Below are positions 1 to 64,000 of a stretch of DNA of 64,000 nt, one piece after another. Both the position numbers and the translations under genes were made by a program. The first letter of the stretch is position 1. Every line of letters starts with the position of its first letter. The notes under the pieces were generated by a model, which was not told where the DNA came from, did not search any database, and saw only the letters and a program-made list of their open reading frames with translations. Origin of the DNA: Leucobacter salsicius M1-8. GTDB taxonomy: Bacteria > Actinomycetota > Actinomycetes > Actinomycetales > Microbacteriaceae. The stretch lies in contig NZ_AOCN01000022.1 of the NCBI RefSeq assembly GCF_000350525.1, forward strand, positions 1 through 64,000, read 5' to 3'.

Positions 1-28
1 GTGGGGTGGTGCCGGGCCGTGCCGCCCG

Positions 29-511
29 CTACGCCGACCGCCGAGGGGCGGCATATCGGTACACGAGCGCGGTCACAAGAATGCCGACCGCCCCCGCCGC
101 CGTGTCGATCAGCACGTCGCGGATCTCGCCCGAGCGGCCGGGCACGATGAGCTGGTGTAGTTCGTCGGAAGCGGCGTACACGAGCACGAAGACCAGCGCG
201 CAGACCGCGGCGCCCCGAAGCGAAAGCCGGGTCAGTATCGCAACTCGGAACGCCAGAACCGCGAGCCCAAAGTAGGCAAAGGCGTGCGCTCCCTTTCTGA
301 TGACAAACGTGAGTGCCTCAACGGGAAGCGGGAGCCCGAGGCCCCGCACGAAGTCGGCCAGTGCGTCACTCGACACCTCCGACTCGGAGCCCGACTGCGC
401 CGAGAACGCGAAGATGGCGACCATCCAGGCGAGCAGCAGTGCCACACGAATGGCGACGGTGATCGCGCCGGAACTGCGGCTGACGATGCCCGGGGTCTTG
501 CTCGGTATCAC
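29..511 (-). CDS. VanZ-like family membrane protein
   Basis: A 160-residue membrane protein. Hydrophobic stretches lie at about residues 14-30, 68-85, 94-112 and 130-150, and the conserved VanZ-type features are visible: an FSAQSG motif after the first helix, RKGAHAFAYFGLAVL in the middle, and the DELHQ..VPGRSGEIRDVLID motif near the end. The frame stays open further upstream, but that part is antisense to the next gene. I chose the GTG at 511 because a GGAAGGAAA ribosome-binding site precedes it. VanZ proteins are linked to teicoplanin resistance in enterococci, but most actinobacterial members have no known role. It is divergent from the small membrane protein at 578. Confidence 0.85.
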   Translation of the reverse strand: MIPSKTPGIVSRSSGAITVAIRVALLLAWMVAIFAFSAQSGSESEVSSDALADFVRGLGLPLPVEALTFVIRKGAHAFAYFGLAVLAFRVAILTRLSLRGAAVCALVFVLVYAASDELHQLIVPGRSGEIRDVLIDTAAGAVGILVTALVYRYAAPRRSA

Positions 512-577
512 GGCTTTCCTTCCGCAGTTGAGTCTCGCGACAGCTGACGCGCAGCGCGGCAAGCTACCATAGAGTCT

Positions 578-931
578 ATGGAAATCGTTAAGGGCATCCT
601 TGTAGTCCTGCACATCATCGGCTTTGGCGTGGTCTTTGGCGGAGCTCTCGCTCAGCTGCCCAACATCAAGAAGGGTACGGCCAAGATCTCGGCTGGCATT
701 CTGCACGGCTCTTCGCTGCTGTTCGCGACCGGTCTGCTGCTGGTCGGCATGATCTACGCGCTCGGCGGCCAGCCGAACAACGCGAAGATCGGCGTTAAGC
801 TCGTCGTGCTGCTCGTGATCATCGCGCTCGTGCTCATCAACCGCAAGAAGCCCCAGGTTTCGGGCGGCGTCATTGGCGCGATCGCCGGCCTGTCGGCCGT
901 CAACGTCGCGCTCGCGGTGCTCTGGAGCTAA
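578..931 (+). CDS. Small four-helix membrane protein, unknown function
   Basis: 117 residues with four hydrophobic segments at about residues 4-26, 38-62, 68-86 and 92-115, separated by short basic loops (NIKKG, NRKKP). I do not recognise a named family. There is no Shine-Dalgarno sequence before the ATG. A TACCAT hexamer at 565-570 would place a transcription start at or next to the ATG, so the mRNA may be leaderless (inference). Codon use matches the neighbours, so the gene looks real. It ends in a strong bidirectional hairpin shared with the convergent META lipoprotein gene. Confidence 0.75.
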   Translation: MEIVKGILVVLHIIGFGVVFGGALAQLPNIKKGTAKISAGILHGSSLLFATGLLLVGMIYALGGQPNNAKIGVKLVVLLVIIALVLINRKKPQVSGGVIGAIAGLSAVNVALAVLWS

Positions 932-946
932 GCCCCTCACCTCGTC

Positions 947-990
947 AACGCAGAAGGGCCCGGATCATATGATCCGGGCCCTTCTGCGTT
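947..990. terminator. 44-bp perfect palindrome, bidirectional terminator
   Basis: The two 22-bp halves are exact reverse complements, centred between 968 and 969 (core GGGCCCGGATCATATGATCC). It lies between the convergent genes ending at 931 and 1010, so it probably terminates transcription from both sides. There is no long T tract, as is common in high-GC actinobacteria. Confidence 0.8.
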
Positions 991-1009
991 CTGCGTGATC
1001 CGGCGAGCG

Positions 1010-1381
1010 TTAGCTCGTCGCCCGCTTCAGCGTGCCAATCTCGGCACCCGCCTCGTCGTTAATGGTGAGCGTATCGCCCGACACCGTGGCGGTGGAGGCC
1101 TTGCTCAGCCACGTGTCGACGCCCTCGCAGAACATCATGGTTGATGCGAGCTGCTTGAACTGCACGGTGCCACCCTCCTCGCTGTAACCGCCCATGAGTC
1201 GGTTGCAGCCGTCGGTGCCGGTGACCTTGCCGTCCTTTGACAGCTCCAGCGAGGGCTGGTTGGTCTGGGCCGCGTCGCCCCAACTGCCGACGGCGGATGG
1301 GGCGGCAGACGAGCACCCAGTGAGAGCGAGCGCGGCGACTGCGGCCGCGGCGGCAAGGAGGCGCAAACGTGAGGGAGTCAT
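1010..1381 (-). CDS. META-domain lipoprotein
   Basis: 123 residues. A signal peptide with a run of alanines and leucines ends in the lipobox LTGC (Cys about residue 22), so the mature protein should be lipid-anchored outside the membrane. The rest is one META/HslJ-like domain, with the hallmark segment GTDGCNRLMGGYSEEGGTVQF followed by a conserved-type MMFCEG..TWL motif. HslJ-type proteins have been linked to stress or heat-shock responses, but the biochemical role is unknown. It is monocistronic and shares the palindromic terminator with the convergent upstream gene. Confidence 0.88.
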   Translation of the reverse strand: MTPSRLRLLAAAAAVAALALTGCSSAAPSAVGSWGDAAQTNQPSLELSKDGKVTGTDGCNRLMGGYSEEGGTVQFKQLASTMMFCEGVDTWLSKASTATVSGDTLTINDEAGAEIGTLKRATS

Positions 1382-1450
1382 GGCGCCAGCGTAACAGCGC
1401 GGGCCCCGTGTATACCGGACAATTTCCTCACTGCGACGCGTATTGGCCGG

Positions 1451-2974
1451 TTACTCCCAGCGTGCACCCCACTCCTGGGAGAGCCCAGCAGCGGCGATCT
1501 CCTGGGGCACACCCAGCGGGTTGTCGTCGCGCAATGCATCGGGGAGAAACGCCTGCGGCGCATTCTGGAATGCGACGGGGCGCAGGAAGCGGGTGATAGC
1601 CGCGGTGCCCACCGACGTGCTCGAATCGTTGGTGGTGGCTGGCCACGGGCCGCCGTGCTGCTGGGCGGGGGTCACTGCAACACCGGTCGGCCAGCCATTA
1701 AATAGCACCCGCCCCACCTGGTGGCTCATTGCGGTGACCAACGACTGCAGCTCAGCCGCATTCGCGGTCGTGCCGGTGGCCTCCTGGGCGCTCAGGTGCA
1801 GGGTGCCGGTGAGGTTGCCCTCGTAGAACTCGGGCATGAGCGACGCGAGGTCGGTGCCCTCGGGAGTCTCCACGATGATCGAGAGCGGCCCGAAGGACTC
1901 CTCGACGAGCGCGTCGTGGCCCGCGCGGAAGTTCTCGAGCGACACCGCAACGACCGTCGGGGTCGCCCAACCATGGCCCTGCTCGTCAAACCGCACGCCA
2001 CCCTCGACGATGGGCGTTACGCCGGGGGAGCCGAGCACCTCGTCACGCCGCGTCGCAAACCCGGTCGCGATGCGCGGGTCGAGGAGCCGGTGCTCGCCGG
2101 GATGGCCTGCAACAGACTTGATGGCGGCAGGCAGCGTGGAGCCCTCGGGGGCAAACACGAAGCCCGGCTTGGTGCAGAGCTGACCGGCTGAGCCGGTCAC
2201 GCTGGTCAGATAGCCGGCCGCAATTTCGCCCGCGCGCTCCGCGATTGCGTCGGCCGTGATGAACACTGGGTTGACGCTGCCGAGCTCGCCAAAGAATGGA
2301 ATGGGAGCGGGACGGCTGGCCGCGATGTCGGCGAGCAGCCTGCCCACCCGGATCGATCCGGTGAATGATCCAGCCTTCACCCGCGCGTCCTGGAGCACCG
2401 CGATGCCGGCGTCGCGTCCGTGAATGAGATGGAAGATGCCGGCCGGCATCCCCGCGCCTGCGAGGGCCCGGGTCGCGACCTCGGCGGTCGCGTCCGACAG
2501 TTCGGGGTGCCCCGAGTGGGCCTTGACGATGAGCGGGCAGCCCGCCGCCAGGATCGCGGCCGAGTCGCCGCCCATGACCGAGAACGCGAACGGAAAGTTG
2601 GAGGCCGAAAAGTTGATGACGGGGCCGAGCGGCGTGAGGCTGCGGCGAATGTCGGGGCGAGCCCCCAGTACGAAGTCAGCGTCGGCCTGGTCGATACGCG
2701 CATCGAGGTAGCCGCCGTCGACGATGGCGTCGGCCATGAGGCGCAACTGGACGGCCGTGCGGGTGACCTCACCCGTGAGCCGGGCTTCGGTGAGACCGGT
2801 CTCACGCATGGCAATCTCGACGAGCCGGGGCTTCTCGCCTTCGAGCGCGTTGGCGACTGCTACGAGGGCCTGTGCCCGGGATTGCGCTGTCGTGGCGGCG
2901 AATGCGGGGGCTGCTGCCGAGGCTGCGGCGACGATGGATTCGAGGGGTGCGGTGAGTGTAGACATCTGTGTCAT
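1451..2974 (-). CDS. Aldehyde dehydrogenase, 2-oxoglutarate-semialdehyde-type
   Basis: 507 residues of the NAD(P)-dependent aldehyde dehydrogenase superfamily. It shows the NFSASNFPFAFSVMGGD and VKAHSGHPELSD segments of the cofactor site, the general-base Glu in FFGELGSVNPVF, and the catalytic Cys in SAGQLCTKPG. These signatures and the length resemble the 2-oxoglutarate semialdehyde dehydrogenase branch, although substrate cannot be read from sequence. It is the last gene of the minus-strand series with the alcohol dehydrogenase, monooxygenase and hydrolase. However, a hairpin (3040-3077) and an inverted repeat (3000-3016) separate it from the hydrolase, so it may also have its own promoter. 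A second ATG at codon 4 is an alternative start. Confidence 0.88.
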   Translation of the reverse strand: MTQMSTLTAPLESIVAAASAAAPAFAATTAQSRAQALVAVANALEGEKPRLVEIAMRETGLTEARLTGEVTRTAVQLRLMADAIVDGGYLDARIDQADADFVLGARPDIRRSLTPLGPVINFSASNFPFAFSVMGGDSAAILAAGCPLIVKAHSGHPELSDATAEVATRALAGAGMPAGIFHLIHGRDAGIAVLQDARVKAGSFTGSIRVGRLLADIAASRPAPIPFFGELGSVNPVFITADAIAERAGEIAAGYLTSVTGSAGQLCTKPGFVFAPEGSTLPAAIKSVAGHPGEHRLLDPRIATGFATRRDEVLGSPGVTPIVEGGVRFDEQGHGWATPTVVAVSLENFRAGHDALVEESFGPLSIIVETPEGTDLASLMPEFYEGNLTGTLHLSAQEATGTTANAAELQSLVTAMSHQVGRVLFNGWPTGVAVTPAQQHGGPWPATTNDSSTSVGTAAITRFLRPVAFQNAPQAFLPDALRDDNPLGVPQEIAAAGLSQEWGARWE

Positions 2975-2999
2975 GATCCCATACTGTCAGTTCAAGCTG

Positions 3000-3016
3000 G
3001 TCTGCCGACAGCAGAC
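3000..3016. promoter_or_regulatory. Inverted repeat upstream of aldehyde dehydrogenase
   Basis: GTCTGC-cgaca-GCAGAC, exact 6-bp arms with a 5-bp spacer, 26 bases upstream of the aldehyde dehydrogenase start. It could be a repressor or activator site. This is inference from symmetry and position only. Confidence 0.35.
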
Positions 3017-3039
3017 AATTTCTGGAGCCCACACGAAAG

Positions 3040-3077
3040 AACGGGGCGGGCTTCGATCATGCGAAACCCGCCCCGTT
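3040..3077 (-). terminator. Hairpin between hydrolase and aldehyde dehydrogenase
   Basis: Exact 11-bp arms AACGGGGCGGG (3040-3050) and CCCGCCCCGTT (3067-3077), just downstream of the hydrolase stop on the minus strand. It would end or attenuate the upstream operon before the aldehyde dehydrogenase gene. Confidence 0.65.
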
Positions 3078-3103
3078 CAACGGCGTCTGGTGAGGGCTGG
3101 AGA

Positions 3104-4081
3104 CTACGAGACCGTGCGGGTAATGAACTCGGCGGCACGCACGAGCTGCGTCTCGCCCGCGCGAATCTTGCCGGCCGACGTGAAGATGCCGTGGGCATTG
3201 CCCGGGAGGTGCGTGAGTTCGACGTGTGTGCCGCGTTCGGCCAGCAGGCGGGCGTACTCGAGGCCCTCCTCAGCGAGCGGGTCGAGCCCCAGCGTGATGA
3301 TCCAGGCGGGGGGCTGCGGGGCCGCATTTTGATCCCGTGCGGCGAGCAACGGGGAGACGCGGTGGTCGTGCCCGTCCTCGGCGTTGGCGAGAAACTCGCG
3401 GGCAAACCAGCGCATGGTGTCTGCGGTGAGCGGAAAGCCCTCCTCGAGACGCGCGTACCCGGTCGATTCGGCCGACACGTCAACGACGGGGTAGAGCAGT
3501 ACCTGGGCAACCACCGAAGTGCCGTCGACCTGCAGTGAGGGCTCGAACGCGAGGGCCGTGGCGATGCCGCCGCCCGCACTATCGCCCACGGTGACGATGC
3601 GTGACGCATCCCACGCGCGGGCCGCGGCCTCGTCACGCAGCCACTCGACCGCGCTGCGCGAGTCGTCGTGCGCGGCAGGGAACTGGTGCTCGGGGCCGAG
3701 CCGGTAGCCGACCGCGACGACGGGCAACCCCGTGAGGGTTGCCAGCCTGCGGCAGACAGGATCGTGGGTTTCGAGCGATCCGATGATCCACCCACCGCCG
3801 TGCGCAAACAGGATGACGGCGTCAGTGGCTACCCGAGCGCCCCCGGGGCGCGGGTCGTAGACCCGCACCCCGAAGCGCTCACTGCCCTCCCCGATCGAGA
3901 CGTCCTCAACGAGGGCGACCTCGTCGCGCGGCAAGCCGTTTGCGGCGCTGGAGCGTTCGTATCCCTCACGCGATGCGGCCATTGATCCGGCATCTTGAAA
4001 GGAACGCGACCCAGCTGCACGAAACGCGGCGATCATCTCGCGCTGGTCGGCCGCGACGGCCTCGAGGGGAAGGGCAGTCAT
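3104..4081 (-). CDS. Alpha/beta hydrolase, HSL-type esterase
   Basis: 325 residues with the hormone-sensitive-lipase signatures: oxyanion-hole motif HGGGWIIGSLE (about residues 92-102), nucleophile elbow GDSAGGG (Ser about residue 168), and late acid/His positions around LDPLAEEG and GNAHGIF. Such enzymes cleave carboxyl esters. The start lies 4 bases after the stop of the Baeyer-Villiger-type monooxygenase gene, so translation is probably coupled. In this context it would open the ester or lactone made by that monooxygenase (inference from order, not from the sequence itself). No signal peptide is seen, so the enzyme is cytoplasmic. Confidence 0.9.
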   Translation of the reverse strand: MTALPLEAVAADQREMIAAFRAAGSRSFQDAGSMAASREGYERSSAANGLPRDEVALVEDVSIGEGSERFGVRVYDPRPGGARVATDAVILFAHGGGWIIGSLETHDPVCRRLATLTGLPVVAVGYRLGPEHQFPAAHDDSRSAVEWLRDEAAARAWDASRIVTVGDSAGGGIATALAFEPSLQVDGTSVVAQVLLYPVVDVSAESTGYARLEEGFPLTADTMRWFAREFLANAEDGHDHRVSPLLAARDQNAAPQPPAWIITLGLDPLAEEGLEYARLLAERGTHVELTHLPGNAHGIFTSAGKIRAGETQLVRAAEFITRTVS

Positions 4082-4085
4082 GGGG

Positions 4086-5570
4086 TTAGGCCTCTACCAG
4101 CGAGAGCGACTTGACGACGTAGTCGTCAGCGTTGAACTCGCGAGCCCAGTCGCGGTACTCCTCGACGGTGCCCGACCAGTTGTTGATGACCTTGCCCTTC
4201 GAGTTCTTGTACCAGCTCGAGCAGTCGCTCGAGAAGGCCGAACCACGCATCTCGGCCTGAAGCACCTCGTTGAACGCGTCGAGGCGTTCGCGGCGCACAT
4301 CGACTGAAACCTTCTCGAGGTCAGCGGTCTTCGCGAGCACGTCCTTGACGTAGGACTGCTGGATCTCGAGCATCGTGACGACCGAGTTGTGATTCAGGTT
4401 GGTGTTGGGGCCGTACATGAGGAACATGTTCGGGAAGCCGTCGACCGACATGCCCACGAATGCCTCGGCATCCTCGGTGCCCCAGCGCTCGGCGAGCGTG
4501 ACGCCGTCGCGACCGATGATGTTCAGGTTGCCCTGGAAGTTCTGCGAGTAGAAGCCGGTGGCGTAGATGATGACATCTGCCTCGTGCTCCACGCCATCGG
4601 CGGTCACGATGCCGTTCTCGGTGAAGTGCGAGACACCCTCGGTCACGAGCGAGACGTTGTCGCGCAGGAACGTGGGGTAGTAGGCCGAGGTGCGCAGGAT
4701 GCGCTTGCAGCCGAACTCGTAGGTGGGGGTCAGCTTCTCGCGCAGGTCCGCGTCTTCGATGACCGAGTGCAGGTAGTCGATCGACTCCTTGGCGCCCTCT
4801 GCCTGGCCGCCCGTGTTGAGGCGGGTGCGCTCGAAGCCGGCCTCACGCAGCTCGTGGATCGCGCGACGCGACTCCTCGAACGTCTCGGGGTGCTGCTCGA
4901 AGGTGTCGAGCTGCTCCTGAGTGAATTCGATCTGCTCGCGGGGCAGGATGTAGTTTGCCGAGCGCTGGAACACCTCGAGGCTGCCCGCCTCCTCTGCGAC
5001 AAAGGGCACGTACTGCACGGCCGAAGCGGCCGAACCGATCGAGATGACCTTCTTGCCCTTGAGGTCGACGTCGTGACGCCAGTGAGCCGAGTGGAACTGC
5101 TCGCCCTTGAACTTGTCGCGACCCTCCCACGCGGGGATCTTGACCTCGCTGAGCTGGCCCCAGGCGGGGATGAAGAAGTCAGAGGTGTACTGCTCGCCGT
5201 TCGCCAGCGAGATCAGCCAGTGCGCCTCTTCCTCGACCCAGCGGGCCTCGACGATCTCGGCGTTGTAGTGCATGTGCTTCTCGATGCCGAAGGCGTCGCG
5301 CAGCTGCTGCTGGTAACCGAGCATCTCGTCCTGGCCCGCGAACATCTTCGAGACGCGCAGGTGCGGGAAGAAGGTGTAGTTGTAGACGTGTGCCTGGGTG
5401 TCGCACGCTGCACCGGGGTAGGTGTTGTCGCGCCACACGCCGCCGACAGCGTCTGCCTTCTCGAAGACAGCGAAGTTCTCTTCGCCCGCGCGCACGAGCT
5501 GTGCAGCCATGCCGAGGCCGCCGAAGCCGGAGCCGAGAACCGCGACGCGGAAGTGCTGGGGAGTAGTCAT
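4086..5570 (-). CDS. Flavin monooxygenase, Baeyer-Villiger type
   Basis: 494 residues. The N-terminal FAD fingerprint is GSGFGGLGMA (about residues 13-22), followed by the GGVWRDNTYPGAACDTQAHVYNY region typical of Baeyer-Villiger monooxygenases. The linker FKGEQFHSAHWRHD (about residues 157-170) fits the Baeyer-Villiger fingerprint F-x-G-x3-H-x3-W-[PD], with R in place of the usual P/D. The second Rossmann motif for NADPH is GSAASA. A late YATGF motif is also present. The family inserts oxygen next to a ketone to give an ester or lactone, using FAD and NADPH. The gene lies between an alcohol dehydrogenase and an esterase, which suits a pathway alcohol to ketone to ester to acid plus alcohol. 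N-hydroxylation is an alternative. Confidence 0.88.
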   Translation of the reverse strand: MTTPQHFRVAVLGSGFGGLGMAAQLVRAGEENFAVFEKADAVGGVWRDNTYPGAACDTQAHVYNYTFFPHLRVSKMFAGQDEMLGYQQQLRDAFGIEKHMHYNAEIVEARWVEEEAHWLISLANGEQYTSDFFIPAWGQLSEVKIPAWEGRDKFKGEQFHSAHWRHDVDLKGKKVISIGSAASAVQYVPFVAEEAGSLEVFQRSANYILPREQIEFTQEQLDTFEQHPETFEESRRAIHELREAGFERTRLNTGGQAEGAKESIDYLHSVIEDADLREKLTPTYEFGCKRILRTSAYYPTFLRDNVSLVTEGVSHFTENGIVTADGVEHEADVIIYATGFYSQNFQGNLNIIGRDGVTLAERWGTEDAEAFVGMSVDGFPNMFLMYGPNTNLNHNSVVTMLEIQQSYVKDVLAKTADLEKVSVDVRRERLDAFNEVLQAEMRGSAFSSDCSSWYKNSKGKVINNWSGTVEEYRDWAREFNADDYVVKSLSLVEA

Positions 5571-5625
5571 GAGAGTGTCCTTCTAGGTTTGGTGCGAATG
5601 TATTGGAAAGCGATGAGGATGGAGG

Positions 5626-6816
5626 TTAGGCGCTCGCCGCGGCAAGGACCGCTGCGGGTGCTGTCTCGGGTGCCGGATCCGCAGCAGCCTGCGGCATACG
5701 GATGATCTGGCGCAGCACGGTGCCCGATGCGAGCGCATCCATGCCCTCGTTGATGTCGTCGAGGTCGATGGTGCCGCTGATGAGGCGCTCGAGGGGAAGC
5801 TTGCCCTCGCGCCACAGCTGCTCGAACTTGGGGATGTCGCGGCTGGGCACGGCCGAGCCGAGGTAGGAACCGATGACCTGCTGCGCGCGGGCGGTGAGCT
5901 TGAGCGGCTCGATCTCGCTCATGGCACCGGGGGCCGGGAGGCCGACCGTGACGAGCGTGCCGCCGAAACCAATGAGCTGGTAGGCGGTCTCGAATGCGCG
6001 GGGGTGCCCGACCGCTTCGATCACGACGTCTGCAGTGATGCCCTGCTCGACGGCCTGCTGCGGGGTGAACGCGGAGGTGACGCCCCACTCGCGTGCGAGT
6101 TCAAGCTTGGCCTCGTTGGCGTCGACCGCGTAGACCTCACGCGGGCCGATGCCGAGAGCGGTGAGCAGGGCGGCCATGCCCACGCCGCCGAGGCCGACAA
6201 CCGCAATCGTGTTGCTTGCCTGCAGCTTCGCCGCGTTGAGCACCGCTCCGCCGCCCGTGAGTACCGCGCAGCCGAGTACGGCGGCGATGTCGGCGGGCAC
6301 GTCGTCGCCCACTGCCACGACCGAGCGGCGGTCGACGACCGCGTACTCCGCGAAGCCCGAGCAGCCGAGGTGGTGGTGAATGCTCTCGCCGTCGCGGGTG
6401 AGGTGGCGGCTGCCCTCGAGTAGCGTGCCGGCCTCGTTCGTGCGGCTGCCCTCGGAGCAGGGGAGCCGGCCGTCGGTGCCGCACTGCGCGCACTCGCCGC
6501 AGCGTGGAAGGAAGGTGAGCACAACGCGCTGGCCGAGCTTGAGGTCGGTGACGCCCTCGCCGAGCTGCTCCACGATGCCCGCGGCCTCGTGGCCGAGCAG
6601 CATGGGGACCGGGCGGGGACGTGAGCCGTTCACGACCGAGAGGTCTGAATGGCAGATGCTGGCGGCCTCGATGCGCACGAGCAGCTCCTGTGCGCCCGGG
6701 TCGCCGAGCGTCAGGGTGTCAACGCTGATGGGGCGGCTCGAAGCGTAGGGTGCCTGGGCGCCAAGCGTGTTCAGAACCGCGCCGCGAATGGTGCGGGGGG
6801 TGGCGGTGGTGCTCAT
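5626..6816 (-). CDS. Zinc-dependent alcohol dehydrogenase (MDR family)
   Basis: 396 residues. The catalytic-zinc region is CHSDLSV and GHEAAGIVEQLGEGV. The structural zinc lobe has cysteines in CGECAQCGTDGRLPC. The Rossmann fold carries VVGLGGVGMAALL, with Asp in VDANEAKLE favouring NAD. The layout resembles class III-like MDR alcohol dehydrogenases. I set the start at the ATG preceded by GGAG (GGAGATGAC), not at the upstream frame opening. It is the first gene of the minus-strand operon and faces the GAF-PucR regulator across a short intergenic region containing a palindrome. Its likely role is oxidation of the primary growth substrate to the ketone or aldehyde. Confidence 0.9.
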   Translation of the reverse strand: MSTTATPRTIRGAVLNTLGAQAPYASSRPISVDTLTLGDPGAQELLVRIEAASICHSDLSVVNGSRPRPVPMLLGHEAAGIVEQLGEGVTDLKLGQRVVLTFLPRCGECAQCGTDGRLPCSEGSRTNEAGTLLEGSRHLTRDGESIHHHLGCSGFAEYAVVDRRSVVAVGDDVPADIAAVLGCAVLTGGGAVLNAAKLQASNTIAVVGLGGVGMAALLTALGIGPREVYAVDANEAKLELAREWGVTSAFTPQQAVEQGITADVVIEAVGHPRAFETAYQLIGFGGTLVTVGLPAPGAMSEIEPLKLTARAQQVIGSYLGSAVPSRDIPKFEQLWREGKLPLERLISGTIDLDDINEGMDALASGTVLRQIIRMPQAAADPAPETAPAAVLAAASA

Positions 6817-6922
6817 GTCATCTCCGTTGCGGGGAAGCGGATCGTGGGTGTTGGGATGAATCGAGGCCCTGCCTCGGGGAATGGCCTTGACTATGAGCAT
6901 GCCTGCCGCTCGCGAGCAACTA

Positions 6923-6940
6923 TGTGGAGAGTTCTCTACA
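6923..6940. promoter_or_regulatory. Palindromic operator between adh operon and PucR regulator
   Basis: TGTGGAGAGTTCTCTACA: the 9-bp halves are reverse complements except at two symmetric positions. It sits midway between the divergent starts (6816 and 6969), the usual place for the site of a divergently encoded regulator. It covers the GTG at 6924, which argues against that GTG as the regulator start. Confidence 0.5.
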
Positions 6941-6968
6941 TTTACAAACTCAACATAGAATTACCCAC

Positions 6969-8735
6969 ATGCAGAATCTGATTGTGCCGACCGGAGACCA
7001 TGAGGAGCTCGTGGAGTGGGCGCGCAGGCAGCAGCGCCTAACGAGCTCCATCTCTGAGTTTGCGATTGCGATCACGTCGATTCGCGACAGCGCCGCCGCG
7101 TTGCAACAGCTCGTCACGCGTGCGCGCACCCTGCTCGATGTCGACATGGCCTACATCAGCCTGAACGGCACCGACGGCTCGGGGTACACGCACATCACGG
7201 AGACTTCGGGGGTGTGGACGGAGGAATACCGTACCCTCAGGATGCCGCTCGGCAGCGGGGTGCTCGGGCGGGTGGCGCAGGCAGGCGGGCCCGTGCAGAC
7301 CTCGGACTACGCGGACGATGACACGCTCGCGCACGACGAACACGTCGACCGGATCGTGGCGGCCGAAGGAGTGAAGGCGATTCTGGGCGCTCCAATTCGC
7401 TCTGGGGGGCAGGTCATCGGCGCGCTGCTCGCCGCCAACCGGTTTGCGCGAAGGTTCTCGGCCGAGCAGGTGTACATCGCGCAGACGCTGGCAAACCTCG
7501 CCGCGGTCGCGATCGACAACACGAACCAGGTGGCCGCTTTCGACGCCGAGGTCGTCGCGTTGCGTACGGGGCAACAGCACACGCAGGGCGAACTGGCGAC
7601 CGAGCGTCGGGTCACGAGCGCCGATGAGGCCCTGATGGACGCGATCGCGGGCGGCGGCGGGCTCGGGTCGCTGCGAGACGGCATGCAGCGGGCCCTCGGC
7701 CGCCCGGTGCAGCTCGTCGACCTCACGGTTCGGTTCGACATGCGCGCGGCCGCGGCCGAGGTGGGTGACGCCGAACGGCCGCTGTTTGCGCTCTCCGCCC
7801 GCACGGGCACCGCCCAGCTGCACACGCGCGAGGACGGCTCCGTGCACGCGATCATGGCCGCGACGCGCGGCGTTGACCTCGTCGGGGCCGTGATGCTCGA
7901 GGGGGAGCTATCGGCCAGCGACGACCTCGTGCTGCGCCGATGCGCCCGGGTGCTGGGCGTGTTTCTGAGCGCGCAGGATCGTGAGCGCGGCGACATTGCC
8001 AGACGACGGCGCGAACTCATCGAGCAGGTGCTCGCCCCAGCGCCCAGCGGCCTGGGGTTCGCGGTCATCACGCAGCTGCGGGAGCTCGGAATTGAGACGG
8101 GTAAGCCGTTCCGGATCCTGGTGGTCGACGGCTCGGAGTCGTCGCTGCGGGATTTCGGGCACCGACTCGAGGTGGATTTCGGGCCGTCGCTGCTGCACGC
8201 GAAGCTCGGCGAGCAGATCATCGCGGTGGTGCCGGAGGCGGCCTTTGAGCGGATTCGTGACGAGCTTGAGGAGCGCGGGGCTCGCCGCTGGGGCGCGATG
8301 CTGGTGGCGCACTCGCCCGCCCTGCACATGTTCGAGGTGGTGCCCGACGAGTTCGCGCTCGTGGAGCGGGTGCTCGACGCGGCCAGACGCTCCGGCTACA
8401 CCGACACGCTCGTCTCGCTGAAGACCTACGGCGCGATCGGAGCGTTCCTCACGAAGGTGACGCTCGAGCCCACGCGTCTGGGTATCGTCGAGGTGATCGG
8501 GCCCGTGCTTGAGTACGACCGCGATCACGGCTCCGCGCTGACGGAGACGGCCGGCGCGTTTCTCGATGCGGGGCACTCGGTGCCGCAGACCGCGATCGAT
8601 CTACGCGTGCACGAAAATACGGTGCGCCAGCGACTCGACCGGATCTCCAAGCTGCTCGGCGACGGCTGGGCCTACGGGCAGCACGGGCTCGACTGCCACA
8701 TCATGCTCGCGGCGCACCGGCTCATCGGACGTTAG
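6969..8735 (+). CDS. GAF-domain, PucR/CdaR-type transcriptional regulator
   Basis: 588 residues from the ATG at 6969. The frame opens earlier at a GTG, but that lies inside the palindrome. Residues about 30-195 form a GAF-like sensor with the pattern LLDVDMAYISLN..GVLGRVAQAGGPVQTSDY..VKAILGAPIRSGGQVIGALLAANR. The middle is a PucR/GGDEF-like region. The C-terminus holds the HTH_30 helix-turn-helix (SVPQTAIDLRVHENTVRQRLDRISKLLG). Such proteins sense a small molecule and usually activate neighbouring catabolic genes. Being divergent from the alcohol dehydrogenase operon, it is the obvious candidate regulator of that operon. Its effector may be the substrate alcohol or ketone (inference). Confidence 0.85.
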   Translation: MQNLIVPTGDHEELVEWARRQQRLTSSISEFAIAITSIRDSAAALQQLVTRARTLLDVDMAYISLNGTDGSGYTHITETSGVWTEEYRTLRMPLGSGVLGRVAQAGGPVQTSDYADDDTLAHDEHVDRIVAAEGVKAILGAPIRSGGQVIGALLAANRFARRFSAEQVYIAQTLANLAAVAIDNTNQVAAFDAEVVALRTGQQHTQGELATERRVTSADEALMDAIAGGGGLGSLRDGMQRALGRPVQLVDLTVRFDMRAAAAEVGDAERPLFALSARTGTAQLHTREDGSVHAIMAATRGVDLVGAVMLEGELSASDDLVLRRCARVLGVFLSAQDRERGDIARRRRELIEQVLAPAPSGLGFAVITQLRELGIETGKPFRILVVDGSESSLRDFGHRLEVDFGPSLLHAKLGEQIIAVVPEAAFERIRDELEERGARRWGAMLVAHSPALHMFEVVPDEFALVERVLDAARRSGYTDTLVSLKTYGAIGAFLTKVTLEPTRLGIVEVIGPVLEYDRDHGSALTETAGAFLDAGHSVPQTAIDLRVHENTVRQRLDRISKLLGDGWAYGQHGLDCHIMLAAHRLIGR

Positions 8736-8779
8736 TCCGGTACACCGCTACACCGATAAGCCCGCGAGGCTCAAGAGGG

Positions 8780-10621
8780 TTAGCCGACGACGTCGAACTG
8801 CTTGAGGCGCTTGCGGTCGGCCTTCGACGCCGAGTTCTGCAGCGACAGCAGCTCGGCGTAGATGCCGCCCGATGCCGCGAGCTCGTCGGGGGAGCCGATC
8901 TCGTCAATGCGGCCATCCTTGAGCGTCACGATGCGGTCCACCTCAGCAATCGTCGATAGCCGGTGCGCGATGATGAAGCTCGTGCGGTCGCGCATGAGGT
9001 CGTCAAGACCCTGCTGTACCAGCCGCTCGGACTTCGTGTCGAGCGCGCTCGTGGCCTCGTCGAGCACCAGGATCGGCGCATCCTTGAGCATGGCCCGAGC
9101 CACGGCGATGCGCTGCTTTTGTCCGCCCGAGAGCTTCATTCCGCGCTCACCAATCATGGTGTCGTAGCCCTGGGGCAGCTTCGCCACGAACTCCGCGACC
9201 GCAGCCCGCTGTGCAACCGCCTCGATCTCCGCCTGGGTCGCCTCGGGGCGACCGTAGGCGATGTTCTCAGCGATCGTGCCAGAGAACAGTGAGGGGTCCT
9301 GAAACACGACGCCGATGTTGCGGCGCAGCGACGACATATCAGGGCCCGCACCGCGCACCTCGATGCTGCCGTCGCGCGATGCGTAGAACCCCAGCAGCAA
9401 GCTCACGATGGTCGACTTGCCACCGCCCGATTCGCCCACGAAGGCGATGCGCTCACCCGGGTGCGCGTCAAAGGTGATGTCGTTCAGCACGGGGGCGTGG
9501 TCCTCGTACCCGAATGTCACCCCGTCAAACGAGACCGCGGGGCGCCCGGCTGCTGGCTGGGTGCCGGGTGCCCGAGTGGCCTCGGGGGCATGATCCGGAT
9601 CGCGGGGCAGCGATCCGGTGCCGCCGGTGGCCGCGGGATCGAGATCCATGACCTCGAAGTATGAGCGGGAGCCAGCCGACGCGCGCTGCGCGGAGTCGAC
9701 GACCCAGCTGAGGTTCTGCACGGGCTGCTTGGCCATCGCCATGAGCTGGATCAGCATCACCATCTCGCCGGGGGTGAAGAAGCCCATCACAGTGCGAATG
9801 AAGATGATGAGGTACAGCCCGAAGAAGATGACGTTGAGCACGGCGCGACGAATGCCGTCCATCATGTGCCAGTGGCGCGATTGCGCTCCCGTCAGCGCAA
9901 TGGTCCGGTCGAAGTGGTTGCCGAACTCGTCGAGTTCGCTGTCCTCGCGCGCAAACGACTTCACGACGCGCATCTGGCCCACGACCTCGGCGAAGCGGCC
10001 CGAGGCGAGATCGACATGCTCGTTCTTCTGATTCTCGAGGCGCTGCCACTTGCGGCTCGTGAGCGCGGTCAGCCAGAGATAGGTGGGGTAAGCAATCGCG
10101 AGCAGCACCGCGAGCGGCCAGTAGTGCCAGGCGCTAATCGCGAGCACGGCGACCGTGGTCATGAGCATCGTCACGAACATATTTGAGAACGACTTCATGA
10201 AGTTGGTGACTTCGGTGATCGAACGATTGAGGCGCGCCACGATGGTGCCGCTGAGCTCGTTGTCGAAGTAGCGCTGCGGTAGCGCGAGGAGCTGCTCGTA
10301 GTAGCGGGTCGAGAGAATTGTGCGCATCTTGGCGCTCATCACATCGCCCCAGTAGCCACCGATGTTGCTCACAAAGGTCTCAACCAGGCTCGCGGCGAGC
10401 AACGCGAGCGCGAGCAACACGACCGACCGGATCGCACCCTCGGGCACTGCCTCGCCGTTGGCGACCGCACCGACCGCGCCCACGACCACGTCAGTGGCGG
10501 CGCCCGTGATGAACGGCACCGCGATGCCCGCGCCGGTGATGACTGCAGCGGCGATCATGATGCCGACGTAGTAAGGCGTGAGCGAACGAGTGAAACGCAG
10601 AATGCGCATGAGCGTGGACAA
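8780..10621 (-). CDS. ABC exporter, fused membrane and ATPase domains
   Basis: 613 residues. Six hydrophobic segments span about residues 15-310 (ABC transporter membrane domain, with the DVMSAKMRTILSTRYYEQLLALPQRYFD motif of type IV exporters). A nucleotide-binding domain follows: Walker A GESGGGKST, Q-loop VFQDPSLF, signature LSGGQKQR, Walker B ILVLDEATSALD and switch IAHR. It is a half-transporter that should work as a homodimer, or as a heterodimer with a partner not seen here. Proline- and threonine-rich residues about 345-370 link the two halves. The substrate cannot be told. It may be cotranscribed from upstream, but the agmatine deiminase gene has a terminator in between. Confidence 0.93.
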   Translation of the reverse strand: MSTLMRILRFTRSLTPYYVGIMIAAAVITGAGIAVPFITGAATDVVVGAVGAVANGEAVPEGAIRSVVLLALALLAASLVETFVSNIGGYWGDVMSAKMRTILSTRYYEQLLALPQRYFDNELSGTIVARLNRSITEVTNFMKSFSNMFVTMLMTTVAVLAISAWHYWPLAVLLAIAYPTYLWLTALTSRKWQRLENQKNEHVDLASGRFAEVVGQMRVVKSFAREDSELDEFGNHFDRTIALTGAQSRHWHMMDGIRRAVLNVIFFGLYLIIFIRTVMGFFTPGEMVMLIQLMAMAKQPVQNLSWVVDSAQRASAGSRSYFEVMDLDPAATGGTGSLPRDPDHAPEATRAPGTQPAAGRPAVSFDGVTFGYEDHAPVLNDITFDAHPGERIAFVGESGGGKSTIVSLLLGFYASRDGSIEVRGAGPDMSSLRRNIGVVFQDPSLFSGTIAENIAYGRPEATQAEIEAVAQRAAVAEFVAKLPQGYDTMIGERGMKLSGGQKQRIAVARAMLKDAPILVLDEATSALDTKSERLVQQGLDDLMRDRTSFIIAHRLSTIAEVDRIVTLKDGRIDEIGSPDELAASGGIYAELLSLQNSASKADRKRLKQFDVVG

Positions 10622-10709
10622 GTCGGGTGCTACCTCATCTGGGTGTGTGGGCTGCGGGAGGGCGCTACGCGGGGTAGTGGTGGCGCCAAAAACGATGCTT
10701 CAACTACAA

Positions 10710-10745
10710 CGCCTGGGTGCCCGGAACATTCCGGACGCCCAGGCG
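10710..10745 (-). terminator. Terminator of the agmatine deiminase gene
   Basis: Hairpin with arms CGCCTGGGTGCCCGG (10710-10724) and CCGGACGCCCAGGCG (10731-10745), two mismatches, downstream of the minus-strand deiminase gene and followed by TTGTAGTTG on that strand. Confidence 0.7.
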
Positions 10746-10816
10746 TCATTGATTCGAGATGAGTCTACGCGAGCGCGGTTGCGCGTGGGTGAACTTCTCT
10801 CGTGAAGGCTTCTGCG

Positions 10817-11845
10817 TTACTGCGCGACCTTCGGCTGCTGCTGCGTGATGCAGTGGATGCCGCCGCCGCGTGCGAACAGCGGGCGCGCATCGATGCCGAT
10901 GACCTCGCGGCCGGGGTAGACGTCGCGCAGGATGCTGAGCGCCTTATCGTCGGCCGGGTCGTCGTACGAGCACGCGAGCACGGCGCCGTTGATCACGACG
11001 TGGTTGATGTAGCTGTAATCGACGAAGCCTTCTTCGTCGCGCAGCGTCTCGGGTGCGGGCAGGTCGAGGATCTCGAAGCCGGCCGAGTTGGCGGTGCGGT
11101 ATTCCTCGGCCACGGCGCGGTTGGTCGTCGCGATGACGTGGTCGGGGTGGGACTGCGAGTTCTGGCTGTGCATCAGGAGCACGTCGGGCGTCGTGAACGC
11201 CGCAAGAATATCGGAGTGACCGCGCGTGCCAAAGGTGTCGTGGTCGCGCGTGAGCCCGCGGGGGAGCCACAGGGCACTCGTGGTGCCGATGGTGCGGGTG
11301 AGCTCGGCCTCGACCTGCTCCTTCGTCCAACCCGGGTTGCGGCCCGGATCGAGCTGCACGGTCTCGGTGAGTACGACGCGACCGGTGCCGTCGACCTGTA
11401 TGCCGCCGCCCTCGTTGACCATCTCGGAGTTGATGAGTTCCGCGCCGGCGGCCTCGGCCACGATGCGACCGATGTGCTGGTCGTGATCCCACTGGGCCCA
11501 GTCCTGGCCGCCCCAGCCGTTGAATACGTAGTTCACGGCGCCGAGGCGTCCGTCATCACCGATGACGAAGCTGGGGCCGATATCGCGCATCCAGGCATCG
11601 TTGAGGGGCGCGACGATGGTGTCGATCTGTGCCGAGAGGAACTTTGCCGCGATTGCCTCGTCGCCGGGGCTCACGACGACGGTGACGGGCTGGTGCTCGC
11701 TCGCGGCGTTAGCCACGGCGGCCCAGGTGGTGCGGGCCTCGAGGGCCTCTGCTTCCGTGTCACCAAGCGTGTAGCCGGTGGTGGGCCAAGCCAGCCACAG
11801 ACGCTCCTGCTCGTGTCCCTCGATGGGCATGCGCCACGTCGTCAT
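10817..11845 (-). CDS. Agmatine deiminase-family protein
   Basis: 342 residues of the guanidine-modifying superfamily (agmatine deiminase/PAD_porph type). Family motifs are WMRDIGPSFV, NEGGGIQVDG (Asp/Glu of the active site), TFGTRGHSD (His) and the C-terminal GGGIHCITQQQP with the nucleophilic Cys. The family hydrolyses agmatine to N-carbamoylputrescine and ammonia. I set the start at the ATG with GAGGAG upstream, nine codons into the open frame. It is divergent from an amino-acid/polyamine permease, and a PuuD-like hydrolase follows that permease, which suggests a role in polyamine use. A separate N-carbamoylputrescine amidase is not seen in the window. Confidence 0.9.
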   Translation of the reverse strand: MTTWRMPIEGHEQERLWLAWPTTGYTLGDTEAEALEARTTWAAVANAASEHQPVTVVVSPGDEAIAAKFLSAQIDTIVAPLNDAWMRDIGPSFVIGDDGRLGAVNYVFNGWGGQDWAQWDHDQHIGRIVAEAAGAELINSEMVNEGGGIQVDGTGRVVLTETVQLDPGRNPGWTKEQVEAELTRTIGTTSALWLPRGLTRDHDTFGTRGHSDILAAFTTPDVLLMHSQNSQSHPDHVIATTNRAVAEEYRTANSAGFEILDLPAPETLRDEEGFVDYSYINHVVINGAVLACSYDDPADDKALSILRDVYPGREVIGIDARPLFARGGGIHCITQQQPKVAQ

Positions 11846-11945
11846 GTTGCTCCTCGATAGATCGGTTCGCACACGAGACGTGCGCGAAGAAATTGAAATC
11901 TTTTTCAGTCTACCCCGAATGGGCGAGAACTCGAGTCTTCGTTAT

Positions 11946-11959
11946 TCATTCATGAATGG
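11946..11959. promoter_or_regulatory. TCATT-n4-AATGR operator, agmatine/permease region
   Basis: TCATTCATGAATGG with a 12-bp exact palindromic core CATTCATGAATG, and further partial symmetry outward. It lies in an A+T-rich 257-bp gap between the divergent agmatine deiminase and permease genes. A related site occurs at 16449-16462 before the P450 gene. Confidence 0.5.
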
Positions 11960-12009
11960 ATGAAATATGCGAGATTCTGGCGATCTTGATCGATCAGGCC
12001 AGTATTTGC

Positions 12010-12038
12010 TTGCGTAATTAATCATCTACACCTAGATT
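12010..12038 (+). promoter_or_regulatory. Candidate promoter of the permease gene
   Basis: -35 TTGCGT (12010-12015), 17-bp spacer, -10 TAGATT (12033-12038), 65 bases before the permease ATG. The same layout (TTGCGA, 17 bp, TAGTTT) precedes the P450 gene. Confidence 0.45.
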
Positions 12039-12102
12039 GTATGAAGTCGTCACCGAGGGGTGGCGGAGTTATTTGGTGACGTACAAGGGAGTACCAGCGA
12101 CC

Positions 12103-13599
12103 ATGACACAGCAAGATACCGTCGTGCATCACGACGAAGACGCGGCCCACCTCGCGTCTCTCGGATACACCTACGAAACGACGTTTAAGCGCGATATGAC
12201 CTTCTGGGGCAACGTCTCGCTCGGGTTTACCTACCTATCTCCAATCGCGGGTGTGTACTCGATGTTCGCGATCTCGCTCGGGCAGGCGGGCCCGCCAATG
12301 GCGTGGGCGCTCGTGATCGCGCTCATCGGCCAGTTCTTCGTCGCGCTGATCTTCGGCGAGGTCGTCTCGAACTACCCGGTAGCCGGCGGCGTGTACCCCT
12401 GGTCGCGACGTCTCTGGGGACGCAAGTGGGCCTGGATGAACGGCTGGATCTACGTTGTCGCCCTGATCGGCACGATCGCGGCGGTGTCATACGGCGCAGC
12501 ACCGTTTATCGCTTCGGTGTTCGGTGAGGAACTCGACGCCACCGGCACCGTCTTGATTGCGCTCGGCACGCTGGTGCTTGCAACGGTGCTGAACTTCTCG
12601 GGCACCAAGATCCTGAGTCTCGCAGCAACCATCGGCCTAATCGCCGAAATGATCGGTGCCGTCGTGATCGGTGGCTACCTGCTCATCTTCAACCGTCATC
12701 ACGACTTCTCCGTGCTGTTCGACAACCAGGGCATCGGCACCGACGCCCCCGGCGGTTATCTCGGCGCTTTCGCCGCGGCGGCTCTCATCGGCATGTTCGC
12801 GTACTACGGCTTTGAGGCCAACGGCGACGTCGCCGAGGAGATCAAGAACCCCAGCTCACGCGTGCCGAAGGCCATGCGCATGACGATGTACATCGGCGGA
12901 TTCGCGGCGAACCTGCTCGCCTTCTCGCTCGTACTCGCGGTTCCTGACTTCCAGGCCGTTGCGAGCGGTGAAGTGGTCGACCCGATCGGTGAGATCCTGC
13001 ACACCGCCTTTGGCCCGGTCTTCCCCGTCGTCATGTTCGTCATCGTCGTCGCCTTCCTCTCATGCATTACGAGTCTGCAGGCCGCGGCAAGCCGCCTCGT
13101 GTACTCGATGGGACGCGACGGAATCCTGCCGGCCTCGAAGTTCCTCGCCTCATTCAACGAAAAGCGCCACGTGCCCCACAACGCGCTCCTCGTCGCAGCG
13201 TTCTTCCCCGCAGCGGTCGTCGTGCTCTCGCTTCTCCTGGAGAACGCCCTCACGGCAATGGTCGGGTTCGGTACCGTCGGTATCTACATGGGCTTTCAGA
13301 TGGTCGTCCTCGCGGCGCTGCGTGCCCGTATCCTCGGGTGGAAGCCCGCCGGTAAGTTCACCCTCGGCGCCTGGGCGTACCCCGTCAACATTGTGGCGCT
13401 CGTCTGGGGAATTGCGGCCGTGGCCAACATTCTGTGGCCACGCCCCACCGGTGGGGGCTGGGCCGAGGACTACCTGCTGATCATGACCACCGTGGGCGTG
13501 GTGGCGATCGGATGGATCTACATGCTCGTGTCGAAGGCCTACCAGCGCGGTGATACGCCGGCGGCAGATGCCAGCGGCCCCATCAAGGTGCTCGTCTAA
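12103..13599 (+). CDS. APC-family amino acid/polyamine permease
   Basis: 498 residues with about 12 hydrophobic segments. The opening motif MTFWGNVSLGFTYLSPIAGVYS and the later GGVYPWSRRLWGRKWAWMNGWIY and GFEANGDVAEEIKNPSSRVPKAM segments are typical of the APC superfamily amino acid/GABA permease branch. The hydrophilic N-terminus (about 30 residues) is His/Asp rich. I chose the ATG after AAGGGAG, 22 codons inside the open frame. It sits between the divergent agmatine deiminase and a PuuD-like gamma-glutamyl hydrolase. Putrescine, agmatine, GABA or an amino acid are the likely substrates. A strong hairpin follows the stop. Confidence 0.88.
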   Translation: MTQQDTVVHHDEDAAHLASLGYTYETTFKRDMTFWGNVSLGFTYLSPIAGVYSMFAISLGQAGPPMAWALVIALIGQFFVALIFGEVVSNYPVAGGVYPWSRRLWGRKWAWMNGWIYVVALIGTIAAVSYGAAPFIASVFGEELDATGTVLIALGTLVLATVLNFSGTKILSLAATIGLIAEMIGAVVIGGYLLIFNRHHDFSVLFDNQGIGTDAPGGYLGAFAAAALIGMFAYYGFEANGDVAEEIKNPSSRVPKAMRMTMYIGGFAANLLAFSLVLAVPDFQAVASGEVVDPIGEILHTAFGPVFPVVMFVIVVAFLSCITSLQAAASRLVYSMGRDGILPASKFLASFNEKRHVPHNALLVAAFFPAAVVVLSLLLENALTAMVGFGTVGIYMGFQMVVLAALRARILGWKPAGKFTLGAWAYPVNIVALVWGIAAVANILWPRPTGGGWAEDYLLIMTTVGVVAIGWIYMLVSKAYQRGDTPAADASGPIKVLV

Positions 13600-13608
13600 A
13601 TACGCCCC

Positions 13609-13654
13609 GCGTGAGTGTGCCCCCGCTTCAGACGAAGCGGGGGCACACTCACGC
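13609..13654 (+). terminator. Strong hairpin between permease and PuuD-like gene
   Basis: Arms of 21 bp (13609-13629 and 13634-13654) with a 4-base loop AGAC and a G/C-rich stem (TGTGCCCCCGCTTC). It lies 10 bases after the permease stop and 57 bases before the hydrolase start, so it may end or attenuate the transcript. Confidence 0.7.
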
Positions 13655-13711
13655 TCACCACAGGCCGCCTCCAGCCACTGGGAGTCGCGGCAGCTCACGA
13701 AAGGAACCCTG

Positions 13712-14503
13712 ATGACTGACTACGTCGTCGACCCCACGCCGTTTCTCACCCCGGGGGAGGAGAACCTCAACGGACCGCTGATTCCCATGGTGGTGTCGTT
13801 GAGCTTTCCCGGTATGAACGAGGCTGCCCGCGACCTGCAAGACGAACTCACGCGTGCGGCATTTGACGCGGTGCGTGCGGCCGGTGGTCGACCCCGCCTC
13901 GTGGACGCCGCCGACGCGCAGCTCTCTTCCGCTGAAGACGTGTTCGCCGACGCCGACGCCATCATGATCCTGGGCGGCGGCGACGTCGATGGGGCCTGCT
14001 ACGGCTACGAGGGCCCGCCCCCGGCCAATGAATACGGGGTGGACCGCCGTGCCGACGATTTCTGCATCGGGTTGATCCGGGATGCAGTGGAGCGCGACCT
14101 CCCCACGCTCGCGATCTGTCGCGGCTCGCAACAACTCAATGTCGCGTTCGGCGGCACGCTGATCCCTGACATCTCGGAATGGGCGATGCACCGTGGCAAC
14201 GGGTCACCCCTGTTCGTCGACGAGGAGGTCGTGCTCGAGGCCGACTCCAAGATCGCCCACGCGCTCGGCCGCACGAGCGTCACGGTGCGCAACGGTCACC
14301 ACCAGGCAGTCGACGCTGTTGCCCCGGCGTTGCGCGCGACGGCTCGCGCCCACGACGGAATCGTCGAGGGGACCGAGCATCGAGACGCTCGCTGGGTCGT
14401 CGGCGTCCAGTGGCATCCCGAGGAAGTGGATGCAGATCTTGAGGATCGGTCACGGCTATTTGGCTCGTTCGTTGAGCAAGCGCGCCTCGCGGCCCGCGTC
14501 TAG
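13712..14503 (+). CDS. Gamma-glutamyl amine hydrolase, PuuD-like (C26)
   Basis: 263 residues, class I glutamine amidotransferase fold of the peptidase C26 family. Nucleophile elbow AICRGSQQLN (Cys about residue 135), the histidine motif GHHQAVD, and the C-terminal triad His-Glu in VGVQWHPEEVD. PuuD-type enzymes cleave gamma-glutamyl-GABA or related gamma-glutamyl amides to free the amine carboxylate and glutamate. The start is the ATG preceded by AAGGA. Its position after the permease, and the second PuuD-like gene at 20159 next to a glutamine-synthetase-like ligase, point to a gamma-glutamylated amine route. Confidence 0.87.
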   Translation: MTDYVVDPTPFLTPGEENLNGPLIPMVVSLSFPGMNEAARDLQDELTRAAFDAVRAAGGRPRLVDAADAQLSSAEDVFADADAIMILGGGDVDGACYGYEGPPPANEYGVDRRADDFCIGLIRDAVERDLPTLAICRGSQQLNVAFGGTLIPDISEWAMHRGNGSPLFVDEEVVLEADSKIAHALGRTSVTVRNGHHQAVDAVAPALRATARAHDGIVEGTEHRDARWVVGVQWHPEEVDADLEDRSRLFGSFVEQARLAARV

Positions 14504-14514
14504 TGTCTACAGCA

Positions 14515-14551
14515 CAGCCCCCGGGTGCACACGCGGTGCGCCCGGGGGCTG
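14515..14551. terminator. Terminator between convergent puuD-like and flavodoxin genes
   Basis: Arms CAGCCCCCGGGTGCAC (14515-14530) and GTGCGCCCGGGGGCTG (14536-14551), nearly exact, between the convergent genes ending at 14503 and 14587. Confidence 0.75.
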
Positions 14552-14586
14552 AATCGTTTCGTGAGCGAAGTCACGCCCCGTGGTGG

Positions 14587-15045
14587 CTAGACCGTGGCCG
14601 AGAGCTGCGCGAGTACGCCGTCAATCCACTCGATCGCGACGTCGCTGCCGAGGTCCCAGGATGAGGCATCGTGGCGGCCATAGTCGCCGACGCGTTCCCC
14701 GCCCTGCGCAGTGAAGCGGCGGTCAATGTGCTCGCTGCCCTGGCTGTAGGTGTCCTCGTAGAAGGTGTCGCCCAGGCCGAACATGGCGTAGCGCAGCCCG
14801 GTGAGGTCGGGCAGTACTTCGTCGAATGCCTCAACGAACGGGATCGCGGTATTGGGGAGGTCGCCCTCGCCGTGGGTCGAGCAGACGACGACGGTGAAGC
14901 GCTCTGCGGTGAGGCTTGCGGGGTCGAAGGCTTGGAGGTCGTGTACCTCGACGTCATCGTGCGTCTCGCGCAGCTTCTCGCCGAGGTCTTCGGCGATGAG
15001 CTCTGAGTTGCCTGATTCGGTGCCGTATAGGACGGTAAACTTCAT
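14587..15045 (-). CDS. Flavodoxin, likely electron carrier for the P450
   Basis: 152 residues, flavodoxin fold. The FMN phosphate loop is YGTESGNSE at residues 7-15, followed by STHGEGDLPNTA and the GLGDTFYEDTYSQG loop near the isoalloxazine ring. The start is the ATG with AGAGGAAC upstream. An earlier in-frame ATG overlaps the reductase stop codon (ATGA). It lies directly after the FprA-type reductase gene and is divergent from a P450 gene, so it probably shuttles electrons from the reductase to the P450. Most actinobacterial P450s use a small ferredoxin instead. Flavodoxin-fed P450s such as P450cin (cindoxin) are the closest precedent I know. Confidence 0.88.
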   Translation of the reverse strand: MKFTVLYGTESGNSELIAEDLGEKLRETHDDVEVHDLQAFDPASLTAERFTVVVCSTHGEGDLPNTAIPFVEAFDEVLPDLTGLRYAMFGLGDTFYEDTYSQGSEHIDRRFTAQGGERVGDYGRHDASSWDLGSDVAIEWIDGVLAQLSATV

Positions 15046-15068
15046 GGCTGAGTTCCTCTCGGGGGTGG

Positions 15069-16367
15069 TCATGCTGAATAGGTTGCGGCCAGCCCGCGGG
15101 CAATATTGGCCATGTGTGTGTGGTTGGGAAGCTTGCGTCGCACCCGGTGCGCGGGGGCTTGCTCGCGTTCGTGGGCATCGAGCACGAGCCACTCGGCATA
15201 GCTAATCGCGCGGTCGCGCAGCTGCTGTGAGAGGCCGTCAAACCCGAGCTTGGTCGAGGTCGGATCGATTGCGCCGCTGTCGAGGTCGGCAACGAGCTCT
15301 TCGGCTACTGATTTTGCGCAGGCACGATTCTCGGGGATCGCACCGCGAGGGCCCCGCTTGGCCCAGCCGGTGCGGTACAGCCCAGGGGCCACGCGGCCGG
15401 TATCGCTGCTCGGGGAGAACGCCGTGCCCGTAACGCCCTCGGTTACCGACTCGTCAAAGCCAATGGCGGTGAGGACGGCCGTTGCCGGCACAGTGACGGT
15501 GCCTCGCTCGTCGGAAAATTCGACTGCCTCGACCCGGTCAGAGCCCAGCACGCGCTGCGGCGTGAGCCCAAACCGCAGTGTCACGCGGGGGCCGGGGTGC
15601 TGGGGGCGAAGCGGCGACACAAGCTCACCGATCGCGACGACCCGGCTGGTCGCGGTGCGATCCAGCCCGGTGGTGGGGTCGGGGGATACCGGATCGGGTG
15701 TTGCATAGCTCGCGCGTTCGAGCGCGGCGAGTTCCTTGATCATTTGCGGGTCACCCTTGGAACTCGCGGCACTCGAGCGACTCACTAGCGTGATGCGTGA
15801 GGCCGGGGCAGAAGCGTATTCATGCAGTGCGATTTCAGCGACGTCGCTGTCAGTGAAGTCGTCTGCGGACTTGACGAGGAAGCGCAGCAGGTCGAGCGCG
15901 ACGTTGCCGGCACCCACGATCACGATGTCTGAACCGAGCTCGGGCAGCTGGGCGGGTTCATCAGGGTGGGCATTCAGAATGCGGGTCACCTCACCTGAAC
16001 CGACCACGCCCGTGAGCTCTGACCCGGGTACCCCCAGGCTGCGATCCGCGCTGAGCCCCGTGGCGAGCACGACCGCATCGAACTGCGCGCGAAGCTCCTC
16101 GAGGGAAACGTCACGGCCCACCTCGATGTCGCCAGCGAATCGCACGGCGCCCGATTGGAACAGACGTTCAAACTGGCGGGTAATCGCTTTCGTGTGCTGG
16201 TGATCGGCGGCGATGCCGTACCGGATCAGGCCAAACGGCGATACGAGCCGGTCGAACAGCGTCAACGTAGCCCCGGGAAGAGCTCGCAGCAGGGATTGTG
16301 CAAGGTAGCAGCCGGCAGGGCCGCTGCCGATAATCGCGACGTGCAGGGTTGGGGGAGTTGGCATCAA
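15069..16367 (-). CDS. fprA: Ferredoxin/flavodoxin-NADP+ reductase, FprA (adrenodoxin reductase) type
   Basis: 432 residues. The N-terminal FAD fold has GSGPAGCYLAQSLL, then the adrenodoxin-reductase signature RLVSPFGLIRYGIAADHQHTK. The NADP-binding part has VGAGNVALDLLRFLV and SRSSAASSKGDPQMIKEL. The late GWAKRGPRGAIPENRACA segment is diagnostic of this family. It transfers electrons from NADPH to ferredoxins or flavodoxins. It is upstream of and coupled to the flavodoxin gene, and faces the P450 gene across a 228-bp A+T-rich control region holding inverted repeats. Together these form a three-part P450 system. Confidence 0.92.
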   Translation of the reverse strand: MMPTPPTLHVAIIGSGPAGCYLAQSLLRALPGATLTLFDRLVSPFGLIRYGIAADHQHTKAITRQFERLFQSGAVRFAGDIEVGRDVSLEELRAQFDAVVLATGLSADRSLGVPGSELTGVVGSGEVTRILNAHPDEPAQLPELGSDIVIVGAGNVALDLLRFLVKSADDFTDSDVAEIALHEYASAPASRITLVSRSSAASSKGDPQMIKELAALERASYATPDPVSPDPTTGLDRTATSRVVAIGELVSPLRPQHPGPRVTLRFGLTPQRVLGSDRVEAVEFSDERGTVTVPATAVLTAIGFDESVTEGVTGTAFSPSSDTGRVAPGLYRTGWAKRGPRGAIPENRACAKSVAEELVADLDSGAIDPTSTKLGFDGLSQQLRDRAISYAEWLVLDAHEREQAPAHRVRRKLPNHTHMANIARGLAATYSA

Positions 16368-16448
16368 TCACAGCTCCTTTGCGTGAGGATCCTTGAGGCG
16401 CTTCGTCGCGCCGGGATGGAGGTTGGCTCCAGTGTAACCGTAAAGATT

Positions 16449-16462
16449 TCATTTGTGAATGA
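16449..16462. promoter_or_regulatory. TCATT-n4-AATGA operator, P450/FprA region
   Basis: TCATTTGTGAATGA: exact 5-bp arms around a 4-base centre, the same architecture as the site at 11946-11959. A further inverted repeat ATCAATTTGTTGAT (16491-16504) and a half-like ACATTCATGGAT (16522-16533) lie between it and the P450 gene. Confidence 0.5.
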
Positions 16463-16509
16463 TTTAATCCCTAATGAATCTATGAAAATCATCAATTTGT
16501 TGATTCCAC

Positions 16510-16538
16510 TTGCGAAACAAAACATTCATGGATAGTTT
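16510..16538 (+). promoter_or_regulatory. Candidate promoter of the P450 operon
   Basis: -35 TTGCGA (16510-16515), 17-bp spacer, -10 TAGTTT (16533-16538). The spacer contains CATTCATGGA, similar to the operator core at 11947, so a repressor could act there. Confidence 0.4.
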
Positions 16539-16595
16539 ATTTGCTAACCGGCCGCTCAACGACAGAGCGGACACGAGTTCGACAAGGGAGTACGA

Positions 16596-17819
16596 ATGAC
16601 CGGACAGACGTTTCAAGAGACTGCGCCCTACCTCGATATCTCGGCCCCCGAGTTCGCCATGAACTCGGAAGCCGTGCGCGAGGCCCGGGACCGCAGCTGG
16701 TACGCGAAGACCAACTACGGGTACGGTGTGCTGCGGTACCAGGAGGTCACGGAGCTGCTGAAGCACCCAAGCCTGAATCAGGGCAGCGCAAAATGGCCTG
16801 ACCATCACGGCGTGCACTCCGGCATCTTTCACGAGTGGTGGGCGAAGAACCTGCTCGTGCTTGAGGGGGAGGAGCACCACCGTATTCGCCGGCTGCTTAA
16901 CCCCGCGTTCTCTCCCACGGTCGCACGTCGCCTCGTCCCCGAGTTCGAAGCGATTTCACGCGAACTCATCGATGAGATGAAGCGCAAGCACAATGCTGGC
17001 GAGCAGGTCGAATTCGTCGCTGACTTTGCCGAGCCCTTCGCCACCCGGGCGCTCTGCGCCATGATGGGCCTGCCCCACGAGCACTGGGAGTTCATCGCCT
17101 CTCGCGCCAACACTGTCGGGCTCGCACTGAGCGTCTCCATCAAAGACGACATTGAAGAGGTCGACGTGGCCGTTCAGGAACTGTACGACTTCGTGGAACG
17201 CCTCATCGCGGAGCGTCGCGAGCAGCCGGGCGAAGACGTTGTGTCGCGCCTGGTGCAGTTCTCGGAGTCGGGCGACAAGCTGAGCGACGCCGAGCTGCGC
17301 AATGCGCTCGTGCTGATGTTGTTCGGCGGCATGGACACGACGCGTAATCAGCTGGGGCTGTTGCTGCAGACCTTCATGCGCAATCCCGCACAGTGGGAGC
17401 TGCTCGCAGCTGACCCTGCAACCTACACGAAGCCGGCACTCGAGGAGGGTCTGCGAGTCAACCCGACTACCCGATGGGTGACGCGTGAGGCGAACGAGGA
17501 CTTCGATTTCAAGGGCCTGTTCATCGAAAAGGGCACCACCGTGCACCTCTTCACCATGTCGAGCGGCACCGACCCCGAGGCTTACCCCGACCCCGAGATC
17601 AACATTCAGTCGGAAGCGCGTAAGCAGCACCACACCTTTGGCGGCGGCGTACACCACTGCCTCGGCCACTACATCGCGCGCGCCGACATGAGCGTAGCCC
17701 TGCCGATGCTGGCGGAGAGTTTCACCAACATCTCCTGCCCGGGTGGCGACGAGTGGTTGCCCGACTCGGGCAACCACGGCCCGATCCGGCTTCCTATTAC
17801 CTTCGAGCTGCGCTCATAA
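16596..17819 (+). CDS. Cytochrome P450
   Basis: 407 residues. The I-helix oxygen-activation motif is GGMDTT (residues 244-249, with G for the usual A), the K-helix ExxR is EGLR (284-287), and the heme loop is FGGGVHHCLG with the axial Cys at 355. An early HHRIRRLLNPAF C-helix is also clear. It is soluble, with no membrane anchor. The start has AAGGGAG upstream. Flavodoxin and reductase genes diverge from it, and a glutamine-synthetase-like gene follows. From memory, mycobacterial morpholine/piperidine P450 (CYP151) operons also carry such a gene, so oxidation of a secondary or cyclic amine is a reasonable guess. The substrate is not shown by sequence. Confidence 0.95.
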   Translation: MTGQTFQETAPYLDISAPEFAMNSEAVREARDRSWYAKTNYGYGVLRYQEVTELLKHPSLNQGSAKWPDHHGVHSGIFHEWWAKNLLVLEGEEHHRIRRLLNPAFSPTVARRLVPEFEAISRELIDEMKRKHNAGEQVEFVADFAEPFATRALCAMMGLPHEHWEFIASRANTVGLALSVSIKDDIEEVDVAVQELYDFVERLIAERREQPGEDVVSRLVQFSESGDKLSDAELRNALVLMLFGGMDTTRNQLGLLLQTFMRNPAQWELLAADPATYTKPALEEGLRVNPTTRWVTREANEDFDFKGLFIEKGTTVHLFTMSSGTDPEAYPDPEINIQSEARKQHHTFGGGVHHCLGHYIARADMSVALPMLAESFTNISCPGGDEWLPDSGNHGPIRLPITFELRS

Positions 17820-17826
17820 TCCGGGA

Positions 17827-17859
17827 CCGGTGGCCCTCGGTTCGCGCCGGGGCCACCGG
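17827..17859 (+). terminator. Hairpin between P450 and glutamine-synthetase-like gene
   Basis: Exact 9-bp arms CCGGTGGCC (17827-17835) and GGCCACCGG (17851-17859), 8 bases after the P450 stop and 66 before the next start. It could be an attenuator or an mRNA-stabilising structure that sets different expression of the two genes. Confidence 0.45.
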
Positions 17860-17925
17860 GCACCAAAGCTCATCCACAGACCACGATTTACCCAAACATC
17901 ACCTTCCAATGACGAAAGGACCACT

Positions 17926-19413
17926 GTGTCGAACACAATTGCCGTTGATCGGTTAGAGACCGAGCTGGCCGGCCTGCTTACCTCAGACCTCTCAACCGGG
18001 GGCCGCTTTGGCGCTGCCCTGCGCGAGATTCTCGCCGACACCACCGCGTTTGCCCGGCACCAGGAGGCGAACCTGCGCCCCGAGGTCATCGAGGCCTTCG
18101 CCGAAAAGATTCGCACCAATGGTGTGAAGTACATCTACTTCATGCTGCCGACGCTGGGTGCTCGCACGGTCGCCAAGGTTGTGCCCGCCGAGCACTTCGA
18201 GCGCATGCTGCGCAAGGGCATCGCGTTTCACCGTACGGCCCTCACCGACCTGCAGACCAGCCGCGAGGGCGAGCTCATCGGCGGCGGCGTCGACGCCCAT
18301 GAGTTCTGGGGTCTGCCCGATCCCGAGACCTTCCAGGTGCTGCCCTGGGACACTGAGGTCGGCCGCGTCTTCTGCACCGCCTACGATCCGCCCCACCTGG
18401 GTGAGGAGGGCGGCCGCATGATTCCGCTCGACACTCGCTCGCTGTTCAAAGCCGCCCACAAGGGCTTCACGGAGCGCACCGGTCTCGAGCTGCGTTCGGG
18501 CCTCGAGCCCGAGATGACCTGGACCGGACCGGGCATCGAAGCGATTTCCAAGCAGGACCAGAGCCCCGCGTACCAGGTCGAAAACCTGGAAAAGATGCGC
18601 CCCGTCTACAAGAAGCTCTACTCCTACGCCCAGGCGCTCGGCTTCGACATGATCCAGGGTGACTACGAGGATGCCGGCCAGATCGAGCTCAACTGGGAGT
18701 ACGACCGCGCCGAACTTAGCGCAGAGCGCCTGACCACCTACCGCCAGATCTGCAAGCAGGTGGCGCGTGAGCTCGGCCTCGAGGCCAGTTTCATGGCGAA
18801 GCCGTACAACGGCAAGATGGGTAACGGCTGCCACCATAATCTGAGCCTGTGGAAGACGACCGAGGGCGGCGATGTCAACGTGGTCGAGGACGGCCGCGTC
18901 GAGCTGCACGTCACCGACACCGCGCGCCACGCGATCGCGGGCATGCTGCTGCACACCCCGGGCTCGATGGTCGTCATGGCCTCGACCGTGAACTCCTACA
19001 AGCGATTCTGGGACGCTGGCCAGTTCGCACCCTCGGGAGCCGACTGGGGCCTGGATACTCGCGGTGTGGCGATCCGGATCTCGGCAAACGGTCGCATGGA
19101 GTACCGCCTGCCCGACGCAAGCGTGAACCCCTACCTGTCGCACCTGTTCTTGCTCGCCGCGATCGAGCACGGCATCGAGGCCCAGCTGGAGCCCGGTGAC
19201 CCGGGCCAGCCGAGCGCGCTGATTCGCGACGTGGTCGTGCCGAACACGCTCGGGAGCGCGATCGAGGCGCTCGAAGCCGATGAGTACCTGATGGGCGCGA
19301 TCCCCGAGGAGCTCACCCGCATCTACTTGCAGCTGAAGCGCGACGAATGGGCACGCTACTGCGGCCAGATCACACAGTGGGAGTTCGATCAGTACTGGGA
19401 GGCAATTCCGTGA
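17926..19413 (+). CDS. Glutamine-synthetase-like gamma-glutamyl amine ligase
   Basis: 495 residues with the glutamine synthetase catalytic fold: GLEPEMTW (metal Glu), GDYEDAGQIELNWEYD (metal Glu), GNGCHHNLSLW (His), NSYKRFWDAGQFAPSGADWG, and EYRLPDASVNPYL (ExRxPD). The canonical GYEAPVYVAWS loop and NRSA motif that shape the ammonium pocket are replaced by GQFAPSGADWG and TRGVA. This suggests that an amine replaces ammonium as acceptor, as in PuuA, IpuC or GlnA3/4-type enzymes (inference). The start is a GTG preceded by GAAAGGA, within a longer open frame. It is followed by overlapping genes, so it heads a translationally coupled block after the P450. Confidence 0.88.
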   Translation: MSNTIAVDRLETELAGLLTSDLSTGGRFGAALREILADTTAFARHQEANLRPEVIEAFAEKIRTNGVKYIYFMLPTLGARTVAKVVPAEHFERMLRKGIAFHRTALTDLQTSREGELIGGGVDAHEFWGLPDPETFQVLPWDTEVGRVFCTAYDPPHLGEEGGRMIPLDTRSLFKAAHKGFTERTGLELRSGLEPEMTWTGPGIEAISKQDQSPAYQVENLEKMRPVYKKLYSYAQALGFDMIQGDYEDAGQIELNWEYDRAELSAERLTTYRQICKQVARELGLEASFMAKPYNGKMGNGCHHNLSLWKTTEGGDVNVVEDGRVELHVTDTARHAIAGMLLHTPGSMVVMASTVNSYKRFWDAGQFAPSGADWGLDTRGVAIRISANGRMEYRLPDASVNPYLSHLFLLAAIEHGIEAQLEPGDPGQPSALIRDVVVPNTLGSAIEALEADEYLMGAIPEELTRIYLQLKRDEWARYCGQITQWEFDQYWEAIP

Positions 19414-20159
19414 GCCACACAAACGAAACACAAGCACCCGTCGCTACCGCGACCCAGACGATTCGGCTGGCCTGCATCGACTCCGATGCGGCGCCGCTGT
19501 TCGACAAGAGCCCTGACGGCAAGACCCGCACAGGCTATGAGCCCGAGGCCGCGGCACTCGTGCTGCAGCGCCTCGGCGCCGACATCGAGTGGGTCATGCT
19601 GCCGTGGGAGGACATGATTCCCGCGGTGCGCCGCGGCGACGCCGATGCCGTGTGGTGCGGGCAGGGGATGACCGCAGAGCGCGCCGCTCTCGTTGACTTC
19701 ACCTCGCCCTACGCCGTGTTTAACGAGTCTGTGGTCGTGCGTGCGGGCGACCCCGCCCGCACGGCCGAGGACCTCAAGGGCTACCGCATCGGGGCGATTG
19801 AGAACTCGACCAACATGAAGCTCGCTGAGACGTTCCCGGGGGTCGAGCTCGTGAGCTTTGGCGCAAGCGATGACGTGTTCGGGGACATGATCGAGGCCAC
19901 CCGATCGGGTGATATCGACGGTTTCGTCGATGACGATGTCGTGATGATTCCGCTCGCCGAAGAAGACCCTGACTTCGCGCTCGCCTTTACGGTGAACACG
20001 AACAACCGTTGGGGCATCGGAGTCGCGCCGGGGAACATCGAGCTGCGCGAGCGCATCAACGAGACGCTCACTGAGGTCGTGTCAGATGGCTCGCTCGAAG
20101 CCGTCTGGGCGAAGTGGATGCCGCTCCTCCCGTTCCCGTTTGCCGCAGAGGCCGCGTAG
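19410..20159 (+). CDS. Family 3 solute-binding-like protein without signal peptide
   Basis: 249 residues with the periplasmic amino-acid-binding fold (SBP_bac_3): GYEPEAAALVLQRLGADIEWVMLPWEDMIPAVRRGDADAVWCGQGMTAERAALVDFTSPY, then AEDLKGYRIGAIENSTN and RSGDIDGFVDDD. The start is a GTG overlapping the previous stop (GTGA) with GGGAGG upstream. The N-terminus (SHTNETQAPVATATQ) has no hydrophobic core and no lipobox, and no ABC permease or ATPase gene is nearby. It may therefore be a cytoplasmic binding protein or an enzyme built on this fold, not a transporter receptor. Its gene overlaps both neighbours, so it belongs to the amine cluster. Confidence 0.82.
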   Translation: MSHTNETQAPVATATQTIRLACIDSDAAPLFDKSPDGKTRTGYEPEAAALVLQRLGADIEWVMLPWEDMIPAVRRGDADAVWCGQGMTAERAALVDFTSPYAVFNESVVVRAGDPARTAEDLKGYRIGAIENSTNMKLAETFPGVELVSFGASDDVFGDMIEATRSGDIDGFVDDDVVMIPLAEEDPDFALAFTVNTNNRWGIGVAPGNIELRERINETLTEVVSDGSLEAVWAKWMPLLPFPFAAEAA

Positions 20160-20899
20160 TGGCCCCCGCGCAGGCGGCAGCCGTGCACACGGCTGCCGCC
20201 CCGCGGGTCGGGGTGACGGGCATGCTCTCGAACCAGATCCACGGGCTCCGGTTTGAGGGCAGTGTCGTGGCCGCGGCTGTGCTCCGATCCGTCGTGCGCG
20301 CGGGCGGCGAGCCGTTCACGCTGTTTGCTGAAGGGGTCTCGTCTGCCGAGGACCGGCTGCGCGGCCTAGATGGCCTCGTGGTCCCCGGCGGCTACGACAT
20401 CGATCCCGCACGCTATGGCCAGGATCGCGATGCGACAACGGTGACCGCCGACTTCGAAGTACAGGATCAGTTTGAGGCCGACATGCTCGCGGCCGCCATC
20501 AAACTGGGCATTCCCGTGCTCGCCATCTGCCGCGGGTTCCAACTGTTGAACGTCGAGCACGGGGGCACGATGGTGCAGGATCTGCCCGCCGACAGCCCAC
20601 ACCGTGACTCGGTGCACGCTGTGACCCTCGACGCCGGCTCTGCGCTCGCGGCCGCGGTCGGCGCAACCGACCTGCCGGTCTCGTCATACCACCACCAGGC
20701 GGTCGACAAGATTGGTGCGGGCCTGCATGTTGTGGGCCGCGCATCCGACGGTATCGTTGAAGCCATCGAGCACGACAGTGCCGACCTGATTGCGGTGCAG
20801 TGGCACCCAGAAGACACGTCTGAAACCGATGCGCAGCAGCAAGCGATTTTTGGCTGGCTGGTGGATCGGGCGCGACATTCAAAGGAGAAGCAGGCATGA
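20159..20899 (+). CDS. Gamma-glutamyl amine hydrolase, PuuD-like (C26), second copy
   Basis: 246 residues, peptidase C26 fold: GGYDIDPARYGQ, nucleophile AICRGFQLLNVEHGG, SYHHQAVDKI, and the triad end IAVQWHPEDTS. The GTG start overlaps the previous stop by one base (TAGTG). The ribosome-binding site is weak (GAGG), and a later ATG at codon 12 is an alternative. It presumably cleaves the gamma-glutamyl product formed by the upstream ligase after oxidation. It differs clearly from the copy at 13712, so the two may act on different gamma-glutamyl compounds. Confidence 0.85.
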   Translation: MAPAQAAAVHTAAAPRVGVTGMLSNQIHGLRFEGSVVAAAVLRSVVRAGGEPFTLFAEGVSSAEDRLRGLDGLVVPGGYDIDPARYGQDRDATTVTADFEVQDQFEADMLAAAIKLGIPVLAICRGFQLLNVEHGGTMVQDLPADSPHRDSVHAVTLDAGSALAAAVGATDLPVSSYHHQAVDKIGAGLHVVGRASDGIVEAIEHDSADLIAVQWHPEDTSETDAQQQAIFGWLVDRARHSKEKQA

Positions 20900-21654
20900 C
20901 GACACCGCGGGTGCTGGTGGTAGAACACCAGGACAATGCCGGGCTTGGGCTGGTCGGCGATCGTCTCCGATCGCACGATCTCGAACTCGTTTTGGTCGGC
21001 CCCGACGCCGGGCGTCCCGTGCCCGACTCGCTCGCAGGGTACGACGCGCTGGTGGTGCTCGGCGGCACGATGGGCCCGACTGAGGACGACACCGCGCCGT
21101 GGCTGCCCGCCACCCGCCAGCTGCTTGCTGAGGGGATCGAGCGCGAGGTGCCGATGCTGGGAATCTGCTTGGGCGCGCAGCTGCTCGCCACGGCTGCAGG
21201 CGGGCACGTGCGCGATATGCCGGCGGGCCCCGAGGTCGGGCTCTGCGACGTCGAGTTCGCGAGTGACGCTGCACCGGATCCAGTGTTCGGTGGGCTCGCC
21301 GGTGTGACCGTGTCGGCTGTGCAGTGGCACTGGCTCGAGGCCGATTCACTGCCTGCTGATTCGACGGTGCTCGCGTCGAGCGACGCGTGCCGCAACCAGG
21401 CGTTTCGTCTGGGGACGCGAGCTTGGGGAGTGCAGTTTCACCCCGAGGCGCTCACCCGAACGGTCATCGACTGGGCGGAAGAGGATCGAGAGAATCTCGC
21501 GCTGCTCGGTATTGAAGAGAACGAGCTCGTGAGCGATCTGCGAGCCGCAGAACCGAAGCTGATCTCGCTCTGGGGTGCGGTCACTGATCGGTTTGCGAGC
21601 GTCGTGCTCGGGGCACAGACCCTCTCGGATCAGGCCATTCCCGCGTCAGCATAA
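20896..21654 (+). CDS. Type 1 glutamine amidotransferase (GuaA N-domain-like)
   Basis: 252 residues with the class I amidotransferase triad: LGICLGAQLLATAAGG (Cys about residue 93), and GVQFHPEALTRTVIDW (His, Glu). VVLGGTMGPTEDDTAPWLPATRQLLAEG is typical of the stand-alone amidotransferases annotated as GMP-synthase-like. It overlaps the PuuD-like gene by ATGA. No synthase domain partner is encoded beside it, so it may act alone on a gamma-glutamyl substrate, or assist the ligase. Its last 25 bases overlap the convergent Cache gene. Confidence 0.85.
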   Translation: MTTPRVLVVEHQDNAGLGLVGDRLRSHDLELVLVGPDAGRPVPDSLAGYDALVVLGGTMGPTEDDTAPWLPATRQLLAEGIEREVPMLGICLGAQLLATAAGGHVRDMPAGPEVGLCDVEFASDAAPDPVFGGLAGVTVSAVQWHWLEADSLPADSTVLASSDACRNQAFRLGTRAWGVQFHPEALTRTVIDWAEEDRENLALLGIEENELVSDLRAAEPKLISLWGAVTDRFASVVLGAQTLSDQAIPASA

Positions 21655-22349
21655 AGCAGCTGCAAACCCATCGCTTTGGGTTCAAGCTGGAGCCGCACAT
21701 AACCGGGTTCTTGCCCCGTGACGAGGTCACCGGGCAAGAACCCGGCGCTATTACTCAACAGCACGTTGCTGCTCTGGCTGAGGAGCGCGAACGGCTGCTC
21801 TTGCTCTACGAGCAGCGGCAGCAGCGCCCGTTCGAGATCCTGCACCTGAATATCGTTGCCTACGGCACCCACGCGTTTACCGCTGACCACTGCGGGAACC
21901 GTGAGTGTGAGCACGTACGACTCGACGCCGAGGTAGTCGATGTAGGGGCCAACGAGCGCTGATTCGCCGTCGGTAAACGAGCGCACGAACCACTCGTGCT
22001 GTTCGTAGTCGTAGTAGCGATCTGCCCCGGGAACCACACCAAATGAGTACCGTGCAAACCGGGCGTCGTCTTCCCGTACCCACCACTCGAGGTGGCCGTT
22101 CTCCGTGCCGAGGGCGGAGTGGGCAACGATGAGACCGCACCCGTCAATGAACTCGTTGGCGATCAAGAACCTGCCGGCAACCGTCTTGAGTCGGCGCCTG
22201 ACCGACTCGCTCAGATCTAGGTAGCCCGCGTCATCAAGGCGAAGCCCACCAAGGAGCTCGCCGGCGAGGGCTTCCACGCGCGCGAGTCGTTCATGGAACC
22301 AGGCCTCGAGCTGCTCCCGCACCCGCTGCACGGCGGTGTTCTCGGTCAT
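21630..22349 (-). CDS. Cache-domain-like sensory protein
   Basis: 239 residues without membrane segments. The region about 90-175 carries a single-Cache-like pattern: GADRYYDYEQHEWFVRSFTDGESALVGPYIDYLGVESYVLTLTVPAVVSGKRVGAVGNDIQVQDLE. No output domain is seen. It overlaps the GntR gene by 4 bases (ATGA). Small soluble Cache proteins next to FCD-type GntR regulators are common in actinobacteria. It may bind the same ligand or modulate the regulator, but this is not established. It is convergent with the amidotransferase gene, with a 25-bp overlap. Confidence 0.72.
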   Translation of the reverse strand: MTENTAVQRVREQLEAWFHERLARVEALAGELLGGLRLDDAGYLDLSESVRRRLKTVAGRFLIANEFIDGCGLIVAHSALGTENGHLEWWVREDDARFARYSFGVVPGADRYYDYEQHEWFVRSFTDGESALVGPYIDYLGVESYVLTLTVPAVVSGKRVGAVGNDIQVQDLERALLPLLVEQEQPFALLSQSSNVLLSNSAGFLPGDLVTGQEPGYVRLQLEPKAMGLQLLYADAGMA

Positions 22350-23128
22350 GGGGCCTGTTTCTCTTCGGAGGGAGACAGCTGGATCACGTCGCTGCCGGTG
22401 AGGGCGAGTTTGCCCTCGATAATGAGGCGCATGTTGCTGTGCACGTGTGCGACGGCGAGTCGCTGCGCCTCTTCTGGCTGGCGCTGTTCAACCGCCATGA
22501 CAAGCGCGAGGTGGTCGGTGAATGACGTCTGCACCGAAGCACGGCAGATTTCCTCGCACCACAGAAACGGCGACAGCTCAGACTGCAGCCTGCGTTCGGA
22601 GGCGAGGAGCCGGGGGGACTGGCTGAGCACCGCCACCTCAAAGTGAAATCGGCTATCTGCCATCGATCGGTCACGAGCGCTGCGGGCCTCCCGGGCCTGA
22701 AACGCGAACTCGGCGAGGCGCGTGCGTGAGTGCGGCGCGATGCGTTCGGCCGCCAGCTTGGCTGCCATCCCAGACACGGCGGCCTGCTCGTCAAAGAAGT
22801 CTCGCAGTGCCACGAGGCTCGTGAACTTCAGTGACGACTGCAACAGCTCTGGTGACGGGTAGGGGGACGCCACGATGAAGGTGCCGCCGTTGCGGCCGCG
22901 TCGGGTCTCGACCACGCCCTGATCGCGCAGCGTGGCGAGTGCCTTCCGCAGGGTCGCGACGGCGACTCCGAATTGGCTAGCGAGTTCGGCCTCGGTGGGG
23001 AGCCGCTCGCCTACGGTCAGCATGCCCAGGGAGATGGCTGAGACGATGCGACGGGCGATTCCGCTGACCTGTGGGCCAGCGGAATCGCCCTCGCCCGCGA
23101 CCGGGCTGCCAAGAGGTGGCTGTTGCAC
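22346..23128 (-). CDS. GntR-family regulator with FCD domain
   Basis: 260 residues. The N-terminal winged helix is typical GntR (LGMLTVGERLPTEAELASQFGVAVATLRKALATLRDQGVVETRRGRNGGTFI, about residues 33-86). The C-terminal all-helical FCD ligand domain carries metal-site histidines around ADSRFHFEVA and FTDHLALVMA. FCD regulators usually repress catabolic genes and respond to carboxylates. It starts only 16 bases after the kgd stop with no terminator between, so it may be partly transcribed from kgd. The convergent amine cluster is another possible target. Confidence 0.88.
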   Translation of the reverse strand: MQQPPLGSPVAGEGDSAGPQVSGIARRIVSAISLGMLTVGERLPTEAELASQFGVAVATLRKALATLRDQGVVETRRGRNGGTFIVASPYPSPELLQSSLKFTSLVALRDFFDEQAAVSGMAAKLAAERIAPHSRTRLAEFAFQAREARSARDRSMADSRFHFEVAVLSQSPRLLASERRLQSELSPFLWCEEICRASVQTSFTDHLALVMAVEQRQPEEAQRLAVAHVHSNMRLIIEGKLALTGSDVIQLSPSEEKQAP

Positions 23129-23144
23129 TACGAAATGACCTGAA

Positions 23145-26100
23145 CTACTCGTCGAACTTCAGAGCCTTGGCGATGATCGCTTCCTGCTCGGCAGCGTGCA
23201 CCTTCGCGGAGCCCGTCGACGGAGCAGCCGAGGCCGAACGGGACACGAGCGAGATGCGGTCGTTTGCGAGGTGCTTCGAGAGCTCGAGCGAGATGAACGG
23301 CCACGCGCCCTGGTTCTCGGGCTCCTCCTGGACCCACACGAGGCTGGCCTCTGCATACTGCGCGAGCACGCGCCCGAGCTGCGGGGCCGGCACCGGGTAG
23401 TACTGCTCGACGCGCACCAGCGCGATTCGCGGATCGGGGTTCTTGTCGAGCGCGTTGCGCAGGTCGTAGTAGACCTTGCCCGACACGAGGAGCACGCGCT
23501 CCACCGCCGCGGCATCTGCGATGTTGGGGTCGTCGATGACGGGCTGGAAGGTGCCGTTGGTGAAGTCCTCGACGCTCGAAGAGGCGCCGCGCAAACGCAG
23601 CATCGACTTCGGCGTGAACACCACGAGGGGCTTGCGCGGCCGGGCATACGCCTGACGACGCAGCAGGTGGAAGTAGCTCGCGGGGGTCGACGGCTGTGCC
23701 ACGATCATGTTGTCCTCGGCACAGAGCTGCAGGTACCGCTCAATACGCGCCGACGAGTGATCGGGGCCCTGACCCTCGTAGCCGTGCGGCAGCAGCATCA
23801 CCACGGAGGACTGCTGGCCCCACTTCTGTTCCGCAGCTGCCACGTACTCGTCGATGACGGCCTGAGCGGTGTTGGCAAAGTCGCCAAACTGGGCCTCCCA
23901 CAGCACGAGCGCATCCTCGCGCTGCAGGGAGTAGCCGTACTCGTAGGCGAGGGCCGCATACTCAGACAGGAACGAGTCATAGATCCAGAATCGAGCCTGC
24001 TCCTCTGCGAGGTTGAGGAGTGGGATCCACTCCTGTCCATTCGCGCGATCGTGGAACACCGCGTGTCGCTGAGCAAAGGTGCCGCGGCGGGCGTCCTGGC
24101 CAGCAAAGCGAACGGCGGTGCCCTCCATGAGCAGCGATCCGAGGGCGAGCAGCTCACCGAAACCCCAGTCAATGCCACCCTCGCGGCTCATCTGCACGCG
24201 CTTGTCGAGCAGCTGCTGCAGCTTGCGGTGCACAGTGAAGCCCTCGGGCTTGTTGGCGTGTGCATCGCCGATCCGCTCGACAACGCTCTGATCCACAGCG
24301 GTTTCGAGGGGAGCCGGCCCGGGCCCACCAACGGTGGCGACCGGGGCAATGCCGCTTGTGTCGATGATCGGAATCGAACCGGTCTGGGCAGCGTGCGTCT
24401 CCTGGAACGCCAGTTCCAGACGATCCTGGAAGTCCTGCTTCGACTTCTCGTATTCCTCTTCGGTGAGATCACCGCGGCCGACGAGGGCGCTCGTGTAGAG
24501 GCGTCGGGTTGAACGCTTTGCCTCAATCAGATCGGTCATGAGCGGCTGCGTCATCGACGGGTCATCGCCCTCATTGTGGCCGCGGCGGCGGTAACAAATG
24601 AGGTCAACGATCACGTCGACGTGGAACCGCTGGCGGAACTCGTATGCCAGCTTTGCCACGCGCACGACCGACTCCGGGTCGTCACCGTTCACATGGAAGA
24701 TGGGGGACTGAACAACCTTGCCCACATCGGAGGAGTAAATCGCCGAACGTGAGTCGGAGGGCAACGTGGTGAAGCCCACCTGGTTGTTGATGATGATGTG
24801 AATCGTGCCGCCCGTGCGGTAGCCGCGCAGCTGCGACATCTGCATCGTCTCGTACACGACGCCCTGGCCGGCCATCGCGGCATCGCCGTGAATCAGGATC
24901 GGCAGGGTGGTAAACGAGCCAATGGGCTTCAGATCTTGCTTGGCGCGCACGATGCCCTCGAGTACGCCGTTGACGGTCTCCAGGTGCGACGGGTTTGCCG
25001 CGAGGTGAATGGGAACCTGGGTGCCGTTGGGGGCGGTGAACACACCCGAGGTACCGAGGTGGTACTTGACGTCGCCCGAGCCGCCCTTGTTTGCGGTCTG
25101 GGCACCCTCGAACTCGCGGAAGATCTGCCCGTAGGTCTTGCCCGCAATGTTCGAAAGAACGTTGAGGCGACCTCGGTGCGCCATGCCGACGTCAACACTG
25201 TCGACGCCGTCTTCTGCGGCATCGATCAACATGGCGTCGAGCAGCGGGATAACCGATTCGCCGCCCTCGAGGCTGAAACGCTTCTGACCGACGTACTTCG
25301 TCTGCAGGAACGTCTCGAATGCCTCGGCCTCGTTGAGCTTGCCGAGGATACGCATCTGATCGTCGCGGCTGGGCTTCGCATACGGCACCTCGAGCTGGGC
25401 GCGCAGCCACAGCCGCTGTGCCGGATCCTGAATGTGCATGTACTCGATGCCGATCTTGCGGCAGTACGAGTCACGCAGCACCCCGAGAATGTCACGCAGC
25501 AGCATCGTGCGCTTGCCGCCAATGCCGCCGGTGACGAACTCGCGATCAAGATCCCAGAAGGTGAGCCCGTGCGATTCGATCTCGAGGTCGGGGTGCGAAC
25601 GCTGCACATACTCGAGTGGATCGGTGTCAGCCATGAGATGCCCGCGCACGCGGAACGAGTTGATGAGCTCCTGCACGCGAGCCGACTTGTCGACCGCGCC
25701 CGACACATCGACGTGAATGTCAGACGCCCACTGCACAGGCTTGTAAGGAATACGCAGCGCGGCGAAGATGTCTTCGTAGAAGTTGTGCCCGCCGATGAGG
25801 CGCTGGTGCACGAGCTTCAAGAATTCGCCCGACCCTGCACCCTGAATGACGCGGTGGTCATACGTGCTCGTGAGCGTAATGGTCTTTGAGATGCCCAGAT
25901 CGGTGAGGATCTCGGGAGAAGCGCCCTGGAACTCGGCCGGGTACTCGAGTGCACCCGCGCCGATGATGCATCCCTGGCCCTGCATGAGGCGGGGCACCGA
26001 GTGCTCGGTGCCGATTCCGCCAGGGTTGGTGAGTGACGCGGTGGCCCCCGAGAAGTCCTCGGCGGTGAGCTTGCCGCCACGCGCCCGCTTCACAAGGTCT

Positions 26101-26849
26101 TCGTACGCAGCAAGAAACTCGTTGAAGTCGAGCGTTTCGGCGCGCTTGATAGCGGGCACCATCAACGCGCGGCTGCCGTCTGGCTTGGGCAGATCGATAG
26201 CGATGCCCAATCCCACGTGTGCGGGGGCGACGACCGACGGCTTCCCGTCAACCTCTGCGTAGGCAACGTTCTGGCTCGGGAACTCCTTGAGCGACTGAAT
26301 GAGTGCCCACCCGATGAGGTGTGTGAACGACACCTTGCCGCCGCGGCTGCGACGCAGGTGGTTATTGATGACGATCCGGTTGTCGATCAACAGCTTGGCC
26401 GGAACCGTGCGCACGCTGGTCGCCGTGGGAACCTGGATGCTCAGCTCCATGTTCTTGGAGAGCGAGCGCGCCATGCCGCGCAACGGCGTGATCTCGTCCT
26501 GCGGCTCAACATCAGCGGGTGCCTTCGCAGACATAGCCGAGCGAACGGTGTCCTTCGCGCGCGGCGCATCAGCCGGGATCGGGGCCACTCGGGGAGCGGC
26601 GTTGGTGGTGCGCGCTGGCTGTGCGGGAATCGTAATGGGGCTTGTCGCCGAAACAGGCGCGGCAGCGCTGCCACCAGTCTGACCTGCGGCCTGCGCCGCA
26701 CCATAGCGCTCGAGCACCGGCCACCAAGACTGGTCAACCGAGTTCTTGTCGACCTGGAATTTCTTCCACATGTCGTCAACTAGCCAAGCATTTGCACCGA
26801 AATCTCCTGCGGGACCAGCCTCTGTGGTGGTCTCCGTGCGCTCCGCCAA
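23145..26849 (-). CDS. kgd: Multifunctional 2-oxoglutarate decarboxylase/dehydrogenase (Kgd/OdhA)
   Basis: 1234 residues. Residues 1-45 are the conserved N-terminal segment (FGANAWLVDDMWKKFQVDKNSVDQSWWPVLERYG). An Ala/Pro linker leads to an E2-like acyltransferase domain (about 115-360), with the TYDHRVIQGAGSGEFLKLV active-site His. The rest is the thiamine-diphosphate E1: HGDAAMAGQGVVYETMQMSQL..IINNQVGFTT for cofactor and metal, and RRGHNEGDDPSMTQPLM. There is no lipoyl domain, as is usual for actinobacteria. It makes succinyl-CoA or succinic semialdehyde in the TCA cycle, together with E3 and the AceF E2. A 240-bp gap separates it from divergent genes. Confidence 0.96.
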   Translation of the reverse strand: MAERTETTTEAGPAGDFGANAWLVDDMWKKFQVDKNSVDQSWWPVLERYGAAQAAGQTGGSAAAPVSATSPITIPAQPARTTNAAPRVAPIPADAPRAKDTVRSAMSAKAPADVEPQDEITPLRGMARSLSKNMELSIQVPTATSVRTVPAKLLIDNRIVINNHLRRSRGGKVSFTHLIGWALIQSLKEFPSQNVAYAEVDGKPSVVAPAHVGLGIAIDLPKPDGSRALMVPAIKRAETLDFNEFLAAYEDLVKRARGGKLTAEDFSGATASLTNPGGIGTEHSVPRLMQGQGCIIGAGALEYPAEFQGASPEILTDLGISKTITLTSTYDHRVIQGAGSGEFLKLVHQRLIGGHNFYEDIFAALRIPYKPVQWASDIHVDVSGAVDKSARVQELINSFRVRGHLMADTDPLEYVQRSHPDLEIESHGLTFWDLDREFVTGGIGGKRTMLLRDILGVLRDSYCRKIGIEYMHIQDPAQRLWLRAQLEVPYAKPSRDDQMRILGKLNEAEAFETFLQTKYVGQKRFSLEGGESVIPLLDAMLIDAAEDGVDSVDVGMAHRGRLNVLSNIAGKTYGQIFREFEGAQTANKGGSGDVKYHLGTSGVFTAPNGTQVPIHLAANPSHLETVNGVLEGIVRAKQDLKPIGSFTTLPILIHGDAAMAGQGVVYETMQMSQLRGYRTGGTIHIIINNQVGFTTLPSDSRSAIYSSDVGKVVQSPIFHVNGDDPESVVRVAKLAYEFRQRFHVDVIVDLICYRRRGHNEGDDPSMTQPLMTDLIEAKRSTRRLYTSALVGRGDLTEEEYEKSKQDFQDRLELAFQETHAAQTGSIPIIDTSGIAPVATVGGPGPAPLETAVDQSVVERIGDAHANKPEGFTVHRKLQQLLDKRVQMSREGGIDWGFGELLALGSLLMEGTAVRFAGQDARRGTFAQRHAVFHDRANGQEWIPLLNLAEEQARFWIYDSFLSEYAALAYEYGYSLQREDALVLWEAQFGDFANTAQAVIDEYVAAAEQKWGQQSSVVMLLPHGYEGQGPDHSSARIERYLQLCAEDNMIVAQPSTPASYFHLLRRQAYARPRKPLVVFTPKSMLRLRGASSSVEDFTNGTFQPVIDDPNIADAAAVERVLLVSGKVYYDLRNALDKNPDPRIALVRVEQYYPVPAPQLGRVLAQYAEASLVWVQEEPENQGAWPFISLELSKHLANDRISLVSRSASAAPSTGSAKVHAAEQEAIIAKALKFDE

Positions 26850-27089
26850 AGCGACGTCCTCTCATTTTGTGATTCTCACAGCAAAATGCAGCCCCGGGTC
26901 TCGGCGCCACAGCCGTACAGCTCAAGCCTACGCCCTTTCCTTGGTGCTTGATGCATATCGTTCGGCTGTTTCTCCAGCGCGGAATGATAGGGTCGTTCGC
27001 GCTATGGACTCAGACTCTCGAAGACCTTCAGACCCTCCGAGTACCTGCCGCGCACTGGCGCGGCAACCTAGACTCGCGGGAGCCATCGC

Positions 27090-28451
27090 ATGAGCGAATG
27101 GACACTCCTCGCAATCGGTATCGTCCTCACGATAGGTACCGGTGTATTCGTCGCGGCCGAGTTCGCGCTCGTTGCGCTCGACCGGCAAGACCTGGAGCGT
27201 CGGCGCGCGGGCGGCGAGCGTGGCCTCGATCGGGTGATTCGTGGGCTGTCGCGAACTTCGACGCACCTGTCGAGTGCGCAGTTGGGCATCACCCTTACGA
27301 CGTTGCTGGCCGGGTACACCCTAGAACCCGCAATCAGCTCGTTCCTTGACGGCCCGCTCGGCGCCCTCGGGGTGCCGGCAGAGCTGCGTCGCACGATCAG
27401 TGCTCCCGTCGCGGTGGCACTGGCTACGGTGTTCTCGATGATCGCCGGTGAGCTCGTTCCCAAAAACTTTGCCCTCGCAAAGCCGCTCGCCACCGCCCGA
27501 TTTGTGATGCCCGCCCAAGCGGCGTTCACCGCCACGTTTAAACCCGCGGTGCTCTTGCTCAATGGCAGCGCAAACGGCATTCTGCGCAGCATTGGCATCG
27601 AACCCAAGGAAGAGATCTCGGGCGCACGTTCGGCCGAGGAACTCACCTCGCTCGTGCGTCACTCCGCCAGCGCCGGGCTGCTTGAAGCAGACACGGCCAC
27701 CCTGCTCGGCCGTACCCTGCGCTTCGCCGAGCTGACCGCGGGCGACGTTATGACCCCGCGACTCAAGGTCGAGAGCATGCACCGGCTCGATACCGCCCAG
27801 GACGTGCTCGAGCTGTCGGGTCGCTCTGGCTTCTCCCGTTTTCCCGTTATCGACGAGGACCGTGACGACGTGGTCGGAGTCGTGCATGTGAAGCAGGCCG
27901 TCACCGTTCCGCGCGCGAAGCGAAACGAGGTGCCGGTTGCTGCACTCGCCGAAGAGGCCGTGCGCGTCCCCGAGACGATCCGGCTCGATCAGCTCCTCGA
28001 GGACCTGCGTGGCAACGGATTCCAGCTCGCGATCGTGGTCGACGAGTACGGCGGCACCGCCGGCATCGTGACGCTCGAAGATCTGGTCGAGGAAATTGTC
28101 GGCGAGGTCTCTGACGAGCACGACCGGGCCGCGGCCGGCGTTCTGGGCACCGCCCAGGAAATGACCTTCCCCGCCGATCTTCGCCCCGACGAACTACTCG
28201 AGCAGACGGGCATCGACGTGCCCGAGGACGACGAGTATGACACCGTTGCTGGCTTCGTGCTGAGCCAACTCGGCCGCATGCCCGAGGTCGGCGACGAGGT
28301 GCGGCTCGACGACGGCGGCACGCTGCGCGTGGAACGACTCGAGGGGCGCCGCATCTCTCGGCTGCGGTTCACGAGCGACCCGCTGCCCCCGGGGGCCGCT
28401 GAAGTAGCGGCGACCGACCCAGACGACAAGACCCCAGGGAAGGCATCATGA
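27090..28451 (+). CDS. CNNM/CorC-type DUF21-CBS membrane protein (first of pair)
   Basis: 453 residues. A DUF21/CNNM transmembrane domain (about 1-190, with [16 protein letters not shown] and the [23 protein letters not shown] motif) is followed by two CBS domains (about 205-340, [34 protein letters not shown] and [29 protein letters not shown]) and a C-terminal CorC_HlyC domain. Often annotated as hemolysin, the family is now linked to magnesium efflux. The ATG follows GGGAG. The gene overlaps the second member by ATGA, so the two probably form a heteromeric transporter. Confidence 0.92.
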
Positions 28452-29494
28452 GCGACTGGATGGGAATCTTTTGGCTCGTGGTGCTGCTGATCGCCAACGC
28501 GTTCTTCGTGGGGGCCGAGTTTGCGGTGATTTCGGCGCGCCGGTCACAGATCGAACCCAAGGCCGAGGCCGGATCGAAGCGCGCGAAGACCGCGCTCTAC
28601 GCGATGGAGCACGCGACGCTCATGCTGGCCACGAGCCAGCTGGGTATCACTGTCTGCTCGCTCATGATCCTGAATGTGTCTGAGCCCGCGATCCACCATC
28701 TGCTGGTTGGCCCACTGTCTTGGACGGGGCTCTCCGTCGAGGTCGTATCGATTACCGCGTTCGTGATTACACTGCTGATCGTGTCCTATCTGCACGTCGT
28801 GTTTGGCGAAATGGTGCCGAAGAATGCGGCGTTCTCAATGCCGGATCAGGCCGTGCTGCTGCTCGCGCCGCCGCTTGTGGCGGTGTCGCGGCTGCTGCGT
28901 CACATCATTGCCGCGTTGAACGCGATCGCGAACAGTGTGCTGCGCCTGTTCGGGGTGGAACCGAAATCTGAGACGAACAGCACCTACACGCTCGAAGAAG
29001 TCGCGAGCATCGTGAGCCATTCGACGCGGGAAGGCGTGCTCGAGGATCGGAGCGGGGCGCTCACGGCAGCGTTCGAGTTCACCACCAAGCACGCAAGCGA
29101 TCTGTTGGTGCCGCGCGAAAAGCTCGTTGTCTTGCCGGCGAGAGCGACGCCCGCCGACGTCGAGGCAGCGGTCGCTCGGCATGGCTTCTCGCGTTACCTG
29201 CTGGCTGATGCTGCCGGCGAACTGCGCGGCTACGTGCACATTAAGGACCTGGTGCGGTTGGGTGAGGATCGCATTCACGAGCCGATCCCCGACAAGCGGG
29301 TGCGCGAGATGATTGCAATGCACGCCGAGACCGAACTCGAGGACGTGCTGGCACGCATGCAGGCGCGCGGTATCCACCTCGCGCGCATTCACGACTCGGA
29401 GGGGCTGGAGCTCGGCGTCGTCTTTCTGGAAGACGTGATCGAGGAGCTCGTCGGCGAGGTGCACGACGCGACGAAGCGCAACCGCTTCGAGTAA
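28448..29494 (+). CDS. CNNM/CorC-type DUF21-CBS membrane protein (second of pair)
   Basis: 348 residues. A DUF21 domain ([66 protein letters not shown]) is followed by a CBS pair (about 215-345, ending [19 protein letters not shown]). It lacks the extra CorC_HlyC C-terminal domain of its partner. Its start overlaps the partner stop by four bases. Such two-gene arrangements are conserved in Actinomycetota. No terminator is evident before the convergent lipoprotein gene. Confidence 0.9.
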
Positions 29495-29517
29495 CGAACG
29501 CTATTGCGCGTCGAGAG

Positions 29518-30102
29518 CTACTGCGCGTCGAACGTGATGCGGGCGGCGATCGCGGGCTCGTCGCCCGAGGTCAGCACACTGGCGGGAGGACTGACGAGCA
29601 CGTCGACCTCGGCGCTCGTGTCATCGAGTGAGACGATGGAAAACTGGACGGGTGTGTCGGGCCGGTCGACTCCACCGTAGGTCAGCGTTCCCACTGCGGT
29701 GAGAGATCCGTCGTCGCTCTGAAGGCGGCGTAGCACGGTGGGCTCAGTCAGTCGGAATGAAGCGGCGGACTGGTCATCGGGTGAACTACCAAAACTGGTT
29801 TCGAACCAGGCATCGGTGATGACCCCATCGCCCACCACGAAGTATCCGGTGGGGGTGATTGTGTCGGGCAGCGTAAGGCTGGTGGCACCGTCGGCGGCCG
29901 ACACATCAATGTCGGTCACCTCGTACACGCGCTCAGATGGTGGCGCAAGAATGTCGGATCCCTGTGCCGCACTTAAGCTGGAGGAATGGGCGGTGAGGTC
30001 GGTTGCCTGAGAACAGCCGACGAGTCCCGTCGAAATAGCGACTCCTGCCAGCACGATTGCCTGGGTTCTGCGACCCGCGCGGTGCGGTTTAGTGAGGCTC
30101 AC
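29518..30102 (-). CDS. YceI-like lipoprotein
   Basis: 194 residues with a lipoprotein signal: basic start (KPHRAGRRTQ), hydrophobic core, and lipobox LVGC with Cys about residue 30. The mature part has a YceI-like beta pattern, strongest in VVGDGVITDAWFETS and in the GTLTYGGVDRPDTPVQFSIVS segment, which resembles the G-x-L-T-x-G-V-x-R-P-V motif of YceI. YceI proteins bind isoprenoid-like lipids, but the assignment here is moderate. Just after its stop, the bases CTATTGCGCGTCGA repeat the gene end CTACTGCGCGTCGA, a small tandem duplication. Confidence 0.6.
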   Translation of the reverse strand: MSLTKPHRAGRRTQAIVLAGVAISTGLVGCSQATDLTAHSSSLSAAQGSDILAPPSERVYEVTDIDVSAADGATSLTLPDTITPTGYFVVGDGVITDAWFETSFGSSPDDQSAASFRLTEPTVLRRLQSDDGSLTAVGTLTYGGVDRPDTPVQFSIVSLDDTSAEVDVLVSPPASVLTSGDEPAIAARITFDAQ

Positions 30103-30207
30103 CAGGGTCCTTCCGTCTACGACTCGCTTGCCGAACTTGAGCCTAGACGGGCAAGGTGTGAGGGTTCCGAAAGGCAGGTGTGAGCGATCTGAGCCTCAGC
30201 CTGAAAA

Positions 30208-30458
30208 CTACAGGAGACCGCGACTGCTTGCCTGCTGGAGCGCATCTGCACGCGACTCCCCCCGAGCTTGCGATAGATCGAACGCAACTGCGTCTTGAGG
30301 GTGATGAGAGAGACGTAGAGCGTCTCAGCGATTTCAGCGATTTCAGCGATTTCAGCGATCTCAGCGATCTCAGGGCGGGGCTTTCCAAGCGCGAGAAGTG
30401 CGAACACTTCCTTTTCTCGGACAGACAAGAGCTCCTCTTGATCGGGCAACCGCTCGAA
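30208..30458 (-). pseudogene. LuxR-type HTH remnant, frameshifted, with repeat expansion
   Basis: Only the C-terminal DNA-binding part of a LuxR/MalT-type regulator remains: LPDQEELLSVREKEVFALLALGKPRPEIAE, then TLYVSLITLKTQLRSIYRKLGG. Two defects are visible. The EIA codons are repeated five times in tandem (9-bp unit), lengthening a DNA-recognition helix region. Also, after RKLGG the frame is lost at a run of six C (30258-30263 on the plus strand). Adding one base restores ESRADALQQASSRGLL and a stop at 30208, exactly how LuxR domains end. No start or N-terminal domain is found upstream, where the MacAB operon terminator lies. Confidence 0.75.
30325..30373. repeat. 9-bp tandem repeat, five copies
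   Basis: Unit TCAGCGATT/C repeated five times plus four bases, in the LuxR remnant. In the minus frame it reads GAG/GAA-ATC-GCT (EIA). Unit length is a multiple of three, so copy changes alone do not shift frame. Confidence 0.9.
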
Positions 30459-30473
30459 ATATGCGCCGTGAGG

Positions 30474-30505
30474 CCCCGAGCACCCCCCGCCCCTTACGCT
30501 CGGGG
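30474..30505 (-). terminator. Terminator of the MacAB-like operon
   Basis: Exact 8-bp arms CCCCGAGC (30474-30481) and GCTCGGGG (30498-30505), 20 bases after the permease stop on the minus strand. Confidence 0.5.
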
Positions 30506-30525
30506 TCCCACAATCACTCGAGCTC

Positions 30526-31764
30526 TTACGCGTCGCGCAGGGCGTCGACCGGCTCAATACGCGCGGCCTTGATCGCCGGATAGCCACCTGCGGCAAGCCC
30601 CACGAGCGCGCCGACGGCGACCCCGAGCGGCGCAGCCCAGGGCGCGATCACCGGCGTCCACTGCTGTACGAGGCACACCCCAATGATCGCGAAGATGCCC
30701 ACGACGACACCCATCAACCCGCCCAGCACACCGCTTGTCAGGGATTCGAGCATGAACTGAGCGGCGATGTCCCGGGTCCGGGCCCCGAGCGCGCGCCGCA
30801 GCCCAATCTCGCCGCGACGCTCTGACACCGACAGCAATGTGACGTTGGCGATACCAATGCCGCCCGCCAGCAGCGCCACTATTCCCACGGCCAGGAACAA
30901 GACGTTGACGTCAGCCTCCACGCCTTCTTGCAGCTGGTTGCCGCTGCGCGGTGCGGTCACCTTGTACAGGTCGGGGGAGTTTGGGTCGAGGGCGATGGGC
31001 GCCTGATGGGCGACAACTGAGCCAGCCCCGACCGCGATACGAATGTCGAGGCTCTCGGCCCGACTCAAGCCGAGCTCAGCGCGGGCCGTTTCGACCGGCA
31101 CGATGACGGCATCGAGGAGCGCCGAACGGGTGCCGACCTTGTCGAGGATGCCGATCACTGTGTAGGCGCGGTCATCAATAAAGACGGCCGGTGAGCCCGT
31201 GACGCGGTTGATCCCAAGCCGCTTCGCGGCCTCTGCTCCCAGTACCACCACGCGGTCAGCGCGGCGATCATGGCCCGCGTCGAAGAACCGGCCGGTCTGC
31301 ACCTCGCCTTCGACCACGCTGAGGAGATCGGGTGACGCGGCGACGACCGGGGGAGACGCTTGGGCTGGGGCCGACGGATCCTGCACCCGCACCGCGGTGA
31401 CGGGAAGGTCCCCGGGCACCTTCGCATAGAGCGCAGCGTGCTCGACCCCGGCCAGGGTAGACACCCGATCGACCGCATCCCACGGCAGGCTCACCTTGGC
31501 ACGGTCGCTGCCGCCCGGGCCATTGGTGGTGCCGGGTTCCACGGTCACGCGCGTGGCCGCAAGGGCATCGAACTGTTGGGCGATCTGACCGGCCGCAGTC
31601 TGCGCAAAACCGATCGTGGCGACGAGCGCAGCGATGCCGAGCACCGTGCCGATCATGGTGATCAGGAGTCGCGACGGGCGCGACCCGATGCCCTCAAAGG
31701 CCTCGCGCACGAGATCGCGGCTGGAGATTTTGCGGGTGATAGGTCGAGAGTTACGCCGGATCAT
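30526..31764 (-). CDS. MacB/FtsX-type ABC transporter permease
   Basis: 412 residues. An N-terminal membrane helix ([23 protein letters not shown]) is followed by a large extracellular MacB_PCD domain (about 60-275). Three C-terminal helices form the FtsX domain ([46 protein letters not shown]), and the end is [15 protein letters not shown]. This is the mechanotransmission type of ABC protein. It overlaps the ATPase gene by ATGA and completes the adaptor-ATPase-permease set encoded upstream. It probably exports a peptide or cell-envelope compound, or responds to one. Confidence 0.92.
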
Positions 31765-32591
31765 GCGATCTCCGTCAGCTCACCGTCGTGCATGCGCACG
31801 CGACGGGCCGCGGCCTCGGCCACCGATTCGTCATGCGTGATCATGACGATCGTGAGCCCATCGGCACCGAGGTCGGCGAACAGCTGCATGATCGAGTCCG
31901 AGTTCTTGCGGTCGAGGTTGCCGGTGGGCTCGTCGGCGAGCAGCAGCCGTGGCTCGCCGCTGACGGCGCGAGCGATCGCGACGCGCTGTCGTTCACCGCC
32001 CGAGAGGTGGGCGGGGGAGAAGTCGACGCGGTGTGTGAGCCCGACCCTCTCGAGTGCTGCGCGGGCGCGGTCCTCGCGCTGATCGCGGGGCACCCCCTCG
32101 TAGGTGCCCGCAAGCATCACGTTTTCGAGCACGCTGCGGGTCGGCAGCAGATGAAATGACTGAAACACGAAGCCGATCGCGGTCGCGCGCAGCGCCGCAC
32201 GCTCGTCCTCGGTGAGCTTGCCGACGTCGACGCCCTCGAAGAGAAATGTGCCCGTGCTGGGCCGGTCGAGCAGCCCCAGCGTGTTGAGCATCGTGGATTT
32301 GCCCGATCCCGATGGACCCACAATCGCAAGATAGTCGCCACGCTCGATTATGAGATCGATGCCGCGCAGCGCGTTGACGGCTGGCGGCCCCGGGAAGTAG
32401 CGTGTGACGTCCTCGAGGGTGACGATGGGGCCCGCGTGACCCGGATCGCCGATGGGAGCGGCCGCGATCATGCTCGCCGCTCGCGCGTGCTCGCGCGCCC
32501 GGCGTTTGGCCCGGCGCACCACCTCGCGGTCGCTCGGAGGGCGAGTGGGGGATGCGGGCGTAGCGTCGAGAATCGCCTCAAGGGCCGTCAC
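31761..32591 (-). CDS. MacB/LolD-type ABC transporter ATPase
   Basis: 276 residues with Walker [12 protein letters not shown]-loop [24 protein letters not shown], signature [14 protein letters not shown], Walker [13 protein letters not shown] and H-loop ITHDES. The GTG start overlaps the adaptor stop (GTGA). The first roughly 50 residues are an Arg/Ala-rich extension before the usual start of the fold ([13 protein letters not shown]). The internal Met at residue 41 is therefore an alternative start, although the overlap favours the longer form. It drives the FtsX-type permease encoded next. Confidence 0.93.
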
Positions 32592-34150
32592 TTGCCGACC
32601 ACGACCTTGGCACCCGCCTTGATGCGGGGGTCCTCGCTGGTGACCTCGACGTAGCCGTCGGCCGCGAGGCCCGCCGTGACCGTGACGATCTCGGTGACGG
32701 CGTTGGGGCCGTCCTTGAGATCGACGAGCAGCTCGACGCGGTCCTCACCGCCCGAACCGGCAGACAGCGCCGCGATCGGTACCGCGAGCACCTCGCCCTC
32801 GGTGGAGGCTACGGGAATGCGAACGCGCACGTTCGTGCCGCGCACGGCCTCCAGCTGTTCGGGGGTGAGCTTGCCCGGCGTGAGGTGCACCTCGTAGCGG
32901 GAACCAGCTGAACCACCGGCGTTACCTCCCGAGTTCCCCCCGCCCTCTTGTGCGGTGTCGCCCCCGGCACCGCTGCCGGTGCCGCTCTTCTTCGGTGCAA
33001 TGATCTTCTGCACGGTGGCGGTGAGCTCTTCGCCATCGGGGCCGGGAAAGTACGCGACCGTGCCGTCGGCGAGCAGCTCGGCGTCCTGCTTCGAGACGCT
33101 GCCGATGATAGTGAGGGTCGCACCGGAAACGCTCATGGGGCTGCCCGAAAGGATGTCGCCGCGGGCCACCGAAATTGCATCGACGCGGCGAGGCAAGCTC
33201 TCGAGAAAGAGCACCTCGCTCGCAGGCATGGTGGGGAGTACGGCCTGCTGGGCCTGCGCCAGCTGCTCTTGCGCGTCTGACAGTGCGGTGTAGGCGGAAT
33301 CGACGGCTGCCTGCTCGCCAACGAGCGAGGGCATCTTGTCGGCGCGCGCCTGCTCGAGGCTCGCCTGGGCCTGAGCGAGCATCACATTGGCATCGCGCAC
33401 CGAGCGTTCTGCACCCCGCAGCCCCTCCTGGGTCGCCTCGCCGCCGGTCGCGGCCGAGTATCCGATCTGCTCGTACAGCGCGCCGAGCGCCGACGCGGTA
33501 TCCCACTCAAACGTGTCGTTTGAGGCGTCGCCGGCGGCGAAACCCAGACCCGTGAGCGCGGTCTTGAGCTGCACCACGTCGGGCCCGCGCATGCCGATGC
33601 TCAGCGAACGGTAGGCGGGGAGCCCGCCAGGCAGCACTATTACCGGCCGGCCTGCCACTTCGAGGGCAATGTTGCCGGCCTTCAACTCGGTGCCAATTGT
33701 GGGCACGTGACCCGTGACCACCGGGCGATCTTCGCCGCCGGCCGTGTCAATGGTGACATCGACCGCGTCGGCGTAGTTCACCTCACCGCGGGTGATGACC
33801 GTGTTCTCGATCGTGCGCAGCTCGACCGGGGTCGTGATGGGGCCGGGCTCGGGCGGCTTCGACTTTGCGGCCATCTCCGCCGGCGACACGATGAACTGCA
33901 TTGCGGCGACCCCGATCAGGAGGGAACCGACGGCGACGCCCGCCACCAGCGCGACAAGACGTGGGCCAGACCAGCCGCGGCGCCCGGGAACAGCGACTGC
34001 ATCGGGTGCCGCAGCAGCTGATCCGGCATCGCTCACCGATTCTGCCGCTTCGGCCTCCGTCGCTTCCTTTAAGGCGTCCGCGGTCGCCTCGCTGGCGTCG
34101 ACCGACGGCGCGGAAGCTGCGCGCCGACCGCGACGCGAGAATGCTGCCAT
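32588..34150 (-). CDS. Membrane-fusion-type adaptor with peptidoglycan-binding domain
   Basis: 520 residues. An Ala/Glu-rich cytoplasmic N-terminus (about 1-55) is followed by one membrane helix (LVALVAGVAVGSLLIGVAAMQFI). Outside comes a peptidoglycan-binding-1-like segment (SLSIGMRGPDVVQLKTALTGLGFAAGD), then a coiled-coil (ANVMLAQAQASLEQARADK..DAQEQLAQAQQAVL), and beta-barrel parts with a Gly/Ser-rich insertion around residues 388-420. This is the MacA/HlyD-like adaptor found with actinobacterial MacB systems. It may anchor the transporter to the wall. It starts 5 bases after the lipoprotein stop, with GAAGGA upstream. Confidence 0.87.
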   Translation of the reverse strand: MAAFSRRGRRAASAPSVDASEATADALKEATEAEAAESVSDAGSAAAAPDAVAVPGRRGWSGPRLVALVAGVAVGSLLIGVAAMQFIVSPAEMAAKSKPPEPGPITTPVELRTIENTVITRGEVNYADAVDVTIDTAGGEDRPVVTGHVPTIGTELKAGNIALEVAGRPVIVLPGGLPAYRSLSIGMRGPDVVQLKTALTGLGFAAGDASNDTFEWDTASALGALYEQIGYSAATGGEATQEGLRGAERSVRDANVMLAQAQASLEQARADKMPSLVGEQAAVDSAYTALSDAQEQLAQAQQAVLPTMPASEVLFLESLPRRVDAISVARGDILSGSPMSVSGATLTIIGSVSKQDAELLADGTVAYFPGPDGEELTATVQKIIAPKKSGTGSGAGGDTAQEGGGNSGGNAGGSAGSRYEVHLTPGKLTPEQLEAVRGTNVRVRIPVASTEGEVLAVPIAALSAGSGGEDRVELLVDLKDGPNAVTEIVTVTAGLAADGYVEVTSEDPRIKAGAKVVVGK

Positions 34151-34154
34151 GCGG

Positions 34155-35207
34155 CTAGTCCTTCTTCGCGGCGGTGCCGTACTGAGCGATCATCGCGTCG
34201 AGCTCAGCCTTGTGCTCGTCGACAAACTTTTGTTCGAGTTCGAATTGCAGCTTCTCGAGCTTGTCGTCGTAGGAGAGCTTCTTCTTGCAGGCGAGGTCAG
34301 CCACTGCAACTTCGACCTCGCGCTCCTGAAACTTCTTCTTATCTGCCTTGCTCGGTTCGACGTACTCCTCGTTGTCGCCGCCAGCCGACTGCAGCTCGTT
34401 GTACTCATCGAACAACGCCTGCTGCGCCTGGTTGGGAGAGGTGAACTCACTGAGGCCCGCCTCGGCTACACAATCTGCCCAGTCGCGGTTGAGCTTGGCG
34501 ACGTCTTCGTGCGGGTTCTCTTCGTCATAGACGACACTGAACACCTCGTTCATTGCAGTGAACAGGTCGGCAAACTGGGGGTCCTCGCTGGCTGCCTGGT
34601 AACTGTTGGACTCCTGCTGCACCTTGTTATTTGCAGCACCGTAGCAGCCGGCCTCCTCCCAGTTGTACTCGTAGTTCTCGTCTTCCTGCTGTGCGAGCAT
34701 TTCTTCTTCGGTGGGCTGCGGGCCGTGCAGTGCCTCATAGTAGGCAGCCGACTCTGACTCGCTGAGTGAGTTCACGTAGTCCGCGTTGAGGTCGACGTAC
34801 TCGTCTTCATCGGGCTGCGCCTCCACGTCCTCGCTCCCGGGCCAATCGATGATGCCGTAACCGTACTGCTTTGCGAACTCCTCGGTACCCCACTCTGGGC
34901 CTTCAGATTCACCCTCCGATGCCATCACCATGCCGCCGTTCGAGGGATTCGGGATGTACTCGAACCCCTCCTTGGTCATGCACGCCGCGACGAGTTCTTC
35001 TACCTCGAGCTGTTGCTTGTCGAAAGTCTCCTGCGTGTACTCTTCGCCTTCGAAGAGGGCATTCATGTACTTCGTGAGCGGTCCCTGCGCGGGCTCCTTA
35101 TCGCCGGCGTCGCCACCGCTACAGGCGGTCAGCAGCAGTGCGCCTGCTGCAAGCACGGCGGGCAGCACGAGACGTGCGGTGCGGGGAAAACGAACTTGGC
35201 GGTTCAT
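34155..35207 (-). CDS. Acidic lipoprotein, first gene of MacAB-like operon
   Basis: 350 residues. A signal peptide ends in lipobox LTAC (Cys about residue 29). The mature protein is very rich in Glu, Asp and Gln (for example DWPGSEDVEAQPDEDEYVDL), with long predicted helices and four scattered cysteines (LVAACMTKEG, EEAGCYGAANN, WADCVAEAG, DLACKKKL) that may form disulfides. I do not recognise a named family. Similar lipoproteins often precede MacAB-like genes in actinobacteria. The start has CGAGGTC upstream, and a perfect 18-bp palindrome sits 36 bases before it. It could bind the exported compound at the outer face. Confidence 0.8.
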   Translation of the reverse strand: MNRQVRFPRTARLVLPAVLAAGALLLTACSGGDAGDKEPAQGPLTKYMNALFEGEEYTQETFDKQQLEVEELVAACMTKEGFEYIPNPSNGGMVMASEGESEGPEWGTEEFAKQYGYGIIDWPGSEDVEAQPDEDEYVDLNADYVNSLSESESAAYYEALHGPQPTEEEMLAQQEDENYEYNWEEAGCYGAANNKVQQESNSYQAASEDPQFADLFTAMNEVFSVVYDEENPHEDVAKLNRDWADCVAEAGLSEFTSPNQAQQALFDEYNELQSAGGDNEEYVEPSKADKKKFQEREVEVAVADLACKKKLSYDDKLEKLQFELEQKFVDEHKAELDAMIAQYGTAAKKD

Positions 35208-35242
35208 CGAGACCTCGTTTGGTAGTGGGCGCGGGGGCCACA

Positions 35243-35260
35243 AATTTCACCGGTGAAATT
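35243..35260. promoter_or_regulatory. Perfect palindrome before MacAB-like operon
   Basis: AATTTCACCGGTGAAATT, an exact 18-bp palindrome 36 bases upstream of the lipoprotein start, in an A+T-richer stretch. It is probably an operator for an unlinked dimeric regulator of the export operon. Confidence 0.6.
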
Positions 35261-35355
35261 ACAACTGTAGTGGGACGACAACGAGTCTCAGCTGAAATGA
35301 TCCCTTGAGACTGGAGCGTCCTCGCCGGTGCCCGAGCGTCCGCGCGCCCGAGCGG

Positions 35356-36561
35356 TTACTGACAGAGCAGCCGCGTCAGCTCGGTGCCCACTCGCTCAAA
35401 CTCGATCAGGAAGGCGTCGTGGCCGAACGGGGAGTCAATGCGGGTGGCTTGCGGTCCGTCGAGGCTGCCCGGGGTGTGCCGGGCAATCTCATCTTGCCCT
35501 TCAAGCGTGAACAGGCGATCGCTGGGAATGCCCAGCACGAGCGTGGGAATCTCAATCGTGGAGAGCGCCGCGCGCACGCCGCCACGGCCGCGCCCCACGT
35601 CGTGCGAGTTCATGGCCTGCACGAGGGTGAGGTAACTGTTGGCGTCGAACCGGCGCGTGAACTTGTTGCCATGGAAGTCGAGGTAGGACTCGACCGCAAA
35701 TCGCCCGCCGCCGCCGAGCGGGCTGACCGCCGATTGCCAGGCGCGCCCGAAGCGCTCGTCGAGCTCGGTGTTGCTGCGGTAGTTCAGCAGCGCGAGTCGA
35801 CGGGCGGTCGCGAGCCCGTGGTGCGGGCCGACCCCGTCGGGAGCATCGTAGTAGTCGCCGCCGTGGTAGGCCGGATCAGACCTGATCGCTTCGAGCTGCA
35901 CGAGGTTGAGACCGATCTGGTCGGCGGTCGTGACGGGAGGAGCCGCGATAACTGCGAGCCGATGTGCGCGACCCGGCTGGGTGAGCGCCCACTCGAGGGC
36001 ATGCATGCCCCCCATCGATCCGCCAATGACGGTATGAAACTCTTCGATCCCGATCGAGTCGGCGAAGCGGGCCGCCGCAGCGACCTGGTCACGGATCGTG
36101 AGAAACGGAAACCTGCCACCCCACTCACGGTGCTCGGGATCGAGGGATCCGGGCCCCGTCGAGCCCTGGCAGCCGCCCAACACATTGGGAGCCACGATGC
36201 AGTACTTCTCGGTATCAAGGGGGCGTCCCGGGCCCACGATTTCGGACCACCAGCCATCGGTGGGGTGGCCCGGGCCCGCGGCGCCCATGAGGTGGCTGTC
36301 GCCCGTGAGCGCGTGGAACACGAGAATTGCGTTGTCACGCGCCGCATTGAGCTCGCCGAAGGTCTCGTACGCGATGCGAACGTTGGGGATCTCCTGGCCA
36401 GCCTCGGTAGCAAGCGTTCCGATCGCCGCGAACTGACGCTGCCCCACCGGGTCGCCGTCGCGCCACCCGCCCGAAATGGGCGGCCGACCCATCAGCGCGC
36501 GCAGCTGGGCGTCGGTGATGAAATCGGTGGGAAACGAGTCCTCGGGGGTCTGCCAGTCCAT
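35356..36561 (-). CDS. metX: Homoserine O-acetyltransferase
   Basis: 401 residues, alpha/beta-hydrolase-type acetyltransferase. It shows YETFGELNAARDNAILVFHALTGDSHLMG near the N-terminus, the nucleophile elbow GGSMGGMHALEW (Ser about residue 161), and the late FGHDAFLIE with the catalytic His. It acetylates homoserine with acetyl-CoA for methionine synthesis. Start ATG has GGAG at a proper distance. It follows metY on the same strand, separated by a strong hairpin (36630-36680). MetY then uses its product with sulfide. Confidence 0.96.
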   Translation of the reverse strand: MDWQTPEDSFPTDFITDAQLRALMGRPPISGGWRDGDPVGQRQFAAIGTLATEAGQEIPNVRIAYETFGELNAARDNAILVFHALTGDSHLMGAAGPGHPTDGWWSEIVGPGRPLDTEKYCIVAPNVLGGCQGSTGPGSLDPEHREWGGRFPFLTIRDQVAAAARFADSIGIEEFHTVIGGSMGGMHALEWALTQPGRAHRLAVIAAPPVTTADQIGLNLVQLEAIRSDPAYHGGDYYDAPDGVGPHHGLATARRLALLNYRSNTELDERFGRAWQSAVSPLGGGGRFAVESYLDFHGNKFTRRFDANSYLTLVQAMNSHDVGRGRGGVRAALSTIEIPTLVLGIPSDRLFTLEGQDEIARHTPGSLDGPQATRIDSPFGHDAFLIEFERVGTELTRLLCQ

Positions 36562-36629
36562 GGTGCTCCATTCTGCCCTGCGGGCGGGGGCCGCGCTGCG
36601 TGACGCGGCGGCGGCGTGGCGGTATTACG

Positions 36630-36680
36630 CGAGTTGCCCCACATGCGCCTTCAGAGCGAAGACGCATGTGGGGCAACTCG
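36630..36680 (-). terminator. Long hairpin between metY and metX
   Basis: Exact 18-bp arms (36630-36647 and 36663-36680; arm sequence CGAGTTGCCCCACATGCG) with a 15-base loop. It lies 15 bases after the metY stop. It may be a terminator/attenuator or an intergenic repeat element. Confidence 0.65.
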
Positions 36681-36694
36681 ATGCGCGCGTGCTG

Positions 36695-38023
36695 CTAGGC
36701 GTTGGCCTCAGCGTCGGCGACAACCTTGCGAGCGGCAGCGAAGCCCTTCTCGAGATCCGCCTTGATGTCATCAATGTGCTCGAGGCCCACCGATAGGCGC
36801 ACGAGGCCAGGGGTGACGCCCGCAGTGAGCTGCTGCTCGGGGCTGAGCTGCGAGTGCGTGGTTGATGCGGGGTGAATGATCAGGCTGCGCACGTCGCCAA
36901 TGTTGGCGACGTGGCTGAACAGCTCGACGTTCTCGACGACCGCGCGGCCAGCCTCCACTCCGCCCTTGAGCTCGAAGGAAACGACCGCGCCGACACCCTT
37001 GGGGGCGTACTTGTTGGCCGCGGCGTACCAGGGGCTTGTGGGGAGACCCGAGTAGTAGACGGTCGCGACGTCGGGGTGGTTATCGAGCCACTCCGCGACC
37101 TCCTGCGTGTTCTGCACGTGGCGCTCCATGCGCAGCGACAGCGTCTCGATGCCCTGCAGCAGCAGCCACGCGCTGAGCGGAGCGATCGATGCGCCGAGGT
37201 CGCGCAGCAGCTGCACGCGAGCCTTGATGATGTAGGCGATCCCGTCGCCCACCGCACCGGTGTAGCTGACGCCGTTGTATGACTCGTCGGGCTCCGTGAG
37301 GCCGGGGAAGCGGTCGGCGTGCTCGGACCACGGGAACTTGCCGCCGTCGACGATGACTCCGCCGAGGGTCGTGCCGTGGCCGCCGAGGAACTTGGTGGCC
37401 GAGTGCAGCACGATGTCTGCGCCGTGCTCGAAGGGACGCACGAGGTAGGGGCTTGCGACGGTGTTATCGACGATCAGCGGCACATTGTTCTCGTGCGCGA
37501 CGTCGGCGACGGCACGAATGTCGAGCACGTTTGAGCGGGGGTTCGCGATGCTCTCGGCAAAGAACAGCTTCGTGTTGGGGCGCACAGCGCGCTGCCATGC
37601 TGCCGGATCGTCCTGATCCTCCACAAAGGTGACTTCGATGCCCAGCTTGGCGAGCGTGTACTTGAAGAGGTTGTACGTGCCGCCGTAAATCGAGGAGGAC
37701 GACACAATGTGGTCGCCCGCGCCAGCGATGTTGAGCACAGCGAACGTCGATGCCGATTGGCCACTAGCGAGCAGCAGTGCAGCAGTGCCACCCTCGATGG
37801 CCGCGATGCGCTGCTCGGCGACGTCCTGCGTCGGGTTGTTGAGGCGCGTGTAAATGGGACCGAACTCGGTCAGCGCGAAACGCCCCGCCGCCTGCGCCGT
37901 GTCCTCGAACACGAAAGCGGTGGTCTGGTGAATGGGCAGGGCGCGCGATCCGGTGGTGGGATCGGGTACCTGACCAGCATGAATCTGCTGGGTTTCAAAG
38001 CCCCATGCGGTGGTGTCAGTCAT
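36695..38023 (-). CDS. metY: O-acetylhomoserine sulfhydrylase
   Basis: 442 residues of the Cys/Met metabolism PLP family. N-terminal [31 protein letters not shown] is characteristic of MetY. The PLP lysine is in [17 protein letters not shown] (Lys about residue 209). Substrate motifs include [35 protein letters not shown]. It makes homocysteine from O-acetylhomoserine and sulfide. The start has GAGGAG upstream, 14 codons into the open frame. The 200-bp region upstream was checked for SAM riboswitch features and none were convincing. Confidence 0.96.
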
Positions 38024-38225
38024 TGGAAACTCCTCGGTGAGTGGAAGTGGAGGGGGCCGCCGCAATTAGGCTCGCAGTGACGCTGTATTGAGACTACGAA
38101 ATGCTCGCCGGGGCGGCAACACGTGCCGACACGAGGCGTAACTTATCGCCCGGTACACTGCATCCTTACGGCGTACACGGTCTTCGGAACAGGGGGGCTG
38201 GGGCCGTCGAACGAAAGGCGGGCGC

Positions 38226-38951
38226 GTGGTATCTCGCGTGGCAGGGAAAACTGAGGCCGAGGGGCTGGCATACCTCGAGGGTCTCGCCGAGGCGGGGCGC
38301 ATCGCGGACGATTGGGCGGCAGCGCTCACTCCCGTGGCGGCTGAACTCGCAGCGCTTGACGCCGCGCGCGCGGCCGAGCGCGCCGCGGGCGTTGAGGTAC
38401 TTCCTCCCGAGGCCGATGTTTATCGGGCATTCGAACGGCCGCTCGCACGGGTGAGGGTGCTTGTCGTGGGGCAGGATCCGTACCCCACCCCCGGGCATGC
38501 GATGGGGTACGCGTTTGCGGCCGCTCGCGATGTCCGGCCGCTGCCACGAAGCCTCGCGAACCTGTACCGCGAGCTACATGACGACCTGGGGATTGATCCG
38601 GCACCCCACCCCGATATCAGCGCGTGGGCCGACCAGGGAGTGCTGCTGCTCAACCGCGTGCTGACGGTGCGCGCGGGGGAGGCCGGGGCCCATCGCCGCA
38701 TGGGCTGGGAGCGGGTCACCGACTGTGCCATCGATGCGCTCGCAGCTCGGGGCGGGCCGCTCGTGGCGATCCTGTGGGGCAATGATGCGCGGGCACTCGC
38801 GCCCCGCCTTGCCGCAACGACGGTCATCGAGAGCGCCCATCCGTCGCCGCTGTCGGCACGGCGCGGGTTCTTCGGGTCGCGCCCGTTCAGCCGGGCCAAC
38901 GCGGCACTCGAGGCGCAGGGGGCGGCCCCGATCGATTGGCGGGTGGCTTAG
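38226..38951 (+). CDS. ung: Uracil-DNA glycosylase, family 1
   Basis: 241 residues with all family 1 signatures: water-activating [16 protein letters not shown] (Asp in GQDPYP), [22 protein letters not shown], and the leucine/minor-groove loop [21 protein letters not shown]. It removes uracil from DNA in base-excision repair. The GTG start is preceded by GAAAGG. It is divergent from metY. The C-terminus ends 34 bases before the convergent permease gene. Confidence 0.95.
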
Positions 38952-38984
38952 CCGGGTACGAGCCGAGGTCGGCTCCGGTCTCCG

Positions 38985-40460
38985 CTACGGCGCAATCGGC
39001 GCGGCCCGGCGGCCGCGAAGGAAGAACCAGTACCAGCCCGAGAGCAGCAGCACCCAGCCGGCCCCGACGTAGATGGCGGGCCGGGTGTCGGGCACGATCG
39101 CAATGAGTGCGAGCACCGCGATGACAAACGTGATCGTGACATAGGAGGCCGCCGGCCACAGCGGCACGGGGAACGTGCTCGGCGTGAGGCCCTCGCGGGC
39201 CACTTCACGCTTCATGCGTACGTGGGCGATCAGAATGACGAGCCAGACGAGTACCGTGGCGAAGGTCGCGAGCGCGGCGATGAGGAAGAAGACCTGATCC
39301 GGGAACAGTGCGTTGATGACGACGCCCACTAGCAGCGCACCCACCATCGCCACGACCGGCATATAGGGCACGCCGCCGCGGCTCGTGCGCGTGAACGCCT
39401 TGGGTGCCTGGCCCTTGAGAGCGAGGCCGTGGAGCATACGGCCCGCGCCAAAGATATCGGCGTTGATTGCCGAGAGCGCCGCCGTGATGATCACGAAGTT
39501 GAGCACGTGGGCGGCCGCCGGAATGCCGATCGAGTCGAACACCGACACGAACGGGCTCGACGAACCGTCGATGGCGGTCCAGGGCTGCAGCATCATGATG
39601 ACGCCGAGCGTAAGGACGTAGAACAGCAGGATGCGCACCGGCACCGAGTTGATGGCCTTGGGGATCACACGGCCCGGGTCCTGCGCCTCGCCCGCCGTGA
39701 TGCCGATGATCTCAATGCCGCCGAACGCAAACATGACGATGGTGAATGAGGCGAGGAAGCCCCACAGTCCGTTGGGCATGAAGCCGCCGTGGCTGAAGAG
39801 GTTCGCGAGGCCCGCGGCGCCTTCGCTCTGGTTGCCGAAGCCGAACACGATGACGGCGATGCCGCCCGCGATCATCAGCACGATGGCCGAGATCTTGATG
39901 AGCGAGAACCAGAATTCGAGCTCACCAAAGGCCTTCACGCTGATGAGATTGAGCGCCGCGATGAAGAACACGGCTGCAAGTACCCAGATCCAGCGGTCGA
40001 CGTCGGGGAACCAGAATCCCATGTAGATGCCGAACGCGGTGACATCGGCGAGGGCGACCACGAACATCTCGAAGGTGTACGTCCAGCCCACGAGGAACCC
40101 CGCGAACGGGCCGATATAACGCGAGGCGTAGGCCGAAAAGGAGCCGGACACGGGATTGCGCACCGCGAGCTCGCCGAGCGCACGCATCACCATAAAGACG
40201 GCTGCGCCGCCGATGATGTACGCGAGGAGCACCGAGGGGCCCGCGGTCTGAATCGCACCCGCCGAGCCCATGAAGAGGCCCGTGCCGATCGCTGAACCGA
40301 GCGCCATGAAACGAATGTGGCGGGCGGTGAGCCCTCGCTTCAGCTCAGTGTGGGGCCGCGATGCATCTGCATCGCGCGCGTGTGACCGCGTGGTCATTTG
40401 GGCCGGATCGGGTACCTCTGAGGCTGGTGCCTTCGGGGGCAGGCCGTCCGTCGAATTCAT
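38985..40460 (-). CDS. APC-family amino acid permease (AAT type), possible histidine transporter
   Basis: 491 residues with 12 hydrophobic segments. The AAT-family opening [49 protein letters not shown] is clear, and so is the [30 protein letters not shown] loop. Members import proline, histidine, aromatic or other amino acids by proton symport. It lies 81 bases downstream of hutG on the same strand, so histidine is the likely substrate (HutT-like), by context only. There is an Arg/Ala-rich C-terminal tail. Confidence 0.88.
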
Positions 40461-40541
40461 TGCGCGATCCCTCTCGGCGGGATCTCCCGCACCGAAACAC
40501 TGTAACCCGAGCGCCTGAGTTTCAGAGAATCGCGCTGCGTG

Positions 40542-41525
40542 TTAGCGCCCCGGGCGGCTCGCGAGTCCCGCCGCGGCCTCGAGCACGCACAGCGCCGCGA
40601 GCCGCACGGTGCGCTGATCCGGGGTATCGACGGTGACATCGACCTCGGCGATGTCGATGCCGCGCACGCGCGAATCTGCCGCGAGCAGCCGGGCCGCGAG
40701 CCGGAGCTCGTGCGCCTGGATGCCACCGGGAATCGATGCGGGGCAGCCGGGGGCGACGGAGCGATCGCAGACGTCGACGTCGAGATCGACATGCAGCGGG
40801 CCGCCGCCCGACCCCGCAATGTGCAGCGCCTCCTCGATCACGTCGTGCATCGTGCGGGTGTGGAGCTCATCGCGGTGAATCACGGTGATGCCGTACTCCT
40901 TCGCCCGGCGGCGGTACTCGGCGGAGTTGGCAAAGTCGGCGATGCCGATCTGCACAATGCGACGCGGGTTGAGCCCCGCCTCGATCAGCCGGCGCACGGG
41001 GGACCCGTTCGAGCGGCCGTCGCGCAGATCGTGGTGTGCGTCGAGCGTAATGAGCCCGGCCGTTTCGAGATCGTCACCGTAAACCCCCAGCGCCGCGGGA
41101 ACGGTGAGGGAGTTGTCGCCGCCGAGAGACACGACAAGGTCTGCGCGAGCCGCGAGGCTTGCGACGAGCGCGCGCGCTGCTGCCTCGCCCACCTCGGTGT
41201 CGGGGTCGATGGCGTCGCCCGCATCGATGATGGTGAGCGCCTCGTCGAGCACCAGCTCGTTCTCGAGTCGACGGCGGCCAGGGAAGCCCGGGGCGACGAC
41301 GTGGCCCGAGTACCGGCGCAGCGCCGCCCGCACGGCGGCGGGAGTCTCATGCGCGTTGGTGGGGGAGAGCGAGGTGCGCGACGTGGGGATGCCCACGAGT
41401 GCCATGTCGACGTGCACGCCCGCTTCGGGCAGCGGCCCCCAACCGCCCGTGCGTGGCCAAGCGGGATCTGACGATAGGACGGGGCCGGTCTGCGCTTCAT
41501 TGCGGGGACTGTGATCGCTGCTCAT
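40542..41525 (-). CDS. hutG: Formimidoylglutamase/arginase-family hydrolase
   Basis: 327 residues of the ureohydrolase fold. Metal motifs are LGGDNSL (residues about 134-140), DAHHDLRDG (162-170) and the late DVDVCDRSVAPGCPASIPGG. The first motif has Asn where arginases have His (GGDH). Within the hut locus it should split N-formimidoyl-glutamate to glutamate and formamide, the last step of histidine breakdown. It is divergent from hutH across 123 bases holding several inverted repeats. The start is chosen at the ATG nearest those sites. Its ribosome-binding site is weak. Confidence 0.85.
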   Translation of the reverse strand: MSSDHSPRNEAQTGPVLSSDPAWPRTGGWGPLPEAGVHVDMALVGIPTSRTSLSPTNAHETPAAVRAALRRYSGHVVAPGFPGRRRLENELVLDEALTIIDAGDAIDPDTEVGEAAARALVASLAARADLVVSLGGDNSLTVPAALGVYGDDLETAGLITLDAHHDLRDGRSNGSPVRRLIEAGLNPRRIVQIGIADFANSAEYRRRAKEYGITVIHRDELHTRTMHDVIEEALHIAGSGGGPLHVDLDVDVCDRSVAPGCPASIPGGIQAHELRLAARLLAADSRVRGIDIAEVDVTVDTPDQRTVRLAALCVLEAAAGLASRPGR

Positions 41526-41562
41526 GTCTTGACCGTAACAACTTCGCGGCGGCTTCTGAAAC

Positions 41563-41595
41563 ATCACGTCTCGTGATTGTCTGGGATTTCAGACA
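41563..41595. promoter_or_regulatory. Operator region between hutG and hutH
   Basis: Two adjacent inverted repeats: ATCACG-tct-CGTGAT (41563-41577) and TGTCTG-ggattt-CAGACA (41578-41595), both with exact 6-bp arms. The 15-bp first site has the size of an IclR-type operator, and an IclR gene follows hutH. TGTCTGGGAT from the second recurs at 48501-48510 before hutU. Confidence 0.5.
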
Positions 41596-41648
41596 GCGAA
41601 GGTCGGTTGGCTGTGTCGTGCGGCCCGCGAGTGCGATGGAATCAAACT

Positions 41649-43226
41649 ATGAACACTCACGCAACCGTCACGCTCGGCGCCACACCGCTCACGATCGCCG
41701 AGGTCGTCGCGGTCGCCCGCCACGATGCGGCCATTGCCGTATCGGCTGCCTCGTACGACCGTGTTGCCGCGAGCCGCCAGATCGTCGAGGACCTCGCGAA
41801 CGACACTCAGCCCCACTACGGCATCTCGACCGGATTTGGGGCGCTCGCCAAGGTGCAGATCCCGGCGCCCAAGCGTCAGCAGCTGCAGCGCAGCCTGATC
41901 CGCTCGCACGCCGCAGGCACCGGCGCCGAGGTTGAGCGTGAGGTCGTGCGAGCGCTGATGCTGCTGCGGCTTGCCACGCTCGCCACCGGACGTACGGGTG
42001 TGCGTCCGGTCGTGGTGGAGACCTATACCGCGATCATTAATGCGGGGATCACCCCGGTGGTGCACGAGTACGGTTCGCTGGGGTGCTCAGGGGATCTCAG
42101 CCCGCTCGCCCACTGCGCCCTCACGCTCATGGGCGAGGGCCAGGTGCGCGTGAGCCTCGACCCGCACACCGCGCCGATTGATGCCGCCGAGGCGCTCGCC
42201 GCAGCGGGCATCGAACCGCTCGTGCTCGCCGAGAAGGAGGGTCTCGCCCTTATCAACGGCACCGACGGCATGCTGGGCATGCTGTGCCTCGCGCTCACCG
42301 ACCTCGCCGATCTGTTCGCCGTGGCCGATGTTGCCGCCGCGGCCTCTGTCGAGGGACTCGCTGGCACCGACGCCGTGTTCGCGGCAGACCTGCAGGCGTT
42401 GCGCCCGCACCCCGGCCAGGCCGCGGCAGCTGCCAACATGCGCGCGGTGCTCGAGGGGTCCCACCTAATTCAGCGCCCCCGCGAGGGCGAGTTCACTCGC
42501 GTGCAGGACGCGTATTCGCTGCGCTGCGCACCCCAGGTGCACGGCGCTGCCCGCGATACTGCGGCGCACGCCGCAACGGTCGCCGGGTACGAGCTTGCCT
42601 CGGCGATCGACAACCCCGTGGTGCTGCCCGATGGCCGGGTCGAATCGAACGGTAACTTTCACGGCGCCCCCGTGGCGTACGCGCTCGACTTTCTCGCGAT
42701 CGCGGTCGCCGATCTCGCGAGTATCTCGGAGCGCCGCACCGACCGCTTCCTCGACGTGGCCCGCAATCACGGGCTGCCGCCGTTTCTTGCGGCCGACGCG
42801 GGTCTCGACTCGGGGCTCATGATCGCCCAGTACACCGCCGCGGGCATTGTCTCTGAGCTCAAGCGCCTGGCGGCCCCCGCCTCGGTCGACTCCATTCCGT
42901 CTTCGGCGATGCAGGAGGACCACGTGTCGATGGGCTGGCACGCCGGCCGCAAGCTACGCCGCGCCGTCGACGGGCTGTCGCGCGTGCTGGCGATCGAACT
43001 GTTGGCGTCGACCCGCGCCCTCGATTTCCGTGCGCAGGCAAGTGACGCTGATACTCAGACGCCCTCGCCCGCGACCAGTGCCGTGCACGAGCTATTTCGC
43101 ACACGAATCTCGGCGCCCGACACCGATTCGTTCCTGTCGCCGACTATTACGGCGGCGCACGAGTTCGTCGTGAGCGGTGCGGTGCGCGCGCAGGTCGAAG
43201 CCGCCCTTGGCGCACAGCTCCGCTAG
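41649..43226 (+). CDS. hutH: Histidine ammonia-lyase
   Basis: 525 residues of the MIO-dependent aromatic ammonia-lyase family. YGISTGFGALA (about 57-67) carries the catalytic Tyr. The cofactor loop is GSLGCSGDLSPLAH with Cys146-Ser147-Gly148 in place of the common Ala-Ser-Gly. Later come QDAYSLRCAPQVHGAARDT, DNPVVLPDGRVESNGNFHG and SSAMQEDHVSMGWHAGRKL. It converts histidine to urocanate and ammonia. It is divergent from hutG and is followed 40 bases later by an IclR regulator, probably in one transcript. Confidence 0.96.
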   Translation: MNTHATVTLGATPLTIAEVVAVARHDAAIAVSAASYDRVAASRQIVEDLANDTQPHYGISTGFGALAKVQIPAPKRQQLQRSLIRSHAAGTGAEVEREVVRALMLLRLATLATGRTGVRPVVVETYTAIINAGITPVVHEYGSLGCSGDLSPLAHCALTLMGEGQVRVSLDPHTAPIDAAEALAAAGIEPLVLAEKEGLALINGTDGMLGMLCLALTDLADLFAVADVAAAASVEGLAGTDAVFAADLQALRPHPGQAAAAANMRAVLEGSHLIQRPREGEFTRVQDAYSLRCAPQVHGAARDTAAHAATVAGYELASAIDNPVVLPDGRVESNGNFHGAPVAYALDFLAIAVADLASISERRTDRFLDVARNHGLPPFLAADAGLDSGLMIAQYTAAGIVSELKRLAAPASVDSIPSSAMQEDHVSMGWHAGRKLRRAVDGLSRVLAIELLASTRALDFRAQASDADTQTPSPATSAVHELFRTRISAPDTDSFLSPTITAAHEFVVSGAVRAQVEAALGAQLR

Positions 43227-43266
43227 CGCGCCCGGATGGGGCGCCGGTACGGGGTACAGTGCCAGC

Positions 43267-44064
43267 ATGACCGTGCCCCCCGCGACCAAGGTGCCCGCCG
43301 CCGATCAGACGTTGCGTATCCTAAGCCTGCTGGCGCGCTCACGCGGGCCGATGGCCGCGAGCATGATCGCCACGCAGCTCGAGCTGCCGCGCTCGACCGT
43401 CTACCACCTGCTCACCACGCTGCAGCAGCACGGCTTTGTGATGCACTTGCCCGAGGAGAAACGCTACGGGCTCGGCATTGCAGCAGTCGAACTGTCGAGT
43501 GCATATGAACGTCAAGAGCCACTCAGCCGCCTTGGTCGGCCACTGATCGCCCAATTGGTCGACCGGCTGGGTGAGAGCTGCCACCTTGCAGTGCCTCACG
43601 GCCGCGACGTGCTCTACGTCGTGGAGGAGCGAGCCCCGGGGGCCCGCCGACTCATCACCGATGTCGATGTGCGTTTGCCGATGCAACTCACGGCGAGTGG
43701 TCGCGCGATCCTTGCCGCATTGCCTAAAGCCCAGGTGTGCGCCCTGTTTCCCGACCGCGAGGCCTTTGTCCATCGACATGAGGACCCCGAGGGGGCCGAA
43801 CACATCGACCGCTACTCCAAGCTACGTTCCGTGCTTGACGACACACTCACGCGTGGCTATGCACTCGAACGTGGTTCAGTGACCGCCGGTCTCGCGTCGA
43901 TCGGGGTGCCGGTTCTCGATCACCGCGGCTGGCCGGTGGCCGCGATTGCGGTGACCTTCGCCGAGGACGGGATAGATCCGGATCAATTCGCAGGCATGGC
44001 CCAAGACGTACGCACGACCGCGCAGACCCTGTCCACGCGCATTCATGGGCGGGCCCGGGCTTAA
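43267..44064 (+). CDS. IclR-family regulator, likely of the hut genes
   Basis: 265 residues. The N-terminal winged helix (about 12-75) has LELPRSTVYHLLTTLQQHGFV. The C-terminal GAF-like IclR effector domain has ESCHLAVPHGRDVLYVVEERAPG, MQLTASGRAILAALP and GLASIGVPVLDHRGWPVAAIAVTF. It follows hutH by 40 bases. The 15-bp palindrome in the hutG-hutH gap fits the typical IclR operator size, so it probably controls the hut genes, perhaps in response to urocanate (inference). The ribosome-binding site is weak. A palindromic repeat follows its stop. Confidence 0.88.
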   Translation: MTVPPATKVPAADQTLRILSLLARSRGPMAASMIATQLELPRSTVYHLLTTLQQHGFVMHLPEEKRYGLGIAAVELSSAYERQEPLSRLGRPLIAQLVDRLGESCHLAVPHGRDVLYVVEERAPGARRLITDVDVRLPMQLTASGRAILAALPKAQVCALFPDREAFVHRHEDPEGAEHIDRYSKLRSVLDDTLTRGYALERGSVTAGLASIGVPVLDHRGWPVAAIAVTFAEDGIDPDQFAGMAQDVRTTAQTLSTRIHGRARA

Positions 44065-44118
44065 CAACGGCCGTGCCGCGGATGCTACACCCGCAGGCCG
44101 CACCAGCAAACCTCACCT

Positions 44119-44174
44119 GCTGGGGCCACGTGCGGGCGTAATAGGCGGGCATAACCCCCACGTGCGGCCCCAGC
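44119..44174. repeat. Palindromic repeat, copy 1 (left of DUF559 gene)
   Basis: Imperfect palindrome bounded by GCTGGGGCC (44119-44127) and GGCCCCAGC (44166-44174), containing GGCATAACCCCCACGTG on the plus strand. Read on the minus strand it aligns without gaps over about 50 bases with copy 2 at 45311-45360, including GGGGCC, TTATGCC and GTGGCCCC. Confidence 0.75.
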
Positions 44175-44296
44175 GAGGGGCTTGCGTGAGGAAAGTGCTT
44201 CGTCCACAGGGGGCGATTGTGCGGGCGGACTCATTTTTCTTGGCCCGTGCTGTGGAGAACTTAATAGGGGCTCCGCAGATGTTCACACTGGAGTGC

Positions 44297-45283
44297 ATGA
44301 CTCGCACACCCACACCAGTCGCGTATGCGCCAGGTACAGCACACACCACCGCAGAGTGGGCCAGACTCGGCGTCACTCGTGACATGCTTCGACACGAGAG
44401 ATTTGCGCGAGTGCGGTGGGGGGTCTACCGCTTGCGACAAAAGCTCCCTCGCATGCATGTGGACGAGGCGACTCGCGTCCTTGCACAAGGGGTGTATCCG
44501 GCCTTGCGGGCGGGTGAAGTGTTCAGCCACACGACAGCGCTGTTGCTACTGAAAGTACCGATCCGGGCTCCGCTCGAGGTACACGTCACATCACCCCACC
44601 ACAACAACCGCACTCGTGATGAGAGCGTGATTGGGCACCGAAAACGAGCATCGTTTCGCACCGTGTACGACCACACGGGGCTACCTTGCATCCCCATCCT
44701 CGACGCGGTACTTCAAGCGGTACCCTTGCTCACGTTTTGTGACCTTGTAGTTGCATTTGACCACATGCTGAAACTGCAGGGACCACCGTGGCGTCAGTAT
44801 TCGATTTCAACGAAGGCGGCAATTACGGCTGCACTTTCTTCGGGAAGTATTCTGCAGGCGAAGCGGCTGAGAATGGCATTGTCAGTGTCTCGCGTCGGTG
44901 CAGAGTCGCGTATGGAAACGCTGCTGCACTTCGAACTGGCACGCATGGGTCTCGACGATTTGGAAATGCAGTCTGAGGTGTTTGACGCTCACGGCAAGCT
45001 GATTGGCCGGTTTGACCTTGTTGATTACTCCAAAAAACTGATTCTGGAATACGACGGAGAGCAGCATCGCACGGACCGGGATCAGTACCTTCACGATGAG
45101 ATCAGGCTGCAGCGCGCTCGAGAAGCGGGGTATGAGGTGCTGCGTCTGCACTACGAAGACTTCTTTGCAGAAAACCTTGCGCAGACCCGCAAGACGCTCA
45201 CTGAGAGATTGGGGCGAGACCCGCGACTGCTCGCTCCCGCACTCTCGCGGCTGTTCGCAGAATGCCCATTCCCGGCGCTGTAG
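44297..45283 (+). CDS. DUF559-domain protein (Vsr-like nuclease fold)
   Basis: 328 residues. The N-terminal third resembles AbiEi-like regulatory/HTH regions of such proteins (WARLGVTRDMLRHERFARVRWGVYRL; HTTALLLLKVP). The C-terminal about 120 residues are DUF559, a PD-(D/E)xK/Vsr-like domain: SRMETLLHFELARMG, GRFDLVDYSKKLILEYDGEQHRTDRDQYLHDEIRLQRAREAGYEVLRLHYEDF, with the E-x-D-G and H-x-Q-type catalytic pattern. Function is unknown. It is common in variable loci of actinobacteria. It sits between inverted palindromic repeats, and its base composition is less G+C-rich than its neighbours. It splits the hut genes. Confidence 0.8.
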   Translation: MTRTPTPVAYAPGTAHTTAEWARLGVTRDMLRHERFARVRWGVYRLRQKLPRMHVDEATRVLAQGVYPALRAGEVFSHTTALLLLKVPIRAPLEVHVTSPHHNNRTRDESVIGHRKRASFRTVYDHTGLPCIPILDAVLQAVPLLTFCDLVVAFDHMLKLQGPPWRQYSISTKAAITAALSSGSILQAKRLRMALSVSRVGAESRMETLLHFELARMGLDDLEMQSEVFDAHGKLIGRFDLVDYSKKLILEYDGEQHRTDRDQYLHDEIRLQRAREAGYEVLRLHYEDFFAENLAQTRKTLTERLGRDPRLLAPALSRLFAECPFPAL

Positions 45284-45308
45284 GGCTTCGCCTGATTCAA
45301 TGCTTGAG

Positions 45309-45362
45309 TTGGGGCCATGAGTTGGGGTTATGCCTAGCCGTAATCCCCACTTGTGGCCCCAG
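45309..45362. repeat. Palindromic repeat, copy 2 (right of DUF559 gene)
   Basis: Arms of 20 bases with four mismatches (45311-45330, 45341-45360) around a 10-base loop, bounded by GGGGCC and GGCCCC and carrying TTATGCC. It is the same family as copy 1 but in the opposite orientation, so the two copies face each other across the DUF559 gene. Confidence 0.75.
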
Positions 45363-45417
45363 CAGCTAGGGGGCGGTGGTTTCTGAGCGAGGGGGCAACG
45401 ACTGTGGAACGAAACGT

Positions 45418-46635
45418 TTAGAACTCGCGCAACCCGGCCCGCCAGACCGCTGACGTCAGCGGCATGCCGGGCCGGTACGCGAGGTGCGTGACCGAGGGGG
45501 CCTCGAGTAGCTGCAGATCGGCACGCGCGCCGGGCCGGATCACGCCGACGTCACGCATGCCGAGCGCAACCGCCCCGCCGAGCGTCGCGGCGCGCACCGC
45601 CTCCTGGATCGTGAGGCCCATCTGCAACACCGCGGTCGCGACGCAGAACGCCATCGAGCTGGTGTACGAGGTACCCGGGTTGCAGTTCGACGCGATCGCG
45701 ATCTGCGCCCCCGCGTCGAGCAGCCTGCGCGCCGGCGCGAGCGGCATGCGAGTCGACAGATCGCATGCGGGCAGCACCGTCGCGACGGTGCCCCTGGGAG
45801 CACCTGCGCTGGTGGCTGCTGCGCCCGCGGCTCCGGATCCGGACCAAGATGCCGCAAGCGCCTCGACGTCCTCGTCGCTCAAGAACGCCACATGGTCAAC
45901 GCTGAGCGAGCCGTGTTCGACGGCGAGCTGCACGCCGGGCCCGTGGCCGAGTTGGTTTCCATGGACGCGGGTGGCGAGGCCCACGCGAGCCGCGGCCTCG
46001 AGCACACGGTGCGACGCAGCCTTGTCAAACGCGCCGGTCTCGCAGAACACGTCGACCGCGCTCACGAACGGGGCGACCGCCTCGAGCATGGGGCCGGTGA
46101 CGAGGTCTAGGTATTCGCTGGGATCAGTATCGGCGGGTACGAGGTGCGCGCCGAGGAAGGTGACGGCGTCGACGTGGCGGCCCGCGATCTGTGCCGAGCG
46201 CACCTCGTCGGCCACCGTCAACCCGTAGCCCGTCTTCGTCTCAAGGGTGGTCGTGCCGCCGCGCCGCGCCTCGTCGATGAGGCGCACGAGGTTGGCCTCG
46301 AGTGCCTCATCGGAGGCCTCCCGGGTCGCGTTCACCGTGACATTGATGCCACCCGCCGCGTACGACTCACCCGCCATGCGCGCCTCGAACTCGGCGGTGC
46401 GGTCTCCCGCGAACACCATGTGGGTGTGGGAGTCGACCCATCCGGGCAGCACGGCCCGTCCCGCGGCATCGAAACGGTCGTCCGCCGCGGGGGCCTGGTC
46501 AGCAGGGCCGACCCAAGCGATGCGGCCAGCGTCTGGCCCCGACGTTTCAACGACGACCGCTGCATCGCTCAGACGACCGAGCTCGTCATCGTTCGTGGTG
46601 AGTTCACCGATGTTGTCGATCAGCAGTGAAGCCAT
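45418..46635 (-). CDS. hutI: Imidazolonepropionase
   Basis: 405 residues of the amidohydrolase superfamily. Metal site DSHTHMVFAGDRTAEFEARMAGESYAAGG (HxH about residues 71-73), the THETKTGYGL-like segment TTTLETKTGYGLTVADE, RVHGNQLGHGPGVQLAVEHGSLSVDHV, and NCNPGTSYTSSMAF near the end. It opens imidazolonepropionate to N-formimidoyl-glutamate, the substrate of HutG. It follows hutU by 84 bases, in which a REP-like palindrome lies. An Ala/Gly-rich insertion (SWSGSGAAGAAATSAGAPRG) after residue 270 is unusual. Confidence 0.95.
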   Translation of the reverse strand: MASLLIDNIGELTTNDDELGRLSDAAVVVETSGPDAGRIAWVGPADQAPAADDRFDAAGRAVLPGWVDSHTHMVFAGDRTAEFEARMAGESYAAGGINVTVNATREASDEALEANLVRLIDEARRGGTTTLETKTGYGLTVADEVRSAQIAGRHVDAVTFLGAHLVPADTDPSEYLDLVTGPMLEAVAPFVSAVDVFCETGAFDKAASHRVLEAAARVGLATRVHGNQLGHGPGVQLAVEHGSLSVDHVAFLSDEDVEALAASWSGSGAAGAAATSAGAPRGTVATVLPACDLSTRMPLAPARRLLDAGAQIAIASNCNPGTSYTSSMAFCVATAVLQMGLTIQEAVRAATLGGAVALGMRDVGVIRPGARADLQLLEAPSVTHLAYRPGMPLTSAVWRAGLREF

Positions 46636-46659
46636 AGGGGACTCGTTTCGTTGGTGGGT

Positions 46660-46692
46660 GGATTCTGCGACTCGCAAGCTCGCGCAGAATGA
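46660..46692. repeat. REP-like palindrome between hutU and hutI
   Basis: ATTCTGCG (46662-46669) and CGCAGAAT (46683-46690), exact arms, with a CTCGCAAGCTCG interior. The pattern GATTCTGCG...CGCAGAATGACG resembles REP-type intergenic repeats widely seen in bacterial genomes. It could stabilise the mRNA between the two genes. Confidence 0.55.
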
Positions 46693-46719
46693 CGGGTGAG
46701 AGGTGCAGCGGGCAGCAGC

Positions 46720-48405
46720 CTAGTCGTGACGAATGGTGGGCTCCATCGGCACACGCACGCCGCGCTCCGCGGCCACATCGACCGCGCGCTGGTAGCCGGC
46801 GTCGACGTGGCGAATGACGCCCATGCCGGGGTCGTTCGTGAGCAGACGCTCGAGCTTCTCTGCCGCGAGCGGGGTGCCGTCTGCCACCGAGACCTGGCCC
46901 GAGTGGATTGAGCGGCCGATGCCGACGCCACCACCGTGGTGCAGTGACACCCAGGTCGCGCCCGATGAGGCTGCGGTCAGGGCATTGAGCAGGGGCCAAT
47001 CGGCGATCGCATCAGAGCCGTCGGCCATCGCCTCGGTCTCGCGGTACGGGGATGCGACCGATCCGGAATCGAGGTGGTCGCGGCCAATCACGACCGGAGC
47101 CGAGAGCTTGCCCTCGGCGACCAGCTCGTTGAAGCGCAGCGCGGCGCGCTGGCGCTCGCCGTAGCCAAGCCAGCAGATGCGGGCGGGCAGACCCTCGAAT
47201 TCGACGCGCTCCTGTGCGGCGCGGATCCAGCGGTGTAGGTGCGCGTTCTCGGGGAACAGCTCGAGGATGGCCTCGTCGGTGACGCGGATGTCCTCGGGGT
47301 CACCCGACAGTGCGGCCCAGCGGAACGGCCCGAGCCCCTCGCAAAACAGCGGGCGGATGTAGGCCGGGACGAAGCCGGGAAACTCGAAGGCGCGGTCGTA
47401 GCCGCCCTTGCGGGCCTCATCGCGGATCGAGTTGCCGTAGTCAAAGGTCTCTGCGCCGGCATCCTGGAACTCGACCATGGCCTTGACGTGCGCAGCCATC
47501 GCAGCCTGTGCGTCGCGGGTGAACTGCTCGGGATCGGCCGCTGCGCGATCCGGCCACTCATCGACCGTGTAGCCGATGGGTAGATACGACAGCGGGTCGT
47601 GGGCGCTGGTCTGGTCGGTGACGATGTCGATCGTGATCTCGCCGGCCTGGTGACGGCGCAGGATCTCGGGGAACACCTCTGCGGCGTTGCCGACGAGCCC
47701 GACGGACCAGCCGCGCTTCTCGTCCTTGGCCAGCTGCACCTTCGCGAGCGCCTCATCGAGATCGGTGACGACCTCGTCAAGGTAGCGCTTGCCGACGCGG
47801 CGCTGCAGGCGGCTTTCGTCGACGTCAACGATGAGGCAGGCGCCGTCGTTGAGCGTGACGGCGAGCGGCTGCGCGCCGCCCATGCCGCCGCAGCCGCCGG
47901 TGAGCGTGATCGTACCGGCGAGGGTGCCGCCGAAGCGCTTGACGCCGATCGCCGCGAAGGTCTCGAACGTGCCCTGCAGAATGCCCTGGGTGCCGATGTA
48001 GATCCACGAGCCGGCCGTCATCTGGCCGTACATGATGAGGCCCTCGGCCTCGAGCTTGCGAAACTCGGGCCACGTGGCCCAGTCACCCACGAGGTTCGAG
48101 TTGGCGATAAGCACGCGGGGTGCCCACACGTTCGTGCGGAAGACGCCCACGGGCTTGCCCGACTGCACGAGCAGCGTCTCGTCGTCTTCGAGGTCGCGCA
48201 GGGTGTCGACGATCGCGTCGTACGCCGCCCAGCTGCGGGCCGCGCGGCCGGTGCCGCCGTAGACGACGAGGTCGTCAGGGCGCTCGGCCACCTCGGGGTC
48301 GAGGTTGTTCATGAGCATGCGAAGCGGTGCCTCGGTCTGCCAACTCTTCGCTGAGATTTCGGTGCCGCGGGGGGCTTTGACGGGACGTGCGCCGGGGAGT
48401 GCCAT
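46720..48405 (-). CDS. hutU: Urocanate hydratase
   Basis: 561 residues of the urocanase family. Visible hallmarks are [30 protein letters not shown], the NAD-binding [41 protein letters not shown], and the active-site region [17 protein letters not shown] with [13 protein letters not shown]. It hydrates urocanate to imidazolonepropionate using tightly bound NAD. The start has GAAAGGGC upstream, 7 codons inside the open frame. The intergenic region before it repeats TGTCTGGGAT from the hutH promoter region. Confidence 0.97.
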
Positions 48406-48524
48406 GGTGGGGCCCTTTCGAAACAAAGCGGCGACGGTGCCGCGGGTGATTCCATCTCACCGCGTCACCGCCGCCGGGGCCATGCGTTTCGGGCTCTCTC
48501 TGTCTGGGATCCCGGATCGAGTCG

Positions 48525-50045
48525 TTACTGCTCGGGCACCGACACGAGCTCGGTGTCGTACGCGCCGGGCTCGGTGCCGTGCCCAATCTGGCGATAGATG
48601 GTGGGCTTCGTGGCCTTGAGCACGAGCCCCCACACGATGCCCACGATGCCCGCGGCAAAGATCAAACCGGGCAAGATGTAGGTCGTGGCATCGGGCTCTG
48701 CCTGGTCGAGCATCAACTGGAAGTTCATCAGAATCATGATGAACACCCACAGCAGCGCGAGCCCCGAGATCACGGGAGCCACGATGCGCGTCCACACGCC
48801 GAGGCCGCGCTGGTTCTTGTGGAAGAACCCAATTACCGCGGCAGCGATGACCGCCATGAGGAGCACCAAGCCAGCGGCGCCCGTGTTGGTGAGCCACGTA
48901 AACATCGTCAGCACGGGGTACAGGAATGACATGTCGCCGAGCGCTGCCGCCCCACCAAACGCGTCACCCGCAAGAGCAAAGCCGATCACCGCAACGAAGG
49001 CGATGACGGTCTGTGCGACTGAACCGGCCCAGGGAGCGCCCGCCCGCGAGGTGCGAGCGAAGGCGCGGGGAAGCACCCCTTCACGACCGAGCGAGTAGAA
49101 GTACCGGGCGACCGAGTTGTGGAACGACTGCAGTGCCGCGAACAGGCTGGTAATGAACAGCAGCGTCATGACGTCTGCAAAGATCACGCTCGTGTGCTCG
49201 CCCATAAACACGAACATCAGGTCGGGGCCAAACTCCTGCGATGCCCCAATGATGTTCGACGGGCCGATGCCCACCGAGAACGCCCACGCGCTGAATGCGT
49301 AGAACAAGCCGATGATCGCGACGGCCGCGTAGGTGGCGCGGGCTACGGTGCGCTTCGGGTCCTTGGCCTCCTCGCCGTAGATAGCGGCGCCCTCGAATCC
49401 CATGAACGCTGCGACGCCAAAGACGAGCACGATGCCGAGCGCGGGGCCGAAGAGTTCGGTGGGGTTCAGCGTGGTCGTGGTGATGCCCTCGGGGGCGACC
49501 GAGAACGAGACGATGTCAAAGATGATGACGACGAGGAACTCGAGCGCGACGAGTGCGCCGAGCACCTTCGCCGAGAGATCGACGCGGTTCACGCCGAGCA
49601 CTCCGACGAGCACGATGCACAGCAGCACCCAGATCCACCAGGGCGAAGCAAAGCCAAGCTTCGCCTCGAGGAACATCGACATCTGGAATCCGAAGAGACC
49701 GTAAATGCCGACCTGCATTGCGTTGTACGACACAAGAGCGATGAGCGAAGCTCCCACGCCGAGTGGACGGCCGAGGCCCTGCGCGACGTAGGCATAAAAC
49801 GCACCGGCGTTCGTGATGAACCGGCTCATGGCCGTGTATCCGACGGCAAACACGGTCAGAATTGCGGCGATCAGTAGGAAGCCGAGCGGCACGCCCAACG
49901 ACTCGGTCACCGCGAATGAGGTGGTGACGCCACCAGCGACTACCGTCAGCGGCGCCGAGGCCGCGATGATCATGAGGGTAATCGCTGGTGCGCCAAGGGT
50001 GCGCCTGCTCAGACCTGACTGTTGAGGAGGGATTGACTCACTCAT
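48525..50045 (-). CDS. APC-family permease in the hut locus
   Basis: 506 residues with about 12 membrane segments. The N-terminal TLGAPAITLMIIAASAPLTVVAGGVTTSFAVTESLGVPLGFLL and AMSRFITNAGAFYAYVAQGLGRPLGVGASL define the same APC subfamily as the permeases at 54386 and 57657. It lies upstream of hutU on the same strand with a 119-bp gap, so import of histidine, urocanate or a related compound is likely by position. It has a charged C-terminal tail of about 35 residues. Confidence 0.85.
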   Translation of the reverse strand: MSESIPPQQSGLSRRTLGAPAITLMIIAASAPLTVVAGGVTTSFAVTESLGVPLGFLLIAAILTVFAVGYTAMSRFITNAGAFYAYVAQGLGRPLGVGASLIALVSYNAMQVGIYGLFGFQMSMFLEAKLGFASPWWIWVLLCIVLVGVLGVNRVDLSAKVLGALVALEFLVVIIFDIVSFSVAPEGITTTTLNPTELFGPALGIVLVFGVAAFMGFEGAAIYGEEAKDPKRTVARATYAAVAIIGLFYAFSAWAFSVGIGPSNIIGASQEFGPDLMFVFMGEHTSVIFADVMTLLFITSLFAALQSFHNSVARYFYSLGREGVLPRAFARTSRAGAPWAGSVAQTVIAFVAVIGFALAGDAFGGAAALGDMSFLYPVLTMFTWLTNTGAAGLVLLMAVIAAAVIGFFHKNQRGLGVWTRIVAPVISGLALLWVFIMILMNFQLMLDQAEPDATTYILPGLIFAAGIVGIVWGLVLKATKPTIYRQIGHGTEPGAYDTELVSVPEQ

Positions 50046-50309
50046 TGGGGGATCCTTTCATTTGGCAACATTGCCGCGTGAGGGTCGAAGTACTCGACCG
50101 GGACTGCTGCGATGCAGAACACAGCCCACGCTATGAGTTTGAGCGTATGGCCGGTCGGGTGGATTGTGTTTGGCTCAGCGTGCACGGGGCCTGATTTTTA
50201 GTGCAGGGAATGCGCATGATGGCGCGGATTACGGCCCGCGTGGCGGCGGTGAAGGGTGTCGCGAATGTGAATTATCACGATCTAGTCAGGTGTTCGAGCT
50301 ATCCCGGGG

Positions 50310-50315
50310 TAGACT
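50310..50315 (+). promoter_or_regulatory. -10 box of a probable leaderless helicase transcript
   Basis: TAGACT ends 7 bases before the second ATG (50322), so transcription would start at or beside the start codon. No Shine-Dalgarno sequence is seen. The rest of the 273-bp gap from 50046 holds no gene and no clear structure. Confidence 0.45.
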
Positions 50316-50321
50316 AGTATG

Positions 50322-52418
50322 ATGACCTCTTCCGAGAACGCCACATCAGGCGAATCCGCAGTCTCTTCAGAATCCGAGGGCGAGCGCATCACATTCGCCG
50401 ATCTCGGTCTCTCTGCTGAAGTTCTTAAGGCCGTAACCGACGTGGGATACGAAACCCCGTCGGCAATTCAGGCCGCTACTATTCCCGTTCTGCTCGAGGG
50501 GCGCGACGTCGTCGGCCTCGCCCAGACCGGCACCGGCAAGACCGCAGCCTTCGCGCTGCCGGTCCTTTCACGCATGATCCCGGGCGCTGGCGCGCCCCAG
50601 GCTCTCGTTCTCGCCCCCACCCGTGAGCTCGCGCTCCAGGTGTGCGAGGCGTTTGAGAGCTACGCCGTGCACCTTCCCAAGGTGAACTTGCTGCCCGTTT
50701 ACGGTGGCCAGGCCTACGGCCAGCAGCTGTCGGCCCTGCGCCGAGGCGTCGATGTTGTTGTCGGTACCCCCGGCCGCATCATGGATCACCTCAAGCGTGG
50801 TTCGCTCGACCTCACGCAGATCAAGTACCTCGTGCTTGATGAGGCCGACGAGATGCTCAAGATGGGCTTCGCTGAGGACGTCGAGACGATCCTTGCTGAC
50901 ACTCCCGCCGACAAGCAGGTCGCACTGTTCTCTGCGACGATGCCCGCTCAGATCCGCCGCATCTCGCAGCAGTACCTGAAGGATCCGCAGGAGATCAAGA
51001 TCGCTGGGAAGACCCAGACGAGCTCGACCATCACGCAGCGTTACATCGTTGTCTCTTACACGCAGAAGCTCGACGCGCTTACCCGCGTGCTCGAGGTCGA
51101 GAAGTTCGATGGCGTCATCGTCTTCACGCGTACCCGCGGTGACTCGGAGCAGGTTGCTGAGAAGCTGCGCGCTCGTGGCTACTCGGCCGCAGCGATCAAC
51201 GGTGACATCCAGCAGGCGCAGCGCGAGCGCACCGTGCAGGCACTGAAGGATGGCAAGCTTGACATCCTCGTTGCCACCGACGTCGCGGCCCGTGGCCTCG
51301 ACGTTGAGCGCATCAGCCACGTCATCAACTACGACCTGCCGATCGACGTCGAGTCGTACGTGCACCGCATCGGCCGTACCGGCCGCGCTGGCCGCACGGG
51401 CGACGCGATCAGCTTCGTCACGCCGCGCGAGCGTCGCCTGCTGAAGCAGATCGAAAAGACCACGAAGCAGACCCTGACCCAGATGCCGCTGCCCGGCATC
51501 GAAGAGGTCAACGCGACCCGTCTGTCACGCTTCGACGATGAGATCACGGCGGCCCTCGGCCGCACCGGTCGCATCGATCGCTTCCGCGAGGTTATCCAGC
51601 ACTACGTCGAGCACCACGACGTTCCCGAGATCGACGTGGCCGCTGCACTCGCCGTCGTCGCACAGGGCGCTACGCCGCTGCTGCTCTCGGCTGACGACGA
51701 TCGCAAGTTTGATCGCGACCGCAAGCAGGCCGCGAGCTTCCTCGACGACAGCAACGACCGCCCGGTGCGCGAGCGCGCCGAGCGTGGCCCGCGCCGTGAC
51801 GACCTCAAGATGTACCGCATCGAGGTGGGCCGCCGCGATCGCGTGCAGCCCGGCCAGATCATTGGCGCAATTGCCAACGAGGGTGGCCTCACCCGCGACG
51901 ACTTCGGCCGCATCCAGGTGCGCGACGACTTCTCGCTCGTCGAGCTCCCGAACAACCTGTCTGAGGCGACCCGCGCGGCGCTGCAGGACACGCGTATCGG
52001 TGGCAAGGCTATCGAGCTGAAGGAAGACCGTGGCGGCGGAGGATCGCGCGGCGGTTACAGCGGCGGCGATCGCGGCGGCGATCGCGGCGGCGACCGTGGT
52101 GGACGCGGCGGCTACGACCGCGGTGGCGACCGTGGCGGCTCGCGCGGTGGCTACGGCGACCGTAATGATCGCGGCGGCGACCGTGGTGGCTACGGCGGCG
52201 ACCGTGGCGGTTCGCGCGGTGGTTACGGTGGCAACCGTGACGGCGGCGGCGACCGTGGTGGCTACGGCGGCGACCGTGGCGGTTCGCGCGGCGGTTACGG
52301 TGGCAACCGTGACGGCGGCGGCGACCGCGGTGGCCGTGGTGGCTACGGTGGTAACCGCGACGGTGGCAACGACTTCGGCGGCAACAGCGCCGATGGCAAG
52401 CGTAAGCCCCGCTGGTAA
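50322..52418 (+). CDS. deaD: DEAD-box RNA helicase, DeaD/CsdA type with RGG tail
   Basis: 698 residues. Helicase motifs: Q-motif ([22 protein letters not shown]), I AQTGTGKT, Ia PTRELALQ, Ib [51 protein letters not shown] DbpA/CsdA RNA-binding domain follows (about 500-580, [27 protein letters not shown]). The last 120 residues are Gly/Arg/Asp RGG-type repeats. It unwinds structured RNA in ribosome assembly or mRNA decay, especially in the cold. ATG codons at 50319 and 50322 both fit. The second coincides with the expected transcription start. Confidence 0.95.
52173..52370. repeat. 72-bp coding tandem repeat in RGG tail
   Basis: Two almost identical 72-bp units (52173-52244 and 52245-52316) plus a shortened third, each coding [20 protein letters not shown] and NRDG. 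Copy number may vary between strains without frame loss. Confidence 0.85.
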
Positions 52419-52463
52419 CCGGTCTCCGGTCACCCAACACACAGTAGAACCTCGACACCCCAG

Positions 52464-54191
52464 GTGACGATGCGTTGGTGCGCCCTCGGCAGAAATGCCG
52501 ACGGGCGCATCACTGCGTTTGGGCTCAATGAGCTCGGCGATTTGGGCGAGCGCACCGAACTGGCTCCGGCCGAACTCGTCGACTTCGTGCGCGCGACCGA
52601 GGCGGCCCAGGCGCCCCGCTGGGTCTGGAACGACACCGCGAAATGGCTGCCGGGCCTGCTGAAGTTCGGCGTGCGGGTCACCCGCTGCCACGATCTGCGG
52701 CTCGCGCACGCGATCCTCGCGCGCTCGGCTCTCGTGCCGGATCCCGGCCCGTTGCGGGCCGCGGCCGCCTGGGCCGTCGGGCACGAGGATCCGGATCCGG
52801 AGCCCCAGCAGACGACGCTCTTTGAGCTCGATGCACCCCGATTGACCGCCGTGCCGGGCGGTATCGAGGAAACGCTCGCGGAGTTCGCGCGGCAGCGTGC
52901 GGCCCTCGCGTCAGCCCCGGGCCAGCTCGCACTATTGGTCGCGGCGGAGTCGGCGGGCGCGCTCATCGCAGCGGAGCTCCGAGAGGCCGGCGTGCCCTGG
53001 GACGCGACCGAGCACGACCGGATCCTAACCGACGCGCTCGGTCCGAGGCCCGCCACGGGAGCCCGGCCCGAGATCATGGCGCGGCTCGCCGAGGAGATTG
53101 CGCGTGCGCTGGGCAACCCTCGCGTGAGCGTCGATTCACCGCCCAAGTTGCTGCGTGCGATGCGCGACGCGGGCCTCGACGTGCAGTCCACCTCTCAGTG
53201 GGAGATCGCCGAGGTCGAGCACCCGGTGATCCCGCCGCTGCTGCACTACAAGAAGCTGTCCCGGCTGCTCACCGCCAACGGATGGAACTGGATCGACGAG
53301 TGGGTGCGCGACGGCAGGTATCACCCCGTGTATGTTCCTGGCGGCGTGGTGACCGGCCGTTGGGCGTCCAGCGGCGGCGGCGCGCTCCAGCTGCCCCGGC
53401 TGCTGCGGCCCGCGCTGCGCGCCGACCCCGGCTGGACCTTCGTATCGGCCGATGTCGCGCAGCTCGAGCCGCGCGTCCTCGCAGCCATGTCCGGCGACCG
53501 CGCGATGGCTGCCGCAGGAGCGGGAACCGACCTGTACGCCGGGGTCGTGGACAGCGGAGTGGTCGCGACGCGTCAAGACGCCAAGATTGCCGTGCTGGGC
53601 GCGATGTACGGCGCCACCACGGGTGACAGCGGGCGGCTCGTGCCGCGACTGCGACGTGGATTTCCCGACGCGATGCGGCTCGTGGACCAGGCTGCCGAGA
53701 CGGGGGAGCGCGGCGGCATCGTGACGACCTGGCTTGGCAGGTCGTCGCCGCTGCCCGGGGACGAGTGGCTTGAGCTGCAGGCTCGGGCGACCCTGCCCGG
53801 AGCTTCCGCGCGCGACGAGCGTGAGGCCAAACGGGTGGCGCGCGACTTCGGGAGGTTCACGCGCAACTTTATCGTGCAGGGCACCGCCGCCGAGTGGGCG
53901 CTCGCGTGGCTCGCCGATCTGCGGCTGCGACTCAACGAGATCGTCTGGGACGAGGCAGGGGATGTCGGAGCGACGCCCGCGCGCGCGTCGGGCCCGGCCT
54001 TCGCGCGACGCCCACACCTCGCCTTCTTTCTGCACGACGAGATCATCGTCCACACCCCAATCGCGTTGGCCGAGCAAGTGACGGCAGCCGTGACCGAATC
54101 GGCCGCCGCTGCGGGACGGCTGTTGTTTGGCCAAAGCCCCGTCGACTTTCCGCTCGACGTGCGGGTGGCCGAGCGCGCTGCAAAGGACTAG
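52464..54191 (+). CDS. DNA polymerase A-like protein, actinobacterial stand-alone form
   Basis: 575 residues. The C-terminal part is a family A polymerase palm and fingers: motif A FVSADVAQLEPRVLAAMSGD, motif B region RQDAKIAVLGAMYGATTGDSG, and motif C FFLHDEIIVHTP. The N-terminal about 200 residues are a short exonuclease-like domain without clear DnaQ catalytic residues. It matches the small family usually annotated as bifunctional 3'-5' exonuclease/DNA polymerase in actinobacteria. A normal PolA would be about 900 residues. GTG 52464 or ATG 52470 may be the start. Role in repair is presumed, not shown. Confidence 0.87.
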   Translation: MTMRWCALGRNADGRITAFGLNELGDLGERTELAPAELVDFVRATEAAQAPRWVWNDTAKWLPGLLKFGVRVTRCHDLRLAHAILARSALVPDPGPLRAAAAWAVGHEDPDPEPQQTTLFELDAPRLTAVPGGIEETLAEFARQRAALASAPGQLALLVAAESAGALIAAELREAGVPWDATEHDRILTDALGPRPATGARPEIMARLAEEIARALGNPRVSVDSPPKLLRAMRDAGLDVQSTSQWEIAEVEHPVIPPLLHYKKLSRLLTANGWNWIDEWVRDGRYHPVYVPGGVVTGRWASSGGGALQLPRLLRPALRADPGWTFVSADVAQLEPRVLAAMSGDRAMAAAGAGTDLYAGVVDSGVVATRQDAKIAVLGAMYGATTGDSGRLVPRLRRGFPDAMRLVDQAAETGERGGIVTTWLGRSSPLPGDEWLELQARATLPGASARDEREAKRVARDFGRFTRNFIVQGTAAEWALAWLADLRLRLNEIVWDEAGDVGATPARASGPAFARRPHLAFFLHDEIIVHTPIALAEQVTAAVTESAAAAGRLLFGQSPVDFPLDVRVAERAAKD

Positions 54192-54221
54192 CCAGCGGCG
54201 GTCCTCGATACCGCCGCTGGC
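54191..54221 (+). terminator. Terminator after the polymerase gene
   Basis: Arms GCCAGCGGCGGT (54191-54202) and ACCGCCGCTGGC (54210-54221), exact 12-bp stem with loop CCTCGAT, starting at the stop codon. The remaining gap to 54385 shows nothing clear. Confidence 0.8.
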
Positions 54222-54385
54222 GCGGTAAGCTGGCGGTGCCTAACCAGCATTTCGATGAAGAAGCGCAGCGTTGCCACCCCTTCTTCGCTGTTGAGTCACG
54301 AGCACACTCGCCGCGCCACCGCGCGCTTGCAGGCTCTGGCATGCCTCGAATCATTCAGAGACAAGCCTCGCAACAGGAGACCCAC

Positions 54386-55801
54386 GTGAAACCCACGCTC
54401 AACCGCACGCTTGGCGTGCCCGGCATCGTGTTTATGGTGGTTGCGGCGGCCGCGCCGATCACCGTCGTCGCCGCCAACTTTCCCATCATCATCAGCATCT
54501 CGGGCTCGATCGGTGTGCCGACCATGGTGCTCGCCACGACCGCAATCCTGCTGCTGTTCGCAGTCGGCTACACCTGGATGACGCCCCGCGTCCCCGATGC
54601 GGGAGCCTTCTACTCGTACGTGCAGCGGGGGCTGGGCCGCCGCGCGGGCCACGGCACGGCCGCCGTCGCGCTGTTCAGCTACGTGCTGCTCACGGTCTCG
54701 ATGACCTGCTACCTCGGCGTGCAGACCGGTAACTTGATCCAGCTGTGGCTCGGCTTCACACCCCCCTGGTGGCTCATCTCGGCCATCATGCTGCTCATCG
54801 TCGGGCTGCTCGGCTACCGCGACATCGAGCTCTCGGCCAAGGTACTGGGTGCGGTGCTCGTGCTGGAGGTCGTGGCGGTGCTCGCGATCGATCTGGGCGT
54901 GCTGTTCAACGGCGGCAGCCTCTCGACTGCACCGCTCAACCCGGCCGAGGCGCTCGTGGGCGCACCGGGTCTCGGGCTGCTCTTCGCGTTTCTGGGGTTC
55001 TTTGGGTTCGAGGCCACGGCCGTGTTCCGCAATGAGGCCAAGGATCCGGATCGCACGGTGCCGCGCGCCACGTACATTGCCGTGATCACGATCGGCGCCC
55101 TGTACTTCGTGTCATCGTGGCTCGTGATCTCGGGGCTGGGGGCGGATGAAGCTGTTGCGCTCTCGAACGAGGCCCCCGACAGCATCGTGATTCAGCTCGC
55201 GGGAGCGGTCGTGGCGCCCATCGTGGCAGACATCGTGCAGGTGCTCGTCGTAACCAGCATGTTTGCGTGCATGCTGTCGTTCCACAACATTGTCACCCGG
55301 TACCTCTTCACGCTCGGCCAGCGCGGCGTGCTGCCCGGCGCGCTCGCGGCGGTGCACACGAAGCACCGCGCGCCCTCACAGGCATCGCTGTGGGTGAGCA
55401 TCGTCACGTCCGCCGTGGTTGTCGTATCGGCGCTGGGGCAGCTGGATCCCGTGACGCAGATCTACACCTGGTACTCGGGTGCCGGTGCGGTGGGTGTGAT
55501 CTTCATGATGGCCCTCACGAGCGTTGCGGTGCTCGCGTACGGGCGGCGCGGTCGCGCAGCTCACGAGGCAGCGCCTCTCGCGGTGGTCATCGCGAGCGTG
55601 CTCGGCGGTCTCGGATTGCTCGCCGTGCTCGCAATCTCGGTGTGGAACCTGCCCGTGCTGGTGGGCGGCCTCACCGCCTCACTCATCTGGGGTGGCGCGC
55701 TCGTTCTCGTGTTCGTCGCGGGGCTCATGCACCCCGAACGGGAGCCTGAGCGCGCGGCCTTGATCGCTGCGCAGCGGGAACACGAAACCGTCGACCACTA
55801 G
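54386..55801 (+). CDS. APC-family permease
   Basis: 471 residues with about 12 hydrophobic segments. LGVPGIVFMVVAAAAPITVVAANFPIIISISGSIGVP and TPRVPDAGAFYSYVQRGLGRRAGHGTAAV place it in the same subfamily as the permease in the hut locus. Other family parts are FGFEATAVFRNEAKDPDRTVPRATYIAV and SFHNIVTRYLFTLGQRGVLPGAL. I chose the GTG with AGGAG upstream, deep inside a longer open frame. Substrate unknown. It is followed 9 bases later by the YaeQ gene, so the two may be cotranscribed. Confidence 0.87.
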   Translation: MKPTLNRTLGVPGIVFMVVAAAAPITVVAANFPIIISISGSIGVPTMVLATTAILLLFAVGYTWMTPRVPDAGAFYSYVQRGLGRRAGHGTAAVALFSYVLLTVSMTCYLGVQTGNLIQLWLGFTPPWWLISAIMLLIVGLLGYRDIELSAKVLGAVLVLEVVAVLAIDLGVLFNGGSLSTAPLNPAEALVGAPGLGLLFAFLGFFGFEATAVFRNEAKDPDRTVPRATYIAVITIGALYFVSSWLVISGLGADEAVALSNEAPDSIVIQLAGAVVAPIVADIVQVLVVTSMFACMLSFHNIVTRYLFTLGQRGVLPGALAAVHTKHRAPSQASLWVSIVTSAVVVVSALGQLDPVTQIYTWYSGAGAVGVIFMMALTSVAVLAYGRRGRAAHEAAPLAVVIASVLGGLGLLAVLAISVWNLPVLVGGLTASLIWGGALVLVFVAGLMHPEREPERAALIAAQREHETVDH

Positions 55802-55810
55802 GCTGAACAC

Positions 55811-56353
55811 ATGGCAATAGGCGCAACGATCCACACCTTCGATGTACAACTGGCAGACGTGGATCGTGGGGTGTACGAGGACTTCTCGCTGCGGGTCGCC
55901 CGCCACCCCTCAGAGACCGACACCTATATGGTGACCCGGTTGTTGGCCTACTGCCTCGAGTACGAGGAAGGCATCGGCTTTGCGGCCGGGGGCGTCTCGT
56001 CGACCGACGAGCCCGCCGTGCTGGTGCGCGATCTCACCGGTCACATCACCGCCTGGATCGAGATCGGTGCACCCGATGCAGCCCGGCTGCATTTTGGCAG
56101 CAAGCTTGCCGACCGGGTCGCGGTGTATACGCACCGTGACCCGGCGAAGCTGCTGGCGTCGTGGGCGGGGAAGACCATTCATCAGTCCGCAGACATCGTG
56201 GTGCGCTCCTTCGACCCCGGATTTGTGGAACAGGTCGCTGCGGCGGTCGGACGGCGTAACACGCTGTCGGTGTCGCGCACCGAGGGGCACCTCTTCCTCG
56301 AGGTCGGCGACGCTGCGTTCTCCACCGAGGTCCACGAGCACCGGATCAGCTAG
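55811..56353 (+). CDS. YaeQ family protein
   Basis: 180 residues matching YaeQ over its whole length: MAIGATIHTFDVQLADVDRGVYEDFSLRVARHPSETDTYMVTRLLAYCLEYEEGIGFAAGG, then EPAVLVRDLTGHITAWIEIGAPDAARLHFGSKLADRVAVYTHRD. The fold is related to restriction-endonuclease-like (PD-(D/E)xK) proteins. The E. coli member was reported to suppress a transcription elongation defect, but no activity is known. It lies just after the permease and converges on the P1 peptidase gene. Confidence 0.92.
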   Translation: MAIGATIHTFDVQLADVDRGVYEDFSLRVARHPSETDTYMVTRLLAYCLEYEEGIGFAAGGVSSTDEPAVLVRDLTGHITAWIEIGAPDAARLHFGSKLADRVAVYTHRDPAKLLASWAGKTIHQSADIVVRSFDPGFVEQVAAAVGRRNTLSVSRTEGHLFLEVGDAAFSTEVHEHRIS

Positions 56354-56360
56354 CGCCCCT

Positions 56361-57551
56361 TCAGTGCGCGCCGCCAAACGCGGCGCGCACTTCTGCGTGG
56401 GGGAGCGCGTAGCTGATGTGGCCGTCGCGGCCCGTCATGTTGCGGGCCGCGACGAGCGCGTTCATGACGGCCTCCTCGGTGGCCTCAACCACGGCCTCAA
56501 AGAATGGGTCGATCGAGCCCCAAGCGACGTGATCGAGTGACTCGATCCGGATCTCGTCTCCCGCCATCTGGGAGCCGAGGGCTCCCTCGTTGGCGGTGGA
56601 GAACGCGAGAAAGATGTCGCCCGAGAAATGGCTGCCGGTGGTGCCTGTGCGCGCGAGCCCCAGCGGCACGCGGCGTGCGAGCGCGTCGCACTGGGCCGGG
56701 AGTAGTGGGGCGTCGGTGGCGACGACCACAATCACGCTGCCCGCGCCGCCCACGGCCTGCGCACCCGCGCCGGCCTCGCGTTCGAACCAGCCGCTCGTCT
56801 CCATGGGGTTGGGGGCCTGGGACTGCCTGCCGAGGGCGTGCCCTGAGACGCGAAGTTCTTTCCGTGAGCCAAAGTTCGCCTGCAACAACACCCCGACGGT
56901 CCACGAGCGGTCGCCAGAACGCACCACCCGCGACGCGGTGCCCGTACCGCCCTTGAATCCGTAGCAGTTCATGCCGGTGCCGCCACCGACACTGCCCTCA
57001 TCGACGGGGCCCGAGGATGCTCGGTTGAGCGCCTCAATCGCGTGCGCGGGGGTCACCGTCGGCGCGTTGATGGCATTGAGGTAGCCGTCCCAGGTTTCAC
57101 CCACGACCGGCAGCATCCACGCCGCAGCGGTGGCGGGGTGGTGCTCTGCCATCCAGCGGTCCACTCCAGAATGCACCGCCCCCACCGCGTGTGAATTCGT
57201 GATGGCGATCGGCGCCTGGAGCTGCCCCGACTCCTCGATCCAGCTGCGGCCCGTCAGCTCGCCGTTGCCGTTGAGCACCGCGACTCCTGCCGCGCATGCG
57301 GAGCCGGCAAGATGCTTGCCGCGCGGCAGAATGGCGGTCACGCCGGTTCTCGCGGAGCCTGGGGCGCCCGGGGCGTCACCGATCAGCGTCACGAGGCCCA
57401 CTTCGAGACCAGGCACATCGGTGATCGCATTCAGCGTGCCGGGCTCGCCGTCGAACCCAATACCGAGCTCGCGTGCTCGCGTGCGGTCGCCAGCCTCGGT
57501 GCGGGGGTCAGTCTTGGGGGCCTCGGCCTTGGTGTGCTCAACATTGAACAT
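56361..57551 (-). CDS. P1 family peptidase (DmpA/BapA-like)
   Basis: 396 residues, N-terminal nucleophile hydrolase of the DmpA family. Motifs are GPGTLNAITDVPGLEVG-like (GEPGTLNAITDVPGLEVG), TGVTAILPRG, ITNSHAVGAVHSGVDRW, and the self-cleavage site VDEGSVGGGTGMNCYGFKGGTGTASRV, where the Ser after Gly becomes the nucleophile. Members release N-terminal D- or L-amino acids or beta-amino acids from peptides and amides. No signal peptide is seen. It is divergent from the broken permease at 57657, a pairing that suggests uptake and hydrolysis of one compound. Confidence 0.93.
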   Translation of the reverse strand: MFNVEHTKAEAPKTDPRTEAGDRTRARELGIGFDGEPGTLNAITDVPGLEVGLVTLIGDAPGAPGSARTGVTAILPRGKHLAGSACAAGVAVLNGNGELTGRSWIEESGQLQAPIAITNSHAVGAVHSGVDRWMAEHHPATAAAWMLPVVGETWDGYLNAINAPTVTPAHAIEALNRASSGPVDEGSVGGGTGMNCYGFKGGTGTASRVVRSGDRSWTVGVLLQANFGSRKELRVSGHALGRQSQAPNPMETSGWFEREAGAGAQAVGGAGSVIVVVATDAPLLPAQCDALARRVPLGLARTGTTGSHFSGDIFLAFSTANEGALGSQMAGDEIRIESLDHVAWGSIDPFFEAVVEATEEAVMNALVAARNMTGRDGHISYALPHAEVRAAFGGAH

Positions 57552-57656
57552 TGTTTAATCCTTTCGTCTATGGTTATATTACTCACGCTCAACCTCGTGG
57601 TGGAAGACGTTGACGCTTGTTCAGTAAAATTACGGCCCGCAACAAAGGAGTCCAGT

Positions 57657-59143
57657 ATGAATGCAACACGCTCATCGCCCGGAATGTCAGACCGAGGGAA
57701 CGCCGTCCCAGATGGTACGACGACCCTCGCGAAGGGGCGCCTTGGCACCTGGGACATCGTGTTCTTTGTGATCTCGGCGGCCGCGCCGCTCACCGTGATT
57801 CTGAGCGGCGCGATCACCTCGTTTCGCATGGGAGGGGTTGGGCCCCCGGCGCGATCCTATTCTGTGCCATCGTGCTGATTTTCTTCGCCCTCGGGTTTAC
57901 TGCGATGTCCAAGAGCGTGCGGAACGCGGGGGCGTTCTATGCCTACGTGTCACGCGGTCTCGGCAAACCCTTTGGCATCGGGGTTTCCACGGTGACGGTG
58001 TTTGCATACATCTCGCTTGTTGTCTCGTTCTTCGGATTCATCGGGTTCTTCGCGCAGTTCACGTTCGCCGAACTCTTTGGGCTCGACCTGCCGTGGGGCG
58101 TCTGGTCGTTGCTCGCCGTCGCCATCGTGGCCTTTCTGGGGTACCGAAAGATCGACGTTGGGGCCAAAGTGCTGGCAATCCTGCTCACCCTCGAGGTTGG
58201 GATCTTGCTCGTGTTCGCCGTTGCCGCGATCGCGGACGGTGGGCCCGAGCCATGGAGTCTCGCCTCCTTCGACCCGCAGAATGTGTTCTTTGCGAGCGGC
58301 GCGGGTGCACTCTTCGTGATGGGGTTTGGTGCGTACCTCGGGTTCGAAAGCACGGCAATCTATGCGGAGGAGGCGAAGAACCCCGATCGTACGGTGCCGC
58401 GGGCGACCATCATCTCGATTGCGTTTTTGGGCGTCTTCTACGCGTTCACGTTCTGGATTTTGACGGTGGCCTTCGGGGTTGAAGGCGTGGTTGAGCTGGC
58501 ACGCAGTGATGCCTTCGAAACCATGGTGATTGAGGGTACGGGTGACCTGGCGGGAGCCGGGGCCGCGTTTGTGATGAAGATTCTGATCGTCACCAGCTTC
58601 TTCGCCTGTGTGCTGTCCTTCCACAACGCCTGCACGCGCTACCTGTTCTCGCTCGGGCGAGAGGGGCTCCTGCCGCGTGCGCTGGGACGCACCAGCAAGC
58701 GTAGCCAGTCGCCCGCCGCGGCAAGTCTCACGCTGAGTGCCTTCTCAGCCCTTGGCGTGCTTGTCGCAATCGTGCTGCAGGCCGACCCGTTCCTCGGGCT
58801 CGCCCTGTGGACCTATGCGACGGGTGTGCAGGGGCTCGTGTTTGCCCAGGCCATTACCGCGATCGCGGTCGTGTGGTACTTCCTTAAGGACCGCCGGGGA
58901 TACAGTGTGTGGCGGGTCACCGTCGCGCCCATTCTCGGGGCCATCGGGTTGATCGTGGGATTCTTCCTGATCGCCACAAACTTCGAAGTGGTGACCGGTC
59001 TCGAGGGACCCATCAATCAACTGCTCTTGCTGCCCACGCCAATCCTGTTTGTCGGAGGCATTATCGCGGGGCTCGTGATCAAAGCCCGCAGGCCCGCCTA
59101 CTACGCAGGGCTCACGGAGACCGTCACGGTCACGCCGGGGGGG
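57657..59143 (+). pseudogene. APC permease pseudogene (frameshift, IS-truncated)
   Basis: The true start is the ATG at 57657 with AAAGGAG upstream: MNATRSSPGMSDRGNAVP, then TWDIVFFVISAAAPLTVILSGAITSFRMGGVG. Near 57840-57850 the frame is lost. Restoring one G in GTTGGGCCCCCGG joins it to APGAILFCAIVLIFFALGFTAMSKSVRNAGAFYAYVSRGLG and the rest of a 12-helix permease. At the 3' end an IS110 element entered a G tract. The host frame continues on the far side as PGGALEDELVAR and a stop at 60635-60637. A base-call error could explain the frameshift, but not the insertion. Confidence 0.85.
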
Positions 59144-59161
59144 TTGCCCCTATTACTTTTG

Positions 59162-60361
59162 TCAAGCCGCAAGCGCATGATCAGCTTGATATAGCGACCC
59201 GTCTCGGAGCATCGCGAAGAGGACATCACAGCGTCGTCTGGCCAGGGCGATGAGAGCCTGGTTGTGCCGTTTGCCCTGCGCGATCTTCCGGTCGTAATAG
59301 GCGCGTGAGACGGGATCTCTGAGCGCGGCGAAGGCCGAGAGGAACAGGGCTCGTTTCAACACCCGGTTTCCGCGCCTAGACGAATGTTCGCCGCGGATCG
59401 ATGACCCGGATCTTCGGGTCACGGGAGCTAGACCGGCGTAGGAAGCCAAGTGGCCAGCGGACTCGAAGTGTTTGCCCGCCACTTCGGTGAGGAGCCTGGC
59501 GGCCGTCCTAACGCCGACTCCCGGCATGCTCATCAGGACGATCGAAAGAGGGTGCGCCTCAACGATCTCTTCAACCAGGACCGCTATCTCAGCCCGTTGC
59601 CGCCGCAGCGCTGCGAGTTGTTCCGCGAGGCGCGGAAGGACGACAGCTGCGGCATTCGTGCCAACCACCACGACCGTTTGAGCAGCCAGCGCGTCCATGA
59701 TCTCGGACGCAAGACGATGTCCCATACGCGGAGCAAGCCTTCTGAGGCGTGTAGCTAACCGTTGAGGGCCGGCCTGCTGCATCACTGCGGGCGATGGGTA
59801 GCGCTGCAATAGATCAAGGACCGCAGGATGGTCCAGGTGTGGGCCGATCACGCGTTCGAGTGCGGGATGGATCTGAGTGAGGAGCCCCCGTACCCGGTTA
59901 CTCGTCGCAGTGATCTGCCCGAGGACGTCATCATCAAACCCGCACAGCATCGAGAGCTCAGCAACGGATTCGTCAGCGACCTGGATGGATCGCAGCGCGT
60001 GGGGCAGAGTTCTGGCGGCTTGCGCAATGATTGCGGCGTCTCGGGCATCGGTTTTTGCTTCGCCGGGGTGGAGGTCTGCGATGCGACGCATCGCTAATCC
60101 CGGCAGGTAGCCGACGAGCACCCCTTCGGCTTGAGCGACCGCGATCGGGAGTGCTCCGATGGTGGCTGGCTGGTCCACGACGACGAGCACGTTGCCATGG
60201 TGTTTGAGGTGCTGCAGGACGTCACGCATTTTGGCTTCATCGTTAGGGAGCGGTTTGTCGTAGAGACTTTTACCGGCTCGGTTGAGGGCGACGGCGTGGT
60301 GTTCGCCTTTGCCGACGTCGATGCCGACGAACACGTCGACGTTGTCGTAGTTCTCGATCAT
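59162..60361 (-). CDS. IS110-family DEDD transposase/recombinase
   Basis: 399 residues. N-terminal RuvC-like DEDD domain: VGIDVGKGEHHAVAL (first Asp), VVVDQPATIGALP, and KTDARDAAIIAQAA (last two Asp). The C-terminal Transposase_20 domain has SMPGVGVRTAARLLTEVAGKHFESAGHLASYAGLAPVTRRSGSSIRGEHSSRRGNRVLKRALFLSAFAALRDP with the serine region. It looks intact. IS110 recombinases cut and join DNA under the guidance of a bridge RNA. The start is the ATG with GGACGGAGC upstream. An ATG 20 codons earlier is less likely because it runs into the RNA region. Confidence 0.93.
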   Translation of the reverse strand: MIENYDNVDVFVGIDVGKGEHHAVALNRAGKSLYDKPLPNDEAKMRDVLQHLKHHGNVLVVVDQPATIGALPIAVAQAEGVLVGYLPGLAMRRIADLHPGEAKTDARDAAIIAQAARTLPHALRSIQVADESVAELSMLCGFDDDVLGQITATSNRVRGLLTQIHPALERVIGPHLDHPAVLDLLQRYPSPAVMQQAGPQRLATRLRRLAPRMGHRLASEIMDALAAQTVVVVGTNAAAVVLPRLAEQLAALRRQRAEIAVLVEEIVEAHPLSIVLMSMPGVGVRTAARLLTEVAGKHFESAGHLASYAGLAPVTRRSGSSIRGEHSSRRGNRVLKRALFLSAFAALRDPVSRAYYDRKIAQGKRHNQALIALARRRCDVLFAMLRDGSLYQADHALAA

Positions 60362-60399
60362 GACTGCTCCGTCCGTTGAGATTTCGGCGGTCAGCTCCT

Positions 60400-60585
60400 G
60401 GTATTGAGTCCCGGCATCCACGTTACGGACGGCCCTGGAACGAGTTCCTGGCCGAGCCCCTATTAGCGATCACTCAATACCGGTCAGACCCGGTGGCAAC
60501 ACCCCCCGGATCATGGATGACTGGGGGCAATAACCATGCCGGGTCTGACTGGCCGCCGCCCTTCCAGTGTGATGCTGGAAAGGGC
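60400..60585 (-). ncRNA. Candidate IS110 bridge RNA
   Basis: Read on the minus strand, three stem-loops follow one another: a 5' hairpin (60585-60558, GCCC-TTTCCAG with CTGGAAGGGC); a long one (60552-60480, 14-bp stem around CAGACCCGG with one mismatch); and a third (60481-60400, exact 10-bp stem GGTATTGAGT/ACTCAATACC with an inner GGCCAGGAA...TTCCAGGGCC stem). Loop 2 has TTGCCCCC and CCGGGGGG, matching the two sides of the G/C-tract target. Loop 3 has TAATAGGGGC, identical to the element end, and GTAACG, complementary to its other end. This is the order expected for 5' stem-loop, target loop and donor loop. Confidence 0.65.
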
Positions 60586-60606
60586 TACGAACAAGGTAAC
60601 GGGGGG

Positions 60607-60637
60607 CGCGCTCGAAGACGAACTCGTGGCTCGGTAA
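60607..60637 (+). pseudogene. 3' tail of the IS-interrupted permease gene
   Basis: After the G tract the frame reads A-L-E-D-E-L-V-A-R and a TAA stop, continuing P-G-G of the permease left of the element. A short charged tail of this kind is normal for the family. Confidence 0.6.
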
Positions 60638-60672
60638 TCGGAGGAGTGCACCGGGAGTAATAGGCTGAGGGC

Positions 60673-61281
60673 ATGAATGCGACCGCGCGACGCCGCCTCG
60701 AACGCCGTGATGACATCATCAAGGCATTCTGGCGGGTCGCGCGGTCGCGCCCGCGTCGATCGGTCAACGTGCGCGCGGTCGCGGCCGAGGCCGCGATGAG
60801 CCCGGCAAACGTGCTGCACTACTTTGACACCCTTGACGAGCTGCAAATGACGGCCATCGCGGGCGCTATGGAACAGTTCTACGAACAGCGGCAGCGCATC
60901 CTCGACCGCTCCGACACTGCCGGTGCGCGCGTGGCGGCCATGATTCATGCGGGTGTGCCCGACGAAATTACCGACGAGGTGCGTCACGTCTACGAGAGTG
61001 TCGCAATCCTCGCCGAGCATCCCCAGTATCGGCCTGCCCACCGGGGGCTCACCGAACGGCAAATCATGCTCTACCGGGCGCTCATCGAAATCGGTGCCGG
61101 CACGGGAGAGTTCACCCTGGCCTCGCCACCAGGAGTCATCGCGCGCAACCTCGTCGCCCTTGAAGACGCGTACGACTTGTACCCGCTCGTGGGGGACATG
61201 ACCCCGCGTGAAGAGTGTCGCGCCTCAGTGCGCAGTTATGCCGAGTTGGCCCTCGGGGTCGCACTGCCCCAGCCCCAGTAG
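60673..61281 (+). CDS. TetR-family regulator
   Basis: 202 residues. The N-terminal TetR-like helix-turn-helix (about 10-57) has RRSVNVRAVAAEAAMSPANVLHYFDTLDEL. The C-terminal region is all helical with RHVYESVAILAEHPQYRPAHRGLTERQIMLYRALIEIGAGTGEF, similar to BetI-like TetR members. It lies directly behind the IS element. Before the insertion it stood 35 bases after the permease stop, so it probably regulated the permease and P1 peptidase genes (inference). GAGGGC precedes the ATG. Confidence 0.85.
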   Translation: MNATARRRLERRDDIIKAFWRVARSRPRRSVNVRAVAAEAAMSPANVLHYFDTLDELQMTAIAGAMEQFYEQRQRILDRSDTAGARVAAMIHAGVPDEITDEVRHVYESVAILAEHPQYRPAHRGLTERQIMLYRALIEIGAGTGEFTLASPPGVIARNLVALEDAYDLYPLVGDMTPREECRASVRSYAELALGVALPQPQ

Positions 61282-61287
61282 CCGCAC

Positions 61288-61995
61288 CTAGGCTGTGCGT
61301 GCAGTCACGATGCGCTCGGCTGACTGGATCACCGAGTCAACTCCGCGCATAAACAGCTCCCGGTCCTCGAGCGCTGCGAGCTGCAGGCTGCACTGCGCGA
61401 TGCGCGGGTGCGTGCGTGGGTCGGCCAAAATGGGGCCGTCATACCATGGGCTTGGTGCGTCATCGCTGCTCTTGGGGTCTGACTCAGCATGCGCGATAGC
61501 GATACCAGAGGCCACAGAGAGGATGTGTGTGGAGAGCAGCGCGTAATGCTGCACTGCACCTTCTGCGTCCAGCCCTGCACGGGTGAACGCATCGAGCATG
61601 AGCTCGATCGCATCGTGCTCGCCGGGTCCGTGAGTCGTGAGGACCATTGCCTCTGCCGCGATCGCGGGGTGCGTGCGGTACTCCACGAGCGTGAACTGAG
61701 CCAGCTGACGCAGCCGTTCCTGCCAGTGTTCGGGTGGGGCAGTAACGGCTCGCACAGCGCGCGCATTCAGCTCGTCAAGGAGGGCCTCCATGAGGTGCTG
61801 CTTGTTGCGGAAATGCCGATAAATCGAGGTGGGGTCTGCACCGAGGCGCACCCCCAGTTCCTTTGCGTGAAGGGTGGCACCGCGCGTCTCCTGCGCGACT
61901 TCGAGAGCCGCTTCGATGATGAGCTCTTGATCGAGGCGCACTTTCCCTGAGCGGCGACCAGAGCTACCTCCGGCCCGCTTACTGATTTGAGTCAT
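61288..61995 (-). CDS. TetR-family regulator, likely repressor of the amidohydrolase
   Basis: 235 residues. After a basic N-terminus (SKRAGGSSGRRSGKVRL) comes the TetR helix-turn-helix LHAKELGVRLGADPTSIYRHFRNKQHLMEALLDEL. The C-terminal ligand domain resembles TetR_C. The start is the ATG with AGGAAGGACTG upstream, 26 codons inside the open frame. It is divergent from the amidohydrolase gene, and the 179-bp gap has two strong palindromes, one of which overlaps the amidohydrolase promoter. It converges on the other TetR gene with only 6 bases between stops. Confidence 0.87.
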   Translation of the reverse strand: MTQISKRAGGSSGRRSGKVRLDQELIIEAALEVAQETRGATLHAKELGVRLGADPTSIYRHFRNKQHLMEALLDELNARAVRAVTAPPEHWQERLRQLAQFTLVEYRTHPAIAAEAMVLTTHGPGEHDAIELMLDAFTRAGLDAEGAVQHYALLSTHILSVASGIAIAHAESDPKSSDDAPSPWYDGPILADPRTHPRIAQCSLQLAALEDRELFMRGVDSVIQSAERIVTARTA

Positions 61996-62027
61996 CGACG
62001 CAGTCCTTCCTTGACCGGTCTCAATCG

Positions 62028-62045
62028 TGCCACACCGGTGTGGCA
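62028..62045. promoter_or_regulatory. Perfect 18-bp palindromic operator
   Basis: TGCCACACCGGTGTGGCA, exact, 33 bases upstream of the TetR gene start. It may mediate autoregulation. Confidence 0.65.
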
Positions 62046-62086
62046 TCTGTGGTTGTTGAACCGCTGTGACCAATGATCACGTCTTG

Positions 62087-62123
62087 GCAACGCACTTGTC
62101 AACTCGGTTGACAAGTGCGTTGC
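62087..62123. promoter_or_regulatory. 37-bp inverted repeat overlapping the amidohydrolase promoter
   Basis: Exact 17-bp arms GCAACGCACTTGTCAAC (62087-62103) and GTTGACAAGTGCGTTGC (62107-62123) with a TCG spacer. The right arm contains the -35 box TTGACA, so a protein bound here would block RNA polymerase. The site is unrelated in sequence to the palindrome at 62028. Confidence 0.75.
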
Positions 62124-62137
62124 AAACTGGTTACGCT
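62108..62137 (+). promoter_or_regulatory. Promoter of the amidohydrolase gene
   Basis: -35 TTGACA (62108-62113, full consensus), 18-bp spacer, -10 TACGCT (62132-62137), 37 bases before the ATG. Confidence 0.65.
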
Positions 62138-62174
62138 CGGCTCACCGCATTCAAAGAAGATGAGAGGCCCGACA

Positions 62175-63836
62175 ATGACCGTCGATCTGCTATTTACCGG
62201 AGGCGCCGTATTTACGGGCTCTGGCGAACCCCTCACCGGCTATTCCGTCGCTGTAACGGGAGACCGCATCACTGCGCTCGTACCCGATGCCGAGGCAGAA
62301 GCCTTGGCCGGTGAGCAGACCCGACGCGTCGAGTTGGAAGGGGCCCTGCTTTCTCCCGGGTTCCAAGACGCCCACGCGCACCCAATCAGCGCAGGCGTTG
62401 AACTATTGCAGTGCAACCTCACCGAAACCGAGAGCGCCGAGGAAGCGGTCGCGGCCATCGCGGCCTACGCTGCTGCGAACCCCAACGAGCCCTGGATCCT
62501 AGGTGCCGGCTGGTCCATGGACCACTACCCGGGAGGCGCCCCGACGCGGGAGCTCATCGACGCAGTGCTACCCGACCGCCCCGTGTACCTCTCGAGCCGA
62601 GATCACCACAGCGGGTGGGCAAACACCGCCGCGATTCGGCTCGCGGGCCTCGACGCCACGACCCCCGATCCCGAAGACGGACGTATCGAGCGCGAAGCCG
62701 ATGGCTTCCCCGCCGGAACCTTTCACGAGGGTGCAGGCGACCTGTTTGCTGACGTTCGGCCCGAGACCACGCCCGAACTCGCTTACCGCGGCCTCCTACG
62801 CGCGCAGGATGAACTCCTGCCTCTCGGAATTACGGCCTGGCAGGACGCGTGGGTCGGCGACGGCGGCCCCGGCACGGGCGGCCGCGCGGCCTACCTGCGC
62901 GCCGTCGAAGAGGGCACACTGAAGGTGCACGTCGTGGGCGCACAGTGGTGGGAACGCGATCGGGGCATCGAACAGCTCGACCGAATCCTTGAACTGCGCG
63001 AAGAGCGCCTCTCAAGCGGTTCGAATGATCGTTTCGAACTCGGCACCGTCAAGATCATGGTCGATGGTGTCGCCGAGAACTACACCGCCTCGATGATCGA
63101 ACCGTACCGCGACGCAGACGGCCACGACACCTGCAATCACGGCATCTCATTTCTCGATCGCGACACCATGTTCGAAGCGGTGAAGCGCCTCGACGCTGCC
63201 GGCATGCAGGTGCACTTCCACGCACTGGGCGACAAAGCGGTGCGCGACGCGCTCGACGCAGTCGAGGCCGCCCGCGCAGCCAATGGCCCGAGCAATGGAC
63301 GGCACCACCTCGCTCACCTGCAGGTCGTCACCGAAGCCGATGCGAAGCGATTCGTCGACGTGGATGCCACGGCGAACCTCCAGGCCCTGTGGGCCACGCA
63401 CGAGGACCAGCTTGACACCCTGACTCTGCCGTTCCTGCAGGAGGGCGCGGTGAACCGCCAGTACCCATTTGGTGACCTCCACGCCGCGGGCACTCGCCTC
63501 GCCGCCGGGAGCGACTGGCCCGTATCGAGTGCGGATCCGCTCGCCGCAATACACATTGCTGTCACCCGGGTCGCGCCGGGCTACGACGCTGAACCGCTTG
63601 GTGGCACCCACCAGCAACTCGACCTCGCCACCGCGTTCGCCGCTTACACCTCGGGTAGTGCGTACGTGAATCACCGGGATCACGACACCGGTCACATTCG
63701 TGAGGGCTACCTCGCCAACCTTGTCGTCGTGGAACCTAACCCCTTCGCTATCCCCTCAGACGAGATCCACCAGGCCCAGGTCACCTCGACCTGGATCGAG
63801 GGGGAGCCCGTCTACACCCGTCCCGAATCCGAATAG
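62175..63836 (+). CDS. Amidohydrolase, YtcJ-like (metal-dependent)
   Basis: 553 residues of the amidohydrolase_3/YtcJ-like group. Metal site DAHAHPISAG (HxH about residues 68-70), SSRDHHSGWANTAA, TVKIMVDGVAENYTA (with K), MQVHFHALGDKAVRDALDAVE, HHLAHLQVV, and the final Asp in AAGSDWPVSSADPL. Such enzymes hydrolyse C-N bonds in small amides, ureas or cyclic compounds. The precise substrate is unknown. The gene is tightly controlled by divergent TetR sites, and is followed 12 bases later by a lipoprotein gene, probably a binding protein for its substrate. Confidence 0.9.
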   Translation: MTVDLLFTGGAVFTGSGEPLTGYSVAVTGDRITALVPDAEAEALAGEQTRRVELEGALLSPGFQDAHAHPISAGVELLQCNLTETESAEEAVAAIAAYAAANPNEPWILGAGWSMDHYPGGAPTRELIDAVLPDRPVYLSSRDHHSGWANTAAIRLAGLDATTPDPEDGRIEREADGFPAGTFHEGAGDLFADVRPETTPELAYRGLLRAQDELLPLGITAWQDAWVGDGGPGTGGRAAYLRAVEEGTLKVHVVGAQWWERDRGIEQLDRILELREERLSSGSNDRFELGTVKIMVDGVAENYTASMIEPYRDADGHDTCNHGISFLDRDTMFEAVKRLDAAGMQVHFHALGDKAVRDALDAVEAARAANGPSNGRHHLAHLQVVTEADAKRFVDVDATANLQALWATHEDQLDTLTLPFLQEGAVNRQYPFGDLHAAGTRLAAGSDWPVSSADPLAAIHIAVTRVAPGYDAEPLGGTHQQLDLATAFAAYTSGSAYVNHRDHDTGHIREGYLANLVVVEPNPFAIPSDEIHQAQVTSTWIEGEPVYTRPESE

Positions 63837-63848
63837 GAGCACACAACA

Positions 63849-64000
63849 ATGTCTGTCTTCACGAAACGCACACTCCGCCGCAGCGGTGTAGCGATCGCCG
63901 CGGGCACTGCCGCCCTCGCGCTCGCGCTCACCGGCTGCTCGGCACAATCTGCCCCCGAGGCGAGTGCACCCTTTGAATGGAAGCTCACTGATCAGACGGC
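63849..64000 (+). CDS. Lipoprotein, partial (window end); possible solute-binding protein
   Basis: Only the first 50 codons are in the window. TAGGAGCACACAACA precedes the ATG. The signal peptide (KRTLRRSG, then an Ala/Leu-rich core) ends in lipobox LTGC with Cys about residue 30. The mature start is SAQSAPEASAPFEWKLTDQT. The F-x-W-K-L-T opening recalls solute-binding proteins of TRAP or ABC type, but this is too short to decide. It is probably cotranscribed with the amidohydrolase. Confidence 0.7.
   Translation, partial: MSVFTKRTLRRSGVAIAAGTAALALALTGCSAQSAPEASAPFEWKLTDQT

Follow-up and report, generated by a model that had tools for sequence, protein, structure and literature searches.

An IS110-group element of Leucobacter salsicius with a candidate bridge RNA, C-tract targets, and apparently unequal donor and target cores

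INTRODUCTION

The window analyzed here is a stretch of 64,000 nucleotides of a Leucobacter salsicius M1-8 contig, and it holds an insertion sequence that lies between two runs of C. The question raised by this locus is whether the noncoding end of the element encodes an RNA that reads both the target and the element's own ends and, if it does, which bases target and donor have to share. A sequence-only reading had proposed a bridge RNA with three stem-loops in a row on the minus strand, one loop fitting a C6/G6 target tract, another fitting the element ends, and a homopolymer as the core. Comparison with copies and relatives of the element indicates that this is a bridge-RNA IS110 element with C-tract targeting and with donor and target cores that appear to be unequal.

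RESULTS

The element and its flanks comprise the following features.

59146 to 60600, minus strand: IS110-group insertion sequence of 1455 bp whose first base is the G at position 10 of the right donor and whose last base is the C at position 7 of the left donor
59162 to 60361, minus strand: recombinase gene, ATG at 60361, with domain matches to DEDD_Tnp_IS110 and Transposase_20
60601 to 60606, minus strand: left flank of the target tract, C6
59137 to 59143, minus strand: right flank of the target tract, C7, the sole C/G run of at least seven in the window

In a domain search, the recombinase matched PF01548 over positions 1-155 of 155 (E 1.1e-47) and PF02371 (E 4.7e-22) and thus has both the DEDD RuvC-like and the Transposase_20 domains of the IS110 group; its residues 250-393 match solved IS621 and ISCro4 chains. 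The left end, 60362-60600, consists of 239 noncoding bases upstream of the ATG, as is usual for the IS110 group, and 16 nt separate the stop codon from the other end of the element. The candidate RNA lies upstream of the recombinase and not in the right end downstream of it, as it does in the IS1111 group, and the element as delimited here includes 60400-60585, the region to which the RNA had been assigned. In the window (57617-59150 and 60601-60660), the insertion sequence seems to interrupt a permease-like gene in the part that encodes its C terminus, and the flanking genes are presumably a permease and a TetR gene.

The RNA and the guides that we assign to it are as follows.

60558 to 60585, minus strand: 5' stem-loop of the candidate bridge RNA, from a fold prediction for the window RNA only
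60483 to 60549, minus strand: target-binding stem-loop, from structure covariation
60400 to 60481, minus strand: donor-binding stem-loop, from structure covariation
60523 to 60531, minus strand: left target guide (LTG) ATTGCCCCC, positions 1-9, from guide-flank covariation
60502 to 60507, minus strand: right target guide (RTG) GGGGGG, positions 14-9, from guide-flank covariation
60499 to 60501, minus strand: UGU after the RTG, with a U opposite core position 8 that is complementary to donor A8
60456 to 60465, minus strand: left donor guide (LDG) TAATAGGGGC, from donor-end comparison
60418 to 60426, minus strand: right donor guide (RDG) GUAAC plus core GU, from donor-end covariation
60596 to 60600, minus strand: left end with the right donor (RD) GTTAC, which covaries with the RDG
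59145 to 59152, minus strand: left donor TAGGGGC plus core base A8, at the right end
59160 to 59165, minus strand: TTGACA, putative -35 of a promoter completed on end joining, 18 nt from TACCTT in the left end

All four loop sequences of the sequence-only reading were found where it had placed them: TTGCCCCC (60523-60530) and CCGGGGGG (60502-60509) in the target loop, the LDG sequence, which matches the element end at 59146-59155, and GTAACG (60421-60426), opposite the left-end GTTAC. The three predicted stem-loops fall within the 239 bases before the start codon, and the 206-nt minus strand folds into stem-loops with z = -4.2, with 0 of 200 shuffled sequences equally stable. We aligned 55 of 65 dissimilar RNA regions, omitting L064, L075, L098, L169, L171, L172, L173, L175, L199, and L201, and two-sided changes affect 21 of the 36 pairs in the RNAalifold consensus. 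Two-sided compensatory cells numbered 190 versus 55.5 in shuffled alignments (0 of 500 reached 190) and 16-37 in slid controls, and 95.4% of cells pair versus 87.0% and 30-54%, respectively. In this 55-sequence alignment the two-sided support is located in the target and donor stems, so that the covariation expected of the stems was recovered for these two; the 5' hairpin, a prediction for the window RNA, is absent from the consensus fold. The RNA thus shows the IS110-group arrangement of a 5' stem-loop, here a predicted one, and two covarying loop stems, with the covariation coming from the latter. Rfam gave no match at the gathering score within the window, and near the RNA its single match at E <=1 was mir-598 (60305-60355), outside the RNA and far below the gathering score. 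Judged from these comparisons, the minus strand from 60600 to 60400 is very probably the bridge-RNA gene of an IS110-group element.

Of 103 elements, 98 have TTGAC[AG] when their ends are joined; a hexamer follows at a distance of 17 or 18 nt and reads TACCTT or TACTTT in 78 of the 98. To judge by sequence only, the elements have a putative promoter at the RE-LE junction, as is the mark of the IS621 subtype.

Junctions were collected from 80 contig loci, from genomes of the same family, class, and phylum, from one large-genome actinomycete genus (a relative at E 1e-120 or better in 129 of 343 genomes; target loop readable in 30 of 35 loci), and from E. coli records. Removal of repeats reduced 122 junction records to 115, the second match of L055 among 105 right records was spurious, and the guide tests took in records with a readable target loop. 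All frequencies given here are those of the sample, since the search for loci used motifs of the recombinase and of the loops and only left ends with GTT or TTA passed the filter.

Left guides matched their flanks at 5.66 of 9 positions versus 5.17 when permuted (n=129; z 6.2-6.3), and right guides matched at 5.23 of 7 versus 4.53 (n=118; z 9.6), with 0 of 100000 permutations reaching either value; these permutations ignore kinship, which a tree answers only partly. Of 7 registers tried, offset 0 scored highest on the left and on the right alike, with neighboring offsets also above chance. On the right, positions 10-14 each covary and 15-16 do not, and left guides match above permutation at positions 3-8. 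In a first permutation test on 105 records, before the large-genome genus was included, permuted guides did as well in 542 of 10000 cases on the left and in 6 of 10000 on the right, and the signal came entirely from a few variants. The base before the left end was C in 108/108 junctions of the first set and 126/129 of the final set, and its counterpart on the right (position 9) was C in 119 of 120 of the final set. The three left junctions that end in A (L199, L201, and L222) have CTATCACA or CTCTCACA before the left end and are alike among themselves. The right C run after the A peaks sharply at six C (36/95), as expected from the six G of the RTG, and the left C run peaks at four (34/106).

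At the donor ends, RD and RDG were complementary to each other in 129 of 136 elements, a set that was not de-duplicated (GTTAC 111, ATTAC 11, GTTAT 7), and this count is not unbiased because the RDG search pattern, which left seven loci without an RDG, itself favors xTA[AG]x. Among the seven that disagree, three (CAGAC) come from GTTACTATATACAGAC elements whose left ends were misplaced. The left-donor variants GGGG, GGGA, GAGG, and GAGA are mostly mirrored in the LDG, with L052 among the few exceptions. In 111 of 120 right junctions, ..C-A from the element, ending in A8, precedes the target, and position 8 at the left junction is C in 119 cases, T in 9, and G in 1. Because of this right-hand ..C-A and the left end GTTAC, the donor junction would read GGGGC-AC-GTTAC. 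The cores would then be AC in the donor and CC or TC in the target, with only the second base, C9, in common, and the left product keeps target position 8 and the right product keeps donor A, just as top-strand exchange predicts. The homopolymer assigned to the core in the sequence-only reading thus holds for the target and gives way, in the core itself, to a single shared C. A CC donor core was considered and dropped. The IS621 subtype has a CT core common to donor and target and paired in all four guides; here, each of the two right guides has GU as its core bases, which complement donor AC. We infer that the GG following the RDG core GU is a handshake guide for target C7C6 and, by analogy with IS621, that the G and U of the UGU at 60499-60501 serve donor C7 and G6, the latter by wobble. 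These junctions suggest that donor and target cores need only one base in common.

Nine of the 120 right ends have C in place of A, which could reflect repair toward the target. In the first set, right ends without A8 were L019, L043, L053, L060, L078, L098, L116, and L187 (8/105). Very long C runs adjoin the right ends of L043 and L092, and in L032 and L079 the right flank reads GTTAC or GTTAT after GGGGCAC or GGGACAC and so resembles the element's own right donor, which may be a donor-like insertion site or a tandem remnant.

The register just described, N8-C9, has one serious competitor, C8-N9, in which the donor core is CG, the target core is CC, and the cut lies one base earlier. The same junctions are expected from both registers, and C8-N9 lets the RDG pair with CACGTTAC gap-free; it corresponds to left offset +1, which is also above permutation (z 4.1), and in the class-level loci L165, L180, L185, and L195 the left side is one C short of the guide. 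On the other hand, N8-C9 (offset 0) scores higher, with the z of 6.2-6.3 given above, guide and left flank of L050, L100, L112, and L168 align best in it, and it yields the IS621 rule of a cut after the core together with a five-base RD. Because C runs change length, empty sites do not fix the cut to the base, and the register rests on the relatives whose targets are not homopolymers. We regard C8-N9 as unlikely, although it deserves real weight, and the following is worded for N8-C9.

Relatives with altered guides mostly stand at correspondingly altered sites, and guide-target pairing thus appears to be readable from natural genomes. Among the 118 right junctions, sites were identical to the right guide for CTTTT (6/6), TTTTT (3/3), and CCTTT (1/1) and for GCTCA (1/1) and TCTCA (1/1), the last two belonging to two Arthrobacter elements one base apart, so that all 12 junctions with these non-C guides match. 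The left guide of L100 matches 8/9 at ATTTGCCC. The CTTTT, TTTTT, and CCTTT guides belong to a subclade of the large-genome actinomycete genus, and in a tree of 26 of 30 proteins (L050, L052, L100, and L199 were out, having no long frame) TTTTT guides occur in two separate supported groups, L168/L197 and L203, beside CTTTT elements; the right flank of L197 is absent from the data.

A recombinase that itself prefers C tracts, by protein or DNA-shape recognition, with loops that mirror the sites by ancestry, would explain why C-tract sites and C/G loops are common to most relatives. It would also fit the finding that among the ordinary C-guide elements of the first set the guides add nothing beyond the run, a guide matching its own flank no better than those of others (left n=94, 4407/10000; right n=88, 1812/10000). 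The CCCCC guide has a matching site in 80 of 99 junctions, with 19/99 lacking five C at 10-14, and, as such a preference would allow, CCCCG (one G lost; 1/6) and CCTCC (L053; 0/1) rarely match and mostly stand at plain C runs; the CCCCG and CCTCC mismatches may reflect guides that changed recently or ends that are poorly discriminated. The 12/12 matches of the T-rich and GCTCA/TCTCA relatives, which are spread over three or more parts of the sample, speak against this explanation, and we consider it very improbable.

The host genome (3.19 Mb) holds four full copies that are identical over 1455 bp and stand at four different C tracts, all with C on the recombinase strand (4/4, same orientation), and the expectation that copies with the same loops would be found at like tracts was thereby upheld. 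Their left flanks end in C6, C5, C5, and C4, one C5 flank being stopped by a contig edge, and their right flanks after GGGGC read A-A-C7, A-C7, A-C5, and A-CCCTCC. A fifth copy (L090; G000:C13:44961-46258) has 81-86% identity, is internally deleted, and adjoins a C run. This genome has 12 distinct runs of C8 or longer left (from 50 overlapping matches), several of them clustered and four within 60 bases of each other. C tracts that are this rare and that slip easily are an unusual niche for a transposon.

Since the window flanks hold 6 C on the left and 7 C on the right, the empty tract was longer than C6. No empty counterpart of the site was found among 11 same-genus loci (L227-L237); in all 11 the permease and TetR genes are close neighbors without an insertion sequence, and the spacer differs. 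When the window flanks are fused through a tract of n G, with n from 8 to 14, the permease reading frame runs on to its TAA if n is 9 or 12; the value 6+7-1 = 12 is weakly consistent with one shared base.

ISEc20, a relative in E. coli, was compared at six sites with E. coli records that lack it. At an rtcB-like gene, the occupied flanks are C5 and A-C7 and the empty site is C4AC6 in two of three records and CCCCAATCCCC in the third; in the hha region, the occupied flanks are A-C5 and C6 and three records read A2C11, CACCCCCCTCC, and ACAACCACCC. Two empties at an IncFII-type site are diverged (CCCATCCCC), and L120 and L121 are further records whose printed stretch does not hold the site. Empties at the L108 site read C8, C8, and C7, and the occupied copy has lost left bases; compared with L129/L130, this E. 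coli plasmid site is without the stretch left of the empties' C run. At the L115 site, an 81-base match reads C9 and an 85-base match CCCTCCCCC, with the occupied right flank rearranged, and the L116 site has one diverged empty (AATCCCC) and another record that retains the element's end. The ISEc20-free tracts C8, C9, C11, and C4AC6 thus indicate targets of about 8-11 bases. The proposed C6/G6 target was therefore right as to the C homopolymer and too short.

Conservative recombination with a short shared core, rather than target-site duplication, is also favored by an element of Arthrobacter sp. MA-N2. A duplication of 4-6 bases would account for C runs at both ends and for CGCTC at both ends of this GCTCA-type element (L050/L051), which is flanked by ACGCTC and CGCTCAC. 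Merged at the C that they have in common, these flanks read ACGCTCGCTCAC, which has 46 exact matches in that genome, in otherwise varied surroundings (30 contexts), versus 1 for a reversed control, and both CGCTC stretches pre-exist in this repeat; the target speaks for one or two shared bases, and a five-base duplication was dropped. L168, with C5 on the left and C-T5 on the right, shows no such repetition of its flanks, and the rtcB-like site has 11 bases when empty and 5+7 when occupied, which leaves duplication highly improbable. A structure unrelated to targeting, formed by chance or serving regulation as a terminator or leader, has as an account of the stem-loops nothing specific in its favor beyond a GC-rich, strongly folded region and, being contradicted by the covariation of loops with sites and with ends, is the least credible explanation of all.

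DISCUSSION

Our results bear out the proposal of an IS110 element with a readable bridge RNA through three kinds of covariation, namely, within the stems, between loops and sites, and between loops and ends. As is typical of the IS110 group, the loops are complementary to the target and to the element's own ends and covary with both. The proposed loop order, guide senses, and assignment of the donor loop likewise agree with the structure, with guide-flank and donor-end covariation, and with the four identical copies.

By analogy with IS621, the element would excise as a circle with the joined ends GGGGC-AC-GTTAC, and joining would thereby create the full TTGACA / TANNNT promoter from which the bridge RNA is transcribed. 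Across relatives, the target loop matches both halves of the site, with the left guide fitting the left C run and the right guide fitting positions 10-14; the donor loop matches the element's own two ends. As in IS621, the recombinase-RNA complex may exchange top strands that it has cut immediately past the core C, which would leave the target base at position 8 in the left product and donor A8 in the right product. Since the guides read AUUGCCC-CC (left) and C-CCCCC (right), insertion would be into tracts of about ten C.

It is an even question whether a large IS110 lineage, found in Actinomycetota, Burkholderiales, and Enterobacterales, recombines at donor and target cores that differ by nature (AC versus CC/TC), so that a change in the target loop alone switches targets. 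If it does, both right-hand guides code the donor core, the target half is freed from the donor since only one shared base is needed, and the switched targets would include C tracts, C-T tracts, and a genomic repeat with 46 copies. The natural series of guides with matching sites makes pairing rules outside the CT-core IS621 group readable and testable. Moreover, this lineage can be studied in E. coli, as ISEc20 matches 1455 of 5426 complete genomes, and in 1116 of these the match covers 80% or more of the ISEc20 length.

ISEc20 (E. coli, Klebsiella, and Shigella) and ISBma3 (Burkholderia) have recombinases with about 75% amino-acid identity to that of the window element. ISEc20 shares the loop layout and, at the six sites looked at, the C-run flanks; it differs in its left target guide (ACTGCCCCC) and in a first hairpin that is shorter than that of the window element. 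In E. coli, the first 62 bases of the ISEc20 query also match prophage lysis-gene regions (H113-H119; Rz annotated in 6/7) without the rest of the element. A literature search by the name ISEc20 found no paper on its guide or target, the name occurring in annotations, and among the openly available titles listed, none concerns C-tract targeting by an IS110 element. ISAar29 has as its host, we assume, Arthrobacter. Durrant et al. inspected this element as one of six.

The ISEc21/ISMch6 seekRNA systems are likewise IS110-type elements with an upstream guide RNA, natural reprogramming between relatives, and insertion without target duplication, but instead of a homopolymer they target a codon region in the transposases of the IS3 family (PMC11187229).

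The recombinase of the window element has about 399 aa, in contrast to that of IS621, which has 326 aa (328 in its PDB chain). The likeness to IS621 extends to the recombinase domains, an RNA in a long left end with a 5' stem-loop followed by target and donor loops, LTG and LDG of top-strand sense with complementary RTG and RDG, RT and RD at positions 10-14, and a promoter formed from joined ends (PMC11208160, PMC11208158). The IS621 core is described as C8-T9, with position 8 looser than the almost invariant T9 and with the top-strand cut following position 9 (PMC11208158). Whereas donor and target both have this CT core in IS621, the element studied here appears to pair a donor AC with a target CC or TC, to keep C as the invariant core base, and to insert into C tracts. 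The use of the repeat ACGCTCGCTCAC by the MA-N2 element, in turn, resembles the use of REP sequences by IS621.
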